From: Lentzea waywayandensis
Lineage (GTDB): Bacteria; Actinomycetota; Actinomycetes; Mycobacteriales; Pseudonocardiaceae
Direction of reading: 5' to 3'
NCBI RefSeq assembly: GCF_900115955.1
Contig: NZ_FOYL01000003.1
Coordinates: forward strand, 901,117 to 965,116
DNA: 64,000 nucleotides
The position numbers and the translations under genes were made by a program. The notes under the pieces were generated by a model. That model saw only the letters and a program-made list of their open reading frames with translations. It searched no databases and was not told the DNA's origin. The stretch's first letter is position 1; every line of letters starts with the position of its first letter. Of the stretch, positions 1-64,000 are shown in pieces.

Positions 1-1
1 C

Positions 2-55
2 GAGGTGCGTCAGGAGCCGGCCCCCGAGGGCTTCTACGGACCGAGGAAGGCCTGA
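2..55 (+). CDS. 3' end of an upstream gene, possibly plsC
   Basis: Only the last 17 codons and a TGA lie in the window; the visible C-terminus is rich in Glu, Pro, Gly and Lys. The stop is 2 bases before the gpsA ATG, so the two genes are probably one transcript. In many actinobacteria the gene before gpsA is a 1-acylglycerol-3-phosphate acyltransferase, which would fit phospholipid synthesis, but the tail itself carries no diagnostic motif, so the identity is inference from gene order only. Confidence 0.5.
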
Positions 56-57
56 CC

Positions 58-1068
58 ATGGCGATCGAACGTGTTGCGGTGCTCGGCTCCGGTTCGTGGG
101 GCACGGCCTTCGCGAAGGTCATCGCGGACTCCGGTCCCGAGGTCGTGCTGTGGTCGCGGCGTCAGGAGGTCGCCTCGGAGATCACCGAGACCCGCGTGAA
201 CTCCGGCTACCTGCCCGGCATCTCGTTGCCGCCCAACCTCGGGGCCACCTCCGACCCGGCGAAGGCGCTGGACGGGGCGGACGCGGTGGTGCTGGCCGTG
301 CCGTCGCAGACGCTGCGGGTGAACCTGTCGGCGTGGAAGGAACTGCTGCCGCCGGACGCGACGCTGGTGTCGCTGTCCAAGGGCGTCGAGCTCGGCACGC
401 TGAAGCGGATGAGCGAGGTGATCCGCGAGGTCGCCGGCGTCGACGAGTCGCAGGTCGCCGTGGTGTCCGGGCCGAACCTGGCCAAGGAGATCGCCGTCGA
501 GCAGCCGACCGCGACCGTCATCGCGTGCACGGACCACGACCGCGCGGTCGACCTTCAGCTCGCGTGCTCGAACTCGTACTTCCGCCCATACACCAACACC
601 GACGTGGTCGGCTGCGAGCTGGGCGGGGCGTGCAAGAACGTCATCGCGCTGGCGTGCGGCATGGCCGCGGGCATGGGCTACGGCGACAACACGATGGCGT
701 CGATCATCACGCGCGGCCTGGCCGAGACGGCACGGCTGGGCGCGGCCCTGGGTGCCGACCCGCTGACGTTCGCGGGCCTCGCCGGGCTGGGCGACCTGGT
801 GGCGACGTGCGCGTCGCCGTTGTCGCGCAACCGGTCCTTCGGCGAACGGCTCGGGCGCGGCGACACTCTCGCGCAGGCGCAGGAAGCCGCGCACGGACAG
901 GTCGCCGAGGGCGTGAAGTCCTGCTCGTCGATCCGCGAGCTCGCGGCGGCGAACGGCGTCGACATGCCGATCACCGAAGGCATCCACAAGGTCTGCCACG
1001 ACGGGCTGAGCGTGCGGGACCTCGGTGCCGCGCTGCTGGGCCGTGACCGGAAGCACGAACGCCAGTGA
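58..1068 (+). CDS. gpsA: NAD(P)-dependent glycerol-3-phosphate dehydrogenase
   Basis: Reduces dihydroxyacetone phosphate to sn-glycerol-3-phosphate, the backbone of phospholipids, in the cytosol. The 336-residue length is normal for the family. An N-terminal Rossmann motif [10 protein letters not shown] starts near residue 10, the motif [10 protein letters not shown] is in the middle, and the C-terminal half has the helical catalytic domain with [15 protein letters not shown] and GLGDLVATC. The ATG at 58 follows an AGGAAGG ribosome site. Its TGA overlaps the GTG of the next gene by four bases, so translation is probably coupled. Confidence 0.97.
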
Positions 1069-2132
1069 CCCCCGACTTCGGTGACGGCACGCGAGTCGTG
1101 CACGCCACCCAGGGTGAGCCGGGCGAACCGTTCGGCGCGCAGCCGGTGTTCGCGTCGGCGTACCACCTGGGTGGCCAGGACTACTACGGCCGCGCCGGCA
1201 ATCCGACCTGGCGGGCTCTCGAAGCCGCGTTGGGGTCTTTGGAAGGCGGGGAGTGCGTCGTCTTCCCGTCCGGGATGGCGGCCATCTCGACGTTGCTGCG
1301 GACTGTTCTGTCCACTGGGGACACTCTGGTCGTTCCGTCGGACGGCTACTTCCTGACGCGGAAGTTCGTGTCCGAAATGGACGTGAACGTGGTCGAGGTG
1401 CCCACGGCCGGACCGTATCCGTCCTTCGAGGGCGTTCGGCTGGTCCTGCTGGAGACGCCGTCGAACCCCGGTCTGGACGTCTGCGACATCGCGGAGCTGG
1501 CCGCGCAGGCGCACGCTGCGGGCGCGTTGCTGGCCGTGGACAACACGACCGCGACGCCGTTGGGACAGCGGCCGCTGGAGCTGGGCGCGGACATCGTGGT
1601 GGCCTCGGACACCAAGGCGGTCGCGGGCCACAGCGACGTCCTCTTCGGACACGTGACGACGGCTTCTCCCGAGCTGGCCACGAAGGTGCGGGACGCGCGG
1701 ACGATGAGCGGCGCGATTCCCGGTCCGTTCGAGACGTGGCTCGCGTTGCGCGGCCTGGGAACCCTGGACCTGCGGCTCGCGCGGCAGGCGGAGAACGCGG
1801 CGGCGATCCACGCGTTGCTCAAGGGCCGGGTGGCGAACCTGCGCTGGCCGGGCGCGTCGGACGACCCCGCGTACCTCGTGGCGGCGCAGCAGATGCGGCG
1901 GTTCAACGGCGTGCTGACGTTCGAACTGCCGGACGTGGCCGCCGTCGAGAAGTTCCTCTCGCGCTCGAAGCTCGTGTCGGCGGCGACGTCGTTCGGCGGC
2001 CTGCACTCGACCGCGGACCGGCGAGCCCAGTTCGGCGACCCGGTGCCCGAGGGCCTGGTGCGTTTCTCGGCCGGTTGTGAGGACACTCGCGATCTGGTCG
2101 CGGACGTGTCCCACGCTTTGGGACTGGATTGA
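1065..2132 (+). CDS. Cystathionine gamma-lyase-type PLP enzyme
   Basis: A 355-residue Cys/Met-metabolism PLP enzyme. The glycine- and serine-rich FPSGMAAIS motif near residue 66 and the lysine in [11 protein letters not shown] (Lys184), the expected Schiff-base lysine, are visible. Members split cystathionine to cysteine, 2-oxobutyrate and ammonia, but gamma-synthases and methionine gamma-lyases share the fold. The GTG start overlaps the gpsA stop. A cysteine dioxygenase follows, which suggests the pair makes and then oxidises cysteine. A strong hairpin lies directly after the stop. The exact substrate is inferred from context. Confidence 0.85.
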
Positions 2133-2134
2133 CG

Positions 2135-2158
2135 GAGGGTCCCGTTTTCGGGACCCTC
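2135..2158 (+). terminator. Hairpin after the cystathionine gamma-lyase gene
   Basis: A perfect 10-bp stem (GAGGGTCCCG with its complement) closes on a TTTT loop, three bases after the TGA. There is no long U tract after the stem, which is usual for actinobacterial terminators. It should end the gpsA transcript before the dioxygenase gene. Confidence 0.75.
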
Positions 2159-2250
2159 TGCTCCATGTCCTTCAACGCATGTTGCTGTTGTACCTGGCGA
2201 TAGTCCCGCGTCCTCTTTTCGCGCACTCGCCTGGTTAGGACTTTTCCCCG

Positions 2251-2709
2251 ATGTTCGCCGTTCCCGAGAACAGCGTCGTACTGCCTGAAAACACCCAGCT
2301 GCTGCACCCCGTCCGGGTGGCTTTGGCGTGGGCGGCCGACCGCGACCGCTGGAAGCACCTGCTCCGGTACGACCCGGAAGAGCGCTTCTCGGCGCTGGTC
2401 GACAAGACCGGTGACCAGGAGATCTGGCTGATGAGCTGGCTCCCCGGTCAGGTCGCGTCGCTGCACGACCACGACCACACCTCCGGCGCGTTCACCGTGG
2501 TCAGCGGCCTGCTGACCGAGGTCGTGACCACGAAGATCCAGGTCGTGCACACGCTGCACACCGGTCAGTCACGTGTGTGGGGCCCCGGCTACGTGCACCA
2601 GGTGCGCAATGACGGTGTGGATCCGGCCGTGTCGATCCACGTGTACCGCCACGGCGCACGCGCCATGACCCAGTACCGCTACGACCCGGTCAACGGCCCC
2701 GTGCGCTGA
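2251..2709 (+). CDS. Cysteine dioxygenase family protein
   Basis: A 152-residue cupin of the cysteine dioxygenase type I family, which oxidises L-cysteine to cysteine sulfinate with a mononuclear iron. The iron ligands are readable as the HDHDH cluster (about residue 71-75) and the later His in GPGYVHQVRN. The bacterial enzymes are usually 150-200 residues, so the length fits. It follows a cystathionine gamma-lyase gene but is separated from it by a hairpin, so it likely has its own promoter. The last 20 bases overlap tail to tail with the opposite-strand flavoprotein gene. Another thiol dioxygenase substrate such as 3-mercaptopropionate is possible. Confidence 0.85.
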   Translation: MFAVPENSVVLPENTQLLHPVRVALAWAADRDRWKHLLRYDPEERFSALVDKTGDQEIWLMSWLPGQVASLHDHDHTSGAFTVVSGLLTEVVTTKIQVVHTLHTGQSRVWGPGYVHQVRNDGVDPAVSIHVYRHGARAMTQYRYDPVNGPVR

Positions 2710-3334
2710 CGTGTGGCGGGATCGCCTTGTCCGTCTCGTGCGGCACCGGCGCACCCCACGACTGGATGAGCGGCATGTGCCCGGCCCACACGAGGTTGGC
2801 TTCGAGGTCCGACGGCTCCTCGCCCGGCCCGCCGTCGCGCACCTTCACGCTCGCCTCGGTGAGGTCGATCTCCAGCGCGGCCGTCTGCGCGAGCTCCTTC
2901 TTGGACGGTTGCCGCGCGTAGTCCCAGCTGCCCGGCGTGACGTGCTCGACGATCGTGCGCAGGGCGTGCTGCGTGTCCTCGGCGATCTTCGCGGTGCCGT
3001 GGATGATCGCCGACCGGTAGTTCATCGAGTGGTGGAACACCGACCGCGAGTAGACGACGCCGTCCACCAGCGTGACCGCGACGCAGACCTGCTTGCCTTC
3101 GAGCATGCTCCTGATGGACCGTGAGCCCGTCGACCCGTGCAGGAAGATGGTGTTGCCGTCCCGCCCGTACGCGGTGGGGATGAGGAACGGCGCCCCGTCG
3201 ACCTCCACGGAGAGATGGCACACGAGGCCCGCGTCGAGGATGTCGTAGAGCACCTGGCGGTCTTCGACGGCTCGCTTCTTGCCGCGGATCACGGTGCTGC
3301 GCGGGGTGGGAGAGAGCTGCACGTCAGAGGTCAT
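2690..3334 (-). CDS. Pyridoxamine 5'-phosphate oxidase-like FMN-binding protein
   Basis: A 214-residue protein of the FMN-binding split-barrel superfamily, similar to NimA-type and other flavin/nucleotide-binding proteins. The N-terminal segment around residues 25-60 (RQVLYDILDAGLVCHLSV, then PFLIPTAYGRDG) and FLHGSTGSR are typical of the group. It lies divergent to a MocR-type regulator gene 67 bp away. MocR regulators often control neighbouring pyridoxine- or PPOX-type genes, so this is its likely target. The true substrate is unknown; it need not be a PNP oxidase. Confidence 0.8.
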   Translation of the reverse strand: MTSDVQLSPTPRSTVIRGKKRAVEDRQVLYDILDAGLVCHLSVEVDGAPFLIPTAYGRDGNTIFLHGSTGSRSIRSMLEGKQVCVAVTLVDGVVYSRSVFHHSMNYRSAIIHGTAKIAEDTQHALRTIVEHVTPGSWDYARQPSKKELAQTAALEIDLTEASVKVRDGGPGEEPSDLEANLVWAGHMPLIQSWGAPVPHETDKAIPPHVSARGR

Positions 3335-3353
3335 GTCTCTACTGTGCGCGGGG

Positions 3354-3402
3354 AAGTGGCATCATTGAAGCGCCATTTCTGATCGATCTGAGAAGGCCAC
3401 TT
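3354..3402. promoter_or_regulatory. Inverted repeat between flavoprotein and MocR genes
   Basis: AAGTGGC (3354-3360) and GCCACTT (3396-3402) are perfect inverted repeats 35 bp apart in the divergent intergenic region. An extra near-copy, AGCGCCATTT, lies between them. Several MocR regulators bind repeated half-sites of the AAGTGG type, so this is a plausible operator for auto-regulation and for control of the flavoprotein gene. The right half-site touches the TTG start of the regulator. Confidence 0.45.
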
Positions 3403-4772
3403 TGGCTGAGACCGCACTTCCCGTCGCGCTGGACCGCGAGTCCGCCGAGCCGCTCGCCGTCCAACTCGCCGACGCACTCCGCTCGGCGGCGTCGGAGGGA
3501 CGCCTTCGCGCGGGCGACCGTTTGCCGTCCACGCGCGCGTTGGCCGACAGTCTCGGAGTCTCCCGCACGGTCACCGCCGCCGCCTACGAACAGTTGCACG
3601 CGGAAGGCTGGATCGCCGGCCGGCACGGCTCCGGCACGTACGTCACCACGACGCCGCCCGGCCCGTTGCGCAAACGTTCGCGCAAGCCGGTCGCGCCCGC
3701 CATCACCGATTTCGTGGACCTCGGTACCGGCGCGCCCTGGGCCGGTGGCCTCGATCGCGCGGCCTGGCGCAGGGCGTGGCGCGCGGCGGCGGACGCGCCC
3801 CCGTTGTCCCGTCCCGAACGCGCGGGCCTGCCCGAGTACCGCGAGGCCATCGCCGAACACCTGCTGCGGCACCGAGGCCTGGCCGTCAACGCCGACCCGG
3901 TGCTGGCCACCGGCGGCACCACCGCCGTGCTGACCGAGATCGCGGTCGCGGTGCTGAAGCGCGGCGACGCCGTGGCCGTCGAGGAACCTGGCTACCAACG
4001 GGCGGTGGGCGTCTTCCGCGCCAACGGCCTGAAGGTCGTCCAGGCGGCGGTCGACGCCGAAGGGCTGCTGCCGGAAGCCGTACCGGCGGGCGTGAAGGCC
4101 GTCTACTGCTCGCCCGCCCACCAGTACCCGCTGGGCGGCCGCATGTCGGCGGGCCGGAGGGTCGCGCTGGTCGAACGGGCCCGCCGCGACGGCTGGCTCG
4201 TCATCGAGGACGACTACGACGGCGAACTCCGCTACGACGTCGCCCCGCTGCCGTCACTGGCGGCGCTCGCCCCGGACGTCGTGGTCCACCTCGGCACCAC
4301 GAGCAAGATCCTCACACCCACCCTGGGCGCGGGCTGGATGGTCGCGCCGGAGCACATCGCCACGACCGTGCTGGAACATCGCGACCTGACCGGCACCAGC
4401 CCGTCCGCCGCGGGCCAGCGGGTCGTCGTCGAACTGGCCCGCATGGGCGACCTCGGCCGGCACCTGCGCAAGCTGCGCCGCGAGCTGTCCGAACGCCGCG
4501 CGCTCATCATCGACACGTTCGCGGACGCCGGAATCGAGGTGCTCGGGGACGACGCGGGCGCGCACGTCGTGGTGCTGCTGCCCGGTGCCGAACGGGAACG
4601 CGAGCTCACCAGGCAGGCGCTCGAACGCGGCCTGCGGGTGGACGGCCTGGCCCGGCACTACGTGAACCGGGCCAAGCTGCACGGCCTCGTCATCGGGTAC
4701 AGCGCGTGCTCGCGGGAACAGCTGGTGAGCGCCCTGCCGGTGCTGACCGAGCTGCTCAGAACGAGCGGCTGA
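3402..4772 (+). CDS. MocR/PdxR-type regulator (GntR HTH fused to aminotransferase fold)
   Basis: A 456-residue chimera. Residues 14-80 form a GntR winged helix (ADALRSAASEGRLRAGDRLPSTRALADSLGVSRTV). From about residue 110 it is a class I aminotransferase fold, with the PLP lysine in GTTSKILTPTLGAG (Lys302) and the EDDYDGELRY motif upstream. Such proteins sense PLP or amino-compound adducts and do not usually catalyse transamination. TTG was chosen as the start because AGAAGG sits five bases upstream. The divergent flavoprotein gene is the probable target. It overlaps the next convergent gene by 17 bases. Confidence 0.9.
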   Translation: MAETALPVALDRESAEPLAVQLADALRSAASEGRLRAGDRLPSTRALADSLGVSRTVTAAAYEQLHAEGWIAGRHGSGTYVTTTPPGPLRKRSRKPVAPAITDFVDLGTGAPWAGGLDRAAWRRAWRAAADAPPLSRPERAGLPEYREAIAEHLLRHRGLAVNADPVLATGGTTAVLTEIAVAVLKRGDAVAVEEPGYQRAVGVFRANGLKVVQAAVDAEGLLPEAVPAGVKAVYCSPAHQYPLGGRMSAGRRVALVERARRDGWLVIEDDYDGELRYDVAPLPSLAALAPDVVVHLGTTSKILTPTLGAGWMVAPEHIATTVLEHRDLTGTSPSAAGQRVVVELARMGDLGRHLRKLRRELSERRALIIDTFADAGIEVLGDDAGAHVVVLLPGAERERELTRQALERGLRVDGLARHYVNRAKLHGLVIGYSACSREQLVSALPVLTELLRTSG

Positions 4773-5712
4773 CCACGACCACCGCGCGGTCCGTGACGAA
4801 GCCCAGCTGCTCGTTCACCCGGATCATGTGGGAGTTGGCCGCGTCGGTTCCGGTGTCGATGCGTTCGAGTTCCGGCCGGTCCGCGAGCAGCCACCGCACC
4901 ATGTGCGCCTTGACGAGGCCGCCGAGCCCGTGGCCGCGATGGGCGGGCGTGACCACCGTGTCCTGCCAGCGCGCGGACGTCGTGTCGCCGGGATGGAGCG
5001 GCACGACGGTCAACGCCACGACGAGCCCGGTGGCTTCCTCGACGGCGACGACGACACGCTGCTCGACGCCGGCCGCCCGTGCCTCGGCCTCGTCGGTGCG
5101 CACCGCGTCCGGCGTCCACACCGGTGCGCGCACCGCCGACTCCGTGGCCGGGGCGTCGTTGATCGACTGCCGGGTTCCGGCCACCGACGCCAGCAGGTGC
5201 TCCGGCGTTTCGCCGATCCACCGTTCTACCCGATATCCGGACGGTGCCGCCAGTTCCCAGGAAGCAGGATCGGCGTCGGCGACCGTCAGCAGCTGCATCA
5301 CCCGGGACGCGGCCACGTGGAACCCGCGCGCCACCGCCCAGCGTTCACCCGCGCTGTCCTTGGTCACACCCCAGCTCTCGAGCGTGTCCCGGCCTCGGGC
5401 GCGCAACTCCCGCAGCAACGCCTCCAGCAGCGCGGTGCCGACACCGCGCCTGCGGTGACCTGGGTGCACGGTGATCGGGCCGACCGCCAGCCGTGCGTTC
5501 GCGCCGCCGAGCAGACCGACGGAGGCGATGCCGACGCCCTCGCCGTCATGGCGGGCGATCAGGCGGATCACCTCACCGAAGTCCGGGTTCGACTCCCGCA
5601 GTGACGCGACGATCCGCTCCCTGCTCGACGCCGGATGGGCTGCGATCCGCACGTCCGCATAGGCCTGAACCGCGGCCTCGTCGTCCAGGTCGAGCGGTTT
5701 GATCTCCAGCAC
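4756..5712 (-). CDS. Tandem GNAT-domain acetyltransferase
   Basis: A 318-residue protein with two GNAT folds. The first has an acetyl-CoA loop at HPGHRRRGVGTALLEALL, the second at TPAHRGHGLGGLVKAHM followed by ANSHMIRVNEQLGF. Two-domain architecture resembles mycothiol synthase and related enzymes, but no substrate can be named. The frame stays open far upstream over ddl; the GTG at 5712 was chosen because a TAGCCT -10 box sits exactly seven bases before it. The gene is divergent from ddl, with about 57 bp between them. Confidence 0.8.
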   Translation of the reverse strand: MLEIKPLDLDDEAAVQAYADVRIAAHPASSRERIVASLRESNPDFGEVIRLIARHDGEGVGIASVGLLGGANARLAVGPITVHPGHRRRGVGTALLEALLRELRARGRDTLESWGVTKDSAGERWAVARGFHVAASRVMQLLTVADADPASWELAAPSGYRVERWIGETPEHLLASVAGTRQSINDAPATESAVRAPVWTPDAVRTDEAEARAAGVEQRVVVAVEEATGLVVALTVVPLHPGDTTSARWQDTVVTPAHRGHGLGGLVKAHMVRWLLADRPELERIDTGTDAANSHMIRVNEQLGFVTDRAVVVVSRSF

Positions 5713-5719
5713 GTGATCG

Positions 5720-5725
5720 AGGCTA
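5720..5725 (-). promoter_or_regulatory. -10 box TAGCCT for the tandem GNAT gene
   Basis: On the minus strand TAGCCT is seven bases upstream of the GTG at 5712. The transcript would start at the start codon (leaderless). No separate Shine-Dalgarno site is seen. Confidence 0.5.
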
Positions 5726-5756
5726 ACTGGCGAGTAAGGACAATCGCCCAAACGGG

Positions 5757-5762
5757 TAGGGT
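5757..5762 (+). promoter_or_regulatory. -10 box TAGGGT for ddl
   Basis: TAGGGT followed by seven bases and the ATG at 5770. The spacing predicts a leaderless mRNA. No convincing -35 hexamer is visible. Confidence 0.5.
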
Positions 5763-5769
5763 CGCCCGC

Positions 5770-6819
5770 ATGACGCAGCGCAAGACGAGGGTGGCCGTGG
5801 TCTTCGGCGGCCGCAGTTCCGAGCACGAGGTCTCCTGCCAGTCCGCCAAGAGCGTCCTGCCCTACCTGGACGCGGACCGGTTCGAGGTGCTGCCGGTCGG
5901 CATCACTCCGCAGGGGCAGTGGGCGCTCGGCACGGACCCGAACGCGCTGGAGGCAGGCGCCGGCAACCTCCCCACGCTGCGCAACCAGACCGTCACCGCG
6001 ATCGAGCCGGGCCAGGCGCTCCGGGACGTCGACGTCGTCTTCCCGCTGCTGCACGGCGCGTGGGGTGAGGACGGCACGATCCAGGGTCTGCTCGAACTCG
6101 CCGGCGTCCCGTACGTCGGGCCGGGCGTGTTCGCCAGCGCCGCCGCGATGGACAAGGTCTTCGCCAAGAAGATCCTCCAGGCCGAGGGCCTGAACGTCGG
6201 CAGGTTCGTCGCTCTCGACCGCGCCGCGACCACGCTCACCCTCGACGAGCGCGAGCACCTCGGGCTGCCGGTGTTCGTGAAGCCGTCGCGCGCAGGGTCG
6301 TCCGTCGGCATCTCGAAGGTCTCCAGCTGGGACGACCTCGACGCCGCGATCTTCGAGGCGCGGCAGCACGATCCCAAGGTCATCATCGAGGCCGCCGTGC
6401 CGAACGTCCGCGAGATCGAGCTCGCGGTGCTGGAGTTCCCGGACGGCCGCGTCGAGGCCTCGCTGCCCGCCGAACTGCGTCCGGTCGGCGAGAGCGTCGA
6501 GTGGTACGACTTCAACGCCAAGTACGTCGACGACTCCTACGAGGCCGACATCCCGGCGAAGCTCGACGACGACATCACCGCGCGGCTGCGCGAGCTGGCC
6601 GTCACCGCGTTCAAGGCGCTCGACTGCCAGGGTCTGTCCAGGGTGGACTTCTTCCTGACCGAGCAGAACGAGCTGATCGTCAACGAGCTCAACACCATGC
6701 CCGGTTTCACGCCGATCTCCATGTACCCCAAGGCGTGGGACGCGACCGGCATCGACTTCTCGACGCTGCTGACCACGTTGATCGAGACGGCGATCGCCCG
6801 AGGCTCGGGACTCCGCTAG
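5770..6819 (+). CDS. ddl: D-alanine--D-alanine ligase
   Basis: ATP-grasp ligase that makes the D-Ala-D-Ala end of the peptidoglycan stem peptide in the cytosol. 349 residues is the usual length. Readable family signatures are GRSSEHEVSC near the N-terminus, HGAWGEDGTIQGLLEL, the lysine-containing FVKPSRAGSSVGISKV, and the metal site NELNTMPGFTPISMYPK near the C-terminus. The frame extends upstream, but the ATG at 5770 begins the conserved N-terminus and is preceded by a well-placed -10 box. It converges with the DUF3515 gene, with a 4-base overlap. Confidence 0.97.
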   Translation: MTQRKTRVAVVFGGRSSEHEVSCQSAKSVLPYLDADRFEVLPVGITPQGQWALGTDPNALEAGAGNLPTLRNQTVTAIEPGQALRDVDVVFPLLHGAWGEDGTIQGLLELAGVPYVGPGVFASAAAMDKVFAKKILQAEGLNVGRFVALDRAATTLTLDEREHLGLPVFVKPSRAGSSVGISKVSSWDDLDAAIFEARQHDPKVIIEAAVPNVREIELAVLEFPDGRVEASLPAELRPVGESVEWYDFNAKYVDDSYEADIPAKLDDDITARLRELAVTAFKALDCQGLSRVDFFLTEQNELIVNELNTMPGFTPISMYPKAWDATGIDFSTLLTTLIETAIARGSGLR

Positions 6820-7379
6820 GGCGCGGTCCTGACCGGCTGCTTGGGCAGGAGGTCGCGCACAGTCGTGGAGATGTCCTGCAACGGCCCGGTGCCCGCTTCG
6901 TCGGGCACCGTCAGCGCCACGTACGCCTCGCGGTCCACGATCACCCACGTGGAGCTGCCCGATCCGGGCAGCTGGAGCCACTGCACGTCGGAGATCACCC
7001 GCAGCTGCGAGGTCGCCGACAGCTCGTTCGGCCGCGGCAGTCCACAGCGCAGAACCACCGGATCGTGTTTGGCGTCACCCCACGCCACCGTGGCGAGAGG
7101 TGCGGGGGAGGCGAGTTCCCGGCGCGGCAGCATGTCCTTCCCGGACGGCAGCCCCACCGGCAGCTTCTCGGTCAGTGTCACGCACGTCGGCGAGCCCGCG
7201 TCGGGCGCGTCGATCGAGACCAGTGCGAGGGGACCCGTGCGACCGGGTACGTCCTCCGTCTGGTTTCCCGTGCCCAGCACCAGACCGAGGCCGGCGACAC
7301 CGATGGCGAGCACGACAGCGAGCCCGACCGCCGCGAGCAGCGGCCGGGACAGCGTTGGCGTGGATTCCTGCTGAGTCAC
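6816..7379 (-). CDS. DUF3515 family membrane-anchored protein
   Basis: A 187-residue actinobacterial protein. One transmembrane segment spans about residues 14-36 (LLAAVGLAVVLAIGVAGLGLVLG). The extracytoplasmic domain carries TCVTLTEKLP and VVLRCGLPRP, whose two cysteines probably pair. The family has no established function and commonly lies between ddl and an Lrp-like gene in this order, as here. Its setting next to ddl suggests an envelope role, which is inference. It overlaps ddl by four bases, tail to tail. Confidence 0.85.
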   Translation of the reverse strand: MTQQESTPTLSRPLLAAVGLAVVLAIGVAGLGLVLGTGNQTEDVPGRTGPLALVSIDAPDAGSPTCVTLTEKLPVGLPSGKDMLPRRELASPAPLATVAWGDAKHDPVVLRCGLPRPNELSATSQLRVISDVQWLQLPGSGSSTWVIVDREAYVALTVPDEAGTGPLQDISTTVRDLLPKQPVRTAP

Positions 7380-7398
7380 CCGGTTATGACAACACGAG

Positions 7399-7632
7399 CT
7401 AGAGATGCACGACCGGGCAGGTCAACGTACGAGTGATGCCCTCGACGTTCTGGATGCGCGCGACCACGAGCTGGCCGAGCTGGTCGACGGTCTCCGCCTC
7501 GGCGCGCACGATGACGTCGTACGGCCCGGTGACGTCTTCGGCTGTGGCTACCCCGGCGATCCCGGAAATCTCGGAGGCGACTGCGGCGGCCTTGCCGACC
7601 TCGGTCTGGATGAGGATGTATGCATGCACCAC
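7399..7632 (-). CDS. Stand-alone Lrp/AsnC ligand-binding (RAM) domain protein
   Basis: A 77-residue protein consisting only of the alpha/beta RAM domain of Lrp/AsnC regulators; no helix-turn-helix is present. The segment VTGPYDVIVRAEAETVDQLGQLV is the typical core. Such small proteins bind amino acids or modulate full-length Lrp regulators. The start codon GTG at 7632 follows GAAGGGG by six bases. The ORF lies 19 bases downstream of the start of the DUF3515 gene on the same strand, so they are probably co-transcribed. Confidence 0.88.
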   Translation of the reverse strand: MVHAYILIQTEVGKAAAVASEISGIAGVATAEDVTGPYDVIVRAEAETVDQLGQLVVARIQNVEGITRTLTCPVVHL

Positions 7633-7729
7633 GGCGTGCCCCTTCGTCGCGACAGGTTGGGTCGAGGTAGGAACGTGTCACGCAACGTACCCCAGTTGGG
7701 GTTCCGAATGCTCAGATTGGGAGGCAACT

Positions 7730-8698
7730 TTGCGTCCGGAGCCGCCGCGCGACGCGGAGACGGTCGCCGATGTGGGTGAGTTCAATCTCATCCACCGGGT
7801 GACGACCGGCCGGGCGCAGCCGGAGACGACCATCCTCGGTCCCGGTGACGACGCGGCCGTCGTCGCCGTCCCGGACGGACGGGTCGTGGCCTCGATGGAC
7901 GTGCTCGTCGAGGGTGTCCACTTCAGACTCGACTGGTCCAGTCCCGAGCAGGTGGGCCGAAAAGCGGCCGCGGTGAACCTCGCCGACGTCGTCGCGATGG
8001 GAGCACTGCCGTCCGCCCTGCTCGTCGGCATCGCCTGTCCCGCCGACACCCCGGCGTCGGTCGTCGAGGGGATCATGTCGGGACTCTGGCAGGAGGCGGC
8101 GACGGCCGGCGCGGGCATCGTCGGGGGCGACATGGTCAGCTCCGGGACGCTCGTGATCTCCATCACCGCCATGGGAGACATGAACGGGCTCGAGCCGATC
8201 ACGAGGTCGGGAGCGCTCGTCGGGGACGTCGTGGCGGTCGCCGGAAGGCTCGGCTGGGCCGCCGCGGGACTGGCCGTGCTCGGCCGCGGATTCCGTTCGC
8301 CGGTCGGCATCGTGAACGCCCAGCGCACCCCGGAACCGCCGTACGAGGAAGGCCCCAGGGCCGCCGAGGCGGGCGCCACGTCGATGATCGACGTCTCGGA
8401 TGGACTGCTTCAGGACCTGAGCCACATCGCGGACTCCTCGGGCGTGGCGATCGACATCCGCACCGAGCTGCTGCCGTTGCACCCGCGCCTGCTCGACGTC
8501 GCGTCGGCGCTCGGCGGAGACGCGCGGCACTGGGCGCTGACCGGAGGCGAGGATCACGCCCTCGCGGCGACGTTCCCCGGCCCCAAGGCGGTTCCGCCCG
8601 GCTGGACGACCATCGGCACGGTGCGCGCGGGCGAAGGTGTGACGGTCGACGGCAGGAACTACGAAAAACCTCCCGGCTGGGAGCACTGGCGCGCGTAG
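7730..8698 (+). CDS. thiL: Thiamine-monophosphate kinase
   Basis: Phosphorylates thiamine monophosphate to thiamine diphosphate. 322 residues. The N-terminal ILGPGDDAAVV and ASMDVLVEGVHF motifs and the MSGLWQEAATAGAGIVGGDM loop are conserved in the PurM/ThiL superfamily; ISDGLLQDL appears here as IDVSDGLLQDL. The frame is open further upstream, but TTG at 7730 has a full GGGAGG ribosome site five bases before it and gives the usual N-terminus. The stop TAG doubles as part of a -10 box for the next gene. Confidence 0.95.
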   Translation: MRPEPPRDAETVADVGEFNLIHRVTTGRAQPETTILGPGDDAAVVAVPDGRVVASMDVLVEGVHFRLDWSSPEQVGRKAAAVNLADVVAMGALPSALLVGIACPADTPASVVEGIMSGLWQEAATAGAGIVGGDMVSSGTLVISITAMGDMNGLEPITRSGALVGDVVAVAGRLGWAAAGLAVLGRGFRSPVGIVNAQRTPEPPYEEGPRAAEAGATSMIDVSDGLLQDLSHIADSSGVAIDIRTELLPLHPRLLDVASALGGDARHWALTGGEDHALAATFPGPKAVPPGWTTIGTVRAGEGVTVDGRNYEKPPGWEHWRA

Positions 8699-8701
8699 TA
8701 T
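8696..8701 (+). promoter_or_regulatory. -10 box TAGTAT for GNAT gene
   Basis: TAGTAT, which includes the thiL stop codon, lies eight bases before the GTG at 8710. No ribosome site is seen in the 11-base gap, consistent with a leaderless transcript. Confidence 0.45.
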
Positions 8702-8709
8702 TCAATTCC

Positions 8710-9165
8710 GTGGAACTATGCACGCGCGCGTATGACCATCCAGACTCGGTCAAGATGATCGCCGACCTCCAGCAGGTCTACGTCGAGCGCTACGGCGACG
8801 TCGACGTCACGCCGGTCGATCCGGCGCAGTTCGCCGCGCCGCTCGGCTACTTCGTCATCGGGTACCTGGACGGCGTGCCCGTCGCGTGTGGCGGCTGGCG
8901 CGTCAACGACGAGCTGGACGGCGCCGCCGAGATCAAGCGGATGTACGTCGTCGACTCCGCACGAGGCAAAGGCCTGTCACGGCTCGTGCTCGCGCATCTG
9001 GAAACCACTGCGCGCGAGGCAGGTCTGCGGCGGATGGTGCTGGAGACCGGATTGCGCCAACCCGAGGCGATCGCCCTGTACACGTCCAGCGGCTATGAGC
9101 GGATCGACAACTTCGGCGTGTACCGGGACCACCCGGAGAGCCGCTGCTTCGGGAAGTCGTTGTAG
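8710..9165 (+). CDS. GNAT family N-acetyltransferase
   Basis: A 151-residue single GNAT domain. Motif A is read as KRMYVVDSARGKGLSRLVLAHL (acetyl-CoA loop RGKGLS) and motif B as RMVLETGLRQPEAIALYTSSGYERI. The acceptor substrate cannot be told. It sits between thiL and a gamma-carbonic anhydrase-like gene in the same direction. The GTG start was chosen from the -10 spacing and because it gives the complete first strand of the fold. Confidence 0.88.
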   Translation: MELCTRAYDHPDSVKMIADLQQVYVERYGDVDVTPVDPAQFAAPLGYFVIGYLDGVPVACGGWRVNDELDGAAEIKRMYVVDSARGKGLSRLVLAHLETTAREAGLRRMVLETGLRQPEAIALYTSSGYERIDNFGVYRDHPESRCFGKSL

Positions 9166-9168
9166 GTT
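9163..9168 (+). promoter_or_regulatory. -10 box TAGGTT for the gamma-carbonic anhydrase-like gene
   Basis: TAGGTT overlaps the preceding stop codon and is exactly seven bases from the ATG at 9176, predicting a leaderless mRNA. Confidence 0.5.
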
Positions 9169-9175
9169 CGGGCGC

Positions 9176-9697
9176 ATGGCCATCTATGCGCTGGGGGACT
9201 ACACGCCGCAGATCCACCCGGAGGCGTACGTGCACCCGGACGCGACGGTGATCGGCGACGTCCGCATCGGCGCGTTCTCGTCGGTGTGGCCACAAGCCGT
9301 GCTGCGCGGTGACTACGGGCGCATCGTCGTGGACGAGCGCACGTCGATCCAGGACGGCACGATCGTCCACTGCACCGAGGTCCACCCGGTGCACATCGGA
9401 TCGTCGTGCGTCATCGGCCACAACGTCCACATCGAGGGCGCGACCATCGCGGACGACTGCCTGATCGCGTCGGGTTCGGTGGTGCTCAACGGTTCCATCG
9501 TGGAAAAGGGCGCGATCGTCGGCGCCGGCGCGGTGGTCTCGTTCGACGGCCACGTCCGCGAACGCACGATGGTGCTGGGAGTTCCCGCTCGCGAACGTGC
9601 CGGACACGTTGTGCCAGAACAGGCCTGGGCATTCATCGTGGAGAAATATGTTCAGAACATCGCTTTGTACCGGGAGAAGCTCCGTCGGCTCGATTGA
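9176..9697 (+). CDS. Gamma-carbonic anhydrase-like hexapeptide-repeat protein
   Basis: A 173-residue left-handed beta-helix protein of the gamma-carbonic anhydrase/PaaY/YrdA family. Repeated hexapeptide turns are visible ([42 protein letters not shown]). The candidate zinc histidines are in IVHCTE and in GHNVH. Active carbonic anhydrase has been shown for only some family members, so catalysis is uncertain. It lies directly upstream of ung, separated by 20 bases. Confidence 0.88.
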
Positions 9698-9703
9698 GTG
9701 AGA

Positions 9704-9709
9704 TAGGGT
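9704..9709 (+). promoter_or_regulatory. -10 box TAGGGT for ung
   Basis: TAGGGT followed by eight bases and the GTG at 9718. This supports the chosen start of ung and a leaderless transcript. Confidence 0.45.
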
Positions 9710-9717
9710 TCACAGCC

Positions 9718-10392
9718 GTGGCTCGTCCCCTCAACGAAGTTGTCGAAGCCGGTTGGGCTGAAGCTCTCGCCCCCGTTGCTGACCAGATCGCCGCCATGGG
9801 TGAGTTCCTGCGCGCGGAGGTCGCCGCGGATCGCACCTATCTTCCCGCGGGCGAGAACGTGCTGCGTGCATTTCAGCAGCCGTTCCACCAGGTGAAGGTG
9901 CTGATCGTCGGCCAGGACCCGTACCCGACGCCCGGCCACGCGGTCGGCCTGTCGTTCTCGGTTGCCCCCGACGTGCGGCCCATTCCCAAGTCGCTCATCA
10001 ACATCTACAAGGAATACGCCGAAGATCTCGGTCACCCGATCCCGTCCAACGGCGATCTGACCCCGTGGTCCGAGCGCGGTGTTCTGCTGCTCAACAGGGC
10101 TTTGACCGTGCAGCCCGGCAAGGCGAACTCCCACCAGGGCAAGGGCTGGGAGAAGGTGACCGAGCAGGCGATCAAGGCTCTCGCCGCCCGGGACGCACCT
10201 CTCGTGTCGATCCTGTGGGGCCGCAACGCGCGCAACCTGCGCCCTTTGCTGGAACCGTTGCCCGCCATCGAATCCGCGCACCCGTCGCCTTTGTCGGCGC
10301 ACTCCGGGTTCTTCGGTTCGAAGCCGTTCAGCCGCGCCAACGAACTGCTGGAGAAGCAGGGCGCCGACCCGATCGACTGGAAGCTCCCGTAA
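9718..10392 (+). CDS. ung: Uracil-DNA glycosylase (family 1)
   Basis: Removes uracil from DNA in base excision repair. 224 residues, the standard length. The water-activating motif [17 protein letters not shown], the uracil-binding region, and the DNA-intercalation motif [18 protein letters not shown] (HPSPLSA) are intact. The frame is open upstream, but GTG at 9718 gives the correct N-terminus. An MFS gene begins at its TAA. Confidence 0.97.
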
Positions 10393-11594
10393 TTGCCTCG
10401 GCAAGACGTGATCTGACGCTGACGGCCGCGGGCGCGGCCGTCAGCGAGTTCGGGAATTCCCTGTCACTGCTCGTTCTGCTCTTCTGGGCGACGCCGATCA
10501 GTCCGTTGCTGGTCGCCGCGATCCTCGTCGCCGAACTGCTGCCGTTCGTGCTCGGCGCGCCGCTCGCCGGAATGCTCGTCGACCGGCTGCCCAACCGCCG
10601 CCTGCTGATCGCCGCGCTGGTCTTCCAGGGCGTCGCGATCGCGGCTGTCGCGCCGTTGATGGGTCAGCCCGCGTTCGTGGTGGCGCTGGTGTTCCTCTCG
10701 GGCTGCGGCCGTGCGATCGCCCAGCCCTGCATCTCCGCTCTGCTGCCGCACATCGCCGGTGAAGAAGAAGCGACGCGCGGGTACGCGTGGCTCAGCACCG
10801 GGCGCAGTCTCGGCAGCATGGCGGGCGTCACCGGTGGCGCGTTGCTCGCCGGGTTCTTCGGACACCCCGTGGCGTTGCTCATCGACGGCGGCACGTTCCT
10901 CGCCTATGCGGTGATGCTGGCTTTCGTGCGCTCGGAACGCCGCCCTTCCGGCACACACGAGGCACGCCCCAGCGCGCTCGCGGGCATTAGGCACGTGCGG
11001 CAGGACCCCGTGCTGTTCGCGACGATCGTCGGGCTGGCCTTCTGCGTCGGCACGGTCGTAGTGGTCAACGTGGCCGACCCCGCGTTCGTGCGGTACGTGC
11101 TGCACGGCGACGAGTTCGTGCTGGGCGCGATGCAGGCGTGCTGGCTGGGCGGGATCCTGGTCGGCAACCGGGTGGCGGCGCGGCTGCGGACCGTTTCGCA
11201 GGTGGCCCACGCGATTGCCTTCGCCGCGGCCACCACGGGCATCGGCGTGCTGATCCCGGCGGCGTTCCCGTTCTTCGCGGCGGCAGGGACGGGCTGGGTC
11301 ATCGGCGGTGTGTCGAACGGGGTCCATAACGTGGCGCTGAACGCCGCCGTGCGGTTGCGCACGCCTGAGGAGATGCGTGGGCGGGCGTTTGCCGCAGTCG
11401 GGTCCATGGTGATCGGCGCGAACCTGATCGGGACGGCTGCCGCAGGTGGGTTGCTGCTGGTCATGGGGCCACGGGCGGTGTTCGCGCTCGGCGGCGCCGG
11501 GGCGTTGCTCAGCGGCGTCGCCTGCCTGGTGTACGTGCGCCGGGCCCTGAAACGCGAAGAGAGCCCGGCCGAAGCCGAGCTCTCCTCGAACTAA
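10392..11594 (+). CDS. MFS transporter, start codon uncertain
   Basis: About 400 residues with some ten to twelve hydrophobic segments. The loop after TM2 has the MFS motif A-like MLVDRLPNRRLL, as in drug exporters of the enterobactin/macrolide type. No ATG, GTG or TTG occurs in frame before the first membrane segment. The reading frame can begin at ATT (10392), which overlaps the ung stop TAA, or at CTG codons nearby; the next GTG (near 10548) would delete TM1. Translational coupling to ung with a rare start is the simplest reading. The substrate is unknown. Confidence 0.75.
   Translation: MASARRDLTLTAAGAAVSEFGNSLSLLVLLFWATPISPLLVAAILVAELLPFVLGAPLAGMLVDRLPNRRLLIAALVFQGVAIAAVAPLMGQPAFVVALVFLSGCGRAIAQPCISALLPHIAGEEEATRGYAWLSTGRSLGSMAGVTGGALLAGFFGHPVALLIDGGTFLAYAVMLAFVRSERRPSGTHEARPSALAGIRHVRQDPVLFATIVGLAFCVGTVVVVNVADPAFVRYVLHGDEFVLGAMQACWLGGILVGNRVAARLRTVSQVAHAIAFAAATTGIGVLIPAAFPFFAAAGTGWVIGGVSNGVHNVALNAAVRLRTPEEMRGRAFAAVGSMVIGANLIGTAAAGGLLLVMGPRAVFALGGAGALLSGVACLVYVRRALKREESPAEAELSSN
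11559..11584. terminator. Hairpin between convergent MFS and rpmB genes
   Basis: GAGAGCCCGGC and GCCGAGCTCTC pair with one mismatch around a CGAA tetraloop, inside the last MFS codons. It lies between two converging genes and may stop transcripts from both sides. There is no U tract, so confidence is limited. Confidence 0.4.
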
Positions 11595-11613
11595 AAACGA
11601 ACTGTGGCGGTGA

Positions 11614-11805
11614 TCAGCCGCGCACGACCTTGCCGGCCTTCAGGCAGGACGTGCACACGTTGATCCGCTGGCGCTGCGAGGCCGAAACCTTGGCGCGCAC
11701 AGACTGGATGTTCGGGTTCCAGCGGCGGTTCGTCTTCCGCTGGGAGTGCGAAACCGAATGGCCGAAGCCCGGCCCCTTGCCACAGACGTCGCACACGGCA
11801 GCCAC
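11614..11805 (-). CDS. rpmB: 50S ribosomal protein L28, zinc-binding form
   Basis: A 63-residue ribosomal protein. It begins [14 protein letters not shown] and ends with [14 protein letters not shown], so both CxxC pairs are present and it is the zinc-binding (C+) type. Many actinobacteria also have a zinc-free paralog under Zur control elsewhere. The GTG at 11805 lies eight bases from an AGGAG site. It is divergent to the DhaL-like gene, a common arrangement with recG next. Confidence 0.96.
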
Positions 11806-11940
11806 GTCAGCCACTCCTTCAGGTTCCTCAAGCGGTAAGTCTCGCGTCCCGGTGGGCGCGCAAGCGTGCACAAGCCTCAACCGGGCACGGCAACTCAACG
11901 AGGGTAGCCGGTGGCATCACCTGCGACCAAACCGGGTGGA

Positions 11941-11946
11941 TACTCT
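11941..11946 (+). promoter_or_regulatory. -10 box TACTCT for the DhaL-domain gene
   Basis: TACTCT followed by exactly seven bases and the ATG at 11954. The same TACTCT-N7-start layout is found at smc. Confidence 0.5.
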
Positions 11947-11953
11947 CGCCGCC

Positions 11954-13564
11954 ATGCAGGTCATGGATGCGGTCGCGGTGCGCAGATGGGCAGACGCCTG
12001 CGTGCGGTCGTTGGACGCCAATCGGGAGTCGATCGACCAGATCAACGTCTTTCCCGTGCCGGATGGTGACACAGGTACGAACCTGCTGCACACGATGCAG
12101 TCGGCGCTCGACGCGCTGCTGCGTTCGCCCATGTCGACAGTGGGGGACGCGCTGTCGGCGCTCGCCCGCGGCGCACTCGCCGGGGCGCGGGGGAACTCGG
12201 GCGTGATCCTGTCTCAGGTGCTCAGGGGCCTGGCGGAGACCGTGCAGGAGGTGTCGCTGGTCACCGGCACGGCGTTGCGCAAGGGCCTGCACCGGGCCGA
12301 TGAGCTGGCCACGGCCGCTGTGTCCAAGCCCGTTCCCGGCACTGTCCTGTCCGTGCTGCACGCCGCGTCCGAGGCCGCTCGTGACTGCAAGTCGGACGAA
12401 CTGGACGACGTGGTGATGGCGGCGTCGCGCGCGGGTGCCGTCGCACTGGCCGATACGCCCCGTCAGCTCGCCGTGCTGGCCAAGGCCGGGGTGGTCGACG
12501 CGGGCGGACGAGGGCTCGTTGTGTTGTTGGACACATTGGCCGCGGTGATCACCGGCCAGAGTGTGGAAACACCGATGGACGCGCCCTTGCTGCCGCGCAC
12601 GCCGGAGTCGCTGACGACCGAGCGCGAGAGCGGGTCGTCGGAGTTCGAGTACGAGGTCATGTACCTGCTCGACGACACCTCGGACGAGGCGGTGGCCGAG
12701 TTGCGCGCCCTCTTGAACGGGCTGGGCGACTGCGTGTCGGTCGTGGGGGACGGGGCCTCGTTGTGGACCGTTCACGTGCACTGCAACGACATCGGCGCGG
12801 CAGTCGAGTCGGGTGTGCGCGCCGGCCGTCCGCACCGCATTACGGTGGCGCGGTTCGCTGATCAGATCACCGCGCAGGCTTCTCGGTTCGTGCGCGACCG
12901 GGCGATCGTGGTGGTGGTGAGCGGCGCCGTGGACCTGTTCCGCGCGGAAGGCGCCGCGGTGTTCGACCTCGCGTCTACTACGGCCACGCCCACGGACCTG
13001 TTGTCGGCCATCGTGTCGACGCGCGCGCGTCACGTCGCGGTGCTGCCAGGTGATCCGGACATCCGTACGGCTCTGGATGAGGCCGTGGCGTACGCACAGG
13101 CCGCCGGACAGGACGTAGTGGTGGTGCCGACGTTCTCGCCCGTGCAGGCCCTCGCGGCGTTGGCGGTGCACGATTCCTCTAGGCGCGCTGGTGACGACGT
13201 TGTCGCCATGGCCGAGGCCGCCGCCGCCACGCGCCGTGGTGAACTCTCGATCGCCGCCGACGAGGCCCTCACGTGGGTGGGCCGCTGCCAGCCGGGCGAC
13301 CTGCTGGGCATGCTGGACGGCGAGGTCGTGCTGATCGAGCCGGGTCCCGCGGCGCCGGAGTCGTTGATGGACCTGTCCTGCCGCCTGATCGACCGCATGC
13401 TGGCGGGCGGCGGCGAGCTGGTGACGGTGATCCTGGGCGCCGACGCGCCCGATGGCCTGACCGAGGTGCTGGAGGACCACGTGCGGGTCACCCATCCGGA
13501 GGTCGAGGTGACGGCGTATCCGGGCGGACAGCCGGACACGGTCATTTTTGTCGGTGTCGAGTAG
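11954..13564 (+). CDS. DhaL/DegV-type kinase, FakA (YloV)-like
   Basis: A 536-residue protein with an N-terminal DhaL nucleotide-binding domain (NVFPVPDGDTGTNLLHTM, then GARGNSGVILSQVLRG). The later region has features of the FakA/YloV C-terminal domain (FEYEVMYLLDD). FakA phosphorylates fatty acids held by FakB (DegV) partners in Firmicutes. Actinobacterial homologs commonly precede recG, as here, but their substrate is not firmly known. ATG at 11954 and ATG at 11963 are both possible starts; the first fits the -10 spacing. recG follows after 14 bases. Confidence 0.88.
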   Translation: MQVMDAVAVRRWADACVRSLDANRESIDQINVFPVPDGDTGTNLLHTMQSALDALLRSPMSTVGDALSALARGALAGARGNSGVILSQVLRGLAETVQEVSLVTGTALRKGLHRADELATAAVSKPVPGTVLSVLHAASEAARDCKSDELDDVVMAASRAGAVALADTPRQLAVLAKAGVVDAGGRGLVVLLDTLAAVITGQSVETPMDAPLLPRTPESLTTERESGSSEFEYEVMYLLDDTSDEAVAELRALLNGLGDCVSVVGDGASLWTVHVHCNDIGAAVESGVRAGRPHRITVARFADQITAQASRFVRDRAIVVVVSGAVDLFRAEGAAVFDLASTTATPTDLLSAIVSTRARHVAVLPGDPDIRTALDEAVAYAQAAGQDVVVVPTFSPVQALAALAVHDSSRRAGDDVVAMAEAAAATRRGELSIAADEALTWVGRCQPGDLLGMLDGEVVLIEPGPAAPESLMDLSCRLIDRMLAGGGELVTVILGADAPDGLTEVLEDHVRVTHPEVEVTAYPGGQPDTVIFVGVE

Positions 13565-13578
13565 TTCAATAGGGCGCG

Positions 13579-16500
13579 ATGATCTCCTTCGACGACAAGC
13601 TGCAGCCGTTGCTCGGCAAGAAGACCGCCGACGCACTGGAGACCGGCCTCGGCCTCACGACGGTCGGCGACCTGCTGCGCCACTACCCGCGCCGCTACGA
13701 CGAGCGCGGGAAGCTGACCGACATCAGGTCGCTGGAAATCGACGAGCACGTCACGGTGCAGGCCGAGGTCCGCAAGTGCCAGAAGCGCCAGATGAAGGCG
13801 CGCCGCGGCCAGATGACCGAGGCCGTCATCACCGACGGCACCTCGGAGCTGCACCTGGTGTTCTTCGGCAAGCCCGCGTTCGTCGCCGAGCAGGAGCTCC
13901 TGCCGGGCACGCGGGCGTTGTTCGCCGGCAAGGTCGGCCGCTACCGGCAGAACCTGCAGCTGGTGCACCCGGCGTTCGAGGTCCTCACCGCGGAGCAGGA
14001 CGGATCGTCGTTCCTGCAGGCCTTCCTGCCCGTCTACCCGGCGTCGCAGCACATCAACACGTGGAACATCGCGAACTGCGTGAAGCAGCTCCTGGAGATC
14101 TGGGACGGCGTGCCGGAGGACCCGCTGCCGGAGGACTTCCGTCTCGAGCAGGGCCTGATCGGCCTGGAGGACGCGCTGCGGTCGATCCACCGGCCGGACA
14201 GCTGGGCGCAGATCTCCGTCGCGCAGCTGCGGCTGAAGTGGGACGAGGCGCTGGCCGTGCAGCTGGCTTTGGCGCAGCGTCGCAAGGCTTCCACAGCTCG
14301 TCCGGCACCTGCCTGTGCGCGCAGGTCCGGCGGCATCCTGGACGCGTTCGACGCGCGGCTGCCGTTCACGCTGACGGCGGGCCAGGTTGAGGTGGGTTCG
14401 CAGGTCTCCGCTGATCTTGAGTCGACTGTGCCGATGAACCGGTTGTTGCAGGGCGAGGTCGGCTCGGGCAAGGCTCAACCGCTCGACTCGCTGGTCCTCA
14501 CGCCTACCGGTTTCCGCCGCATGGGTGATGTGCACATCGGAGACGAGGTGATCGCCGCCAGCGGTGAGGTCACGGTGGTGACCGGTGTCTTTCCTCAGGG
14601 CGAGCGCGATGTCTATCGGGTGGTTCTGTCCGATGGCCGCAGCGTTGAGTCCGATTTGGAACATCTATGGGCTGTCAACACCACCGTGCGCCGGGACAGG
14701 GGCAATCCCCTCAAGGTCCTGACCTTGAGGGAGATTCGGGACGACCTCACGACCTCGAACGGTGCGTCCAAATGGCATCTGCCCGTGGTGACAGCGCCGG
14801 AACTGGACTGTCTGTCGGAACGGTCGTTGGATCCGTATCTGCTCGGGCTGCTCATCGGGGACGGGTCACTCTTGAACGGGCGCATCGTGTTCACCAGCGC
14901 TGATCCGGAGTTGCTGGTCGAGCTGATGGCCGCGCTTCCACGAGGAGCGCACTTGGTCAAATCTCCCTCAGCGCGAAAGTACGACTGGTACGTCCAAGGG
15001 TGTCGCAGAGGAACGAACCCCGTGCTCGATGCGCTGCGTGACCAGGGCGTATACGGCCACCGAGCCAAGGACAAGTTTCTGCCGGAGAACTATCTGGTCG
15101 CGCCTGTCAAAGACAGGCACGCGTTGTTGCAGGGTCTTCTGGACACTGACGGCACGCTGAACAGCGAGCACGGTTCCAACGTCACCTTCCTGTCGGCGTC
15201 GCCCAAGCTCGCGGACCAGGTCGCATGGCTGGCCGAGTCGCTCGGGGGCACCGGCAAGGTCAGGCCGGTTGTCAAGATGGGAAACACATACCACCTGGTC
15301 AGCCTTCGCCTGCCGAACGAGTTCCCGCCGTTCCGGCTCACACGGAAGGCTGAGCTCGTCAAGGAACGCACGAAGTACGAGAAGCCCGTGCGGGCGATTC
15401 GTGCGGTCGAGTTTGTCGGTCGTAAGCCCGTGCAGTGCATCTCTGTTGCACACCATGACCAGCTCTACGTCACCGACCACTTCGTCGTCACTCACAACAC
15501 GATGGTCGCGTTGCGCGCCATGCTCCAGGCCGTCGACGCGGGCCGTCAGTCCGCGATGCTCGCACCCACGGAAGTCCTTGCGGCACAACATGCTCGCTCG
15601 TTGACCGAGATGCTCGGCGACCTCGCCCAGGCGGGCCAGCTGGGCGGCGCGGAGGACGCGACCCGCGTGACGCTGCTGACCGGCTCGATGAACACGGCCC
15701 AGCGCCGTCAGGCGTTGCTCGACATCGTGACCGGCGAGGCGGGCATCGTCGTCGGCACGCACGCGATCATCCAGGAGAAGGTGGAGTTCCACTCCCTGGG
15801 CCTCGTCGTGGTCGACGAACAACACCGCTTCGGCGTGGAACAACGAGCGGCGCTTTCGGCACGCGGCGAACGGGAGAACCCGCACGTGCTCGTGATGACC
15901 GCGACCCCGATCCCGCGCACGGTGGCCATGACGGTCTACGGCGACCTGGAAGTCTCGGCTCTGCGCGAACTGCCCGGCGGCCGCTCGCCGATCAAGACCT
16001 CGGTCGTCCCAGTCCGCGAAAAGCCCGCCTGGCTGGACCGCGCCTTCGCCCGAGTGCGCGAGGAGGTGGCGAAGGGCCACCAGGCGTACTTCGTCTGCCC
16101 GCGCATCGGCGACGAGGAACCGGCGAAGTCCGACGACGAGGACAAGCGCCCAGCCCTGTCCGTGATCGACGTGGCAACGATGCTCGCGCAGGGCCCGTTG
16201 CGCGGCCTGCGAATCGAAATCCTGCACGGCCGCATGCCCCCGGACGAGAAGGACGCCGTGATGCGCGCCTTCGCGGCCAACGAGGTCCACGTCCTGGTGG
16301 CCACCACCGTCATCGAGGTAGGCGTCAACGTCCCGAACGCCACCGTCATGGCCATCATGGACGCGGACCGCTTCGGCGTTTCCCAGCTCCACCAGCTCCG
16401 AGGCCGGGTGGGCCGAGGCAGCGCGCCGGGCCTGTGCCTGCTGGTAACCGAAATGCCGGAGATGACGGCCACGATGGAACGCCTGCGTGCCGTCGAGTCC

Positions 16501-16761
16501 ACTCTGGACGGCTTCGAACTGGCCCAGCTGGACCTCGAACTGCGCCGCGAGGGCGACATCCTCGGCGCCGCGCAGTCAGGCCGCCGCTCGGGCCTGAAGA
16601 TGCTGTCCCTGCTGCGCGACGAGGACATCATCGAGGACGCCCGCACGGCGGCGCAGCAGGTGGTGGACGCCGATCCGGACCTTGCCGAGCATCCAGGGCT
16701 GGCGGGGATGGTGGCGACGCTGCTGACGGAGGAACGCGCGGACTTCCTGGAGAAGACCTAG
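13579..16761 (+). CDS. recG: ATP-dependent DNA helicase RecG interrupted by an intein
   Basis: RecG remodels stalled replication forks and branched DNA. The 1060-residue reading frame contains a 342-residue in-frame insert (residues 299-640); without it the protein is 718 residues, normal for the family. Before the insert lies the wedge/OB region and the start of Walker A (GEVGSGK). After it come Thr641 completing Walker A, the DEQH box (VVVDEQHRFGVEQRAAL), TATPIPRT, and TTVIEVGVNVPNATVM. The insert splits the ATPase P-loop, so the helicase should be inactive until splicing. Preceded by the DhaL-like gene. No frameshift is present. Confidence 0.97.
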   Translation: MISFDDKLQPLLGKKTADALETGLGLTTVGDLLRHYPRRYDERGKLTDIRSLEIDEHVTVQAEVRKCQKRQMKARRGQMTEAVITDGTSELHLVFFGKPAFVAEQELLPGTRALFAGKVGRYRQNLQLVHPAFEVLTAEQDGSSFLQAFLPVYPASQHINTWNIANCVKQLLEIWDGVPEDPLPEDFRLEQGLIGLEDALRSIHRPDSWAQISVAQLRLKWDEALAVQLALAQRRKASTARPAPACARRSGGILDAFDARLPFTLTAGQVEVGSQVSADLESTVPMNRLLQGEVGSGKAQPLDSLVLTPTGFRRMGDVHIGDEVIAASGEVTVVTGVFPQGERDVYRVVLSDGRSVESDLEHLWAVNTTVRRDRGNPLKVLTLREIRDDLTTSNGASKWHLPVVTAPELDCLSERSLDPYLLGLLIGDGSLLNGRIVFTSADPELLVELMAALPRGAHLVKSPSARKYDWYVQGCRRGTNPVLDALRDQGVYGHRAKDKFLPENYLVAPVKDRHALLQGLLDTDGTLNSEHGSNVTFLSASPKLADQVAWLAESLGGTGKVRPVVKMGNTYHLVSLRLPNEFPPFRLTRKAELVKERTKYEKPVRAIRAVEFVGRKPVQCISVAHHDQLYVTDHFVVTHNTMVALRAMLQAVDAGRQSAMLAPTEVLAAQHARSLTEMLGDLAQAGQLGGAEDATRVTLLTGSMNTAQRRQALLDIVTGEAGIVVGTHAIIQEKVEFHSLGLVVVDEQHRFGVEQRAALSARGERENPHVLVMTATPIPRTVAMTVYGDLEVSALRELPGGRSPIKTSVVPVREKPAWLDRAFARVREEVAKGHQAYFVCPRIGDEEPAKSDDEDKRPALSVIDVATMLAQGPLRGLRIEILHGRMPPDEKDAVMRAFAANEVHVLVATTVIEVGVNVPNATVMAIMDADRFGVSQLHQLRGRVGRGSAPGLCLLVTEMPEMTATMERLRAVESTLDGFELAQLDLELRREGDILGAAQSGRRSGLKMLSLLRDEDIIEDARTAAQQVVDADPDLAEHPGLAGMVATLLTEERADFLEKT
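14473..15498 (+). mobile_element. RecG intein with LAGLIDADG homing endonuclease, class 3-like
   Basis: A 342-residue intein inserted between Lys and Thr of Walker A GSGKT. It begins with Ala1 instead of Cys/Ser and ends THN followed by extein Thr. Trp66 lies two residues after block B His64, Cys322 is in block F (PVQCISV), and Thr340 precedes His341-Asn342. Together with Ala1 these match the Trp-Cys-Thr triplet of class 3 inteins, in which Cys322 would act as the first nucleophile. Homing endonuclease motifs are YLLGLLIGDG (122-131) and LLQGLLDTDG (218-227), so it may still be mobile. The DNA is less GC-biased at third positions than flanking recG, consistent with transfer. Confidence 0.95.
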
Positions 16762-16908
16762 CCGGCGGGGCCGCGCGGTTGGTGCCGCTGGGTTGGTGTC
16801 GCTGGGTTCGTGCCGCACGGCTCGTGGCGTGGGTGGGCGGGGCAAGGCGCCGGGTTGTGCCGTGCAGGCCCGTCACCCCAGCACCCACTCACGGCCCGCC
16901 ACCCGGTT

Positions 16909-16980
16909 CGGCCCGCAACCCGCCCACGGCCCGCAACCCGCCCACGGCCCGCAACCCGCCCACGGCCCGCAACCCGCCTA
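16909..16980. repeat. Four tandem 18-bp repeats
   Basis: The unit CGGCCCGCAACCCGCCCA occurs four times head to tail, the last copy differing by one base (C to T). Shorter related pieces flank both ends. Units are contiguous, so it is not a CRISPR. Confidence 0.85.
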
Positions 16981-17133
16981 CGGCTCCGCCGCCCGGTTCG
17001 GCCCGCCACCTCGCACGGCCTGCCACCACCCCCTTCTTGGCCTGCCCGCGACCATTCCTCCCTACTCACTCCATCTCCCACATCACCTGAAGGTGTGCGC
17101 GTGCCAGGTGCCGGAATTGTCCGGTGACCTGGG

Positions 17134-17139
17134 TACGTT
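17134..17139 (+). promoter_or_regulatory. -10 box TACGTT for the sialidase-fold gene
   Basis: TACGTT followed by seven bases and the GTG at 17147, supporting that start and a leaderless transcript. Confidence 0.45.
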
Positions 17140-17146
17140 CCCACCC

Positions 17147-18277
17147 GTGCGTCGCATGATCATCACCGCGCTGGCAGCAGCCCTCACCGTCCTCACCAGC
17201 CCGAGCCCCGCCCTGGCAAGCCCCGTCGTGCTGACCGGCGAGGAGTCCCGCTACCCGCACGCGATTCGCCTCGAACACGGTCCCCAGCGCGGCTCGATCC
17301 TGGTGGCGCTGCACGGTGACCACGTCGTGGACGTGCTGAAAGCCAGTCGTAGCGGCAAGAGGTTCAAGAAGATCGCCGCCTTCACCGACTCGGCCGGGTC
17401 CACGGCGAGCTGTTGCGGGCACCTCTACGAGCTCCCGCAACGGGTGGGCGACATGCCGGCGGGGACGGTGTTGTGGGCGGGCTCGGCCGGCTTCAAGGCG
17501 GAGACGCTCAAGGCGCGGATCTGGCGCAGCGACGACGCCGGTGCGTCGTGGCGGTACCTGTCTGAATGCGCGCGGGCCCGGCCTGGAGGTGGGCTGTGGG
17601 AGCCGGACCTGTCGGTCGACGCCGAGGGCAGGCTCAACTGCTACTTCTCCGACGAGTCCGACCAGGGACACAGCCAGTACATCGGGCGGACCGTGTCCAA
17701 CGACGGCGTCATCTGGTCGGCCAAGCAGAAGGTCGTCGCCGTCGAGCCCGGCTGGTTGCGGCCGGGAATGCAGCAGGTCAAGCGGTTGCCGACGGGCGAG
17801 TACTACATGATGTACGAGATCTGCTCGCAGCCGAACCAGTACTTCTGCGAGGCGTACCACCGCACGTCACCGGACGGCGTGAACTGGGGCGACCCCAAGT
17901 GGCACGGCAAGCGGCCGACGACGAAGGACGGCAAGTACTTCGCGCACACGCCGTCGATCGTGCTCGCGCCCAACGGCACCGCCACGGGACGTGTGCTGCT
18001 CATGGGGCAGATGCTGATGTCCGCGAACGGCAAGGTCGATCCCGGCAACGGCCGGACGATCTTCGTCTCCGAGAACGGCGGCCGGGACGGCTGGTACGAG
18101 ATCCCCGCGCCGGTTCCGGTGCCGGGCGCGCGCGACAACTACTGCCCGAACTACCACCCGACCGGCGTGCCGTCGCTCGACGGTCGGGAGTTCATCGGGT
18201 TCGCGAGCGACTTCGCGGCGAACGGCAGCTGCCACACGAGCTGGGCCACGAGCAGCCTGCCGCCGTTCCCCGGATAG
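17147..18277 (+). CDS. Secreted sialidase/BNR-repeat-like protein
   Basis: A 376-residue exported protein. Residues 1-25 form a signal peptide (RRMIITALAAALTVL, then SPALA). The mature part is a sialidase-superfamily beta-propeller with Asp-box-like strands (WRSDDAGASWRYL, then SPDGVNWGDP, GGRDGWYEIP). Six cysteines, including adjacent ones in TASCCGHLY, suggest disulfides outside the cell. It may be an exo-acting glycosidase, but the sialidase Arg triad is not evident and no substrate can be named. GTG at 17147 and ATG at 17156 are both possible starts. It converges with the DivIVA-like gene. Confidence 0.75.
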   Translation: MRRMIITALAAALTVLTSPSPALASPVVLTGEESRYPHAIRLEHGPQRGSILVALHGDHVVDVLKASRSGKRFKKIAAFTDSAGSTASCCGHLYELPQRVGDMPAGTVLWAGSAGFKAETLKARIWRSDDAGASWRYLSECARARPGGGLWEPDLSVDAEGRLNCYFSDESDQGHSQYIGRTVSNDGVIWSAKQKVVAVEPGWLRPGMQQVKRLPTGEYYMMYEICSQPNQYFCEAYHRTSPDGVNWGDPKWHGKRPTTKDGKYFAHTPSIVLAPNGTATGRVLLMGQMLMSANGKVDPGNGRTIFVSENGGRDGWYEIPAPVPVPGARDNYCPNYHPTGVPSLDGREFIGFASDFAANGSCHTSWATSSLPPFPG

Positions 18278-18280
18278 AAC

Positions 18281-19633
18281 TCAGTCCTGCTGCCGCGGCT
18301 TCGGCAGCTGCTCGGTCTTCTGCTCAACGGAAGGGGCGGCGTCGGCCTCGTCGGCGGAGCCGTCCTCCAGGGGCTTGAGCACCGACATCGCCGCCTCCAC
18401 CGCTGCCTGCGCGGCGTGGAACTGCGTGGCGAGGTTGTCGTGCGCCGAACGCAACGACGACTCCTTCTCGGACGCGGCGGCGGCGCGCTGGTCGGCTTCG
18501 GCCACGGCCGCGGCCGACCTCTCCTCGGCCTGGCGCACCAGTGCCGACGTCCTGGCCTCGGCGTCGCGGACGAGCGCGACGGCCTTCTCGTCGGCCTCGC
18601 GCACCGTGGTCGCGGCCTTCTGCTCGGCCTCCGTGACGGCGGTCGTCGCCTTGTCCTCGGAGACGCGCAGGGTCGTCGCCGCCTTCTCCTCCGCCGCGCT
18701 GACCAGGGCGATCGCCTGTGTGGACGCGTCGGAGGAGATCTTCTCGGCCTTCGCCAGCGACTCGGCCTCGAGGTCGGCGAGAGCCTTCTCCGCCTCGGCC
18801 TGCCTGGCCTTGAGCTCGTCGTCGAGCCTCTGGAGCGTCTCGACGCGCTTGACCTCGGCCTCGGCGGAGATCCGCTCGGCCTCGGACCGCGCGTCTGCCA
18901 GCACCTTCTGGTGTTCGGCGGTCAGCGTCGCCTTGAGTCCGTCGTACTCCTTGTCCAGTTCGTCGTGGTACGCCTTGTACTTCGCGTCGAGTTCGACGCG
19001 GTGGGCGTCCAGGTCGGCCGACTTCTTCTCGAACTCGGCGGCGACGCGCTCACCGTTCGCGCGCACCTCGGCGACCAGCGCCTCGTGGTCGGCGGCGAGC
19101 TTCGCCTGCAACGACGAGTGCTCGGCCTCCAGCTCGGACCTGCGGCCGGCGGTCTGCTGGTCCAGCTCGGCGTGGCGCTGCTGGTAGTTCATCTCGAGCT
19201 GCTTGCGGCGCGCCTCGGTCTCGGCGAGCAGGCGCTGGTGGGCCTCGCGCTGCTCCGCCGCCCACCTCTCGGCCTCGCCGCGCGTCGCGGCGGCCTTGTC
19301 GAGGGCGTCCTTGCGGATGTCGGCGATCTCTTCCTCGGCCAGGCTCATCATCACGCGCACACGCTCGGTGACGTTCGACGCGCTCACGGGACTGCTGGCG
19401 AGGTTCTGGAGCTGGATCTTGGTCTTGTCGAGATCGGCGCGCATCGAGTTGAGGAGCTTGGTGAGCTCCCCCACCTGCGCGGCGGCCGCGTCACGGGAGC
19501 GGTTCGAGTTCTTGAGGTCGAACTCCAAGCGGGTGACTCGTTCGTTCACCTGTCGCTGGTTGTAACCACGAAGGACAACGTCGAAATGCGGTGTGCGGGC
19601 AGTAGGCTGCCCGGCTCCATCAGCCCCGGCCAT
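18281..19633 (-). CDS. DivIVA-domain coiled-coil protein, FilP/Scy-like
   Basis: A 450-residue protein. The N-terminus HFDVVLRGYNQRQVNERV matches the DivIVA membrane-targeting domain pattern. Residues about 40-420 form a nearly continuous Ala/Glu/Lys/Arg-rich coiled coil with a long AEA/AEE heptad-like pattern; the C-terminus is acidic. Streptomyces FilP and Scy, often mis-annotated as cellulose-binding proteins, share this layout and organise the hyphal tip cytoskeleton. This role is inferred. An upstream GTG (19642) would add three residues. It is divergent to pyc. Confidence 0.82.
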   Translation of the reverse strand: MAGADGAGQPTARTPHFDVVLRGYNQRQVNERVTRLEFDLKNSNRSRDAAAAQVGELTKLLNSMRADLDKTKIQLQNLASSPVSASNVTERVRVMMSLAEEEIADIRKDALDKAAATRGEAERWAAEQREAHQRLLAETEARRKQLEMNYQQRHAELDQQTAGRRSELEAEHSSLQAKLAADHEALVAEVRANGERVAAEFEKKSADLDAHRVELDAKYKAYHDELDKEYDGLKATLTAEHQKVLADARSEAERISAEAEVKRVETLQRLDDELKARQAEAEKALADLEAESLAKAEKISSDASTQAIALVSAAEEKAATTLRVSEDKATTAVTEAEQKAATTVREADEKAVALVRDAEARTSALVRQAEERSAAAVAEADQRAAAASEKESSLRSAHDNLATQFHAAQAAVEAAMSVLKPLEDGSADEADAAPSVEQKTEQLPKPRQQD

Positions 19634-19727
19634 ATGGCTCACCCTACCGAGATAGTCGCGAAGATCGTCACTCGATCTGGTTAAACCCACTACCGGCCGC
19701 AGTCTGACCGGGTGGTGGGTATCCACT

Positions 19728-19760
19728 TTGCTCTCACCAAGCGAGAATTGGTGTGAGCAA
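19728..19760. promoter_or_regulatory. Inverted repeat in the DivIVA-like/pyc intergenic region
   Basis: TTGCTCTCACCAA and TTGGTGTGAGCAA form 13-bp arms with one mismatch around a 7-base spacer. The site is about 95 bp from the DivIVA-like start and 108 bp from the pyc start, so it could be an operator for either gene. Confidence 0.45.
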
Positions 19761-19868
19761 GACCGATCAGGATGACACCCATCACGTGGGACAGTCCTCC
19801 CAACAGGCAAGAGTCGCACGGTAACGTGCCACGACTGATGACTGCCGAGTAACACCGGGAGGGCACGG

Positions 19869-22800
19869 ATGTTCCGCAAGGTTCTTGTCGCCAACCGCGG
19901 CGAGATCGCGATTCGCGCGTTCCGAGCCGCCTACGAACTGGGCGCGGGAACGGTCGCCGTCTTCCCTCATGAGGACCGGAACTCGCTCCACCGGCTGAAG
20001 GCGGACGAGTCCTACGAGATCGGCGAGCCCGGACATCCCGTCCGCGCCTACCTTTCCGTCGAGGAGATCATCAAGGCCGCCCGCAAGGCCGGTGCCGACG
20101 CGATCTACCCGGGTTACGGCTTCCTGTCGGAGAACCCGGAGCTCGCGATGGCGTGCCGTGAGGCAGGTCTCACCTTCATCGGCCCCGTGGCCGAGGTTCT
20201 GGAGCTGACTGGCAACAAGGCGCGCGCCATCGCGGCCGCCCGCGAGGCCGGGCTGCCGGTGCTGGAGTCGAGCCCGCCGTCGTCCGACATCGACGAGCTG
20301 CTCGAAGCGTCGAAGACGATGCGCTTCCCGGTCTTCGTGAAGGCCGTCGCCGGTGGTGGTGGCCGCGGCATGCGCAAGGTCGACGACCCCTCCGCGCTGC
20401 GCGAGTCCCTCGAAGCGGCGTCGCGCGAGGCGGAGTCCGCGTTCGGCGACCCGACCGTGTTCCTCGAACAGGCCGTGGTCGAACCGCGCCACATCGAGGT
20501 GCAGATCCTCGCCGACGGCCAGGGCAACGTGATCCACCTGTTCGAGCGCGACTGCTCAGTGCAGCGGCGCCACCAGAAGGTCATCGAGATCGCGCCCGCG
20601 CCGAACCTCGCGCCCGAACTGCGTGACCGCATCTGCGCCGACGCGGTGAAGTTCGCGAGGCACATCGGCTACCGCAACGCCGGCACCGTGGAGTTCCTGC
20701 TCGACCCGCAGGGCCACTACGTCTTCATCGAGATGAACCCGCGCATCCAGGTCGAGCACACGGTCACGGAAGAGGTGACCGACGTCGACCTGGTGCAGTC
20801 GCAGATGCGCATCGCGTCGGGCGAGACGCTGGACGACCTGGGCCTGTCCCAGGAGACCGTCCAGCTGCGCGGCGCGGCGCTCCAGTGCCGCATCACGACC
20901 GAGGACCCCGCCAACGGGTTCCGCCCGGACACCGGCACGATCAGCGCCTACCGCTCGCCCGGTGGTTCCGGCATCCGCCTCGACGGCGGCACGGCGGGCG
21001 CCGGCATGGCCATCAGCCCGCACTTCGACTCGATGCTCGTGAAGCTCACGTGCCGCGGCCGCACCTTCTCCCTCGCCGTCGCCCGTGCGCGCCGTGCGAT
21101 CGCGGAGTTCCGCATCCGCGGTGTGTCGACGAACATCCCGTTCATCCAGGCCGTGCTGGACGACCCGGACTTCTACGAGGGCCGCGTCACCACGTCGTTC
21201 ATCGAGAAGCGCCCGCACCTGCTGACCGCGCGCCACTCGGCCGACCGCGGCACGCGCCTGCTGACCTACCTCGCGGACGTCACGGTCAACCACCCGAACG
21301 GCACCCGCCCGACCGCCGTCGACCCGCGCGAGAAGCTGCCGGTCGTCGACCTGAACGCCGAGCCGGCCCCCGGCTCCAAGCAGAAGCTGGTCGAGCTCGG
21401 CCCCGAGGGCTTCGCGCGGTGGCTGCGGGAGAGCAAGGCCGTCGGCGTCACGGACACGACGTTCCGCGACGCCCACCAGTCGCTGCTCGCCACCCGAGTA
21501 CGCACCAAGGACCTGCTCTCCGTCGCACCGCACGTGGCGCGCATGACGCCGGAGCTGCTGTCCCTGGAGTGCTGGGGCGGCGCGACCTACGACGTGGCGC
21601 TGCGGTTCCTCGCGGAGGACCCGTGGGAGCGCCTCGCGTCGTTGCGCGAAGCGGTGCCGAACATCAACCTGCAGATGCTGCTGCGCGGCCGCAACACGGT
21701 CGGCTACACGCCGTACCCCGAGGCGGTCACCAAGGCGTTCGTGCAGGAGGCGACGAACACCGGCATCGACATCTTCCGGATCTTCGACGCGCTGAACGAC
21801 GTCGAGCAGATGCGCCCGGCGATCGAGGCCGTGCGCGAGACCGGGACGGCGGTCGCCGAGGTCGCGCTCTGCTACACGAGCGATCTGTCCAATCCGGACG
21901 AACGTCTGTACACACTGGACTACTACCTCAAGCTCGCCGAGCAGATCGTCGGCGCCGGCGCTCACGTGCTGTGCGTCAAGGACATGGCCGGCCTGCTGCG
22001 GGCACCCGCCGCGTCGCGCCTGATCACCGCGCTGCGCAAGGAGTTCGACCTCCCGGTCCACCTCCACACGCACGACACGGCGGGCGGCCAGCTCGCGACC
22101 TACCTGGCCGCGATCCAGGCGGGCGTGGACGCGATCGACGGCGCGACCGCGTCGATGGCGGGCACGACCTCGCAGCCGCCGCTGTCGTCGATCGTGGCGC
22201 TGACCGACCACACCGAGCGCTCCACCGGTCTCAACCTGCAGAACGTCTGCGACCTGGAGCCGTACTGGGAGTCCGTGCGCAAGATCTACGCGCCGTTCGA
22301 GTCCGGCATCCCCGGCCCGACCGGCCGCGTCTACCACCACGAGATCCCCGGTGGTCAGCTCTCGAACCTGCGCACGCAGGCCGTCGCTCTCGGTCTCGGC
22401 GAGAAGTTCGAGGAGATCGAGTCGATGTACGCGGCCGCCGACCGCATGCTCGGCCACCTGGTGAAGGTGACGCCGTCGTCCAAGGTCGTCGGTGACCTCG
22501 CGCTGCACCTCGTGGGCGCGGGCGTCGCACCGAAGGACTTCGAGGCGGACCCCGGCAAGTTCGACATCCCGGCGTCGGTGATCGGCTTCCTGCACGGCGA
22601 GCTGGGCGACCCGCCCGGCGGCTGGCCGGAGCCGTTCCGCAGCAAGGCCCTCGAAGGCCGCCCCGCCCCGAAGCCGGTCGAGGAGCTGTCCGCCGAGGAC
22701 CAGGCGGGTCTCGCCGACGACCGGCGGGCGACGCTGAACAGGCTGCTGTTCCCGGCGCCCACCAAGGAGTTCCGCACGCACCGCGACGCCTACGGTGACA

Positions 22801-23246
22801 CGTCGGTGTTGCGCTCCAAGGACTTCTTCTACGGCCTGCGTCCCGGCGAGGAGTACTCCGTCGACCTGGAGCCGGGCGTCCGGCTGCTGATCGGCCTGGA
22901 GGCGATCTCCGAGGCCGACGCGCGGGGCATCCGCACGGTCATGGCGACCATGAACGGCCAGCTGCGCCCGATCCAGGTCCGCGACCGTTCGGTGGCCGCC
23001 GACATCCCGGCCGCCGAGAAGGCCGACCGCACGAACCCGAACCACGTGGCGGCCCCGTTCGCCGGCGTGGTGACGGCGGCGGTGGCCGAGGGCGACCGGG
23101 TCGACGCCGGTCAGACCGTCGCGACCATCGAGGCCATGAAGATGGAGGCCGCGATCACCGCCCCGAAGGCGGGTGTCGTGCAGCGCCTGGCGTTGCGCGG
23201 TGCCCAGCAGGTCGAGGGCGGCGACCTCCTGATCGTCCTGGAGTAA
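19869..23246 (+). CDS. pyc: Pyruvate carboxylase
   Basis: Biotin-dependent anaplerotic enzyme making oxaloacetate from pyruvate and bicarbonate. All three parts are in one 1125-residue chain: N-terminal biotin carboxylase (KVLVANRGEIAIRAFRA; ATP site GGGGRGM; EMNPRIQVEHTVTEE), carboxyltransferase TIM barrel (DTTFRDAHQSLLATR; LCVKDMAG; HLHTHDTAG), and the C-terminal biotin carrier domain with EAMKME. The ATG is preceded by a GGGAGG ribosome site. A strong hairpin follows, so it is probably monocistronic. Confidence 0.98.
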   Translation: MFRKVLVANRGEIAIRAFRAAYELGAGTVAVFPHEDRNSLHRLKADESYEIGEPGHPVRAYLSVEEIIKAARKAGADAIYPGYGFLSENPELAMACREAGLTFIGPVAEVLELTGNKARAIAAAREAGLPVLESSPPSSDIDELLEASKTMRFPVFVKAVAGGGGRGMRKVDDPSALRESLEAASREAESAFGDPTVFLEQAVVEPRHIEVQILADGQGNVIHLFERDCSVQRRHQKVIEIAPAPNLAPELRDRICADAVKFARHIGYRNAGTVEFLLDPQGHYVFIEMNPRIQVEHTVTEEVTDVDLVQSQMRIASGETLDDLGLSQETVQLRGAALQCRITTEDPANGFRPDTGTISAYRSPGGSGIRLDGGTAGAGMAISPHFDSMLVKLTCRGRTFSLAVARARRAIAEFRIRGVSTNIPFIQAVLDDPDFYEGRVTTSFIEKRPHLLTARHSADRGTRLLTYLADVTVNHPNGTRPTAVDPREKLPVVDLNAEPAPGSKQKLVELGPEGFARWLRESKAVGVTDTTFRDAHQSLLATRVRTKDLLSVAPHVARMTPELLSLECWGGATYDVALRFLAEDPWERLASLREAVPNINLQMLLRGRNTVGYTPYPEAVTKAFVQEATNTGIDIFRIFDALNDVEQMRPAIEAVRETGTAVAEVALCYTSDLSNPDERLYTLDYYLKLAEQIVGAGAHVLCVKDMAGLLRAPAASRLITALRKEFDLPVHLHTHDTAGGQLATYLAAIQAGVDAIDGATASMAGTTSQPPLSSIVALTDHTERSTGLNLQNVCDLEPYWESVRKIYAPFESGIPGPTGRVYHHEIPGGQLSNLRTQAVALGLGEKFEEIESMYAAADRMLGHLVKVTPSSKVVGDLALHLVGAGVAPKDFEADPGKFDIPASVIGFLHGELGDPPGGWPEPFRSKALEGRPAPKPVEELSAEDQAGLADDRRATLNRLLFPAPTKEFRTHRDAYGDTSVLRSKDFFYGLRPGEEYSVDLEPGVRLLIGLEAISEADARGIRTVMATMNGQLRPIQVRDRSVAADIPAAEKADRTNPNHVAAPFAGVVTAAVAEGDRVDAGQTVATIEAMKMEAAITAPKAGVVQRLALRGAQQVEGGDLLIVLE

Positions 23247-23257
23247 CTCGTCTGGTG

Positions 23258-23287
23258 AGGGGCCCGGTCTCGTCGAGGCCGGGCCCT
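23258..23287 (+). terminator. Strong rho-independent-like terminator after pyc
   Basis: A GGGCCCGG...CCGGGCCC stem extends inward through CTCG/CGAG pairs, with one G-U pair, to a very small loop, and is followed by TTTC. It begins twelve bases after the pyc stop. Confidence 0.85.
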
Positions 23288-23370
23288 TTCGCTGTGCGGG
23301 GCGCGCGGAACTCCACGACGATTCCCTGCGTTGCACCGGGCACGGGAGTCAGGGGAAGAGGGTTTCGCAC

Positions 23371-24444
23371 ATGAAGAAGGCTTTGGCAGGACTGCTCGGC
23401 CTGGCGGGCGTGGCGTGGGCGTTGAAGGACGTGCCCCGGCAGCTGGGCGGGAAGCCGGATCCGGTCCACATGTCGCGCTCGCCGCGCTACCGCGACGGGA
23501 AGTTCCACAACGACAAGGAAGTCCGCACGGTCCCGGACCGCGAGTCCTTCTCGATCCGCGACTTCGTATTCGGCGGCGAGGACCGCAAGCCGTCCGTCGA
23601 GGTGCCGCTGGTGAGACCTGCCGCGCCGGTGTCCGACGGCCTGCACATCACCTGGTACGGCCACGCGTCCGCGCTGATCGAGATCGACGGCGCCGCCGTG
23701 CTCATCGATCCTGTGTGGAGCGACCGCGTCTCGCCGTCCGCGCACGTCGGCCCCAAGCGACTGCACCCGGTTCCGCACGAGTTGTCGGATCTGCCTGACA
23801 TCAGCGCCGTCGTGATCTCGCACGACCACTACGACCACCTCGACATGGAGACCGTGCAGGCGCTGACCGCGGGAACGTCCGCGGTGTTCGTGGTGCCGCT
23901 CGGGCTCGGCGCGCACCTCGCGCGGTGGGACGTGCCCGCCGACCGCGTGGTGGAGCTGGACTGGGACGAGTCGCACTCGGTGGACGGGTTCACGCTCACC
24001 TGCACCGCGGCCCAGCACTTCTCCGGACGTTCGGTGCAGCGCAACGTCACGCTGTGGGCGTCGTGGGTCATCAAGCGCGGTGAGCGTTCGGTGTTCTACA
24101 GCGGCGACACCGGCTACTTCCCCGGCTACAAGACGATCGGCGCGGCACACGGTCCGTTCGACGCAGTGCTGATGCAGGTCGGTGCGTACGGGGACGCGTG
24201 GCCGGACATCCACATGACGCCGGAGGAGGGCGTCCAGGCGTTCGACGACCTCGGCGGCGGCCTGCTGATCCCGGTGCACTGGGCGACGTTCAACCTCGCG
24301 CTGCACCCGTGGGGCGAGCCGATCGACCGCGTGTGGCGGGAGGTCAAGGCGAGCGGGCTGAAGCTCGCGGTGCCGAGGCCCGGTGAACGGGTTGACGTCG
24401 ACAATCCGGCCGAGGTCGACGGCTGGTGGCAGGCGCTCGCCTAG
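23371..24444 (+). CDS. MBL-fold metallo-hydrolase, NAPE-PLD/UlaG-like
   Basis: A 357-residue protein. An N-terminal hydrophobic stretch (KKALAGLLGLAGVAWAL) may anchor it to the membrane. The MBL core has WYGHASALIEIDG, the zinc motif ISHDHYDHLD (HxHxDH type), FYSGDTGYFPG, and a late His in IPVHWATF. This arrangement resembles the N-acyl phosphatidylethanolamine phospholipase D/RomA group, which suggests a lipid-linked substrate. It has its own ribosome site (GGGGAAGAGGG) and ends with a 4-base tail-to-tail overlap with the next gene. Confidence 0.85.
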   Translation: MKKALAGLLGLAGVAWALKDVPRQLGGKPDPVHMSRSPRYRDGKFHNDKEVRTVPDRESFSIRDFVFGGEDRKPSVEVPLVRPAAPVSDGLHITWYGHASALIEIDGAAVLIDPVWSDRVSPSAHVGPKRLHPVPHELSDLPDISAVVISHDHYDHLDMETVQALTAGTSAVFVVPLGLGAHLARWDVPADRVVELDWDESHSVDGFTLTCTAAQHFSGRSVQRNVTLWASWVIKRGERSVFYSGDTGYFPGYKTIGAAHGPFDAVLMQVGAYGDAWPDIHMTPEEGVQAFDDLGGGLLIPVHWATFNLALHPWGEPIDRVWREVKASGLKLAVPRPGERVDVDNPAEVDGWWQALA

Positions 24445-24848
24445 ATCGTCGAGCGCAGGCGGCGGACGGCACGCAGGACCTCGTCGCGGTGCTTCGCCGA
24501 CTTCAGCCACGCGGGCAGCTTCGCGAGGATCGTCATCCGCCGTACCGACGACGGATGCGGGTCCTCTCGGAGCGTCGCGCCGACATAGGACTCCAGCAGG
24601 TCCAGGTGTGGAGCGTTCAGCGCCCACAGCATGTGTCCGGCGCACGGTGTTGTCAGCCAGAGGTCCGGCACGACGCGTGAGGTCTCCCAACACCACACAC
24701 GCTTGTACGGTCGGGCGTGCGCGCACCTGGGGCACACGAGACGGTCGGACGTTACGACGGCTTGGGCCGAGCACGACGGGCACGCCACCAGGACCGGAGT
24801 GGCGGCCAACTCGCACAGGCAGGCGCCCGAGTCGCGGTGGCGGGTCAT
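24441..24848 (-). CDS. Small zinc-ribbon protein, function unknown
   Basis: A 135-residue protein that I do not recognise. The N-terminal third has two pairs, CPSC and CPRC, which look like a zinc ribbon, plus an early CLC. The C-terminal part is basic and helical (KLPAWLKSAKHRDEVLRAVRRL). It is divergent to rsmD, 31 bases away. The ATG at 24848 is the first in-frame start that leaves the zinc ribbon intact; a longer frame upstream runs antisense over rsmD and is judged a shadow. Confidence 0.6.
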   Translation of the reverse strand: MTRHRDSGACLCELAATPVLVACPSCSAQAVVTSDRLVCPRCAHARPYKRVWCWETSRVVPDLWLTTPCAGHMLWALNAPHLDLLESYVGATLREDPHPSSVRRMTILAKLPAWLKSAKHRDEVLRAVRRLRSTI

Positions 24849-24879
24849 GCGGACAGGATGCACCTGGGACGATGGACCG

Positions 24880-25434
24880 GTGACACGAATCGTTGCCGGG
24901 ACCGCGGGAGGCCGCAGGCTCAAGGTTCCGCCCAAGGGCACGCGGCCCACCTCCGAGCGGGTGCGGGAGGCGTTGTTCAGCTCGCTCGAGGCGCTGGTCG
25001 ACCTCGACGGCGCGAAGGTGCTGGACCTGTACGCCGGGTCGGGAGCACTCGGGTTCGAGGCGCTGAGCCGGGGAGCGGAGCACGCGACGTTCGTGGAGTC
25101 GGACAAGCGGGCCGCTGACGTGCTCAAGGGCAACGCCAGGGAGCTCGGGTTCGCGAACACCGTCGTCGTGAATCGCACGGCCGAGGCGTACGTCACGGCC
25201 GAGGGGGAGAAGTTCGACGTCGTGTTCGCCGACCCGCCGTACGCCGTGGGCGACGACGAGCTCGCCAAAGTGCTGCGCGGGATCGTGCCCAGGCTCGCAG
25301 GGGACGCCATCTTGATCGTGGAACGTGCTTCGCGAAGCGGCGAACCAGCCTGGCCGGAAGAAGTGGAATCCTTGCGTGCCAAGCGTTACGGGGACACAGC
25401 CGTGTACTGGGCACAGGTGCGTGCTGATGGGTGA
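24880..25434 (+). CDS. rsmD: 16S rRNA (guanine(966)-N(2))-methyltransferase
   Basis: A 184-residue methyltransferase that modifies G966 in helix 31 of 16S rRNA. The N-terminal RIVAGTAGGRRLKVPPKGTRPTSERVREALF and the SAM motif VLDLYAGSGALGFEALSRGA are diagnostic, and the catalytic DPPY box is in VVFADPPYAVG. The GTG at 24880 gives the family N-terminus. Its partner coaD follows 53 bases later, the usual actinobacterial order. Confidence 0.95.
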   Translation: MTRIVAGTAGGRRLKVPPKGTRPTSERVREALFSSLEALVDLDGAKVLDLYAGSGALGFEALSRGAEHATFVESDKRAADVLKGNARELGFANTVVVNRTAEAYVTAEGEKFDVVFADPPYAVGDDELAKVLRGIVPRLAGDAILIVERASRSGEPAWPEEVESLRAKRYGDTAVYWAQVRADG

Positions 25435-25474
25435 CGAGAACCACGGACACGCCTGGAGGCGTCCGATCGGGTGC

Positions 25475-25480
25475 TAACGT
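25475..25480 (+). promoter_or_regulatory. -10 box TAACGT for coaD
   Basis: TAACGT followed by exactly seven bases and the ATG at 25488. No ribosome site is visible, which fits a leaderless transcript. Confidence 0.5.
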
Positions 25481-25487
25481 CCGGCAC

Positions 25488-25970
25488 ATGACGCGCGCCG
25501 TGTACCCCGGCTCCTACGACCCGGTGACCAACGGTCACCTGGACATCATCGGGAGAGCCGCGCACCTCTTCGAAGAGGTCGTCGTCGCTGTGCTCATCAA
25601 CAAGAACAAGCGCACCTTGTTCGACGTCGAGGAGCGGCAGGAGATGCTGCGCGAGGTCACGGCGCAGTGGGACAACGTGCGCGTGGACTCCTGGCACGGC
25701 CTGTTGGTCGACTACTGCCGCGAGAACAACATCAAGGCCATCGTGAAGGGCCTGCGCGCGGTCAGCGACTACGACTACGAGCTGCAGATGGCGCAGATGA
25801 ACCACCAGCTCACCGGCGTCGACACGCTGTTCATGCAGGCCAGCCCGCAGTACTCCTACCTGGCGTCCTCGCTGGTCAAGGAGGTCGCGACGTACGGTGG
25901 CGACGTCTCGACGCTGCTGCCGGCGACCATCGAGCAGCGGCTGCAGCAGCGCCTCGCCGAGACTCGTTAG
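25488..25970 (+). CDS. coaD: Phosphopantetheine adenylyltransferase
   Basis: Makes dephospho-CoA from 4'-phosphopantetheine and ATP, the regulated fourth step of CoA synthesis. 160 residues. The nucleotidyltransferase motif GSYDPVTNGHLDII (TNGH), the KGLRAVSDYDYELQMAQMN segment, and the YSYLASSLVKEVA C-terminal motif are all in place. The frame is open upstream of the ATG, but residue 1 at 25488 matches the family start. It converges with a GNAT gene with a 4-base overlap. Confidence 0.97.
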   Translation: MTRAVYPGSYDPVTNGHLDIIGRAAHLFEEVVVAVLINKNKRTLFDVEERQEMLREVTAQWDNVRVDSWHGLLVDYCRENNIKAIVKGLRAVSDYDYELQMAQMNHQLTGVDTLFMQASPQYSYLASSLVKEVATYGGDVSTLLPATIEQRLQQRLAETR

Positions 25971-26413
25971 AGCGCGAGCTTCATCCCCACGTGCGACGCG
26001 GTGAACCCGAGCCGCTCGTAGAACCGGTGCGCGTCCACGCGTGACGCGTCCGTCGTCAACTGCACCAGGCCGCAACCGCGTGCCCGCGCCTCGTCGATCG
26101 CCCACCTCATCAGGCGCTCGCCGAGGCCGCCGCCGCGCTGGTCGGAACGCACCCGCACGGCCTCGACGGTCGCGCGGGTCATGCCCAGGCGCGACAGGCC
26201 GGACGTGAACGTCAGCTGAAGCGTGCCCACGACCTCGTCGCCGGCGACCGCCACGGCCAGGAGCTGGTGCGGGTCGGCGTCGATCACCTCGAACGCCTTC
26301 AGGTAGGCGGGATCGCCCGGCCTCTCCCGCTGCGCGCCGAGCGGGTCGTCCGCCAGCATCGCCACGATCGGGTGGACATCGGCGGCCACGGCCCGCCTGA
26401 TTGTGATCTTCAC
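25967..26413 (-). CDS. GNAT family N-acetyltransferase
   Basis: A 148-residue GNAT protein with acetyl-CoA loop RSDQRGGGLGERLMRWA and a C-terminal RFYERLGF motif. The GTG at 26413 follows GGGAGA by a short spacer. The substrate is unknown. It is divergent to a DivIVA-like gene, and a perfect 14-bp hairpin lies between the two. Confidence 0.88.
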   Translation of the reverse strand: MKITIRRAVAADVHPIVAMLADDPLGAQRERPGDPAYLKAFEVIDADPHQLLAVAVAGDEVVGTLQLTFTSGLSRLGMTRATVEAVRVRSDQRGGGLGERLMRWAIDEARARGCGLVQLTTDASRVDAHRFYERLGFTASHVGMKLAL

Positions 26414-26448
26414 GTTTCTCCCGGCTCGATGTGGGCAAATCCTGACAC

Positions 26449-26487
26449 GCCCTGCCGATCTCCCTCTCCCGGAGAGATCGGCAGGGC
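26449..26487. promoter_or_regulatory. Perfect 14-bp inverted repeat in a divergent intergenic region
   Basis: GCCCTGCCGATCTC and its exact complement flank an 11-base spacer, centred between the GNAT start (26413) and the DivIVA-like start (26529). A hairpin this strong between two divergent genes is unusual. It could be a shared operator or a structured leader element. Confidence 0.5.
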
Positions 26488-26528
26488 ACACTTGTGGGTG
26501 GGAGTCACAGGGGTTAGGGGAGTGAGAC

Positions 26529-27245
26529 GTGTACCGGGTGTTCGAGGCACTCGACGAGCTCGTCACGATCGTCGAGGAAGCGCGCGGAGTACCGATGACC
26601 TCGGGCTGCGTGGTGCCGCGCGGCGACGTGCTCGAACTGCTCGACGACGTGCGTGACGCGATCCCCACCGAGCTCGACGACGCGCAGGACGTGCTGGACC
26701 ACCGCGACGAGGTCGTCGGCAAGGCCAAGCACGAGGCGGAGTCGGGCGTGTCCAAGGCACGCGCGGACGCGGATCGCATGCTCGCCGAGGCACAGGCCGA
26801 GGCGGAGGCGATGCTGTCCGACGCGCGCGCCCGCGCCGAGCGGATGATCGCCGAGGCGGAGGATCAGGCCGAACGGACCGTGTCCGCCGGCCGCCAGGAG
26901 TACGACGACCTGGTGGGGCGTTCGCACTCCGAGGCCGAGCGCATGATCCAGGCGGGTCGCGCGAACTACGAGCGCGCCACCGAGGACGGCCGCGCCGAGC
27001 AGGCGAGGCTCGTCAACGAGCAGGAGGTCGTCCGGGCGGCGCACGCCGAGTCGGCGCGACTGCTCGACGCCGCCCAGAGCGAGTCGATCCGGCTGCGGTC
27101 GGAGTGCGACGCGTACGTCGACGGCAAGCTCGCGGACTTCGAGGACCTCCTCGCGCACACGCTCAGGTCGGTCGGCAAGGGCCGTTCGCACCTGCGCGGA
27201 CCGGCCGTGGCGGGTGCCGCGGCGCCTTTCGACTACGGTTCCTGA
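26529..27245 (+). CDS. DivIVA-like coiled-coil protein (Rv2927c-type)
   Basis: A 238-residue protein made of a short N-terminal helical domain (YRVFEALDELVTIVEEARGVPM) and a long Ala/Glu/Arg coiled coil from about residue 60 to 200. The mycobacterial homolog Rv2927c also sits just upstream of the DUF177-rpmF-rnc-fpg run. A cell-envelope scaffold role is plausible but unproven. The start is GTG. DUF177 follows after about 150 bp. Confidence 0.82.
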   Translation: MYRVFEALDELVTIVEEARGVPMTSGCVVPRGDVLELLDDVRDAIPTELDDAQDVLDHRDEVVGKAKHEAESGVSKARADADRMLAEAQAEAEAMLSDARARAERMIAEAEDQAERTVSAGRQEYDDLVGRSHSEAERMIQAGRANYERATEDGRAEQARLVNEQEVVRAAHAESARLLDAAQSESIRLRSECDAYVDGKLADFEDLLAHTLRSVGKGRSHLRGPAVAGAAAPFDYGS

Positions 27246-27392
27246 CGAACCAGCCGGCTCGGACACGCCTGAACGTGTGATTCGTGCTACGTCGGACAGG
27301 TGCGATCACCTGCCGATTTCACGCACGGGGGCGTCGTCCCGTACCCTGGACCGGCTGGACGTGGTAGGTCCCCGCCGGCAAAACCCGAAATC

Positions 27393-27974
27393 ATGACTGA
27401 GCATCGTCACGCGTCCACGCGTCCCACAGCATCCGGTCCCTGGGTCATCGACACCAGGGACATCGGCCGTCGCGCCGGTCTGAGCCGACCCTTCGTTCGG
27501 TCAGTTCCTGGCGCAGGTGTGGGGCTGCTCGGGGTGATCGCGGTGCCCGAGGACGGGGAAGTGGAGCTCGACCTCCTGATCGAATCGGTCGTGGAGGGCC
27601 TGCTCGTGTCGGGGACAGCGTTCGCGAAGGTCGAAGGGGAGTGCTCGAGGTGTCTCGAGCCGCTCACCGACGAGGTCGAGGTCCGGATCACGGAGCTCTA
27701 CGCCTGGCCGGACAGCACCACCGACGCGACCACTGATGAAGACGAGGTCAGCCGGATCGTCAACGATCTGATCGACCTCGAGCCTGTGGTGCGGGACGCC
27801 ATCGTTCTCGCGCTGCCGCAGGCACCGCTCTGCGAGCCGGACTGCAAGGGGCTTTGCTCCGAGTGTGGTGGCAGGTGGGCGGAGCTCGGGCCCGACCACG
27901 GGCATGAGACGATTGACCCTCGTTGGGCCGCGTTGCAAGAGCGGTTCAGCGATGACAACTCGGAGGAGAAGTAG
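27393..27974 (+). CDS. DUF177/YceD family protein
   Basis: A 193-residue protein. The conserved ECSRCLEPL motif and the second cysteine set [13 protein letters not shown] suggest a metal site. In Escherichia coli YceD affects 23S rRNA accumulation, and the gene is almost always directly before rpmF, as here (2 bases between them). A role in ribosome assembly is likely. ATG at 27393 was chosen; the frame is open further upstream but lacks conservation. Confidence 0.92.
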
Positions 27975-27976
27975 TC

Positions 27977-28159
27977 GTGGCCGTCCCGAAGCGGAAAATG
28001 TCGCGTTCGAACACCCGTGCGCGCCGTTCCCAGTGGAAGACGTCTGCCGTGCACCTGGTGGCGTGCTCCAACAAGGCTTGCCGCCAGCCGAAGCCGCAGC
28101 ACGTCGCCTGCCCGGCCTGTGGTCAGTACGCTGGCCGCCAGGTCGCTCAGCCGGCCTGA
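27977..28159 (+). CDS. rpmF: 50S ribosomal protein L32, zinc form
   Basis: A 60-residue ribosomal protein with the typical [20 protein letters not shown] start. The zinc ribbon is CSNKAC followed by CPACG. The GTG start lies two bases after the DUF177 stop, so translation is coupled. It overlaps nothing downstream; rnc starts 16 bases after its stop. Confidence 0.97.
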
Positions 28160-28175
28160 TCTCCTCGGCGACGTA

Positions 28176-28979
28176 GTGGGGGGAAAGCCGCCGCGCGCAC
28201 CGCAAGCGGACCGCGCGGACCTGCTCGAAGCGCTCGGCGTCCACCTGGACGCCGAGCTGCTCGTGCTGTCGCTCACCCACAGGTCTTACGCGTACGAGAA
28301 CGGCGGCTTGCCGCCGAACGAGCGTCTCGAGTTCCTGGGAGACGTGGTACTGGGGCTGGTCGTCACCGACCACCTCTACCGCACTCATCCCGACCTTCCC
28401 GAAGGTCAGCTCGCGAAGCTCCGTGCCAGCGTCGTGAACATGCACGCACTGGCCGGCGTCGCGCGTGACCTGGGTGAAGGCGGGCTCGGTGCACACCTGT
28501 TGCTCGGTCGTGGCGAAGAACTGACCGGCGGCAGGGACAAGGCGAGCATTCTCGCTGACGGTCTCGAGGCCGTCATCGGTGCGGTGTACCTGCAGTTCGG
28601 TATCGATACCGCACGAACGTTCGTTCACCGGCTGTTCGATCCGCTCTTGGCCAAAGCTCCGCTTTTGGGTGCTGGACTGGACTGGAAGACAAGCCTGCAG
28701 GAGCTCACCGCTCAAGCCAGTCTCGGCGTCCCGGAGTACCGCGTGGACGACCAGGGGCCGGACCACCGCAAGGAGTTCACCGCCACGGTGCTCGTCGGTG
28801 GCCAGCCCTACGGCAAGGGTGATGGGCGCACCAAGAAGGAAGCCGAGCAGAAAGCCGCCGAAGCGGCTTATCATGTTCTGTCGGAACGGGTCAAGGCCGA
28901 GCAGGAGTCGGCCGTGGCCAAGAACGGGCAGAATGGCGCCTCGGTGACGCCAGGGATCTCCCCAACCGAGGAAGACTGA
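28176..28979 (+). CDS. rnc: Ribonuclease III
   Basis: Cleaves double-stranded RNA, including rRNA precursors. 267 residues. The catalytic signature [14 protein letters not shown] and the downstream Asp/Glu in [13 protein letters not shown] form the Mg2+ site; the C-terminal double-stranded RNA-binding domain covers about residues 175-245 ([25 protein letters not shown]). The GTG at 28176 was chosen because it gives a normal N-terminus, though no clear ribosome site precedes it. A Gln/Asn/Ser-rich tail follows the RNA-binding domain. Confidence 0.95.
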
Positions 28980-28987
28980 GACCGCAA

Positions 28988-29188
28988 ATGTATGCGACCA
29001 GGAACCGCACGAACCGCCGCACGCGCACCAATCGCGGCCCGGTGAACACCTCCCGCAGCGGAGGAATCCAGGGACTTGTGCTGGTCAGGGACACGAGCCG
29101 CGCGGGTGTGTGGGTGCTCAAGCCCACCAAGCCGCAGGCCGCCGTGATCGAGGCGCAGCCCGTCGACGAGGGCAAGTCCGAAGCCTGA
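28988..29188 (+). CDS. Small basic protein between rnc and mutM
   Basis: A 66-residue ORF. The N-terminal half is very Arg/Asn/Thr-rich ([17 protein letters not shown]) and the rest resembles a small beta-strand element ([16 protein letters not shown]). I do not recognise the family. It is supported by position: it starts 9 bases after rnc and stops one base before mutM, so the run rnc-ORF-mutM is closely packed. It might bind RNA or DNA, which is guesswork. Confidence 0.6.
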
Positions 29189-29189
29189 C

Positions 29190-30047
29190 GTGCCCGAACT
29201 CCCAGAGGTCGAGGTAGTACGCCTCGGCCTCGAAGCCCACGTCGCCGGCCGGGTCATCTCCTCGGTAGAGGTGTTGCACCCACGCGCCATCCGCCGGCAC
29301 GACCTGGGTTCCTTGGACTTCTGCGCGCGCTTGGCCTCGCAACCGATGGTGGCAGCCAAGCGCCGCGGCAAGTACCTCTGGGTTGAACTGGCCGACAAAG
29401 CCGCCATGCTCGCGCACCTGGGCATGAGTGGCCAAATGCTCGTCCAACCCTCGTCGGCCCCCGACGAGAAGCATCTGCGCGTCCGTTTCACGTTCGACGA
29501 CGGCGGACCCGAGCTCCGTTTCGTTGACCAACGCACCTTCGGCGGCCTCGCTCTGGCCGAGTTGGTCGAGGTCGACGGCACCCTGGTCCCTGACACCGTC
29601 GCGCACATCGCTCGCGACCCCATGGACCCCTTGTTCTCCCGTGATGCTGCCGTGCGCGCGTTGCGCCTGCGTCACACCGAGGTCAAGCGCGCTTTGCTGG
29701 ACCAGACCCTCGTGTCCGGTATCGGCAACATCTACGCCGACGAGGCCCTGTGGCGCGCGAAGCTGCACGGCACCCGGATGACGGACAAGCTCGCGAAACC
29801 CAAGGCCGCCGAGTTGCTGGACCACGCCACCGACGTGATGCGTGAGGCGCTCGGCCAGGGCGGGACCTCGTTCGACGCGCTGTACGTCAACATCAACGGG
29901 CAGTCCGGGTACTTCGACCGCTCCCTGAACGCCTATGGGCAGGAGAACCGGCCCTGCAAGCGGTGCGGTGCGGCGATGATCCGAGAGCCGTTCATGAACC
30001 GCTCCTCGTACTCGTGCCCGCGGTGCCAGCCTCGCCCCAGGGCTTGA
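29190..30047 (+). CDS. mutM: Formamidopyrimidine-DNA glycosylase
   Basis: Removes 8-oxoguanine and formamidopyrimidines. 285 residues. It starts with the invariant PELPEVE (Pro2 is the catalytic nucleophile). The central [12 protein letters not shown] helix-two-turn-helix and the C-terminal zinc finger CKRCGAAM...CPRCQ are intact. It starts with GTG, one base after the small basic ORF, and closes the rnc operon. Confidence 0.97.
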
Positions 30048-30148
30048 GGCTTTCTTTCCCCTGCTCCGCGACGTGCTGACAACCCGCGCGCGCCTGAGCG
30101 TCCTGTAGTCAAACCCTTGTCCAGCGTCTCAAATCTCGAAGCCGTAAC

Positions 30149-30193
30149 GCGCGTTGGACAGTACTGCGCAGTGCGTAGTACCGTCCAACGCGC
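30149..30193. promoter_or_regulatory. Long inverted repeat upstream of the PadR gene
   Basis: Two 17-bp arms (30149-30165 and 30177-30193; right-arm core GTCCAACGCG) are complementary with a single mismatch around an 11-base spacer that contains part of a 10-bp palindrome (ACTGCGCAGT, 30162-30171). It lies 91 bp before the padR ATG and 101 bp after mutM. Both an operator and a structured leader are possible; no U tract follows it. Confidence 0.6.
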
Positions 30194-30284
30194 AACAGTG
30201 CGGACGCTCCGGAAAGACGGGGTTCGTTTGGCGGCCGGAATGGGCTTCGCCGATTTCGACCACCAAGCCGAGGGCGGAGGGGCG

Positions 30285-30611
30285 ATGGACACCAGTCAAC
30301 TGCTCAAAGGGGTGCTGGACCTGGCCGTGCTTGCGGTTCTGCGCAAGGACGACGGGTACGGGTACGACGTGGTGCGCAGACTGCGCGCCGGGGGACTGAA
30401 CGAAGTGGGTGACGCGTCGGTGTACGGCACGCTGCGGCGGCTCTACAACGCGGGGATGCTGACCTCGTACGTGGTGCCGAGTGAAGAAGGCCCGCACCGC
30501 AAGTACTACAGCATCAACGAGACCGGGCGGGCGCGCCTGGCTGAGTCGAGGGAGACGTGGAGGTCGTTCGCCAGCACGCTGGACGGCCTGCTCGAGGAGG
30601 TCGCGGCATGA
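30285..30611 (+). CDS. PadR family transcriptional regulator
   Basis: A 108-residue PadR winged helix (LLKGVLDLAVLAVLRKDDGYGYDVVRRLRAGG, then ASVYGTLRRLYNAGMLTSY, HRKYYSINETGRARL). There is no extra C-terminal effector domain. The ATG at 30285 follows a GGCGGAGGGG ribosome site. Its stop overlaps the start of a HAAS-domain membrane protein gene (ATGA), the common PadR-HAAS operon, in which PadR represses its own operon. The long palindrome upstream is the candidate operator. Confidence 0.92.
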   Translation: MDTSQLLKGVLDLAVLAVLRKDDGYGYDVVRRLRAGGLNEVGDASVYGTLRRLYNAGMLTSYVVPSEEGPHRKYYSINETGRARLAESRETWRSFASTLDGLLEEVAA

Positions 30612-31714
30612 ACACCCAAGCGCTCGGTGTCGAGTACTACCTGGCCGGGATGCGTGCGGCCCTCGACGACCTGCCGCCCAACGAGGTCGCCGAGATCATG
30701 GAGGACGTCGAGGCGCACGTCGCCGAACTGTCCACGGAGCTCGGTGACGACGAGACGCTGGAGCAGCGGCTCGGGTCGCCTGAGCTGTACGCGCAGGAAC
30801 TGCGGCAGGCGGCCGGGTATCCGCCCAAGACCGAGCGGTTGCCGGTCACCACGAAGGGCGGCTGGCTGACCAGGCCCCGGGCCGCCGCGTGGGGGCTCGT
30901 GGCGGCCACCGGTGTCACGCTGCTCGCGGGGGTGGCGGCGTTGCGGGAGCCGGCGATCCTGCTGCTGCCCGCGGTGATCCTGGTGCTCAGCCTCGCGCTG
31001 GTGCACGACCGCGGGCCGCTCCAGCAGGAGATCATGAACCTGCCGGAGACTCACCGGCTGAAGAAGTGGCTGGCCGTGGAGCCGGGCACGCCGGCGGAAC
31101 GGGCGTTGACCTACCTGACGTCGCTGCAGCCCGCGTGGTGGCTGATCCGGGCCGGTCTGCTCGGGCTCGGGGCGGTGCTGCTCGCCGGTCGCGACATCCT
31201 CGGGTTCCTGGCGCTCGCCGCGATCGCGGTGGTGTCGGTGTTCGCCGGGCCGCGCGCCAAGGTCGACCGGCGGTGGCTGTGGTTCAGCCTGCCCGCGTCG
31301 GCGCTGGCGGTGGGGCTGCTCTTCCAGGTGATCGACGTGACGGCGAACCAGCTGGCGTACGGCTCGTCGTCGCGCTCGTCCTACCCGCAGCCGATCGTCG
31401 AGCCGTACCAGAACATCTACGTGTACGACGAGAACGGCAAGTTGCTCACGAACGTGTTGTTGTACGACCAGGACGGCCAGCCCATCAACGCGCCGCGAGG
31501 CTACAACAGCTGCAATGACCCGGGTAACGGTCCTGAACCGGTGATTCCGGCTAACCGCTATCCGCGGCCGAAGATCGACTACGAAAACGGTGTTTGTTAC
31601 ACGGTGGCACCGAGCGTGTCCGCTCCGTCATCAACGGCCAGTACAGCGCCGTCGAGTTCTGGAAGCGCACCTTCGAGCTCGGTGCCACCTACTTCCGTGT
31701 CACCCAGCAAGTAA
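30608..31714 (+). CDS. HAAS/DUF1700-type membrane protein with Ser/Thr-rich tail
   Basis: A 368-residue membrane protein. Residues 1-65 form the HAAS helical domain (GMRAALDDLPPNEVAEIMEDVEAHVAEL). About five hydrophobic segments lie between residues 95 and 250. The rest is extracytoplasmic and ends in a low-complexity Ser/Pro/Thr tail of about 30 residues. HAAS proteins form operons with PadR regulators and are thought to sense envelope stress. The function here is unknown. A terminator lies directly after it. Confidence 0.85.
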   Translation: MNTQALGVEYYLAGMRAALDDLPPNEVAEIMEDVEAHVAELSTELGDDETLEQRLGSPELYAQELRQAAGYPPKTERLPVTTKGGWLTRPRAAAWGLVAATGVTLLAGVAALREPAILLLPAVILVLSLALVHDRGPLQQEIMNLPETHRLKKWLAVEPGTPAERALTYLTSLQPAWWLIRAGLLGLGAVLLAGRDILGFLALAAIAVVSVFAGPRAKVDRRWLWFSLPASALAVGLLFQVIDVTANQLAYGSSSRSSYPQPIVEPYQNIYVYDENGKLLTNVLLYDQDGQPINAPRGYNSCNDPGNGPEPVIPANRYPRPKIDYENGVCYTVAPSVSAPSSTASTAPSSSGSAPSSSVPPTSVSPSK

Positions 31715-31719
31715 AACGC

Positions 31720-31750
31720 AGGAGCGGGGCCCGTCGGGGGTCCCGCTCCT
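31720..31750. terminator. Bidirectional terminator between HAAS and MarR genes
   Basis: AGGAGCGGG pairs perfectly with CCCGCTCCT, and the stem continues through a G-U pair and three C-G pairs. It sits between two converging genes (the right arm ends at 31750, inside the last codon region of marR). Confidence 0.8.
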
Positions 31751-32189
31751 ACTTGTTCTGCTGTGGTTCGGCCAGGTGCCGCAAAATCGGCATCGCCGAG
31801 CGCAGGTGTTCTCTGTCTTCCGGCGAAAGTTCGGACATTCTTTCACTCAATAGTTCGGCTTCGCCGTGAGCGAGCGACAGGATCGTCTCGCGGCCGACTT
31901 CGGTGAGCACGACTATCGTTGCTCTGCCGTCGGCCGCGTCGGGCTCGCGACGGACCAGGCCGGTGGACTCCAGGCTGGTCACGACGGTTGTGGCGGTCGG
32001 CTGCGAACACAGGGCGCGCACCGCGATCTCGCCGATCCGCATCGGGCCGTGGGCGCTCAGTTCTGACAGCACCAATAACTGGGTGGGTTGCAAACGGCGG
32101 GCCGGAGCGGCCTGCCGAAGACTTCGCACCAGCCGGTGCACGGCCACCACGAGTTGAAGTGCCTCGTGGTTGGTGACGGTGGTGGGCAT
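31749..32189 (-). CDS. MarR family transcriptional regulator
   Basis: A 146-residue winged-helix protein. The MarR fold is visible as PTQLLVLSELSAHGPMRIGEIA, the recognition helix ALCSQPTATTVVTSLESTGLVRR, and the wing EPDAADGRATIVVLTEVGRE. The frame continues upstream to 32240, but ATG at 32189 follows GGAGA at the right distance. A perfect 16-bp palindrome lies 23 bp upstream and is the candidate operator. The target genes are not obvious from the neighbourhood. Confidence 0.88.
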   Translation of the reverse strand: MPTTVTNHEALQLVVAVHRLVRSLRQAAPARRLQPTQLLVLSELSAHGPMRIGEIAVRALCSQPTATTVVTSLESTGLVRREPDAADGRATIVVLTEVGRETILSLAHGEAELLSERMSELSPEDREHLRSAMPILRHLAEPQQNK

Positions 32190-32519
32190 CGTTTCTCCGC
32201 GCGCATGTGATTGTCCGAATTCGGACACGAACCCTGGCACTTTCCCTCATTCACGCTCCGCGCGCTATCCGCCAACTGCCGATAACCCATTCGGCCGTTG
32301 TGGTGACGCGGGGTGTCACGGCGCGCGTCCGGCACACTTAAATGTGCTGGTAAACGGCGTAAAAAGCGCAGCGAAGCTCACTCGAACGGGCGCCGTGCTG
32401 AAGCATGATTCAACGAGACAGATCTCCTGTCAGAACTGTGGGAAGGCGCACGTGTTTAGCCGTGTGGCGCAGCGCGTACCACCGAACGGTCCACGTCCGG
32501 ACAGGAGCAGACTGGGCCG
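32190..32519. other. 330-bp control region between marR and kdpD
   Basis: No gene is supported. It holds the 16-bp palindrome listed separately, GTGAC/GTCAC arms at 32303-32319, and a GCACA-N6-TGTGC inverted repeat at 32332-32347 whose centre is the AT-rich CTTAAA. The last element is about 170 bp before the kdpD GTG and could belong to a kdpD promoter, leaving a long leader. Confidence 0.5.
32212..32227. promoter_or_regulatory. Perfect palindrome, likely MarR operator
   Basis: TGTCCGAATTCGGACA is a perfect 16-bp palindrome, 23 bp upstream of the marR ATG. Size and position fit MarR auto-repression. It does not match the actinobacterial LexA box. Confidence 0.6.
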
Positions 32520-35009
32520 GTGAGTCCGAAACCCCGACGTGGCGAGCTTCGCATCCATCTCGGCGCCGCTCCCGGTGTCGGCAAGACGTTCGCCATGCTC
32601 GGTGAGGCGCACCGCAGGCGGGAACGCGGCACAGATGTGGTCATCGGATTTGTGGAGACCCACGGCCGTGCGAAGACCGCCGAACTGGTCGAAGGCCTGG
32701 AAATCGTCGCGCGCAGGCACTCCGCGCACCGCGGCGTCGAACTCACCGAGATGGACGTCGACGCCGTGCTGGCACGTGCGCCGCAGCTTGCCGTCGTCGA
32801 CGAACTGGCCCACACGAACGCGCCGGGATCTCGTAATGCAAAGAGGTGGCAAGACGTCGAGGAACTCCTCGAAGCCGGGATCGACGTGCTGTCGACAGTC
32901 AACATTCAGCACCTGGAATCTCTCAACGACGTCGTTCAGCGCATAACCGGCGTGCCGCAGCAGGAAACGGTGCCGGACGAGGTCGTCCGCAAAGCCGACC
33001 AGATGCAGCTCGTCGACCTCACGCCGGAAGCGCTGCGCCGCCGGCTCGCGCACGGCGACGTCTACGCGGCGAACAAGATCGACGCCGCGCTCGGCAACTA
33101 CTTCCGCGTCGGCAACCTCACGGCGTTGCGCGAACTGGCGTTGCTGTGGGTCGCCGACCAGGTCGACGTCGCGTTGATGCGCTACCGGACCGAGCGGCAG
33201 ATCACCGACACGTGGGAGACGCGCGAACGCGTCGTCGTCGCGATCACCGGTGGCGGGGAAAGCGAGACGCTCATCCGTCGCGCGCGTCGCATCGCCACGC
33301 GCGCGGGTGGCGACCTTCTCGTCGTGCACGTGCTTCGCGGCGACGGCCTCGCAGGCGCCGATCCGCACTCGCTGCAGAAGTACCGCAAGCTCGCCGAGGA
33401 CGTCGGTGCCACGTTCCACACCGTGGTCGGCGATGACGTGCCCACGGCGCTGCTGGAGTTCTCACGGGGCGTCAACGCCACTCAGCTCGTGGTCGGCACC
33501 TCGCGCCGTTCGCGGTTCGCGCGCATGTTCTCGGCGGGTATCGGCTCCACGGTCGTGCAGGAGTCCGGCGCGATCGACGTCCACATGGTCACGCACCCGG
33601 CGACGACCAACGGCTGGAGAGCCAGGTTCGCGGGCAGTCCGTTGAAGCCGAGCCGCCTCGCGTGGGGCTGGTTCCTCGCGGTGGCCGGTCCCGCGCTGGT
33701 CACGGCGGCCGGCACATCGCTGCGCAGCGGCCTGAACTTCTCCACCAACGTCATCGGCTACCTGCTGGTCACGCTGGTCGTGGCGATCGTCGGCGGGCTC
33801 GGCCCCGCGATCGCCGCCGCGCTGACCAACGCGTTGCTGCTGAACTTCTTCTTCACCGAGCCCTTCTACACGTTCACCATCGACGCCCAGCAGAACGTGC
33901 TCACCTTCTTCGCGATGATCATCGTGGGCGTCTCCACGGCGTTGGTGGTGGACCACGCCGCTCGCCGTGCGACGCAGGCAGCGCGCGCTCGCACCGAGGC
34001 CACGCTCCTCGCGTCGTACGCGCGCACCGTGCTGACGAACCCGTATCCGCTCGCACGGCTGCTGGAGAAGGTGAAGGAGAACTTCGGACTGACGTCCGTC
34101 GCGCTGTTGGAACAAGTCGACGGCTCCTGGGACCGCGTCGCGTGCGTCGGCGTCGGTCCGTGTGACGAGCCCGACGACGCGGACGTCGACATCGCCGTGA
34201 CCCCGGAAGTGCACCTGGCGCTGCGCGGCCGTTCGCTGCCGGCGTCCGACCGCCGAGTCCTCGAAGCGGCCGCGGGCCAGGCGTTGCTCGCGCTGAGGCA
34301 GCAACGCATGGCCGAGCAGACCCTCGAAGCCCAGCGCCAGGCCTCCCGCACCGAGCTGCGCACCGCGTTGCTCTCGGCCGTCGGCCACGACCTCCGCACG
34401 CCACTGACGTCGATCAAGGCCTCCGTGGGCTCGTTGCGCGACCCGGAGCTGCGGCTCTCGGACTCCGACACGGCCGAGCTGCTGGAGGCCGTCGAGGAGT
34501 CGGCGGACCGGCTCACCGGCCTCGTCGACAACCTCCTCGATTCCTCCCGTCTGGCCACGGGCGCCGTGGAACCGCAGTTCCGCGCCGTCGACTACTACGA
34601 GGCCGTCGCGCGAGCCCTGGTCGGCCAGCCCGGGGACGTCGAGGTCGACGTCCCGGAGTCGCTACCGCCCGTCCGCGCCGACGTCGGCCTGCTCGAACGA
34701 GTGATCGCGAACGTCGTGGGCAACGCCGTGCGTTACGCCGGCGCGGTGGCGTTGCGCGCGTCCGCACACGGCTCCGAGGTGGAGCTACGCGTCGTGGACC
34801 ACGGCCGCGGCCTGCCCAGGGGCACAGCGGACCAGGTCTTCGCCCCTTTCCAGCGCTTGGGCGACCGCACGCCGGGTGGCGTTGGTCTCGGTCTGAGCGT
34901 GGCGAAGGGCTTCACGGAGGCGATGGGAGGCACGATCACCATGGAGGACACACCCGGTGGCGGACTCACCGTGGTGATCTCACTCCCCGCAGATGAGAGG
35001 GTCGCGTGA
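32520..35009 (+). CDS. kdpD: KdpD-type sensor histidine kinase
   Basis: An 829-residue kinase. Domains in order: N-terminal KdpD domain with Walker A GAAPGVGKT (residues 15-23), a universal-stress-like domain (about 235-360), four membrane helices (DUF4118, about 375-480), a GAF-like region, HisKA with HDLRTPLTSI (His623), and a HATPase domain (NVVGNAVRYA, GVGLGLSVAKGF). KdpD senses K+ or turgor and phosphorylates KdpE. The kdpE gene overlaps its stop (GTGA), but no kdpFABC genes lie on either side, so the target is unclear. Confidence 0.93.
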   Translation: MSPKPRRGELRIHLGAAPGVGKTFAMLGEAHRRRERGTDVVIGFVETHGRAKTAELVEGLEIVARRHSAHRGVELTEMDVDAVLARAPQLAVVDELAHTNAPGSRNAKRWQDVEELLEAGIDVLSTVNIQHLESLNDVVQRITGVPQQETVPDEVVRKADQMQLVDLTPEALRRRLAHGDVYAANKIDAALGNYFRVGNLTALRELALLWVADQVDVALMRYRTERQITDTWETRERVVVAITGGGESETLIRRARRIATRAGGDLLVVHVLRGDGLAGADPHSLQKYRKLAEDVGATFHTVVGDDVPTALLEFSRGVNATQLVVGTSRRSRFARMFSAGIGSTVVQESGAIDVHMVTHPATTNGWRARFAGSPLKPSRLAWGWFLAVAGPALVTAAGTSLRSGLNFSTNVIGYLLVTLVVAIVGGLGPAIAAALTNALLLNFFFTEPFYTFTIDAQQNVLTFFAMIIVGVSTALVVDHAARRATQAARARTEATLLASYARTVLTNPYPLARLLEKVKENFGLTSVALLEQVDGSWDRVACVGVGPCDEPDDADVDIAVTPEVHLALRGRSLPASDRRVLEAAAGQALLALRQQRMAEQTLEAQRQASRTELRTALLSAVGHDLRTPLTSIKASVGSLRDPELRLSDSDTAELLEAVEESADRLTGLVDNLLDSSRLATGAVEPQFRAVDYYEAVARALVGQPGDVEVDVPESLPPVRADVGLLERVIANVVGNAVRYAGAVALRASAHGSEVELRVVDHGRGLPRGTADQVFAPFQRLGDRTPGGVGLGLSVAKGFTEAMGGTITMEDTPGGGLTVVISLPADERVA

Positions 35010-35686
35010 CAAAAGTACTGGTGGTCGACGACGAGCCGCAGATCGTGCGCGCCCTGCGGATCAACCTCTCGGCCCGCGGCTACGAGGTGCTCACGGCACC
35101 CGACGGCGCCACGGCCCTCCGCCTGGCGGCGGACGGCAAACCAGACGTGGTGGTCCTCGACCTCGGCCTGCCCGACATGGACGGCACCGACGTCATCGCG
35201 GGCCTGCGCGGCTGGACCAGCCTGCCGATCATCGTGCTGTCCGCCCGCACCGACTCGACCGACAAGGTCGACGCCCTGGACGCCGGCGCCGACGACTACG
35301 TGACAAAACCATTCGGCATGGATGAACTCCTCGCTCGCCTGCGTGCCGCCGTCCGCCGCTCGGCCGCACCCGGACCCGAGGACGAGCCGATCGTGAAGAC
35401 GGCCTCGTTCACCGTCGACCTGGCGGCGAAGCGCGTGCTCAAGGACGGGACCGAGGTCCACCTCACGCCCACCGAGTGGGGCCTGCTGGAGGTGCTCGCA
35501 CGCAACGCGGGAAAGCTCGTCGCGCAGAAACAGCTGCTGCGGGACGTGTGGGGGCCCGCGTACGAGAAGGAGACGCACTACCTGCGGGTGTACCTGGCCC
35601 AGTTGCGGCGCAAGCTGGAGCCGGAGCCCGCGCGGCCGCGGCACCTGCTGACCGAGCCCGGCATGGGGTACCGGTTCGAGCCCTAG
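35006..35686 (+). CDS. kdpE: KdpE-type response regulator
   Basis: A 226-residue OmpR/PhoB-family regulator. The receiver has the phospho-acceptor Asp52 in VVVLDLGLPDMDG, the switch Ser/Thr and Lys in SARTDSTDK and YVTKPFG. The C-terminal winged helix covers about residues 130-226 (LTPTEWGLLEVLARNAG, then YLRVYLAQLRRKLE). It is translationally coupled to kdpD. In most bacteria it activates kdpFABC, absent here. Confidence 0.94.
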   Translation: MTKVLVVDDEPQIVRALRINLSARGYEVLTAPDGATALRLAADGKPDVVVLDLGLPDMDGTDVIAGLRGWTSLPIIVLSARTDSTDKVDALDAGADDYVTKPFGMDELLARLRAAVRRSAAPGPEDEPIVKTASFTVDLAAKRVLKDGTEVHLTPTEWGLLEVLARNAGKLVAQKQLLRDVWGPAYEKETHYLRVYLAQLRRKLEPEPARPRHLLTEPGMGYRFEP

Positions 35687-35694
35687 GGGGAGCT

Positions 35695-36714
35695 TTGTTC
35701 GAGCACGGACTGGTCGAGGTGCCGCCCGGACAACTCGGCAGGGTGGAAGCGGACGCGGCCGCCGCCGGGATGCACGTGATCGACCTGTCCGCGGAGATCG
35801 GCGCGCACCCGAGCTGGGAAGCGCTCGCCGATGATCTGTGGGACCAGGCGCACGCCTCCGGGACGGTCGTCGTCTGGCCGGGCTCGCGCGCGTTCCGGCT
35901 GGCCGCGCCGCAGGACTACCGGCACGCCCTCGCCGTCCTCGACGGGATTGCGGCGGCGGTGTTCATCGAGCGCAACGATCTCGAGCCGTACGAGATCGTT
36001 GCGCTCGACACCTATGCCACCGGGGTTGTGCTGACGGCCACGAGCTCCATGTGCTCGGTGGTCGTGGACGGCGTCGTGCACGACCTTCGGCGTGACCAGG
36101 TCGACCCGACCAGCGCCTCGCGGATGGCCTCCGCCTGGTTCGGTGAGGTCGTCTGCGACGTGCTGGTCTCCGCGCGCGACCGGCCGATCGATCTCTCCCA
36201 CCTCGAACCGGCCGCCGCCGTCGAGGTCAGGACCTGGCTGCGGATCGCGGGGCTGGCCGACGCGCGGCCGACCCCGTTCGGCCTGGCGCTCGCCGAGTTG
36301 GTGCTGGCCACCGGCCGCGTCGCCGATCTGGCGTCCGAGCACGGCAGGTGGGAGCTCTACGAGACGTCCTTCGGCCGGCTGGACCTGCTGCGCGCGGCGG
36401 TGCGGCACGAACCGGACGGCGTGCTGGCGAAGTCGGTCGTGCTGGCGGTGCTTCCGCTGACCGACGACCACTCGGCGTGGTTCGAGGTGGCCGACGACGA
36501 GCACGTGCGAAGCAGGAGCCGTGAGATCGGAGTGCTGCGCCGGGCTGTGGACCTCACCCGCGAAGAGATCGACGTGTGGGCGTGGTCCGACTGGTTGCAG
36601 CTGCGACTCGCCGAACTGCCCGCTCCGGCGGTGCTGCGAGCGCTGGTGGACGAGGGCCGCACCAAGCGCGTCCGCCGGCTGGCGTTCGCCACGCTCAGGA
36701 CCGTGCCGGACTAG
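35695..36714 (+). CDS. Conserved-looking protein of unknown function
   Basis: A 339-residue soluble protein with no signal peptide, membrane segment or motif I recognise. It has blocks of mixed alpha/beta character (AVLDGIAAAVFIERNDLEPYEIVALDTY) and a helical C-terminal half rich in Leu, Arg and Ala. TTG at 35695 was chosen because AGGGGGAG lies directly upstream; the frame is open further into kdpE. It starts 8 bases after kdpE, so it may be the third gene of that operon. Its last four bases overlap the opposite-strand gene. Confidence 0.6.
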   Translation: MFEHGLVEVPPGQLGRVEADAAAAGMHVIDLSAEIGAHPSWEALADDLWDQAHASGTVVVWPGSRAFRLAAPQDYRHALAVLDGIAAAVFIERNDLEPYEIVALDTYATGVVLTATSSMCSVVVDGVVHDLRRDQVDPTSASRMASAWFGEVVCDVLVSARDRPIDLSHLEPAAAVEVRTWLRIAGLADARPTPFGLALAELVLATGRVADLASEHGRWELYETSFGRLDLLRAAVRHEPDGVLAKSVVLAVLPLTDDHSAWFEVADDEHVRSRSREIGVLRRAVDLTREEIDVWAWSDWLQLRLAELPAPAVLRALVDEGRTKRVRRLAFATLRTVPD

Positions 36715-37208
36715 GGCTTCGGGTCCGGCGGGGGCGTGCTCGACGACGAGGACGACGGCGGCGCGGTGGTCGGCGACGCCGAGGACGAGGAGGTCGACGA
36801 CGGCGGCTCGGTCTGAGACGGCGGCGGCGTGCTCTGCGTCGGCTGTGTCGGCTTCGCCGGGTCGGTCGTCAGCTGCGGCTGGTCCGGCGTGCCCGGCTTC
36901 GGCTGGTCCTGCGGGCGGGCGGCCTGCTTGCGGTCCGGTGCGGACGCCGGCTTCGGGGCGCCGGAGGACACCGTGACCACGACGGTGCTGGTGCTGCCGT
37001 CCGGCGCGACGCTCGTGATGGTCTGCACGACGTCTGCCGCCGTGCGTTCCGGGGTCGCTTCACGGCCGGATGCGGCCAGCATGGAGGCCACGGTGGCGAA
37101 CAGGGTCGCCACGACCACTCCGCCCGCAGCCAGCATCACTGCCGTGCCCATGCGCTTCTTGGGCTGGGCAGGCTCGGTCGGTGACTGCGGATGATCTTCC
37201 TCGAACAC
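36711..37208 (-). CDS. Single-pass membrane protein with Pro/Ser/Thr-rich tail, paralog B
   Basis: A 165-residue protein: short acidic N-terminus, one membrane helix (about residues 22-45, MLAAGGVVVATLFATVASML), a Thr/Val-rich strand region and a low-complexity Pro/Ser/Thr tail. The GTG at 37208 was chosen because GAGGAG lies six bases before it and because it aligns with paralog A next door; an upstream GTG at 37292 is the alternative. The conserved membrane segment and TITS/TVT motifs show it is a paralog of the upstream gene. Likely envelope exposed; function unknown. Confidence 0.65.
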   Translation of the reverse strand: MFEEDHPQSPTEPAQPKKRMGTAVMLAAGGVVVATLFATVASMLAASGREATPERTAADVVQTITSVAPDGSTSTVVVTVSSGAPKPASAPDRKQAARPQDQPKPGTPDQPQLTTDPAKPTQPTQSTPPPSQTEPPSSTSSSSASPTTAPPSSSSSSTPPPDPKP

Positions 37209-37336
37209 CACTCGCTCCTCGGGGGAAACCCGGTCGGATGGACTTGCGTTCGAGTTATCGGCGGAAACGAACCAACGCCTCAGCAGAGCCACACCTTCGT
37301 GTAGCTCTGCGTCACGTGGCGGTGACGGGCGTAACC

Positions 37337-37810
37337 CTAGGCCGGTGGCGTCGTTGTCGTCGTGCTCGTCGTAGTGGTGGTGGTCGACGAGGAAGTCGTG
37401 GTCGTCGTGTTGTTGTTCGTGGTCGTCGTGGACGACGAGGTGATCACCGGCGGCGGGTCGTCGGTCGTGACCGTCGTGGTGGTGCCGTCGGGGCGCGTGA
37501 TGGTCGTGACGCGCGTCTGCTTCTTCGTCGTCGTGGTCGCCGAGGTGGCGGTGGTGGTCTCCGCGGCCGACGACGTCTGCGTGACGCTCGAGGTCGGTGC
37601 GGAGGTCGGCACGATGCTCAGGGCGTCGCGCACGGCCTCCTTGCGCGGCGGCTGGGTCGCCGGTGACTCGGATGCGGAGTCCGAGCCGGCGGCGAAGGAG
37701 GCGACGGCGGCGAAGACGGTCGCCAGCACGACGCCTGAGGCGGCTAGGACGACCTGCGGCGCTCCTCGGAAGAAGCGCGAGCGCGAGTCCGGTTCCGGGC
37801 TCTCGTACAC
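37337..37810 (-). CDS. Single-pass membrane protein with Thr-rich tail, paralog A
   Basis: A 157-residue protein with the same layout as paralog B: short N-terminus starting YESPEPDSRSRFF, a membrane helix near residues 18-40 (VVLAASGVVLATVFAAVASF), TTITRPDGTTTTVTT, and an almost pure Thr/Ser/Asn/Pro tail. GTG at 37810 is preceded by AGGGG, and this start lies 22 bases after the stop of the CAP-domain gene, suggesting an operon. Function unknown; the tail could span the cell wall. Confidence 0.65.
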   Translation of the reverse strand: MYESPEPDSRSRFFRGAPQVVLAASGVVLATVFAAVASFAAGSDSASESPATQPPRKEAVRDALSIVPTSAPTSSVTQTSSAAETTTATSATTTTKKQTRVTTITRPDGTTTTVTTDDPPPVITSSSTTTTNNNTTTTTSSSTTTTTTSTTTTTPPA

Positions 37811-37832
37811 GAAGTTTCCCCTGCTCGAACGG

Positions 37833-38564
37833 TCAGCGGCCGAAGTTCTGGGTCCAGTAGTTGCCGCGGGTGTCAAGCCCCACGCCCATCGTGGTGAAGC
37901 TGCAGTTCTCGATGTTCTCGCGGTGGCCGGTGGACTTCATCCAGCCGTCCACGACCGCCGCGGCGGTCGGGTAGCCCATCGCGATGTTCTCGCCGCCCGG
38001 CTTCGGGTAGCCGGCCTCGCGCATGCGGACGTCGAACGTCCTGCCGTCCTGCGACGTGTGCGAGAAGTACTTCTTGGTCGCCATGTCCGTGCTGTGGGCC
38101 TGCGCGGCGGTCGTGATGCGGTCGTCGATCACGAGGGCCTTGCAACCCGCTGCGGCACGGGCGTCGTTCGTGAGCGCGAGCACCGCCTGCTCCGGCGTCT
38201 GGCCGGTGGGGGGCTGCGTCTGGGCGGGCGGCTTCGGCGCCTCGGGGGGTGGCGTCGTGGTGGACGGGGACGCCGGCGTCGAAGGTGTGGAGGAAGGCGT
38301 CTCGGCCGTCGTCGAGGTGGCGGGCACCGACGAGGACGACTGGGCCGTGGGGTCGCCGGTCTCGGCGTTGCCGCCGTCGGACGGCGGTCTGTTGCCGTTG
38401 GGTGCGGCGGCGTTGCCCGTTCCGAACTGGTTCGCTGCGTCGGTGGTCTCCTGCTGTGCGGCATTGGTGAAACCGATGCCGAGAGGGGAGGTACCGGAGA
38501 GGGCGAGGCCGCCGATTCCGGTTGCACCGATCAGCAGGCCGAGTAAGAGGCTGCGGGCACTCAC
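37833..38564 (-). CDS. Secreted CAP/SCP-domain protein
   Basis: A 243-residue protein. An N-terminal hydrophobic segment (SARSLLLGLLIGATGIGGLAL) acts as signal or anchor, then a Ser/Pro/Thr-rich linker of about 85 residues, then a CAP (SCP/PR-1) domain from about residue 125 (VLALTNDARAAAGC, HSTDMATKKYFSHTSQDG, GENIAMGYPTAAAVVDGWMKSTGHRENI). Bacterial CAP proteins act in the envelope, some as lipid binders; the activity here is unknown. GTG at 38564 is supported by a TACGGT box eight bases upstream. First gene of a three-gene minus-strand group. Confidence 0.88.
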   Translation of the reverse strand: MSARSLLLGLLIGATGIGGLALSGTSPLGIGFTNAAQQETTDAANQFGTGNAAAPNGNRPPSDGGNAETGDPTAQSSSSVPATSTTAETPSSTPSTPASPSTTTPPPEAPKPPAQTQPPTGQTPEQAVLALTNDARAAAGCKALVIDDRITTAAQAHSTDMATKKYFSHTSQDGRTFDVRMREAGYPKPGGENIAMGYPTAAAVVDGWMKSTGHRENIENCSFTTMGVGLDTRGNYWTQNFGR

Positions 38565-38572
38565 GAGCCGGG

Positions 38573-38578
38573 ACCGTA
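38573..38578 (-). promoter_or_regulatory. -10 box TACGGT for the CAP-domain gene
   Basis: On the minus strand TACGGT is eight bases upstream of the GTG at 38564. It supports that start and a leaderless transcript. Confidence 0.4.
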
Positions 38579-38619
38579 CCACTAATGGGTGACAACCCCA
38601 GAGTGCGTCTTCGGTCACC

Positions 38620-38635
38620 TGGCGTGACTACGCCA
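38620..38635. promoter_or_regulatory. Palindrome between CAP and acylphosphatase genes
   Basis: TGGCGTGACTACGCCA has 6-bp perfect arms around GACT. It lies in the divergent region, 17 bp before the acyP start and 56 bp from the CAP gene start. A possible operator. Confidence 0.35.
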
Positions 38636-38651
38636 CCATTCGGAGGTGGAC

Positions 38652-38918
38652 GTGCGACTAAACGCGTGGGTACGAGGACGGGTTCAGGGTGTTGGTTTCC
38701 GCTGGTGGACGCGAGCCAGGGCGCTAGAACTCGGCCTGGTCGGGAGTGCTTCGAACAGGCCGGACGGCCGGGTCGAGGTCGTTGCCGAGGGTTCGCGGGA
38801 GAACTGTGAACAACTGCTGAATGCTCTCCGTTCGGGTGAAACCCCCGGACACGTCGAATCTGTCGGTGAGCAGTGGTCGGACGCCAGAGGTGACCTGACC
38901 GGGTTCATCGAGCGCTGA
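38652..38918 (+). CDS. acyP: Acylphosphatase
   Basis: An 88-residue enzyme that hydrolyses acyl phosphates. The signature [15 protein letters not shown] carries the catalytic Arg, and the catalytic Asn is in [20 protein letters not shown] at 38652 was preferred over the in-frame GTG six bases upstream because the latter overlaps the GGAGG ribosome site, which is correctly spaced (5 bases) for 38652. In actinobacteria acyP often lies between mutM and smc, as here in order though not in spacing. Confidence 0.93.
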
Positions 38919-38951
38919 ACCTTTCCGAACGAGATGGCGTAGTAGGGGATC

Positions 38952-39458
38952 GTGGACTCCTCAGAAGACGTCCTCATCCAGCTGTACGACCGCTGGAGAG
39001 GCCCGCTGCTGCACTACGTGCTGCGGCTGGTCGACGGCGACTATCAGCAGGCAGAGGACGTCGTGCAGGAGACCCTGCTCCGCGCGTGGCGGCACCACGA
39101 GGAGTTGAAGCCGGACGACGCGGCGCCGTGGCTCTACACGGTCGCGAAGAACCTGGTGATCTCCGGCTACCGCCGCCGCAACGCACGCGCGACCGAGGTG
39201 CCGCTCGAACCGGTGGACCTGCCACCGGTCAGCGACCAGGTCGAACACGTGCTCCAGACGTGGCAGATCGCGTCGGCGCTGCGGGCGCTCACGCCTGAGC
39301 ACCGGACGGTCGTCATCGAGCTCTACTACCGCCGCCGCACCGTCGCGGAGGCCGCCAAGACGCTCGGCATCCCGCCGGGCACCGTCAAGTCGCGCTGCTT
39401 CTACGCACTGCGGGCGCTGCGCGACGCGCTGGAGGAAAGAGGGGTGACCGAGGCGTGA
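38952..39458 (+). CDS. ECF-family RNA polymerase sigma factor (SigL/SigK-like)
   Basis: A 168-residue ECF sigma factor. Region 2 is LYDRWRGPLLHYVLRLVDGDYQQAEDVVQETLLRAWRH; region 4 is LTPEHRTVVIELYYRRRTVAEAAKTLGIPPGTVKSR. It lacks regions 1 and 3. The next gene, overlapping by four bases (GTGA), encodes a zinc-binding membrane anti-sigma factor, the typical partner. The target promoters cannot be read from this window. Confidence 0.93.
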   Translation: MDSSEDVLIQLYDRWRGPLLHYVLRLVDGDYQQAEDVVQETLLRAWRHHEELKPDDAAPWLYTVAKNLVISGYRRRNARATEVPLEPVDLPPVSDQVEHVLQTWQIASALRALTPEHRTVVIELYYRRRTVAEAAKTLGIPPGTVKSRCFYALRALRDALEERGVTEA

Positions 39459-40090
39459 GCTGCCAGCACACCGTCGACGTCGGCGCCTACCTCTTCGGCT
39501 CGCTCGATCTGAAGGAACGAGCCGTGTTCGAACGTCATCTCGGCACCTGCGACTGCTGCCAGGCCGAGATGCTGCGGCTGGCCCCGTTGCCGGGCCTGCT
39601 CGGCCGCCTGACCCTGGAGGACGTCGAGAACCTCGACGAGATCCCCGCCTGCCCGCCCGGGCCGAAGCACGACCAGCGACGCGTGCTGATCGCGTGCGCG
39701 GCCGTCCTGGTGCTGCTGGCGCTGGCCGGAGGCAGTTTCTTCCTGTGGCCGACGCAGTCGCAGCCCTCGTCGGCGCCGCCCTCGTCGAGCCAGCCGCCCA
39801 CGCCGACCTGGGCCGCCAAGGACGCGGCCAGCGGGGTGGACGGCGAGGTGTCGATGGTCTCGAAGACCTGGGGCACCGAGATGTGGTTCAAGCTCGGCGA
39901 GGTCAAGCCGGGTGCGCGCTGCAAGGTCATCGTGTTCGACCGGCGGGGTCAGCGGGAGGTCGGCGGCTGGTGGGGCTCCGATCACGGGGCTGACGAGCGG
40001 ATTCCCGGTTCGACGTCGTTCAGGGTCGACCAGATCGAACGTTTGGAGGTGTCCGACGAAAGCGGGCTGTTGGTTACTCTCCGTCCATAG
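39455..40090 (+). CDS. Membrane anti-sigma factor with zinc-binding domain
   Basis: A 211-residue partner of the preceding sigma factor. The N-terminal anti-sigma domain has the HxxxCxxC motif (His28, Cys32, Cys35) and an extra early Cys3/His5. One membrane helix lies near residues 75-95 (VLIACAAVLVLLALAGGSFFLW), followed by a Ser/Pro linker and an extracytoplasmic domain (MWFKLGEVKPGARCKVIVFD). This is the RslA/RskA design: the outside domain could sense envelope or redox change, and cleavage would free the sigma factor. Confidence 0.9.
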   Translation: MSCQHTVDVGAYLFGSLDLKERAVFERHLGTCDCCQAEMLRLAPLPGLLGRLTLEDVENLDEIPACPPGPKHDQRRVLIACAAVLVLLALAGGSFFLWPTQSQPSSAPPSSSQPPTPTWAAKDAASGVDGEVSMVSKTWGTEMWFKLGEVKPGARCKVIVFDRRGQREVGGWWGSDHGADERIPGSTSFRVDQIERLEVSDESGLLVTLRP

Positions 40091-40137
40091 ACGCGCAGGT
40101 CAAGGCCCGCGTCCCGCATCATCCGCAAGCGTTTGGG

Positions 40138-40143
40138 TACTCT
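40138..40143 (+). promoter_or_regulatory. -10 box TACTCT for smc
   Basis: TACTCT followed by exactly seven bases and the GTG at 40151. Supports that start over in-frame codons upstream and predicts a leaderless transcript. Confidence 0.5.
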
Positions 40144-40150
40144 GCCCGGC

Positions 40151-43100
40151 GTGCATCTCAAGAGCCTGACGCTGAAGGGCTTCAAGTCCTTCGCCTCGGC
40201 TACCACGCTGCGCTTCGAGCCCGGCATCACCTGTGTGGTCGGCCCCAACGGGTCCGGCAAGTCCAACGTGCTCGACGCGCTGCGCTGGGTGATGGGCACG
40301 CAGGGCGCCAAGGACCTGCGCGGCGGCAAGATGGAGGACGTCATCTTCGCCGGCACGTCCGGCCGCGCGCCGCTCGGTCGCGCCGAGGTGACGCTGACGA
40401 TCGACAACGCCGACGGCATGCTGCCGATCGAGTACACCGAGGTGTCGATCACCCGCCGCATGTTCCGCGAGGGCGCCACCGAGTACGAGATCAACGGCAA
40501 CTCGTGCCGCCTGATGGACATCCAGGAACTGCTGTCGGACTCCGGCATCGGCCGCGAGATGCACGTGATCGTCGGTCAGGGCCAGCTCGCCGCGATCCTC
40601 GAGTCCAAACCGGAGGAACGGCGCGCGTTCATCGAAGAGGCCGCCGGCGTCCTCAAGCACCGCAAGCGCAAGGAAAAGGCGCTGCGCAAGCTGGAGGCGA
40701 TGCAGGCGAACCTGACGCGCCTCACCGACCTCACCGCGGAACTGCGCCGCCAGCTCAAGCCTCTCGGCAAGCAGGCCGAGATCGCCCGGCGCGCGCAGGT
40801 CGTCCAGTCCGAGCTGCGGGACAGCAAACTCCGCCTGCTCGCCGACGACCTGGTGACGCAGCGCGAGACCATCGCGCAGGAGGAGCACGACGAGGCGAAG
40901 GCCCGCGTGCGCCGCGCCGAGGTCGAGAAGTCGTTGCAGGCCGCGCAGTACCAGCAGAACGAGCTGGAGGAGCGGGTCGCCGCCGACTCGCCGAAGCTGC
41001 AGGCCGCGCAGGACACCTGGTACCGGCTGTCCGCTTTGGAGGAACGCCTCCGCGGCACCGTGCGCCTCGCCGCCGAACGAGCCCGTCACCTGTCCGACGT
41101 CGTGGACGCGCCCAGCAGGGGCCGCGATCCCGACGACCTCGACCGCGAGGCCGAGGAGACCGCCGAGATGGAGCTGGAGCTCCAGGAAGGCGTGACGGAG
41201 GCCCGCATCGCGCTGGCGGAGGCCGTGGAGACGCGCGCCGAACTGGAGCGCATGGTCTCGCAGGCGGAGAAGGCGCACATCGCCGCCGTCCGCGCGATCG
41301 CCGACCGCCGCGAGGGCCTCGCCCGCCTGTCCGGTCAGGTGGAGGCGTTGCGCAGCAAGACGAGCGCGACCGCCGAGGAGATCGAACGACTGTCCGTCAC
41401 GCTGTCCGAGGCCTCCGAACGCGTCGAGTTCGCGTCGATGGAACTGGCCGAGGCACGCGAGATCACCGGCACCGAGGACGAGGACGACCACGGCCTCGAC
41501 GAACGCCACCACCAGGCCGTGCAGTCCAACGACGCGGCCAGGCAGCGCGTCGAGGAACTGGTCAAGGCCGAACGCACGGCGGAACGCGACATCGCGTCGT
41601 GGCGAGCCCGCGTCGACGCACTCTCGCTGGGCCTGACGCGCAAGGACGGCGCGGGCGCGCTGCTCGCGTCGGACGTGCCGGGCCTGCTGGGTTCCGTCGC
41701 CGCGCTGCTGACCGTCGAGCCCGGTTTCGAGGTGGCGCTGGCCGCCGCGCTCGGCCCGATCGCCGACGCCGTCGCGGTGTCGTCGGGCGACGGCGCGTTG
41801 CAGGCGCTGAAGCTGTTGAAGGAGAAGGACGCCGGCCGCGCGGGCGTGCTGATCGGCTCGTACGGGTCCACTGTGGACACGTCGCAGTGGGGCTACCTGC
41901 CGCACGGCGCGAGGTGGGCGATCGACGTCGTGCACGCGCCCGAGGCGCTGCGCCCGGCGTTGGCCCGTGCGCTCGATCGCCTTGCCGTGGTGGGAGATCT
42001 GGACACCGCGGCCGGGTTCCACGGCCGAGCGGTGACCCGGGAGGGCGACCTCTTCGGCACGGACTGGGCCGTCGGCGGCTCGGGTGCCCAGGGCCAGAGC
42101 GTCATCGAGGTGCAGGCCGCCGTCGACGAGGCGCAGGAGCAGCTCGCGACCGCCGAACGGGCGCTGGAGCACGCTTCGGCCGCGCTCGAAGGTGCCCGCG
42201 CCGAACAGCAGGCCCGCCGCAAGGTGCTCGACGCGGTCAAGGAGGCCATGCAGGAGGCCAAGGTCCGCCAGGCCCGCTCCGGCGAGCGGCTGAACCGGAT
42301 GGCCACGGCCGTGCGGTCGGCGGAGGCCGAGGTCAGCCGCATCTCCGAGCAGCGCGCCAAGGTCGAGCGGTCGCGCGAGGAAGCCCTGATGAAGCTGGGC
42401 GAGCTCGAAGAGCGGCTGCTGATGGCCGAGGAGGAGCAGACCCTCGACGACGAGCCGGACACCGAGCAGCGCGACGAACTGGCCGCGGAGCTCGCTCAGG
42501 CCCGCCAGGGCGAGATGGACGCACGTCTGGTGCAGCGCACCGCGGAAGAGCGCGCACGGGCGTTGCAGGGCAAAGCAGAGGGCCTGCGTCGTGCCGCGCG
42601 CGCCGAGCGTGAGGCACGCGAACGCCATGCGCGCGCGACCCAGCACCGCGCCCGTGGTGCCGTGGTGGCGAAGGCCGTCGCTCGCGGCGGTGAGCAGGCG
42701 CTGGAACGCATCGAGATCTCGCTGTCCCGTGCGGCCCGTGAGCGCGACCAGGCCCAGGAACGCCGTTCGCAGCACGAACTCCTGCTGACCCAGGTGCGCA
42801 ACGTGGCACGGGAGATGTCCGGTGAGCTGGAGAAGCTCGTCGACGCCGTGCACCGCGACGAGGTCCTGCGCGCCGAGCAGCGCATGCGCATCGAACAGCT
42901 GGAAACCAAGATCGCCGAGGACTTCGGCATCGGCCTGGACGACCTGATCAACGAGTACGGCCCCGAGGTCATGGTGCCCGCGTCGGCCGCCGAGATGGCC
43001 GAGTACCAGGCCGCCAAGGAACGCGGCGAGCAGGTCTCCGAGCCGCAGCCGATGCCGTTCGACCGCGACACCCAGACCCGCCGAGCCAAGCGCGCCGAAC

Positions 43101-43822
43101 GCGACATGTCGTTGCTGGGCAAGGTGAACCCGCTGGCGCTGGAGGAGTTCGCGGCGCTGGAGGAGCGCTACAAGTTCCTCTCCACGCAGCTGGAGGACAT
43201 CAAGGACACCCGCCGCGACCTGCTCACCGTTGTGAAGGAGGTCGACGACAAGATCCTCGAGGTCTTCACGCTGGCCTACGAGGACGTGGCGCGCGAGTTC
43301 GAGATCGTCTTCAAGGTCCTGTTCCCGGGCGGCGACGGGCGGCTGGTGCTGACCGAGCCCGACGACATGCTGACCACCGGCATCGAGCTGGAGGCCCGCC
43401 CGCCCGGCAAGAAGGTCAAGCGCCTGTCGCTGCTCTCCGGTGGCGAGAAGTCGCTGGCCGCGGTCGCGATGCTGGTCGCGATCTTCCGCGCCCGCCCCTC
43501 ACCGTTCTACGTGATGGACGAGGTCGAGGCCGCGCTGGACGACACGAACCTGCACCGGCTGATCGGCCTGTTCGAGCAGCTGCGGGAACGGTCGCAGCTG
43601 CTGATCATCACGCACCAGAAGCCGACCATGGAGATCGCGGACGCCCTGTACGGCGTCTCGATGCGTGGTGACGGCATCTCGCAGGTGATCTCGCAGCGGC
43701 TGCGCAACTCCAGCGACGAGCCCGCGCGTGCGGCGACGAAACCCGCTGCCGCGCCCGTGGAGACCGCTGAGACCGCTGAGACCGCGGAACCTTCGCCTGA
43801 ACCGGCGGAAGCAGAGGCCTGA
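40151..43822 (+). CDS. smc: Chromosome segregation protein SMC
   Basis: A 1223-residue SMC ATPase of the condensin complex. The N-terminal head starts LKSLTLKGFKSFA and has Walker A GPNGSGKSN. Two long coiled coils surround a hinge near residues 510-650 (GLLGSVAALLTVEPGFEVALAAALG). The C-terminal head has the signature LSGGEKSLAA and Walker B FYVMDEVEAALDD. A Pro/Glu/Thr-rich acidic tail of about 30 residues follows the head. In many actinobacteria ftsY comes next; here it is 5.6 kb away. Confidence 0.97.
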   Translation: MHLKSLTLKGFKSFASATTLRFEPGITCVVGPNGSGKSNVLDALRWVMGTQGAKDLRGGKMEDVIFAGTSGRAPLGRAEVTLTIDNADGMLPIEYTEVSITRRMFREGATEYEINGNSCRLMDIQELLSDSGIGREMHVIVGQGQLAAILESKPEERRAFIEEAAGVLKHRKRKEKALRKLEAMQANLTRLTDLTAELRRQLKPLGKQAEIARRAQVVQSELRDSKLRLLADDLVTQRETIAQEEHDEAKARVRRAEVEKSLQAAQYQQNELEERVAADSPKLQAAQDTWYRLSALEERLRGTVRLAAERARHLSDVVDAPSRGRDPDDLDREAEETAEMELELQEGVTEARIALAEAVETRAELERMVSQAEKAHIAAVRAIADRREGLARLSGQVEALRSKTSATAEEIERLSVTLSEASERVEFASMELAEAREITGTEDEDDHGLDERHHQAVQSNDAARQRVEELVKAERTAERDIASWRARVDALSLGLTRKDGAGALLASDVPGLLGSVAALLTVEPGFEVALAAALGPIADAVAVSSGDGALQALKLLKEKDAGRAGVLIGSYGSTVDTSQWGYLPHGARWAIDVVHAPEALRPALARALDRLAVVGDLDTAAGFHGRAVTREGDLFGTDWAVGGSGAQGQSVIEVQAAVDEAQEQLATAERALEHASAALEGARAEQQARRKVLDAVKEAMQEAKVRQARSGERLNRMATAVRSAEAEVSRISEQRAKVERSREEALMKLGELEERLLMAEEEQTLDDEPDTEQRDELAAELAQARQGEMDARLVQRTAEERARALQGKAEGLRRAARAEREARERHARATQHRARGAVVAKAVARGGEQALERIEISLSRAARERDQAQERRSQHELLLTQVRNVAREMSGELEKLVDAVHRDEVLRAEQRMRIEQLETKIAEDFGIGLDDLINEYGPEVMVPASAAEMAEYQAAKERGEQVSEPQPMPFDRDTQTRRAKRAERDMSLLGKVNPLALEEFAALEERYKFLSTQLEDIKDTRRDLLTVVKEVDDKILEVFTLAYEDVAREFEIVFKVLFPGGDGRLVLTEPDDMLTTGIELEARPPGKKVKRLSLLSGGEKSLAAVAMLVAIFRARPSPFYVMDEVEAALDDTNLHRLIGLFEQLRERSQLLIITHQKPTMEIADALYGVSMRGDGISQVISQRLRNSSDEPARAATKPAAAPVETAETAETAEPSPEPAEAEA

Positions 43823-43824
43823 GG

Positions 43825-43869
43825 GCGGTCGGGGCTGGTGCCTGGGGGGCTTGAACCGGCCCCGACCGC
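43825..43869. terminator. Terminator hairpin after smc
   Basis: GCGGTCGGGGC pairs perfectly with GCCCCGACCGC, and inner CTGGT/ACCGG bases add to the stem with one mismatch. It begins two bases after the smc stop and lies before the converging acyltransferase gene. Confidence 0.75.
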
Positions 43870-43974
43870 GGCCTGGCACCCGAAGGGGTGAGATCCCCCA
43901 GATCGACCTCATCGCTTCAGGTGCGCACGGGCCACTCTGCCGGACGGTGCTTGTGGAAACCTTGTATCGCCAGG

Positions 43975-44688
43975 TCAGGCGCCGCGCGCGTCCAATGCGG
44001 CTGCCTCTTCCGGCGTGGGTGCGGTGCCGCCGAGGTGCGCCGGCGCCCACCAGGCACCCGGCTCGGTCGGGTAGGAGGCCTGCGCGGTGTCCAGCAGGTC
44101 CTGCATCCGCTTGCGCAGCACGTCGTCGCCGGAGTCACCGGGGGAGGGCTCGAACGGCTCGCCGATGAGGATGGTGACCGGCACGTGCCGCTGGGTCAGG
44201 TCCTTGGGACGGCCCTTGGTCCACAGTCGCTGGGTGCCCCACAGCGCGACGGGGACGATCGGCACGCCGGCCTCGTGGGCCAGGCGGTTCGCGCCGGACT
44301 TGATGTCCTTGACCGTGAACGAACGGCTGATCGTGGCCTCGGGGAAGATCCCGACGACCTCGCCGGTGCGGAGCGCGGACAGGGCCTGCTGGTAGGAGGC
44401 CTGGCCCGCGCTCCGGTCGACGGGGATGTGGTGCATGCCGCGCATGAGCGGGCCTGCGATCTTGTTGGCGAAGATCTCGTGCTTCGCCATGAACCGCGTG
44501 AGGCGCCCCGAGGGACGCGCCCCGTAGCCCGCGAAGATGAAGTCGAGGTAGCTGACGTGGTTCGACGCCAGCACCGCTCCACCTGTGCGGGGGACGTGGT
44601 GCGCCCCCTCCACGGTGAGCCGCACGTCGAGCACCTTGAACATGAGCTTCGCTGCGGCGATCACCGGGGGATATACGCGATCCGACAT
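43975..44688 (-). CDS. 1-acyl-sn-glycerol-3-phosphate acyltransferase-like protein
   Basis: A 237-residue PlsC-family acyltransferase. The catalytic box is ASNHVSYLDFIFAGY (HxxxxD), followed by FPEATISRSFTVKDIKSGA (third block) and VPIVPVALWGT (fourth block). A hydrophobic N-terminal stretch suggests membrane association. It probably acylates lysophosphatidate or a related lipid. The ATG at 44688 is preceded by a TACCGT box seven bases upstream. It converges with smc. Confidence 0.9.
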   Translation of the reverse strand: MSDRVYPPVIAAAKLMFKVLDVRLTVEGAHHVPRTGGAVLASNHVSYLDFIFAGYGARPSGRLTRFMAKHEIFANKIAGPLMRGMHHIPVDRSAGQASYQQALSALRTGEVVGIFPEATISRSFTVKDIKSGANRLAHEAGVPIVPVALWGTQRLWTKGRPKDLTQRHVPVTILIGEPFEPSPGDSGDDVLRKRMQDLLDTAQASYPTEPGAWWAPAHLGGTAPTPEEAAALDARGA

Positions 44689-44695
44689 CTTCCGA

Positions 44696-44701
44696 ACGGT
44701 A
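44696..44701 (-). promoter_or_regulatory. -10 box TACCGT for the PlsC-like gene
   Basis: On the minus strand TACCGT is followed by seven bases and the ATG at 44688. A GGAAG also lies in the spacer, so either a leaderless or a very short leader transcript is possible. Confidence 0.4.
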
Positions 44702-44711
44702 GCCGGAAAAG

Positions 44712-45050
44712 CTACTGGCCGGTAGCAGCCCCTTCGTGTTCTCGCATGATCTTTGGCACGCCCGCCAGATCCTCGTCGTTGCACAGCAGCTTGAGGTCGT
44801 AGTACGGGTTGCCGTGGGTGTCGTCGTAGTCGAGATGGACTGCGATCACGTCCACGGGTTCGCCCAGCCAGTCCTGGGTCTGCCGCAACCAGGCGGCAGC
44901 GCGTTCCAGAGCTGACGGAAGATCATCGTCTCGGAATTCGACCGGCCGGTAGGGAACTCCCTGGACACCGTCCCGGATGTTCGCCGGCAAGGGCAGGTCG
45001 ACGGCCACCCCGGATTCGTTGAGATCGAGTTGGATCGTTTCCTCACTCAC
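44712..45050 (-). CDS. Small acidic protein of unknown function
   Basis: A 112-residue acidic protein that I do not recognise. It has a helical segment (LPSALERAAAWLRQTQDWLG) and an Asp-rich strand pair (VIAVHLDYDDTHGNPYYDLKLLCNDED). No signal peptide or membrane helix. GTG at 45050 was chosen; another GTG at 45074 would add eight residues. It is upstream of the PlsC-like gene on the same strand, 23 bases away. Confidence 0.55.
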   Translation of the reverse strand: MSEETIQLDLNESGVAVDLPLPANIRDGVQGVPYRPVEFRDDDLPSALERAAAWLRQTQDWLGEPVDVIAVHLDYDDTHGNPYYDLKLLCNDEDLAGVPKIMREHEGAATGQ

Positions 45051-45178
45051 CGTAGAAGAGTCCCCCACCCTCACCTGCCCTGCAAGCCCGAATCTGGGTG
45101 TTGTGCCCGTGACGTCGGTGTTCGTGCTACGGCATACCAGCGCCGCGGAGTGCGCCGGTGTGAGTGTTGTCTCCTACG

Positions 45179-45637
45179 TCATGTGGAGCGCTTCAAGTAC
45201 GCGATGTCGCGCTTCACCTTGGCGATCCGGTCGTGGGTGGGCATGAGCACGCGGGACAGAGCGGCCAGCAACCGCTCCAGATCCTCGACCGCGCCCTCGG
45301 CGTCACCGGCCTGGTAGCGCAGGTTCGCCAGCAGCTGTGTGGTCTCCAGGACGTCGTCGTGCTCGGGACCGAGGACGCGGGCCTGGTCGCGCAGCAGGGG
45401 CACGCAGACCTCGATGGCCTTGCCGACCTGCTTCGCCGTGCCGAGCACCCTCGCCAGGTTCAGGCGAACGCCGAGGGTCTGGGGATCGTCCGCGCCCACC
45501 GCGGCCACGTGGTCCTTCACGAGCGACCTGAACTCGGCGGCCGCTCCCCTGAAGTCGCCGGCGTGGGCTTTGGCCTGCGCCGACGCGTTCCTGGCAGCCA
45601 GCTCTTCGAGGTCTCGAACGGACGACATCCACGCCAT
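45179..45637 (-). CDS. Tetratricopeptide-repeat protein
   Basis: A 152-residue all-helical protein with three to four TPR-like helix pairs (AQAKAHAGDFRGAAAEFRSLVKDHVAAVG, TLGVRLNLARVLGTAKQVGKAIEVCVPLL, VLETTQLLANLRYQAGDAEGAVEDLERLLAAL). The helix lengths resemble kinesin-light-chain-type TPRs seen in actinobacterial regulators. No catalytic domain is attached. ATG at 45637 begins the conserved region; the frame upstream is antisense to a GNAT gene. Partner unknown. Confidence 0.75.
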   Translation of the reverse strand: MAWMSSVRDLEELAARNASAQAKAHAGDFRGAAAEFRSLVKDHVAAVGADDPQTLGVRLNLARVLGTAKQVGKAIEVCVPLLRDQARVLGPEHDDVLETTQLLANLRYQAGDAEGAVEDLERLLAALSRVLMPTHDRIAKVKRDIAYLKRST

Positions 45638-45718
45638 TTTACAGAGCCGCACGATCGTGACCTGAGACCGCGGAAAACTCCCTCGCTTCGAACGGCCGTG
45701 CGAGCAACCATTCCTTCT

Positions 45719-46642
45719 ATGTACGACATCCGTTTCGCCGAACCTGGCGACCTCGGCGCCACGATGGCGCTGCTGGTCCGGCTCCAGGCCGACAACGCGC
45801 ATCACATCGGGTACCTCGGTGAGACAGTCGAAGAGCTCCGCGCGGAGCTCGGCGAGTTCGAGCCCAGCTGGGCGGACTGCACGGTGGTGGCCGTCGATGC
45901 CGACGACAACATCACGGGCATGCTCAGCGTGGAGATCGACGCCGAGCTCGGCCGTGCGTGGCTGCACGGACCGTTCGTCGACGTACCGGTCAACCACCCA
46001 GCGGGCAGCCGCATCTGGGACCAGACCGCCGACGCGATGTTCCGGCGCGCCACCGAGCTCCTCACCGGCATCTCCGATCTCGAGCTCTACGGGCACACAG
46101 CCCACAAGCGGCTGGCGGCGTTCGCCGAGAGGCACGCCTTCAGCGCGGGCAAGGCGAGTGCCATCCACATACTCGACAACGGGGACCTGCGCACGTTGCT
46201 GCTCAGGGACGCCAAATGTCCCAGCGAACGTGAGATGCGCGTCCTCCCGACCGATCGGTTCGTGCACGAGGCCGTCGCGGTCCTGCACGAGCGATGTTTC
46301 CCGCGGACCTACCTGTCCGGGAAGCAACTCGTCGAATCCGATCCGCAGAAGCGCACGATCGTCGTCGCCATGGACGGCCGGCGCGTGCTCGGGTACGCCG
46401 CGGGCAAAGCCCAGCCCGAGGAGTACTACGTCGATTTCGTGGCCGTCGAACCCGATGTTCGCGGTCAGGGCGTGGGCGCTGCGCTCGTCACCGAACTGCT
46501 GTGGAAACTCGCGGCGGACCACGGTGCCAGGCCGCAGGCCGCCGCGTCGATCCACGCGGGCAACGAGTCGTCGCAGAACATGTTCGCCCGACTAGGATTC
46601 CGCCTTCACATCGAGCTCGTCGCGTACCGCCACACCGCGTGA
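45719..46642 (+). CDS. Two-domain GNAT acetyltransferase
   Basis: A 307-residue protein with two GNAT folds. The N-terminal one is degenerate in its acetyl-CoA loop; the C-terminal one has VDFVAVEPDVRGQGVGAALVTELLW and the typical ESSQNMFARLGFRLH end. Substrate unknown. It is divergent to the TPR gene and its end overlaps the opposite-strand symporter gene by 51 bases. Confidence 0.85.
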   Translation: MYDIRFAEPGDLGATMALLVRLQADNAHHIGYLGETVEELRAELGEFEPSWADCTVVAVDADDNITGMLSVEIDAELGRAWLHGPFVDVPVNHPAGSRIWDQTADAMFRRATELLTGISDLELYGHTAHKRLAAFAERHAFSAGKASAIHILDNGDLRTLLLRDAKCPSEREMRVLPTDRFVHEAVAVLHERCFPRTYLSGKQLVESDPQKRTIVVAMDGRRVLGYAAGKAQPEEYYVDFVAVEPDVRGQGVGAALVTELLWKLAADHGARPQAAASIHAGNESSQNMFARLGFRLHIELVAYRHTA

Positions 46643-48151
46643 ACGCCTCAATGACAACAACCCACCCACGAGCAAGGTGACCGCCACCCCCAGGGGCGTG
46701 TTCCACCAGCCGGTCAAGGACTTCAGGCCAGCAGTCGCCTTGCCGAAGTTGATCGTCGGCGTGCTGCCGGCGAACTTGACACCGAGAATCACGAAACCGA
46801 CGACCAGCACCGTCGACACGAACGCGATGATCGCGTCCACCTGCGTGACGCGCTTGAAGATGAGGCCGAGGAGGAAGGCCCCGAGCAGCGCGCCGTAGGT
46901 GTAGCCGGCGATGCCGAGCGCCTGCACCACGATCGGATCCGCCGTGGTCTTGTTCGAGGAGGCGAACAGGCCCGCGCAGACGATCAGCAGACCCGCCCAC
47001 ACGAGGGTCCAGATCCGTCCGTGGCGCAGGCGCTCGTCGTCGGTCATCGGAGTCTTGCGGATGCGTTCGTAGACGTCGGTGACCGTGCTGGAGGCCAAGG
47101 CGCCCAGCGACGACGACAACGCGGCCGCGAGGATGCCGGCGATCACGAAGCCGGACAGGCCCGACGGCAGCGAGTTGACGATGAAGTAGCCGAAGAGCTC
47201 GTCCTTGTTGCCGAGCTTGAGGTCCTTCACCGGGTCCACGCCGTTGTAGAACGCCCACAGCATCACGCCGATGAACAAGAAGAACGCGAACTGGAGGAAC
47301 ACCACGAAACCGGAGGCGATCAACGCCTTCTGCGCGGACTTCACGTCCTTCGTGGACATGAGGCGCTGCACGATCAGCTGGTCCGCACCGTGCGAGGCCA
47401 TCGACAGCAGCGCGCCGCCGAAGAACGCCGCGATGAACGGGTACGCGCCCGTGAGCGGTGACGAGGTGAAGTCGAAGATCTGGAACTTGTCGACGTCGAC
47501 AGCCTTCGAGAACCAGCCGTCCGACAGCTGACCCGAGAGCCACCAGATCACCACGACGCCACCGAGCACGTACCAGAGCATCTGGATGGCATCGACCCAC
47601 ACGACCGCGCGCACGCCGCCGAAGAAGCTGTAGAACACCATCGCGATGCCGAGCGCCAGGATGATCGCCCAGTAGCTCGCGTCGATGCCGTACTGGGCGA
47701 GCACGAGCTTGATCGGGATCGCCGTGGCGAAGAGCCGGATGCCGTCCGCGAGCAGGCGCGTGAAGAGGAACGTCACGGACGCCGTGGCGCGCATGCCGTT
47801 GCCGTATCGCTTGCCCAGGAAGGCATACGCCGTGACGAGGTCACCGGCGATGTAGCGCGGCAGCAGCACGAAGCTGACGATGATCCGGCCGACGATGTAG
47901 CCGAGCGCGAGCGTCAGGTACGTCATGCCGCCTTGTGCGGGCGTCGCCATGTACGCGATCACCGGCACGCTCAGCACCGTGAGCGTCGAGGTTTCCGCGG
48001 ACACGACCGACAGGCAGACGACCCACCACGAGATGCGCTTCTCGCTGACGAAGTAGTCGGTGGACGACTTCTGCCTGCCGCCGATCCACATGCCGAGCAA
48101 CGGCATCCCGACGAGGAACAGGGCGATGATCGCGAGGTCTAGTCCGCGCAC
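46592..48151 (-). CDS. Sodium:solute symporter (SSS family)
   Basis: A 519-residue transporter with about 13 membrane helices. Family features include the substrate/sodium region SVVSAETSTLTVLSVPVIAYM, GGVRAVVWVDAIQML, and SSLGALASSTVTDVYERI. The GTG start lies 13 bases inside the anmK coding end, so the two are co-translated. SSS members include sialic-acid and sugar symporters; next to anmK the likely cargo is anhydro-MurNAc, MurNAc or a related amino sugar. The cargo is inference. Confidence 0.88.
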   Translation of the reverse strand: MRGLDLAIIALFLVGMPLLGMWIGGRQKSSTDYFVSEKRISWWVVCLSVVSAETSTLTVLSVPVIAYMATPAQGGMTYLTLALGYIVGRIIVSFVLLPRYIAGDLVTAYAFLGKRYGNGMRATASVTFLFTRLLADGIRLFATAIPIKLVLAQYGIDASYWAIILALGIAMVFYSFFGGVRAVVWVDAIQMLWYVLGGVVVIWWLSGQLSDGWFSKAVDVDKFQIFDFTSSPLTGAYPFIAAFFGGALLSMASHGADQLIVQRLMSTKDVKSAQKALIASGFVVFLQFAFFLFIGVMLWAFYNGVDPVKDLKLGNKDELFGYFIVNSLPSGLSGFVIAGILAAALSSSLGALASSTVTDVYERIRKTPMTDDERLRHGRIWTLVWAGLLIVCAGLFASSNKTTADPIVVQALGIAGYTYGALLGAFLLGLIFKRVTQVDAIIAFVSTVLVVGFVILGVKFAGSTPTINFGKATAGLKSLTGWWNTPLGVAVTLLVGGLLSLRRSRGVAVRDELDVKAES

Positions 48152-49275
48152 TTCGGGTCCCCCACATTCAGCTTGGTCACTGCGGTGGTGACGGGCTCTG
48201 GCATCCTGAGCGGCCCGTTGCCGGGCGTGATGCTGCCGAGCAGCCGCGGCCCGGACGCGCCGGTCGCGGACGGCGTGTTGCCCGCGATCCCGTGCCACGT
48301 CAGGAATCCGAGCAGCGCGGCGAGGTAGGCCTCCTTGCCGTCACGCGGCAGGCCCAGCGAGTCGCTGATCTTCAACGGGATGGGGTCGAGCGCCTTGGTG
48401 AGCGCCTCGACGAGCACCGGGTTGCGCATTCCGCCGCCGGACGCGACGACCACGCTCGCGTCGTGCGCGCGGCACGCGTCCGCGATGGTGCGGGCGGTGA
48501 GCTCGGCGAGCGTGCGGAGCATGTCCTCGGCCTGGACCGTGGGAAAGCCGTGGAGGTACTCGGCGTTGAAGTGCTCCTTGCCCGTCGACTTGGGCCACGG
48601 CTTCGCGTAGTACGGGTCGGCGAGGAGCTTCTTCAGGACGTCTTCGCGAACGGTGCCTCTGCCGGCGAACTCGCCGTTGGTGTCCTGGCGCCGTTCGCCG
48701 CGGGAGAGGACCTCCATGACGGCGTCCATCAGCGCGTTGCCGGGGCCCGTGTCATAGGCGATCGGCTGGCTGCCGGGTCTGACGACGGTGATGTTCGCGA
48801 TGCCACCGATGTTCAGCGCGATCGCGGGCGCGTCCTGCGCCATGCCGGCGAGCCACAGCGCGTCGAGGGTGCTGGCCAGTGGCGCCCCTTGGCCTCCCGC
48901 GGCGACGTCGCGGACCCTGAGGTCGGCGATGACGGGGACGCCGGTCCGTTCGGCGATCCAGGCGGGCTGGCCGAGCTGGAGGGTGCCGAGGCAGTCGCCG
49001 TCCTGCACCTCGTGGTGCACGGTCTGCCCGAGCGAGGAGATCAGGTCCGCCGGCAGGTACCCGGCGGCGACTTCCCCGAAAGCCTGCCCGAGCGACGTGT
49101 CGAAGGCGCACACTTCAGCGAGGTCGCGCGGTTTCTCCAGCAGGTCCTTCGGGAAGGGGTGCTCGGCGCACTGCACCGGCACGAGCTCGACCACGTCACC
49201 GTTGATCGACAGGTCGGCGACGGCGACGTCGATGCCGTCCATCGACGTGCCGGAAATCAGTCCGATCACCCTCAC
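48139..49275 (-). CDS. anmK: Anhydro-N-acetylmuramic acid kinase
   Basis: A 378-residue sugar kinase of the ASKHA fold that opens and phosphorylates 1,6-anhydroMurNAc to MurNAc-6-phosphate in peptidoglycan recycling. The N-terminal LISGTSMDGIDVAVADL, the ALNIGGIANITVV loop, the YDTGPGNALMDAVM motif and VVASGGGMRNPVLVEAL are the family hallmarks. GTG at 49275 has no ribosome site; a -10-like TAGACC lies seven bases upstream within a palindrome. The SSS transporter is the next gene of the operon. Confidence 0.95.
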   Translation of the reverse strand: MRVIGLISGTSMDGIDVAVADLSINGDVVELVPVQCAEHPFPKDLLEKPRDLAEVCAFDTSLGQAFGEVAAGYLPADLISSLGQTVHHEVQDGDCLGTLQLGQPAWIAERTGVPVIADLRVRDVAAGGQGAPLASTLDALWLAGMAQDAPAIALNIGGIANITVVRPGSQPIAYDTGPGNALMDAVMEVLSRGERRQDTNGEFAGRGTVREDVLKKLLADPYYAKPWPKSTGKEHFNAEYLHGFPTVQAEDMLRTLAELTARTIADACRAHDASVVVASGGGMRNPVLVEALTKALDPIPLKISDSLGLPRDGKEAYLAALLGFLTWHGIAGNTPSATGASGPRLLGSITPGNGPLRMPEPVTTAVTKLNVGDPKCAD

Positions 49276-49279
49276 GACG

Positions 49280-49295
49280 TGTGGTCTATTCCACA
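49280..49295 (-). promoter_or_regulatory. DasR-like palindrome over the anmK promoter
   Basis: TGTGGTCTATTCCACA: TGTGG and CCACA arms around TCTATT. It matches most positions of the DasR responsive element (consensus of the AGTGGTCTAGACCACT type) and covers the presumed -10 TAGACC (49283-49288, minus strand). DasR controls amino-sugar genes in actinomycetes, which would suit anmK. The match is imperfect in the centre. Confidence 0.45.
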
Positions 49296-49389
49296 GCGTG
49301 GCGGGATGCAAGGGCCTTGGTGAAATCTTCGCCTAAATGAGCAATACATGGTTGACAGGTCACATGAGGGTCTGTGAAACCATGAGCTC

Positions 49390-50676
49390 GTGCCGACGTC
49401 CTCCCTTGTCCTGATCCTCGTCGTCGTGGCGGTCGTGCTGATCGCCGCGCTGGTGACCGGTGTGGTGCTGACGCGTCGCCGTCGCATCAGCCTGACCCAG
49501 AAGGAGGAGGCGCCGAGGCCTGGCGGATACCAGGCGTCGTCCGGGATCTCGCTGACCCCGGCCGCCCCTGACGCCACTGAGGCCGAGGCGGTCGCCGTCG
49601 CCGAGGTTGTCCCCGTAGAGCACCCGGTGGCCGACCGCACCGAGGTCGACGGCCAGCCGGGCGTCGGCGACGACGCCTCCGTGCCGCGCGACTCGGTGAA
49701 GCGCGGCTTCGTCGAGGTCGACCTGCCCGTCGAGGCGTCCGAGGTTGAGGAGATCGAGCCCACCTCCGGCCGCCTGGAGCGGCTGCGCGGCAAGCTCTCG
49801 AAGTCGCGCAACGCGTTCGGCACCTCGCTGCTCGGGCTTCTGGGTGCCGGAGACCTGGACGAGGACTCGTGGCAGGACGTCGAGGACACGCTGCTGATCG
49901 CGGACCTGGGCGCGGCCACGACCACCGAGATCGTCGACACTCTCCGCTCGAAGCTCGCCGGGTCCGGGGTTCGGACCGAGGCTGAGGCACAGACTTTGCT
50001 GCGTGGGGTCCTGATCGACGCTCTCGGGCCGAAGATGGACCGCTCCCTGAAGGCGTTGCCGCACGCCGGCAAGCCCGCTGTGCTGCTTGTCGTCGGGGTC
50101 AACGGCGTCGGCAAGACGACCACGACCGGCAAGCTGGCGCGGGTTCTGGTCGCTGACGGGCGGACCGTTTTGCTGGGGGCCGCTGACACGTTCCGTGCTG
50201 CTGCGGCCGATCAGTTGGAGACCTGGGGCAAGCGGGTTGGCGCGGAGACCGTGCGCGGGCCTGAGGGTGGGGACCCTGCTTCTGTGGCCTTCGAGTCGGT
50301 CAAGCGCGGCGTTGATGCCGGGGTCGACACGGTGCTGATCGACACCGCTGGGCGGTTGCACACCAAGGTCGGGCTGATGGACGAGCTTGGCAAGGTCAAG
50401 CGCGTTGTCGAGAAGCAGGCTGTGGTGGATGAGGTTCTGCTGGTTCTGGATGCGACTACCGGGCAGAACGGGTTGACGCAGGCTCGGGTTTTCGCGGAGC
50501 AGGTCGACATCACCGGGATCGTGCTTACCAAGCTGGATGGCACGGCCAAGGGTGGGATTGTTTTTCAGGTGCAGCGGGAGCTTGGGGTTCCGGTGAAGTT
50601 GGTTGGGCTTGGGGAAGGGGCCGATCATCTGGCGCCGTTTGAGCCTGGGGCGTTTGTGGATGCTTTGTTGGGCTGA
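49390..50676 (+). CDS. ftsY: Signal recognition particle receptor FtsY
   Basis: A 428-residue SRP receptor that docks ribosome-SRP complexes at the membrane. It has an N-terminal membrane segment (SSLVLILVVVAVVLIAALVTGV), an acidic linker to about residue 130, and the NG GTPase domain: GVNGVGKTTTTGKLA, DTFRAAAADQLE, DTAGRLHTK, TKLDGTAKGG. The start is GTG. Partner ffh is not in the window. Late codons become unusually T-rich at third positions compared with the first half. Confidence 0.97.
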   Translation: MPTSSLVLILVVVAVVLIAALVTGVVLTRRRRISLTQKEEAPRPGGYQASSGISLTPAAPDATEAEAVAVAEVVPVEHPVADRTEVDGQPGVGDDASVPRDSVKRGFVEVDLPVEASEVEEIEPTSGRLERLRGKLSKSRNAFGTSLLGLLGAGDLDEDSWQDVEDTLLIADLGAATTTEIVDTLRSKLAGSGVRTEAEAQTLLRGVLIDALGPKMDRSLKALPHAGKPAVLLVVGVNGVGKTTTTGKLARVLVADGRTVLLGAADTFRAAAADQLETWGKRVGAETVRGPEGGDPASVAFESVKRGVDAGVDTVLIDTAGRLHTKVGLMDELGKVKRVVEKQAVVDEVLLVLDATTGQNGLTQARVFAEQVDITGIVLTKLDGTAKGGIVFQVQRELGVPVKLVGLGEGADHLAPFEPGAFVDALLG

Positions 50677-50742
50677 TTTTGTTGGCGGCTACCTTGTGGG
50701 TAGTCGCCTTGCGGGCGGCCGGGTTGCGGTTGCGTGCTTCCC

Positions 50743-50787
50743 TCTGGGGGCTCTGCCCCCAGACCCCCGGCAATCTGATCGGGGGTC
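50743..50787. repeat. Two linked GC-rich hairpins
   Basis: TCTGGGGGC-TCT-GCCCCCAGA forms a perfect 9-bp stem and is immediately followed by GACCCCCG...CGGGGGTC (50762-50787). A similar GGGGGCTCTGCCCCCAGACCCC design is a common intergenic repeat or terminator in actinomycete genomes; here it lies about 65 bp after ftsY and probably ends its transcript. Confidence 0.6.
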
Positions 50788-50856
50788 CGCGCCACGGGCG
50801 GGTTGATGGCACGCCTGTTGCTGTGGGCGGCCGCCGGTTGCTTAGAGGGGTGCGTT

Positions 50857-51000
50857 GGCGGTGGGGTCCCGTCACGAGCCGCACCAAGAGCGGGCCACAT
50901 GCAAGAAGGGTTGTCAAACGGACGAAAAGCGCGTCCGTTTGACAACCCTTCTTGCATGCAGCAAGAGCTATGGCGCGACTCGTGACGGGACCCCACCGCC
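50857..51000. repeat. 144-bp nested inverted repeat
   Basis: Outer arms of 22 bp (50857-50878 and 50979-51000) are perfectly complementary. An inner perfect hairpin has 26-27-bp arms (50899-50924 and 50932-50957, extended by one pair) around a 7-base loop; its sequence includes GGGTTGTCAAACGGACG. The stretches between the arms are only partly complementary. The inner hairpin is more AT-rich than its surroundings. It has no coding potential and may be a small palindromic mobile element (MITE/REP-like) or a structured RNA. Confidence 0.85.
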
Positions 51001-51056
51001 CTGACCGCTTGGTAAGGACGGCTCGCCTTCGGCTTCGCGGGTGAGTGGGCGTTGCG

Positions 51057-51803
51057 TTATGCGGTTGCGGCCTGGTCTGCCAGTCGCTTCGCGACTGCCA
51101 GCACCTCCGGCAGGATCCGGGCGACGGCTTCCTTCGTGAGTCGTCCCTCTGGGCCTGACACCGACACGGCGGCCAGCGTTGGGCCGCCGATCACCGGCAC
51201 CGCGATGCAGCGCACCCCTAGTTCCTGTTCGGACTCGTCCAGAGCGAACCCGCGCGCCGCGATCTCGTCCAGCGAGTCGAGTAGTTCAGTGGCGTCTGTG
51301 ATCGTGTTCGACGTGTACGCGGGCAGGCCTGTGCGTTCCAGCAGTGCGCGCACGTCGGAGCGTGGGAGTTGCGAGAGCATCGCCTTGCCTACGCCGGTGC
51401 CGTGTGGCAGCAGGCGGCGGCCCACCTCTGTGAACATGCGCATCGAGTGCTTCGACGGCACCTGCGCCACGTAGACGACCTCGTCGCCGTCCAGGACGGC
51501 CAGGTTTGCCGTTTCCTCCACCGAGTCGACCAGTTGGGACAGCAGCGGGCGCGCCCAGGTGCCGTACTGGCGTGAGGCGGTCTCGCCTAGGCGGATCAGG
51601 CGGGAGCCGAGTGTGTAGCGCCGGTTGCTGTTCTGGCGCACATAGCCCAGCGTGACAAGGGTGCGGATCAGGCGGTGGATCGTGGGCAGCGGCAGGCCGG
51701 ACGATGCCGCGAGCTCGGAAAGTGAGGCTTCACCGCCTGCGTCTGCCAGGCGTTCCAGCAGGTCGAAGGCTCTTTGCAAGGACTGCACGCCACCAGTGGA
51801 CAC
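51057..51803 (-). CDS. IclR family regulator, probable AllR-type
   Basis: A 248-residue IclR regulator. The N-terminal winged helix is QSLQRAFDLLERLADAGGEASLSELAASSGLPLPTIHRLIRTLVTLGYV; the effector domain follows, with HSMRMFTEVGRRLLPHGTGVGKAML, and ends with an IAVPVIGGPTLAAVSVSGPEGR strand pair. GTG at 51803 follows GAGAGGAG. It is divergent to malate synthase and sits at the head of a purine/glyoxylate island, so it probably responds to allantoin or glyoxylate. Shared palindromes at three control regions are its candidate operators. Confidence 0.9.
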   Translation of the reverse strand: MSTGGVQSLQRAFDLLERLADAGGEASLSELAASSGLPLPTIHRLIRTLVTLGYVRQNSNRRYTLGSRLIRLGETASRQYGTWARPLLSQLVDSVEETANLAVLDGDEVVYVAQVPSKHSMRMFTEVGRRLLPHGTGVGKAMLSQLPRSDVRALLERTGLPAYTSNTITDATELLDSLDEIAARGFALDESEQELGVRCIAVPVIGGPTLAAVSVSGPEGRLTKEAVARILPEVLAVAKRLADQAATA

Positions 51804-51816
51804 GTGCGGCTCCTCT

Positions 51817-51837
51817 CATTGCAGTTCCGCAATGCAA
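51817..51837. promoter_or_regulatory. Putative IclR operator site 1
   Basis: CATTGC-AGTTCC-GCAATG has 6-bp perfect arms and continues to TGCAA. The core TTCCGCAATG (51825-51834) is repeated exactly at site 3 before hyi. It overlaps the -35 of the malate synthase promoter and lies 14 bp from the iclR start. Confidence 0.6.
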
Positions 51838-51847
51838 AAACTATAGT
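51819..51847 (+). promoter_or_regulatory. Malate synthase promoter
   Basis: TTGCAG (51819-51824), a 17-base spacer, then TATAGT (51842-51847). Both hexamers and spacing fit a housekeeping sigma promoter. The -35 lies inside operator site 1, which suits repression by the IclR protein. Confidence 0.6.
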
Positions 51848-51879
51848 CCACACAGCAAAACCGAGAGAGGTGGATCCAG

Positions 51880-53364
51880 GTGCAGGTCCTGACCGAAGAG
51901 GCTCTTGAGTTCGTCGCGAAGCTGCATGAGGCGCACGCCGCCCGCAGGGACGAGTTGCTCGCCCTTCGCAAGGAGCGCCGGCCCCTCGGCTTTTTGCCCG
52001 AGACGCAGCACGTGCGTGACGGTGAGTGGCAGGTGGCCGAGGCGCCGGAGGCACTCCGCGATCGGCGCGTCGAGATCACCGGGCCCACCGAGCGCAAGAT
52101 GACGATCAACGCGCTGAACTCCGGTGCGAAGGTGTGGCTCGCGGACCTCGAGGACGCGAACACGCCGCACTGGGACAACGTCGTGCAGGGGCAGGTGAAC
52201 CTGTACGAGGCGGCGCGCGAGACGATCGAGTTCACCTCGCCCGAGGGCAAGGAGTACCGGCTCAAGGGTGGGCCGTACCCGGCGATCGTCGTGCGGCCGC
52301 GCGGGTGGCACCTCGACGAGCGCAACCTCCAGTTCGGCGGCAAGAACGCCGTTGGCGCGTTGGTCGACTTCGGACTGCACTTCTTCCACAACGCCGAACT
52401 CGGCAAGCCGTACTACTACCTGCCGAAGATGGAGTCGCACCTCGAAGCGCGGCTGTGGAACGACGTCTTCACGACGGCGCAGCAGTTGCTCAACGTTCCG
52501 CACGGCACGATTCGCGCCACGGTGCTCATCGAGACGATTCCGGCCGCGTTCCAGATGGACGAGATCCTCTACGAACTGCGCGACCACGCGTCGGGGCTCA
52601 ACGCCGGTCGGTGGGACTACCTCTTCAGTGTCATCAAGTACTTCCGTGACGCGGGTGCGGACTACGTGCTGCCGGACCGCAACAGCGTGACGATGACGGC
52701 GCCGTTCATGCGCGCGTACACCGAGCTTCTGGTGAAGACGTGCCACAAGCGCGGGGCGTTCGCCATGGGTGGCATGGCCGCGTTCATCCCGAACCGGCGT
52801 GATCCTGAGGTCACCGAGAACGCGTTGCGCAAGGTCCGCGAGGACAAGACGCGCGAGGCGAACGATGGTTTCGACGGGTCGTGGGTTGCGCATCCTGATC
52901 TCGTGCCGATTTGCCGGGAGATCTTCGACGGAGTGCTGGGTGACCGGCCGAACCAGATCGACAAGCAGCGTCCGGAGGTCAGCGTCACGGCCGAGCAGCT
53001 GCTCGACTTCAAGTCGGCGGGTGGCGCGGCGACGCGGGCCGGGCTGGAGGCCGCTGTCGACGTCGGCGTGCGCTACATCGCGTCCTGGCTCGGTGGCAAC
53101 GGCGCGGCGGCGATCCACAACCTGATGGAGGACGCGGCCACCGCGGAGATCAGCAGGTCCCAGATCTGGCAGTGGATCAACAACAAGGTCGTGCTCGACG
53201 ACGGCACGCAGGTCACCGCCGACGCCGTGCGGGAAGTGCTGGCACGAGTCGGGAACGAGCTGGAGGGACCGCACGTCGCGGCGGCCGTCGAGCTGTTCGA
53301 GCAGGTCGCGTTGTCCGAGGACTTCGTGGACTTCCTGACGCTGCCGGCGTACGAGCGCATCTGA
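51880..53364 (+). CDS. aceB: Malate synthase (A-type)
   Basis: Condenses glyoxylate with acetyl-CoA to malate. 494 residues, A-type length. Recognised from RKMTINALNSGAKVWLADLEDANTPHWDNVVQGQ, KPYYYLPKMESHLEARLWNDVF, TIRATVLIETIPAAFQMDEILYELRDHASGLNAGRWDYLFS, and AFAMGGMAAFIPNRRD. The ribosome site GAGAGAGG precedes the GTG. It provides one exit for the glyoxylate produced by ureide breakdown. Its stop overlaps the next start by one base (TGATG). Confidence 0.97.
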   Translation: MQVLTEEALEFVAKLHEAHAARRDELLALRKERRPLGFLPETQHVRDGEWQVAEAPEALRDRRVEITGPTERKMTINALNSGAKVWLADLEDANTPHWDNVVQGQVNLYEAARETIEFTSPEGKEYRLKGGPYPAIVVRPRGWHLDERNLQFGGKNAVGALVDFGLHFFHNAELGKPYYYLPKMESHLEARLWNDVFTTAQQLLNVPHGTIRATVLIETIPAAFQMDEILYELRDHASGLNAGRWDYLFSVIKYFRDAGADYVLPDRNSVTMTAPFMRAYTELLVKTCHKRGAFAMGGMAAFIPNRRDPEVTENALRKVREDKTREANDGFDGSWVAHPDLVPICREIFDGVLGDRPNQIDKQRPEVSVTAEQLLDFKSAGGAATRAGLEAAVDVGVRYIASWLGGNGAAAIHNLMEDAATAEISRSQIWQWINNKVVLDDGTQVTADAVREVLARVGNELEGPHVAAAVELFEQVALSEDFVDFLTLPAYERI

Positions 53365-54533
53365 TGTACGAGACATCGCTGTCCCCGGAGGACGTCGCGC
53401 GGGTGACCGCGCGGCTGTCCACTGTGGAACGCGACTGGCCGACGGGCCGTCAGCCCGTGCACACGTGCTACGTGCCCGCCGGTCGCATCATCGGGTCCAC
53501 GATCGCCGACTGGGGCCGCGAGGCGCTGGAGTCGATCGAACCGGAGCTTCTCCCGGAACTGCCCGAGGGCGTGCTGAAGCGCGTCGAGGACAAGCTCCGC
53601 AGAGAGCCGATCGAGGACCTGCGGATCGACTTCGAGGACGGCTACGGCGCTCCCGAGGACGACGTCGAGGACATGGACGCCGAGAGCACGGCGAACCTCG
53701 TGTCGCGCTGGCTCGCCGAGGGCACCGCGCCGCCGTCGTTCGGGCTGCGGATCAAGTCGTTCGACACGGCCGAGTTGCGCGAGCGCGGACTGCGCACGCT
53801 GGACATCTTCCTGACAGCACTGGGGGAGATTCCGCCAGGTTTCGTCATCACTTTTCCCAAGGTGACATCAGTCGACCAGGTCGAGGTGTTCGGGGAGGTG
53901 CTCGACCTCTTCGGCAAGGACCTGAGGTTCGAGATCCAGGTCGAGACCACGCAGTCCATTGTGGACAGCACCGGCCGGCTCGCCATCCCGCGGTTCATCG
54001 AGGCCGGCCGCGGCCGGGTGACAGGTCTGCACTTCGGCACCTACGACTACACGGCGGGCTGCGGACTGTCCGCGGCGCAGCAGCACCTGGCCCACGGCGC
54101 GTGCGACTTCGCCCGGCACGTGATGCAGGTTTCCGCTGCTGGCACGGGTGTCCGGCTGTCTGACGGCTCCACCAACGTGCTCCCCGTCGGCGACCAGAAG
54201 AAGCACGGCTGGGACACCCACTACCGGCTGACGCGACGTTCGCTGGAGCACGGTTTCTACCAGGGTTGGGACCTGCACCCGGCACAACTGGTGACACGAT
54301 ATGCGGCTGTTTACGGCTTCTACCGCGAAGGTCTGGAGGCGGACGCGGCACGCCTGAAGGCGTACGTGCAGAACGTCTCAGGCGGCGTTCTGGACGAGCC
54401 CGCCACCGCCCAGGCGTTGTCATCGTTCTTCCTCCGAGCGGTGGACTGTGGTGCGCTCGATCCGGTGGAAGTGCAGGTCGCGACGGGTCTCGACGAGTCA
54501 GCACTGCGGGGGCTCGCCACCCGTTCGAGCTGA
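53364..54533 (+). CDS. HpcH/HpaI aldolase/citrate lyase-like protein
   Basis: A 389-residue protein. LRIDFEDGYG near residue 90 and FEIQVETTQSIVD near residue 190 resemble the metal- and substrate-binding acidic segments of the CitE/malyl-CoA lyase TIM barrels; the family is usually listed as a DUF (DUF6986-like), which is from memory. It overlaps the malate synthase stop by one base, so it is coupled to it. A lyase acting near glyoxylate is plausible but unproven. Confidence 0.7.
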   Translation: MYETSLSPEDVARVTARLSTVERDWPTGRQPVHTCYVPAGRIIGSTIADWGREALESIEPELLPELPEGVLKRVEDKLRREPIEDLRIDFEDGYGAPEDDVEDMDAESTANLVSRWLAEGTAPPSFGLRIKSFDTAELRERGLRTLDIFLTALGEIPPGFVITFPKVTSVDQVEVFGEVLDLFGKDLRFEIQVETTQSIVDSTGRLAIPRFIEAGRGRVTGLHFGTYDYTAGCGLSAAQQHLAHGACDFARHVMQVSAAGTGVRLSDGSTNVLPVGDQKKHGWDTHYRLTRRSLEHGFYQGWDLHPAQLVTRYAAVYGFYREGLEADAARLKAYVQNVSGGVLDEPATAQALSSFFLRAVDCGALDPVEVQVATGLDESALRGLATRSS

Positions 54534-54608
54534 TCGGGTCATCACCCGTTCGTGTGGTTCTGTCAATGGGTGTCGAATAGTGCGGGCAATGGGTGCAGGG
54601 TGGCTCGC

Positions 54609-55076
54609 ATGAGCATGCGAGCGGGCCTGTGGACCGGGCTACCCGACCTCGACGCTGCCGAGCACAAGTACCAGGTCGTCGCGTGCGAGGCGGATGTGGA
54701 CACGTTGATCAGGCTGCTGGGGCGGCCCGAGTGCAACGACGGATCGCTCGACCACTTCGGCCGCAACCTCACCGCCGAGGGCGACCCGGACCACAACGTC
54801 GTGCTCGCCGTGCGCGGAGCGTGGGGCTACATGTACTACGTGGACAACAGCTTCATGGGCTGGCCGAAGGGGTCGGAGGAAGCGCCGTACGTCAACGAGA
54901 AGTACACGGACTTCCCACCCGGCGTCGGCGTTCCGCTCGGCCTGTTCCGGCAGTTGCTGATCGAGTTCATGATCTCCGGCGAACGGCCGACCGGCGTCGG
55001 CTGGTACTCCGAGGCGGACCTGTTCCACTCGTGGCGAGACCAGCAGATGTCCTTGCGCACGACCGAGAACCGCTGA
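54609..55076 (+). CDS. Imm1-like immunity protein
   Basis: A 155-residue cytoplasmic protein. The segment VGVPLGLFRQLLIEFMISGERPTGVGWY resembles the C-terminal motif of Imm1 immunity proteins, and VVLAVRGAWGYMYYVDNSF the central sheet with a conserved aromatic-rich strand. Imm1 proteins neutralise secreted deaminase-type polymorphic toxins. No toxin gene is adjacent; neighbours are metabolic. ATG at 54609 or 54615 is the start. Family assignment is from pattern only. Confidence 0.6.
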   Translation: MSMRAGLWTGLPDLDAAEHKYQVVACEADVDTLIRLLGRPECNDGSLDHFGRNLTAEGDPDHNVVLAVRGAWGYMYYVDNSFMGWPKGSEEAPYVNEKYTDFPPGVGVPLGLFRQLLIEFMISGERPTGVGWYSEADLFHSWRDQQMSLRTTENR

Positions 55077-55106
55077 CTCTCAGCTGATCGCTGGTTGAAT
55101 GGCCGC

Positions 55107-56387
55107 ATGAAGGCCGTGGTGATGGGTGGGGGAATCGCCGGGTTGCTGGCGGCTCGCGTGCTGAGCGAGTCCCACGATGTCGTTGTCCTGGAACGCGACA
55201 AGCTGACGGACGAGCCGGAGCACCGCGCGGGCGTGCCGCAGGGCAGGCACACGCACGGACTGCTGGTGCGCGGCGGCGAACTCCTGGAAGAGCTGTTTCC
55301 CGGGCTGCGCGACGAGCTCGTGGCGGAGGGGGCGGTGCTCGCCGACGCCGGGGACATGCAGATTCTCAACCGTCTCGGCTGGCTCGCCACGACGCACATG
55401 GGCATGCCGCTGCTGTCGTTGAGCCGTCCGCTGCTGGAGACCTGCATCAGGCGGCGCGTTACCGCCGAGATCGTGGACGGCGTGCACGTCACCGGGCTGT
55501 CGTTGCGCGGCGGTGCCGTCGACGGCGTGCTCACCCGTGACGGCAGGGTCGACGCGGACCTGGTCGTGGATGCGTCCGGCAGATCGTCGAAGCTGGCGGC
55601 CTGGCTCGCCGAAGCCGGGATCACCACGCCGGCGCCCGAGGTGGTCGACTCCGGCACCGGGTACGCGACCCGGATCTACACCGCGCCGAAGGACTTTCCC
55701 GTGGTGTACGCGGAAAGTCTGTCCGCGCCGGACCTTCCGCGCGGTGTCGCGGCGATGCGCGTCGAGGGCGACCGGATCATGGTCACCGCACAGGGCGCCG
55801 TCGGTGATCACCCGCCGCGCGATCTGGACGGCTACCAGGAGTTCCTGGACTCGTTGCGGGTACCGATTTCCGAGATGCTCGCCGGCGCCGAACCGCTCAC
55901 GCCCGTCTACCTGTTCGCGCGCACGGCCAGTCGCCGCAACGCTTTCGAGGATGTGGCTAACTGGCCTGGCGGGCTGGTGGCGGTGGGAGACGCGGTGTGC
56001 GCGTTCAACCCCGTGTACGGGCAAGGGATCACCGTGGCGGCGATGGAGGCGCTGTTGTTCCGGCGGCACAAGGACTTCAGCGCCCGGGGCTGCCGGGCGT
56101 TCCAGCGGAAGATCGCAAAAGCCTCGAAGGGGCCGTGGGCGATGTCCAGCAACGCCGACCGCAGCTGGGTGGAGACCCGGCGCGGCGGACTGCTCGGCTG
56201 GTACCTGAAGAAGTGGCAGGCCGGGATCGTGCACGACCCCGACCTGTTCCGCCGCTTCGTCCGGGTCGTGCACATGGTCGCAACGCCTGCGACCCTGCTC
56301 AACCCGGTGGTGTTCAGAAGGCTGGCAAAGTACTCCAGGCCTGGCCCGCGTCCGGAGCGTCGTCCCGCAGGATCGAACCCTCGATGA
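55107..56387 (+). CDS. FAD-dependent oxidoreductase/monooxygenase
   Basis: A 426-residue flavoprotein of the PHBH/halogenase superfamily. The Rossmann motif is VVMGGGIAGLLAARVL at the N-terminus, a DASGRSSKLAAWLAEAG segment follows, and the second FAD motif is GGLVAVGDAVCAFNPVYGQGITVAAMEAL. Related proteins hydroxylate or reduce polyketides and other aromatics. Its role inside the urate cluster is unclear; it is not HpxO by any motif I can name. Its last 74 bases overlap the convergent urate oxidase gene. Confidence 0.82.
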   Translation: MKAVVMGGGIAGLLAARVLSESHDVVVLERDKLTDEPEHRAGVPQGRHTHGLLVRGGELLEELFPGLRDELVAEGAVLADAGDMQILNRLGWLATTHMGMPLLSLSRPLLETCIRRRVTAEIVDGVHVTGLSLRGGAVDGVLTRDGRVDADLVVDASGRSSKLAAWLAEAGITTPAPEVVDSGTGYATRIYTAPKDFPVVYAESLSAPDLPRGVAAMRVEGDRIMVTAQGAVGDHPPRDLDGYQEFLDSLRVPISEMLAGAEPLTPVYLFARTASRRNAFEDVANWPGGLVAVGDAVCAFNPVYGQGITVAAMEALLFRRHKDFSARGCRAFQRKIAKASKGPWAMSSNADRSWVETRRGGLLGWYLKKWQAGIVHDPDLFRRFVRVVHMVATPATLLNPVVFRRLAKYSRPGPRPERRPAGSNPR

Positions 56388-57192
56388 GCCCGTACGGGCG
56401 GTCCGCGGCGTAGAAGACCTCGTTGTCGTTCTCCAGGCCGAACGCGCTCAGGTCCACCAGGAAGTGGTGCTTGTTCGGCATGGAGAGCCGCACCTCGGCG
56501 ACCTCCGGACGTGCGTTCAAGACGGCCTCGCCCATCGCGTACAGCGTCTGCTGCAACGACAGGGAGTGCTTGTCCGCGAACGTCTTCAGCATCACGGACC
56601 GGATCTCCGCGTACGACTTCGCCCAGTCGACGTCCGTGCCGGCGTAACGCCAGCGGGCCGTCACGGACGTCGCGAGGATGCGGTCGTTCGTCTCCTTCAG
56701 CGTCGTGTACGGGTCCTTCGGGTAGCCGTGGAACTCCGAACCCGTCGACTTCAGCACCACGAGGTCGCGTACGCCCGACACGACCCAGGCGGAAGAGCCC
56801 TCGATCGTCACGGCGGTCGTGCGCTTCTCGTTCGACCCCTGCGAGAACGCGTGGTCGTGGCCGTCGATGCGCTCCCACGCGTGCTCGTCGATCAGGATCC
56901 GCGCGCCGGAGATGGCCTCCTGCGTGCCCACGAAGTGGCGGCCCAGGCGCAGTGCGAAGTCCTCGATCTCACCGACAGGGGCCTCCTTCGCGAAGGCGTA
57001 GACGGTGTTCTTCTGCGTGTCGGTCGCGAGCACCTTCGCGTTGTCGCCGGTCAGGTGCGTGTCGGAGAGGTCTCCGCGCAGCGAGGTGCTGACGGTCAGG
57101 TCTTTGATGGTGTGCACGGAACCGTTGCGCGACACCGTGACGAGGCGGTTCTCCGCCTTTCCGTACTGGTTGGGGCCCAGGACGATGGCCAT
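56314..57192 (-). CDS. uox: Urate oxidase
   Basis: A 292-residue uricase that oxidises urate to 5-hydroxyisourate without a cofactor. Recognised from the YGKAENRLV start (catalytic Lys near residue 11), the Thr-containing VLATDTQKNTVYAFAKE and the PNKHHFLVDLSAFG motif at the C-terminal end. ATG at 57192 lies two bases after the OHCU decarboxylase stop, so the two are coupled. No 5-hydroxyisourate hydrolase gene is between or next to them. Confidence 0.96.
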   Translation of the reverse strand: MAIVLGPNQYGKAENRLVTVSRNGSVHTIKDLTVSTSLRGDLSDTHLTGDNAKVLATDTQKNTVYAFAKEAPVGEIEDFALRLGRHFVGTQEAISGARILIDEHAWERIDGHDHAFSQGSNEKRTTAVTIEGSSAWVVSGVRDLVVLKSTGSEFHGYPKDPYTTLKETNDRILATSVTARWRYAGTDVDWAKSYAEIRSVMLKTFADKHSLSLQQTLYAMGEAVLNARPEVAEVRLSMPNKHHFLVDLSAFGLENDNEVFYAADRPYGLIEGSILRDDAPDAGQAWSTLPAF

Positions 57193-57194
57193 GT

Positions 57195-57677
57195 TCAGCT
57201 CCCGATCAGCTTCTGCAGCCGCAAGGCGGCGATCTTCGCGAGTTCGTCGTTGACGACGCGGAGCTCGACGTCCGGCGGGTTGTCCATCCTGCTGGACAGG
57301 TTGCCGAGCATCTCCGCACCGCTCAGGCCGGTCGCGCACACCAGGTAGATGTGCCCGAACCGATCCTCGTACGCGGCGTTGGCGGCCGCCAGGCGATCAG
57401 CCTGGGAGGCGTCCACACCGGACTGTTCGGACCGCGACCACTTCGCCGACACCCCACCTGTCTTCTGTCGTTCGCCGATGCGCGGGTGCCCGGCGATGGC
57501 GCCGAGCACCTCCTCGTCGGAAAGTCCTTGTGCGGCAACCGAAGAAGCCGCGAGGAGTGCATCCATCGACGCGTAGGGCCTGCCCGCCACCATCGCGTCG
57601 ATCCAGCGGGGTACCGCGAGGCACTCGGTGAGCAGAGGTCGCAGTTCGGCCTCCGGGGCGCTGTTGAAGCTGTCCAC
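57195..57677 (-). CDS. uraD: 2-oxo-4-hydroxy-4-carboxy-5-ureidoimidazoline decarboxylase
   Basis: Makes S-allantoin from OHCU. 160 residues with the family core FNSAPEAELRPLL, HPRIGERQK (catalytic His and neighbours) and YEDRFGHIYLVCATGLS. The GTG at 57677 was chosen: GGAGA lies five to six bases upstream and the operator-like site 2 then falls outside the gene; a GTG at 57716 is less likely. It is first in a minus-strand operon with uox and divergent to hyi. Confidence 0.92.
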   Translation of the reverse strand: MDSFNSAPEAELRPLLTECLAVPRWIDAMVAGRPYASMDALLAASSVAAQGLSDEEVLGAIAGHPRIGERQKTGGVSAKWSRSEQSGVDASQADRLAAANAAYEDRFGHIYLVCATGLSGAEMLGNLSSRMDNPPDVELRVVNDELAKIAALRLQKLIGS

Positions 57678-57698
57678 GGCTCTCCAAGTTTCTGTATC

Positions 57699-57719
57699 GC
57701 GGAATTGAACTTCCACATT
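57699..57719. promoter_or_regulatory. Putative IclR operator site 2
   Basis: GCGGAA and TTCCAC form near-perfect inverted arms around five to six bases, followed by ATT. The reverse strand reads AATGTGGAAG, which also occurs in site 3. It lies 22 bp upstream of the uraD start. Confidence 0.5.
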
Positions 57720-57720
57720 C

Positions 57721-57750
57721 TTGACCTGGGTCGAGCGAGATGTCTAGTGT
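57721..57750 (+). promoter_or_regulatory. Promoter of the hyi operon
   Basis: TTGACC (57721-57726), 18 bases, then TAGTGT (57745-57750). Good match to the housekeeping consensus. Transcription would start near 57757 and run into operator site 3. Confidence 0.55.
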
Positions 57751-57770
57751 CTCCGTAGAGCGAAATCCAA

Positions 57771-57787
57771 CTTCCGCAATGTGGAAG
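57771..57787. promoter_or_regulatory. Putative IclR operator site 3
   Basis: CTTCCGCAATGTGGAAG is a 17-bp palindrome with one mismatched pair. It lies downstream of the hyi -10 and overlaps the GGAAGGAG ribosome site. TTCCGCAATG is identical to the core of site 1. Confidence 0.6.
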
Positions 57788-57800
57788 GAGCGAGCCAAAG

Positions 57801-58547
57801 ATGTTCGACGCAAACCTGTCCATGCTCTTCATAGAGCTGCCCCTGCTGGAGCGTCCGGCAGCGGCGCGGGCCGCCGGGTTCGACGCGGTCGAGATCTGGT
57901 GGCCGTTCGCGGACGCCGTACCCGAGACACGGGAGATCGAGGCGTTCGAGAACGCCATCGTCGACGCGCAGGTGCGCCTCGTCGGCCTCAACTTCTTCGC
58001 GGGCGACATGCCCGCCGGAGACCGCGGGCTCGCGAGCTGGCCCGGCCGCGAGACGGAGTTCCGCACGAACGTCGAGATCACCGCGGCCATCGCGGCCCGC
58101 CTCGGCTGCCGCACGCTCAACGCGCTGCACGGCAACTTCGAGACGACCGCGCAGACCGTCTCCAACTACCGCTTCGCCGCCGACGTCGCGGCGGAGATCG
58201 GCGCCCAGCTCGTGATCGAACCGCTCAGCGGCGCGCCGAAGTACCCGATCAAGACCGCCCACCAGGCGTTCGAGCTGATCGACGAGATCGACCGCGGCAA
58301 CGTGAAGCTGCTCGCGGACCTCTACCACCTCGCCACGAACGGCGACGACCTCGACCTCCTCGCCGACCACGTCGACCGCATCGGTCACGTGCAGATCGCC
58401 GACGCTCCCGGACGCGGTGAGCCCGGCACCGGCGAGCTCGACCTCTTCGGGCACCTGAAGAAGCTCCGCGCCAACGGCTACACGGGCTTCGTGGGCGCCG
58501 AGTACAAGCCCGTCACCCACTCCTTCGCTTGGAGGGATCAAGCATGA
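57801..58547 (+). CDS. hyi: Hydroxypyruvate isomerase
   Basis: A 248-residue TIM barrel that interconverts hydroxypyruvate and tartronate semialdehyde. The family start FDANLSMLFIELPLLER, AVEIWWPF, LNALHGN and the metal/acid residues in LVIEPLSG and LLADLYHL are visible. It leads the hyi-glxR-gcl-glxK-allB-alc operon; the ATG of glxR overlaps its stop. The strong GGAAGGAG ribosome site lies ten bases before the ATG. Confidence 0.95.
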   Translation: MFDANLSMLFIELPLLERPAAARAAGFDAVEIWWPFADAVPETREIEAFENAIVDAQVRLVGLNFFAGDMPAGDRGLASWPGRETEFRTNVEITAAIAARLGCRTLNALHGNFETTAQTVSNYRFAADVAAEIGAQLVIEPLSGAPKYPIKTAHQAFELIDEIDRGNVKLLADLYHLATNGDDLDLLADHVDRIGHVQIADAPGRGEPGTGELDLFGHLKKLRANGYTGFVGAEYKPVTHSFAWRDQA

Positions 58548-59401
58548 CCAGGATCGGTTTCATCGGCCTCGGAATCATGGGCTCGCCGATGGCGGCCCAC
58601 CTCGTAGCCGCCGGGCACGACGTGACGGGCTTCGACCTCAGCTCCGCCTCGCTGGAAAAGCTCGTCGCGGACGGCGGCAAGGCTGCTTCGAGTGCGCAGG
58701 AGGCCGTGAGCGGCGCCGAGGTCGTCATCACGATGCTGCCGAACCACCCGCAGGTCGAGGCGGTGATCGACGAGGTCACGTTCGACGACGGCACGTTGCT
58801 GATCGACATGAGCACGATCCGCCCGTCCACGTCGATCGAGATCGCCCGCACACTCTCGAACGTCCGCGTGCTCGACGCGCCGGTCAGCGGCGGCCAGACC
58901 GGTGCGGTGCAGGCGTCGCTCAGCATCATGGTCGGCGGCAACGAAGCCGACTTCGCCGCCGCCAGGCCGTTCCTGGAGGTCGTCGGCAAGACGATCGTCC
59001 ACGTCGGACCGCACGGCGCCGGCCAGGTCGTGAAGGCCGCGAACCAGCTGATGGTCGGCGGCATCTACGCCCTCGTGGCCGAGTCGATCGTGCTGCTGGA
59101 GGCGTCCGGCGTCGACCCGAAGGCGGGCCTCGACGTGCTCGCGGGCGGTCTCGCGGCGAACCGGATCCTGGACCTCAAGCGCGAGTCGATGATCGCGCGC
59201 GAGTTCCAGCCCGGCTTCCGGATCGACCTGCACCACAAGGACATGGGCATCGCACTGGACGCGGCACGCGCCGCCGACGTCGCGCTGCCGGTCACCAACC
59301 AGATCGCCGCGCTGGTCGCGGCGGCACGCGCGCAGGGTTACGGGTCGCTCGACCACTCCGCGCTGCTCAAGGTCATCGAGAACTTCGCGGGAAGGTCGTA
59401 G
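58544..59401 (+). CDS. glxR: 2-hydroxy-3-oxopropionate reductase
   Basis: A 285-residue beta-hydroxyacid dehydrogenase that reduces tartronate semialdehyde to D-glycerate with NADH. The nucleotide motif FIGLGIMGSPMAAHL starts at residue 5, the substrate motif DAPVSGGQTGA is central, and the catalytic lysine lies in GAGQVVKAANQLMV. ATGA overlap with hyi; gcl follows three bases later. Confidence 0.95.
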   Translation: MTRIGFIGLGIMGSPMAAHLVAAGHDVTGFDLSSASLEKLVADGGKAASSAQEAVSGAEVVITMLPNHPQVEAVIDEVTFDDGTLLIDMSTIRPSTSIEIARTLSNVRVLDAPVSGGQTGAVQASLSIMVGGNEADFAAARPFLEVVGKTIVHVGPHGAGQVVKAANQLMVGGIYALVAESIVLLEASGVDPKAGLDVLAGGLAANRILDLKRESMIAREFQPGFRIDLHHKDMGIALDAARAADVALPVTNQIAALVAAARAQGYGSLDHSALLKVIENFAGRS

Positions 59402-59404
59402 ACA

Positions 59405-61105
59405 ATGCCGAAGATCCCAGTCATGCAAGCGGTCGTCGAGGTCCTGAAGTCCGAGGGCATCGACACCGTGTTCGGCTGCCCCGGCGCCGCGATCCTGCCG
59501 CTGTACAAGGCGATGGAACAGGACGGCTCGATCGAGCACCTGATCGTGCGGCACGAGGAAGGCGCCACGCACATGGCGGACGGCTGGTCGCGCACGACCG
59601 GCAACGTCGGCGTCGCGATCGGCACGTCGGGTCCGGCCGGCACGAACATGATCACCGGGCTCTACACCGCGCAGGCCGACTCCGTGCCGATCCTCTGCAT
59701 CACCGGCCAGGCCGCGGTGTCGAAGCTGCACCAGGAGGCGTTCCAGGCCGTCGACATCGTCTCGATCGCCGCGCCGGTCACGAAGTGGGCGGTGCAGGTC
59801 AAGGAAGCCGCGCAGATGCCGTGGATCTTCCGCGAGGCGTTCCGGATCGCGCGCTCCGGCCGGCCGGGCCCGGTCCTGATCGACCTGCCGATCGACGTGC
59901 AGAAGCAGGAGATCGAGTGGGACTCCACGATCGACGAACCGTTGCCGGTGCCGAAAAGCGTTCCGTCCGACGCACGGGTCGAGCGCGCGCTGGAGATGCT
60001 GCTGGCTGCGGAACGCCCACTGCTGCTCGCCGGTGGCGGTGTCATCCTCGGCGAGGCGTCCGCCGAGCTGCTGGACCTGGCTGAGTTCCTGCAGATCCCG
60101 ATCCAGGCCACGTTGATGGGCAAGGGCGCCATCGACGAGGACCACCCGCTCTACGCGGGCATGACCGGCATCCAGACCTCGCAGCGCTACGGCAACGCGT
60201 CGTTCCTGGAGTCCGACCTGGTGCTGGCGCTGGGCGCGCGCTTCGGCGACCGGCACACCGGTGACCTCGCGACCTACCGCGGCGACCGCAAGTTCATCCA
60301 CGTCGACGTCGAGCCGACGCAGATCGGCAAGGTGTTCGGGCCCGACCTCGGGATCGTCGCCGACACCAAGCTGTTCCTGCAGGCGTTGCTGGAGAAGGCT
60401 CGTGAACGTGGTCCGCGTGCGGCCGGCGAGTGGGTCGAGCGTTGCCAGGAGCTCAAGCGGACGCTGCTGCGGCGCGAGGACTTCGAGACCGTGCCGGTCA
60501 AGGCGCCGCGGGTCTTCAAGGAGATCAACGAGTTCTACGGCCCGGACACCTACTTCGTCACGGCCATCGGGCTCTACCAGATCTGGTCCGGCCAGCACCA
60601 GAAGGCGCACAAGCCGCGGCACTACCAGGTCTGCGGCCAGGCGGGCCCGCTCGGCTGGGAGATCCCGGCGGCGATCGGCGTGAAGAAGGCCAGGCCGGAC
60701 GCGGAGGTCGTCGGCATCGTCGGCGACTACTCGTTCCAGTTCCTGGTCGAGGAACTTGCGGTCGGCGCCCAGTACGACGTGCCGTTCGTGCTGATCATGC
60801 TGAACAACGAGTACCTCGGCCTGATCCGGATGGCCGAGGACCACGGTGGCTACGACATGAAGTACGAGGTCGACATCCACTACGACACCAGCGGCTCGGA
60901 CAACGTGAAGATCATGGAGGCCTACGGCTGCTCCGGCGTCCGGGTCGCCGATCCGAGCGAGATCCGCGGTTCGCTGGAGTGGGCGCGCAAGGAGGCCGAC
61001 CGCACGTCCCGGCCGGTGCTCGTGGAGATCATGATCGAACGCGAGGGCAACACCGCGAACGGCACGTCGATCGCCGCGATGAAGGAATTCGAGCCGCTCC
61101 CGTGA
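59405..61105 (+). CDS. gcl: Glyoxylate carboligase-like ThDP enzyme
   Basis: A 566-residue thiamine-diphosphate enzyme of the acetolactate-synthase superfamily; by operon position it joins two glyoxylates to tartronate semialdehyde with CO2 release. Three ThDP-family domains are present, with GTSGPAGTNMITGLYTA, RPGPVLIDLPIDVQ, and the ThDP motif GDYSFQFLVEELAV...NNEYLGLI. Residue 51 is Glu (RHEEGATHMA), whereas E. coli GCL has Val51 (RHVEGA). The Glu is the normal ThDP activator in other family members, so an acetolactate synthase-like activity cannot be excluded. Confidence 0.85.
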   Translation: MPKIPVMQAVVEVLKSEGIDTVFGCPGAAILPLYKAMEQDGSIEHLIVRHEEGATHMADGWSRTTGNVGVAIGTSGPAGTNMITGLYTAQADSVPILCITGQAAVSKLHQEAFQAVDIVSIAAPVTKWAVQVKEAAQMPWIFREAFRIARSGRPGPVLIDLPIDVQKQEIEWDSTIDEPLPVPKSVPSDARVERALEMLLAAERPLLLAGGGVILGEASAELLDLAEFLQIPIQATLMGKGAIDEDHPLYAGMTGIQTSQRYGNASFLESDLVLALGARFGDRHTGDLATYRGDRKFIHVDVEPTQIGKVFGPDLGIVADTKLFLQALLEKARERGPRAAGEWVERCQELKRTLLRREDFETVPVKAPRVFKEINEFYGPDTYFVTAIGLYQIWSGQHQKAHKPRHYQVCGQAGPLGWEIPAAIGVKKARPDAEVVGIVGDYSFQFLVEELAVGAQYDVPFVLIMLNNEYLGLIRMAEDHGGYDMKYEVDIHYDTSGSDNVKIMEAYGCSGVRVADPSEIRGSLEWARKEADRTSRPVLVEIMIEREGNTANGTSIAAMKEFEPLP

Positions 61106-62106
61106 GTGCCGTGGTCATTGCGCCGGACAAGTTCAAGGGATCGCTCACCGCCCCGCAGGTCGCCGCCGCCGTCGCGCGCGGCCTGCGGGAGGCGGTCCCG
61201 GACGTGGACGTGCGCCTCCTCCCGGTGGCCGACGGCGGCGACGGAACTGTCGACGCCGCCGTCGCCGCCGGGTTCGTGAAGGTGGGTCGCTGGGTCACCG
61301 GGCCGGTCGGCAAGCCGGTGCCCGCGTCCTTCGCGGTCAAGGGCACGACCGCCGTGGTCGAGGTGGCCTCGGCGGCAGGCCTGACGTTGCTGGAACGGCC
61401 CGCGCCCCTCGACGCGACCAGCTACGGCGTCGGTGAGCTGCTGAAAGCCGCGCTGGACGTCGGCTGCACGACGATCGTGCTCGGGCTGGGCGGCAGCGCG
61501 TGCACGGACGGCGGCGCCGGGATGCTGGAGGCGCTGGGCAAAGCGTCGTTCGACGGTGTGGACCTGGTGCTGGCCTCGGACGTGGACAACCCGTTGCTCG
61601 GTCCTTCCGGTGCCGCGGCGGTCTACGGGCCACAGAAGGGGGCTTCACCCGAGCAGGTGAAGATCCTCGAAGCGCGGCTCGAGGCGTTCGCCCAACGGAT
61701 CGGACCGGAGTACGCCGCGAGGCCGGGAGCGGGTGCGGCCGGCGGGATCGGGTTCGCGGCGCTCGCGGTGCTGGGCGCGCGGTTCCGGCCCGGCATCGAG
61801 GTGGTGCTGGAACTGGCCGGGTTCGCGCAGGCCGTGGCGGACGCGTCGCTGGTGATCACGGGCGAGGGATCGCTGGACGCGCAGACCCGGCACGGCAAGG
61901 CGCCATACGGGGTGGTCAGGGCCTCCGGTGACGTGCCGGTGGTCGCGGTGGCGGGGCAGTGCTCGGTCGAACCCGGTGACCTGGGGCTGAAGGCCGCCTA
62001 CGCGTTGCTGGACGTCGAACCGGACGTGACGAGGTGCATGGCCCGGGCGGAGACGCTGCTGGTTGATCTCGGCGGTCGCATCGCTCGCGACTGGGTGTCA
62101 GAGTGA
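61102..62106 (+). CDS. glxK: Glycerate 2-kinase (GarK/GlxK family)
   Basis: A 334-residue kinase that phosphorylates D-glycerate, feeding glyoxylate carbon to glycolysis. It begins [18 protein letters not shown], has [14 protein letters not shown], the [19 protein letters not shown] loop and [22 protein letters not shown] near the C-terminus, all typical of the GarK/GlxK type. GTG overlaps the gcl stop; the next start overlaps its own stop. Confidence 0.95.
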
Positions 62107-63416
62107 GTGCCATGGACCTGGTCTTCCGCGCCCGCAGGGTCGTGACCCCGCAGGGTGAGATCGCGTGCGACGTCGGTGTCGTCGACGGCAGGATCGTTGC
62201 TGTCGAGCCCCGCATCGACTCGCCGAACGTCGTGCACCTCAACGACGACGAGGTGTTGCTGCCAGGCCTGGTCGACACGCACGTGCACGTCAACGACCCG
62301 GGCCGCAGCGAGTGGGAGGGCTTCGAGACGGCGACCAGGGCGGCCGCGGCCGGTGGCGTCACGACGATCATCGACATGCCGCTCAACAGCATCCCGCCGA
62401 CGGTCGAGGTGGCGGCGCTGGAGATCAAGCGCAAGGCCGCCGCGACCGTGTCCGTGGACGTCGGGTTCTGGGGCGGCATCGTCCCCGGCAACCTCGCCGA
62501 CCTGAAGCCGCTGCACGAGGCCGGCGTATTCGGCTTCAAGTGCTTCCTGCTGCACTCGGGCGTGGACGAGTTCCCGGCCGTCACGACCGCCGAACTGGAA
62601 ACGGCGCTGCGGCAGCTGGCCACGCTCGACGCGTTGACGATCGTGCACGCCGAGGACGCGCACACGGTCCGTGACTCGGAGCCGGACTACGCGGGCTTCC
62701 TGGCCTCACGGCCGCGCGAGGCCGAGAACAAGGCGATCAGCGACGTCGTGGAGCTGACCCGCAGGACCGGCGCCCGCACGCACATCCTGCACCTCTCGTC
62801 GTCGGACGCGCTCTCGATCCTGGAGGCCGCCAAACGCGAGAGCCTGCGGATCACCGCCGAGACCTGCCCGCACTACCTCACGTTCACCGCCGAGGAGATC
62901 CACGACGGGCAGACGGAGTTCAAGTGCTGCCCGCCGATCCGTGAGGCGGAGAACCGCGAGGCGTTGTGGCAGGGCCTGCGCGACGGCGTGATCGACCTGG
63001 TCGTCAGTGATCACTCGCCGAGCACGGTGGAGCTGAAGGAAGGCGACTTCGCGACGGCGTGGGGTGGCATCGCGTCGTTGCAGCTCGGCCTGCCGGCGGT
63101 GTGGACGGGCGCACAGGAGCGTGGTTTCCAGCTCACCGACGTCGTCCGCTGGATGGCGACGCATCCGGCGCGTCAGGTCGGATTGGCGACCAAGGGCGCC
63201 ATCGAGGTCGGCAAGGACGCCGACTTCGTGGTGTTCGCACCGGACGAGACCTTCGTGGTGGACAAGAACAAGCTCCACCACCGCAACCCGGTCACGCCGT
63301 ACCACGGCCGCACGCTGAACGGCGTGGTCAGGCAGACGTGGTTGCGGGGCAAGGAAATCAGTCAGACCAGGGCAAGTTCGCCCAAAGGAAAGCTGCTCAG
63401 AAGAGGAGAAGCATGA
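62103..63416 (+). CDS. allB: Allantoinase
   Basis: A 437-residue cyclic amidohydrolase that opens allantoin to allantoate. Metal ligands are visible in [23 protein letters not shown], a lysine for carbamylation in [12 protein letters not shown], and histidines in [10 protein letters not shown] and [12 protein letters not shown]; the Asp is in [12 protein letters not shown] at 62103 overlaps the glxK stop; ATG at 62112 is the alternative start. It acts before alc. Confidence 0.96.
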
Positions 63417-64000
63417 CCGAGTGGACCCGGCTGCCGGATCTCGCCTCGCGCGCGGCCGGAGGTGGCGTGGTGTGGGCGAACGACGAGCTGTTCGCCGAGC
63501 GGGAGAACCTGATCAAGCCCGCAGAGCCGGTCTACCAGACCTACACCTTCGGTCACAAAGGCCAGGTCTACGACGGCTGGGAGACCCGCCGCCGTCGTGA
63601 GTCGGGCGTGGATCAGGCGGTGGTCAGGCTCGGCATGCCCGGTGTCGTGCGCGGGATCGTCGTCGACACGGCGTTCTTCAAGGGCAACTACCCGCCGTTC
63701 TGCTGGGTCGAGGGCGCCCAGGTCGACGGCTATCCGGGCGCCGACGAGATCACCGAGTGGTTCCCGCTGGTCGAACGGACCGCGCTGAAGGGAGACGAGA
63801 AGCACTACTTCGACGTCACCGAGGGACGCCGCGTCACGCACGTACGGCTGACCATCGATCCCGACGGCGGTGTGGCTCGGTTGCGCGTGCACGGCGAACC
63901 GCTCGCGGACCCGCGTCTGCTCGTGGGTGGCATCGACCTCGCCGCACTGGAGAACGGCGCTGTCGTCACCGGGTGCAGCAACATGTTCTACAGCTCTCCC
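63413..64000 (+). CDS. alc: Allantoicase, 3' end outside the window
   Basis: The first 196 codons of allantoicase, which splits allantoate into ureidoglycolate and urea. Readable family segments are [54 protein letters not shown] and [26 protein letters not shown]. An AGAGGAG ribosome site precedes the ATG, which overlaps the allB stop. The window ends inside the second repeat domain (CSNMFYSSP), so the gene is cut, not broken. Confidence 0.96.

Follow-up and report, generated by a model that had tools for sequence, protein, structure and literature searches.

Class 3 inteins lack a nucleophile at residue 1 and carry a Trp at position 12 of block B, a Cys at position 4 of block F and a Thr at position 5 of block G (B:12, F:4 and G:5, together WCT; PMC3196547). 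Their splicing route has been established (PMC5222942, PMC3196547, PMC7664689), and for Bvi IcmO, which needs Cys F:4, membership of class 3 rests on experiment (PMC5222942). Mycobacterial class 3 inteins of DnaB and PhoH are in print, the latter in the legend to Fig. 6a of PMC6195587, and inteins are known to insert into P-loops (PMC5050341). A table of bacterial proteins with inteins includes RecG, in a passage that gives no class, organism or site (PMC5874633); PMC1193525 does not name it as an intein host. No class 3 intein in RecG is named in the passages on RecG inteins and class 3 inteins that we found, and an earlier naming in the survey of Tori and Perler 2011 is possible. On the question of prior description, on which an earlier note on this DNA was unsure, RecG is therefore already known as an intein host. 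Nor is the present insert unique, as at least 80 relatives occupy the RecG site.

Here we describe an insert in recG of Lentzea waywayandensis. With a probability of roughly 0.9, we read it as a full-length class 3 intein at the Lys/Thr bond of the RecG Walker A motif (a slash marks the interrupted bond throughout), whose splicing would restore the ATPase site and which carries a putative homing endonuclease; continued movement is the best-supported reading.

The insert in recG and its boundaries

The window, a 64,000-nucleotide stretch of contig NZ_FOYL01000003.1 in a genome of 10.15 Mb and 33 contigs, contains an uninterrupted open frame of 1060 codons at 13579-16761 on the + strand, as are all parts of recG and its insert given below. 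The frame is RecG according to NCBIfam NF008167 (1093.9 bits vs a cut-off of 995), and Pfam recognises the RecG wedge, DEAD, helicase C-terminal and RecG C-terminal domains. Its exteins share 98% identity with their counterparts in Lentzea albidocapillata recG. Residues 299-640 are not RecG and form an in-frame stretch of 342 residues, exactly 14473-15498, that starts with AQPLDS and finishes with VVTHN. This stretch divides the Walker A motif at GSGK/T: the N-extein (RecG residues 1-298, 13579-14472) ends with the GSGK codons at 14461-14472, and the C-extein (15499-16761) opens with the Walker A Thr (Thr+1, 15499-15501) followed by the remainder of RecG. Upstream lies a FakA-like/DAK2 gene (11630-13564), and farther off come two more genes, one pyruvate-carboxylase-like (19869-23246) and one for an SMC protein (40133-43822). 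None of 10 ORFs near recG matched a phage or plasmid Pfam family; seven matched cellular families and three had no match.

All 24 Lentzea genomes searched have recG. The GSGKT motif is unbroken in 18 of these genes, and in the other six the intein, opening with AQPLDSLVLTP, comes directly after GSGK, so the empty and filled sites fix both boundaries of the insert to the residue. An interruption found in 6/24 congeneric genes, with GSGK/T uninterrupted in 18/24, is not a chance feature of one sequence. The earlier note, which had placed the insert and its residues from the letters alone and had suggested the comparison with recG of close relatives, was exact in every coordinate and residue number on re-reading of the frame, and the split of Walker A that it described is borne out by the empty congeneric sites.

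The residues expected of a class 3 intein are all found where that note had put them. Alignment identifies the non-nucleophilic Ala1 (14473-14475), the block B His64 (B:10, 14662-14664) within the DxxH motif D61-L-E-H64, Trp66 at B:12 (14668-14670), Cys322 at F:4 (15436-15438), which is the presumed initiating nucleophile, and in block G Thr340-His341-Asn342 (15490-15498), comprising the T of WCT and the C-terminal His-Asn. Between the splicing blocks lies a LAGLIDADG endonuclease region, residues 115-285 (14815-15327), with approximate limits of our choice. Pfam LAGLIDADG_3 (PF14528) scores 40.9 bits vs a cut-off of 22.5, and the Asp of each motif is intact, as had been noted before: Asp130 in LIGDG (14860-14862) and Asp226 in DTDG (15148-15150).

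Class assignment and predicted fold

Class 1 inteins have Cys, Ser or Thr at residue 1, where the insert has Ala, and class 2 (KlbA-type) inteins differ from it in signature and host, since WCT is present and the host is RecG. The absence of a residue-1 nucleophile, Trp B:12, Cys F:4, Thr G:5, the position in a tree and the predicted HINT fold all agree with class 3. The tree was built by maximum likelihood from the splicing domains of 76 inteins (148 columns, none of them residue 1 or a W, C or T position of the signature; midpoint root). It held 50 WCT inteins (17 RecG, 10 PhoH, 4 DnaB and 19 other), a chosen subset of the loci, as well as 25 actinobacterial inteins of class 1 and a single KlbA row as the class 2 reference. 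The class 1 rows came from 33 candidate loci, of which L138 was left out because residue 1 is not Cys, L157 because of a wrong C-terminal end, and six more because a C-terminal end was not found.

In the splicing-domain alignment His, Trp, Cys and Thr stand at the aligned places in 50/50 WCT rows, the insert included, and F:4 is Asp in all 25 class 1 rows and in KlbA. A branch with support 100/96 parts the 50 WCT inteins from the 25 class 1 inteins and KlbA on the midpoint-rooted tree from which the signature columns had been removed; within the same tree the PhoH class 3 inteins form a separate clade (100/99). The RecG inteins are not a proven clade (two changes on the tree; one change in 27% of bootstrap trees), because L174, the intein of Burkholderia vietnamiensis plasmid pBVIE03, sits on a very long branch loosely among the RecG rows. 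L174 is taken to be Bvi IcmO from its strain, plasmid location, WCT signature and Cys+1. A placement of the insert in class 1 or class 2 is rejected on signature and tree. The class 3 type proposed in the earlier note, which had also called for a tree of the three classes, is supported by signature, tree and fold; its description of such inteins as best known from phage DnaB was too narrow, as relatives also interrupt genes that are annotated, or that we read, as PhoH, terminase-like, SNF2/DarB, TraD and secretion ATPase.

An AlphaFold2 model of the insert was computed from 42 sequences, the window copy and 41 of 160 loci from the genome-scan and viral-contig sets, and reached a pLDDT of 95.1 and a pTM of 0.92. 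The top VIA-align match of the model is PI-SceI (1vde_A; Z 27.1, rmsd 3.0, 321 aligned), a class 1 intein. Among endonuclease-free structures the class 3 DnaB intein 6bs8_C comes first (Z 20.2, rmsd 1.5, 123 aligned, 34% identity), followed by 6rix_B (Z 19.6) and then by Prp8 and gp41-1 inteins (Z 18.5 to 18.7). A sequence search of the PDB likewise put a class 3 DnaB intein on top (6rix, E 6e-9). The predicted fold therefore matches the HINT fold of solved class 3 inteins in the splicing domain, and that of PI-SceI over the whole chain.

Distribution and probable movement at the RecG site

The insert has many relatives at the same site. Scanning a single genome for each species gave 379, of which the best 80 were used; the record of the window itself is not among them. 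All of these 80 are RecG inteins, at GSGK/T in 74 and GAGK/T in 6, in Lentzea, Saccharothrix, Actinomadura, Streptomyces, Actinacidiphila and one Thermoleophilaceae MAG. Within the family, at least 16/390 genomes carry the RecG intein: 6 Lentzea, and in genus g8, which is Saccharothrix for its three full-length genomes, 3 with full-length and 7 with shortened copies. At least 4/396 genomes drawn from the phylum carry it as well (G417, G741, G571 and G412, the last a 300-residue form). Both counts are lower bounds, with an E limit of 1e-20, at most five candidates scored per genome and a part of the matches opened.

The residues presumed to serve splicing (A1, D61, H64, W66, C322, T340, H341 and N342) are invariant in 80/80 of the best 80 of 379 relatives. 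In the same set 10 copies have another residue in place of Asp130 and 7 in place of Asp226, so that 15/80 lack at least one of the two (p 3e-5 against the 0/80 losses of splicing residues), and decayed copies are under-sampled, as these are the best-scoring rows, found with search patterns of which one covers part of the second LAGLIDADG motif. The L. cavernae copy has lost Asp226 and two Saccharothrix copies have lost Asp130; the shortened inteins of the seven g8 genomes have 225-230 residues and no endonuclease core. Judged from these sequences, the endonuclease residues decay among relatives and the splicing residues do not. Four forms occur at one site, namely empty, full, Asp-dead and shortened, and the window copy is full, with both Asp.

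Presence within Lentzea is patchy. On a recG tree of the 24 genes, built on 2010 extein columns and with 10 of its 21 inner branches open, the 6 holders need 5 changes, at least 4 of them forced by starred branches; shuffled labels gave a mean of 5.6 changes, with 167 to 179 of 500 shuffles as low. Intein and host also differ in their distances. Between the window copy (genome G000) and L. albidocapillata (G005), the exteins differ by 6.4% and the inteins by 21.4% (dS 0.24 vs 1.19), and between L. albidocapillata and its subsp. violacea (G022), 3/1026 intein bases and 36/2010 extein bases differ (p 0.0002). GC3 of the window copy is lower in the intein (0.775) than in the recG exteins (0.936 and 0.893), and the high intein dS may partly stem from weaker codon bias. 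Over the 15 pairs of holders, which are not independent, intein and recG distances give a Spearman coefficient of 0.46 (p 0.08), and with the G005-G022 pair removed one of 0.33 (p 0.24; the pairs again not independent). AU tests of recG-like topologies for the intein (p 0.122, 0.172, 0.215 and 0.24) found no significant conflict of the intein and recG trees, and nine windows in the recG flanks gave no signal of co-conversion among holders.

The insert has several traits of a homing intein: two LAGLIDADG motifs with Asp, intein-free alleles and a patchy presence. Its mobility is supported by that patchiness, by precise empty sites and by intein distances at odds with those of recG, all read from sequence, with topologies in no significant conflict. 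Homing, which the earlier note had called plausible, gains from the same evidence, with the reservation that the AU values lie at p 0.12 to 0.24.

Filled and empty recG alleles both occur on Rhodococcus plasmids. The best matches in a plasmid collection are three of these (NZ_CP120357, NZ_CP050179 and NZ_CP040720), with about 48% identity (48.7%), in a RecG-like helicase gene (550 bits with TIGR00643, short of the cut-off of 659) interrupted at GSGK/T. Four plasmid records hold that gene without the insert (identity 86 to 93%, with 71% of the query covered), and in the two opened, pRDE01 and pRho-VOC14-C342, GSGK/T is unbroken. An identity of 48% rules out the Rhodococcus plasmid intein as a recent donor to Lentzea. 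No recent viral donor was seen, the top identity being 46% among the best 80 of 586 viral-contig relatives, 39% among 5 in a further set and 40.6% among the 40 listed of 540 phage records with a match.

Phages and viral contigs have similar inteins, whose host genes carry annotations such as terminase, replicative helicase, SNF2/DarB and PhoH. In the viral loci L255-L334, the best 80 of 586, L286 and L307 could not be parsed; among the 78 that could, 77 have the full signature and 46/56 distinct insertion sites are at GK/S or GK/T, a P-loop-type bond. The 25 class 1 inteins, with 15 distinct sites, show this bond at 3 of them. The excess in the viral set is a lead only, as the two sets were sampled differently and P-loop insertion is familiar from inteins in general.

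Other inteins were met in the course of this work. In the same genome, DnaB is interrupted at GVGK/S by a class 3-type mini-intein of 230 residues (L002, G000:C22:590944-591321), and a similar match exists in 24/24 Lentzea genomes, with the GVGK site in all 12 loci opened. The genome of the window also has two class 1-type inteins, one of 485 residues after EGDSALG in what we take to be a gyrase B-like context (L136, G000:C13:4707-4943) and one of 305 residues after YRGCSHACTY (L137, G000:C26:69390-69614). In other Lentzea, class 3-type inteins of 295 to 361 residues stand at PhoH MRGR/T (L008-L014 and L026-L030), and these lengths suggest a graded loss of the endonuclease region; PhoH and RecG inteins occur together in G005, G009 (L. 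flava), G011 and G022. A further Lentzea genome has an intein-like insert in a 947-codon frame (L015, G013:C18:618794-619684), the remainder of which presumably is TROVE/Ro60-like. In a same-family relative, a WCT intein interrupts a conjugal transfer protein that is VirD4-like (L123, G166:C1:9946843-9950925). The conjugative plasmid pKAZ5 carries a class 3-type intein at GSGK/T in its TraD coupling-protein gene (L173, KR827394 27934-30906), with similar matches in four named enterobacterial plasmids.

Splicing, alternative readings and known systems

By analogy with characterised class 3 inteins, Cys322 would attack the peptide bond after Lys(-1) and form a branched thioester, Thr+1 would then take over the N-extein, and Asn342 would cyclise as the exteins are joined, restoring GSGKT and the RecG ATPase site. 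Unspliced RecG should lack ATPase activity because the Walker A Lys and Thr stand 342 residues apart. The LAGLIDADG endonuclease, for its part, would cut intein-free recG at the P-loop codons, and repair would copy the intein in.

The same break in Walker A would also be expected of a dead insert that simply inactivates recG, its unspliced product being presumably without ATPase, and we consider this very improbable: the 1060 codons form one open frame with the RecG domains intact, every splicing residue is present, and the intein is under purifying selection, with dN/dS of 0.06 to 0.12 in five comparisons with the window copy (up to 0.19 in other pairs; 0.08 to 0.14 in the endonuclease part of the window copy). 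Hardly more probable is a class 2-type (KlbA-type) intein. The insert and the KlbA intein share Ala1, but KlbA has Asp at F:4 and Val at both the Trp and the Thr places, and the insert groups with the WCT inteins on the tree built without those columns. Cys322 is, moreover, unchanged in 80/80 relatives (best 80 of 379), and Cys F:4 to Ala abolished splicing in three known class 3 mini-inteins (PMC5222942). An old intein inherited vertically with many losses, and now immobile, has more to recommend it and is still unlikely. It agrees with the AU tests, which keep recG-like topologies at p 0.12 to 0.24, with the lack of a co-conversion footprint and with the four shortened copies of the Saccharothrix genus code, which form one clade on the tree. 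Against it, the scatter among Lentzea equals that of random labels, the inteins of G005 and G022 are closer than their host genes and those of G000 and G005 far more distant, the GC3 of the intein is below that of recG, and the window copy and 65/80 relatives (best 80 of 379) retain both Asp.

The earlier note had also raised a response to redox through Cys322. In its fullest form, oxidation of Cys322 would hold RecG unspliced and ATPase-dead until stress ends, and this would be the reason that the intein is kept. Cys322 is the presumed catalytic cysteine; in Msm DnaBi1, oxidation links the catalytic Cys118 to Cys48 and oxidative stress inhibits splicing (PMC6195587), and H2O2 inhibits N-cleavage of MchDnaB1 (PMC7664689). 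The place of DnaBi1 Cys48, however, is Val47 in the insert (alignment to 6bs8), Val in 80/80 relatives and Ile in the Rhodococcus plasmid copy. The other cysteines of the insert are 113 and 177, which are Cys in just 8/80 and 5/80 of the relatives (both counts from the best 80 of 379), although Cys113 is kept in 7/7 shortened copies. Control of the DnaBi1 kind is therefore not supported, and its disulfide switch is rejected for the RecG intein, where the partner cysteine is absent. Simple direct oxidation of Cys322 is possible. Of the congeners, 18/24 manage without the intein, and we regard a redox switch that explains its retention as improbable.

A full-length, class 3, probably mobile intein thus remains our reading of the insert. 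More tentatively, and with the balance leaning against it, RecG GSGK/T may be the home of one large, still cycling actinobacterial class 3 lineage in which empty, competent, Asp-dead and endonuclease-less alleles coexist, with plasmid recG as a shuttle between chromosomes. The locus documents a chromosomal repair helicase as host of a probable class 3 intein with full, endonuclease-bearing copies, and offers a natural series of empty, full, Asp-dead and endonuclease-less sites within one bacterial family. It also allowed the disulfide switch of DnaB to be tested on another class 3 intein, to which its extension was not supported.

Among known systems, the mycobacterial DnaB class 3 mini-inteins (Msm DnaBi1, 6bs8; M. 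chimaera DnaB1, 6rix) share with the insert the HINT fold, the lack of a residue-1 nucleophile, WCT, DxxH, THN and P-loop insertion (PMC6195587); they have no endonuclease, carry a Cys48 redox partner that the insert lacks, and show 34% identity to it in the splicing domain. PhoH class 3 inteins also have WCT, are mostly of LAGLIDADG-type length, show 35 to 41% identity and are found in Lentzea too, but sit at MRGR/T of PhoH rather than at GSGK/T of RecG and form their own clade (100/99). Bvi IcmO of the B. vietnamiensis G4 plasmid, as which we take L174, shares WCT and is class 3 by experiment (PMC5222942), and differs as a 142-residue mini-intein with another host protein and Cys+1. PI-SceI (the VMA1 intein) has the same whole-chain architecture of HINT and LAGLIDADG domains (Z 27.1), with 19% identity. 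The Rhodococcus plasmid intein resembles the window copy in its RecG GSGK/T site, WCT and full length (353 residues), and differs in its host gene, a plasmid RecG-like helicase.
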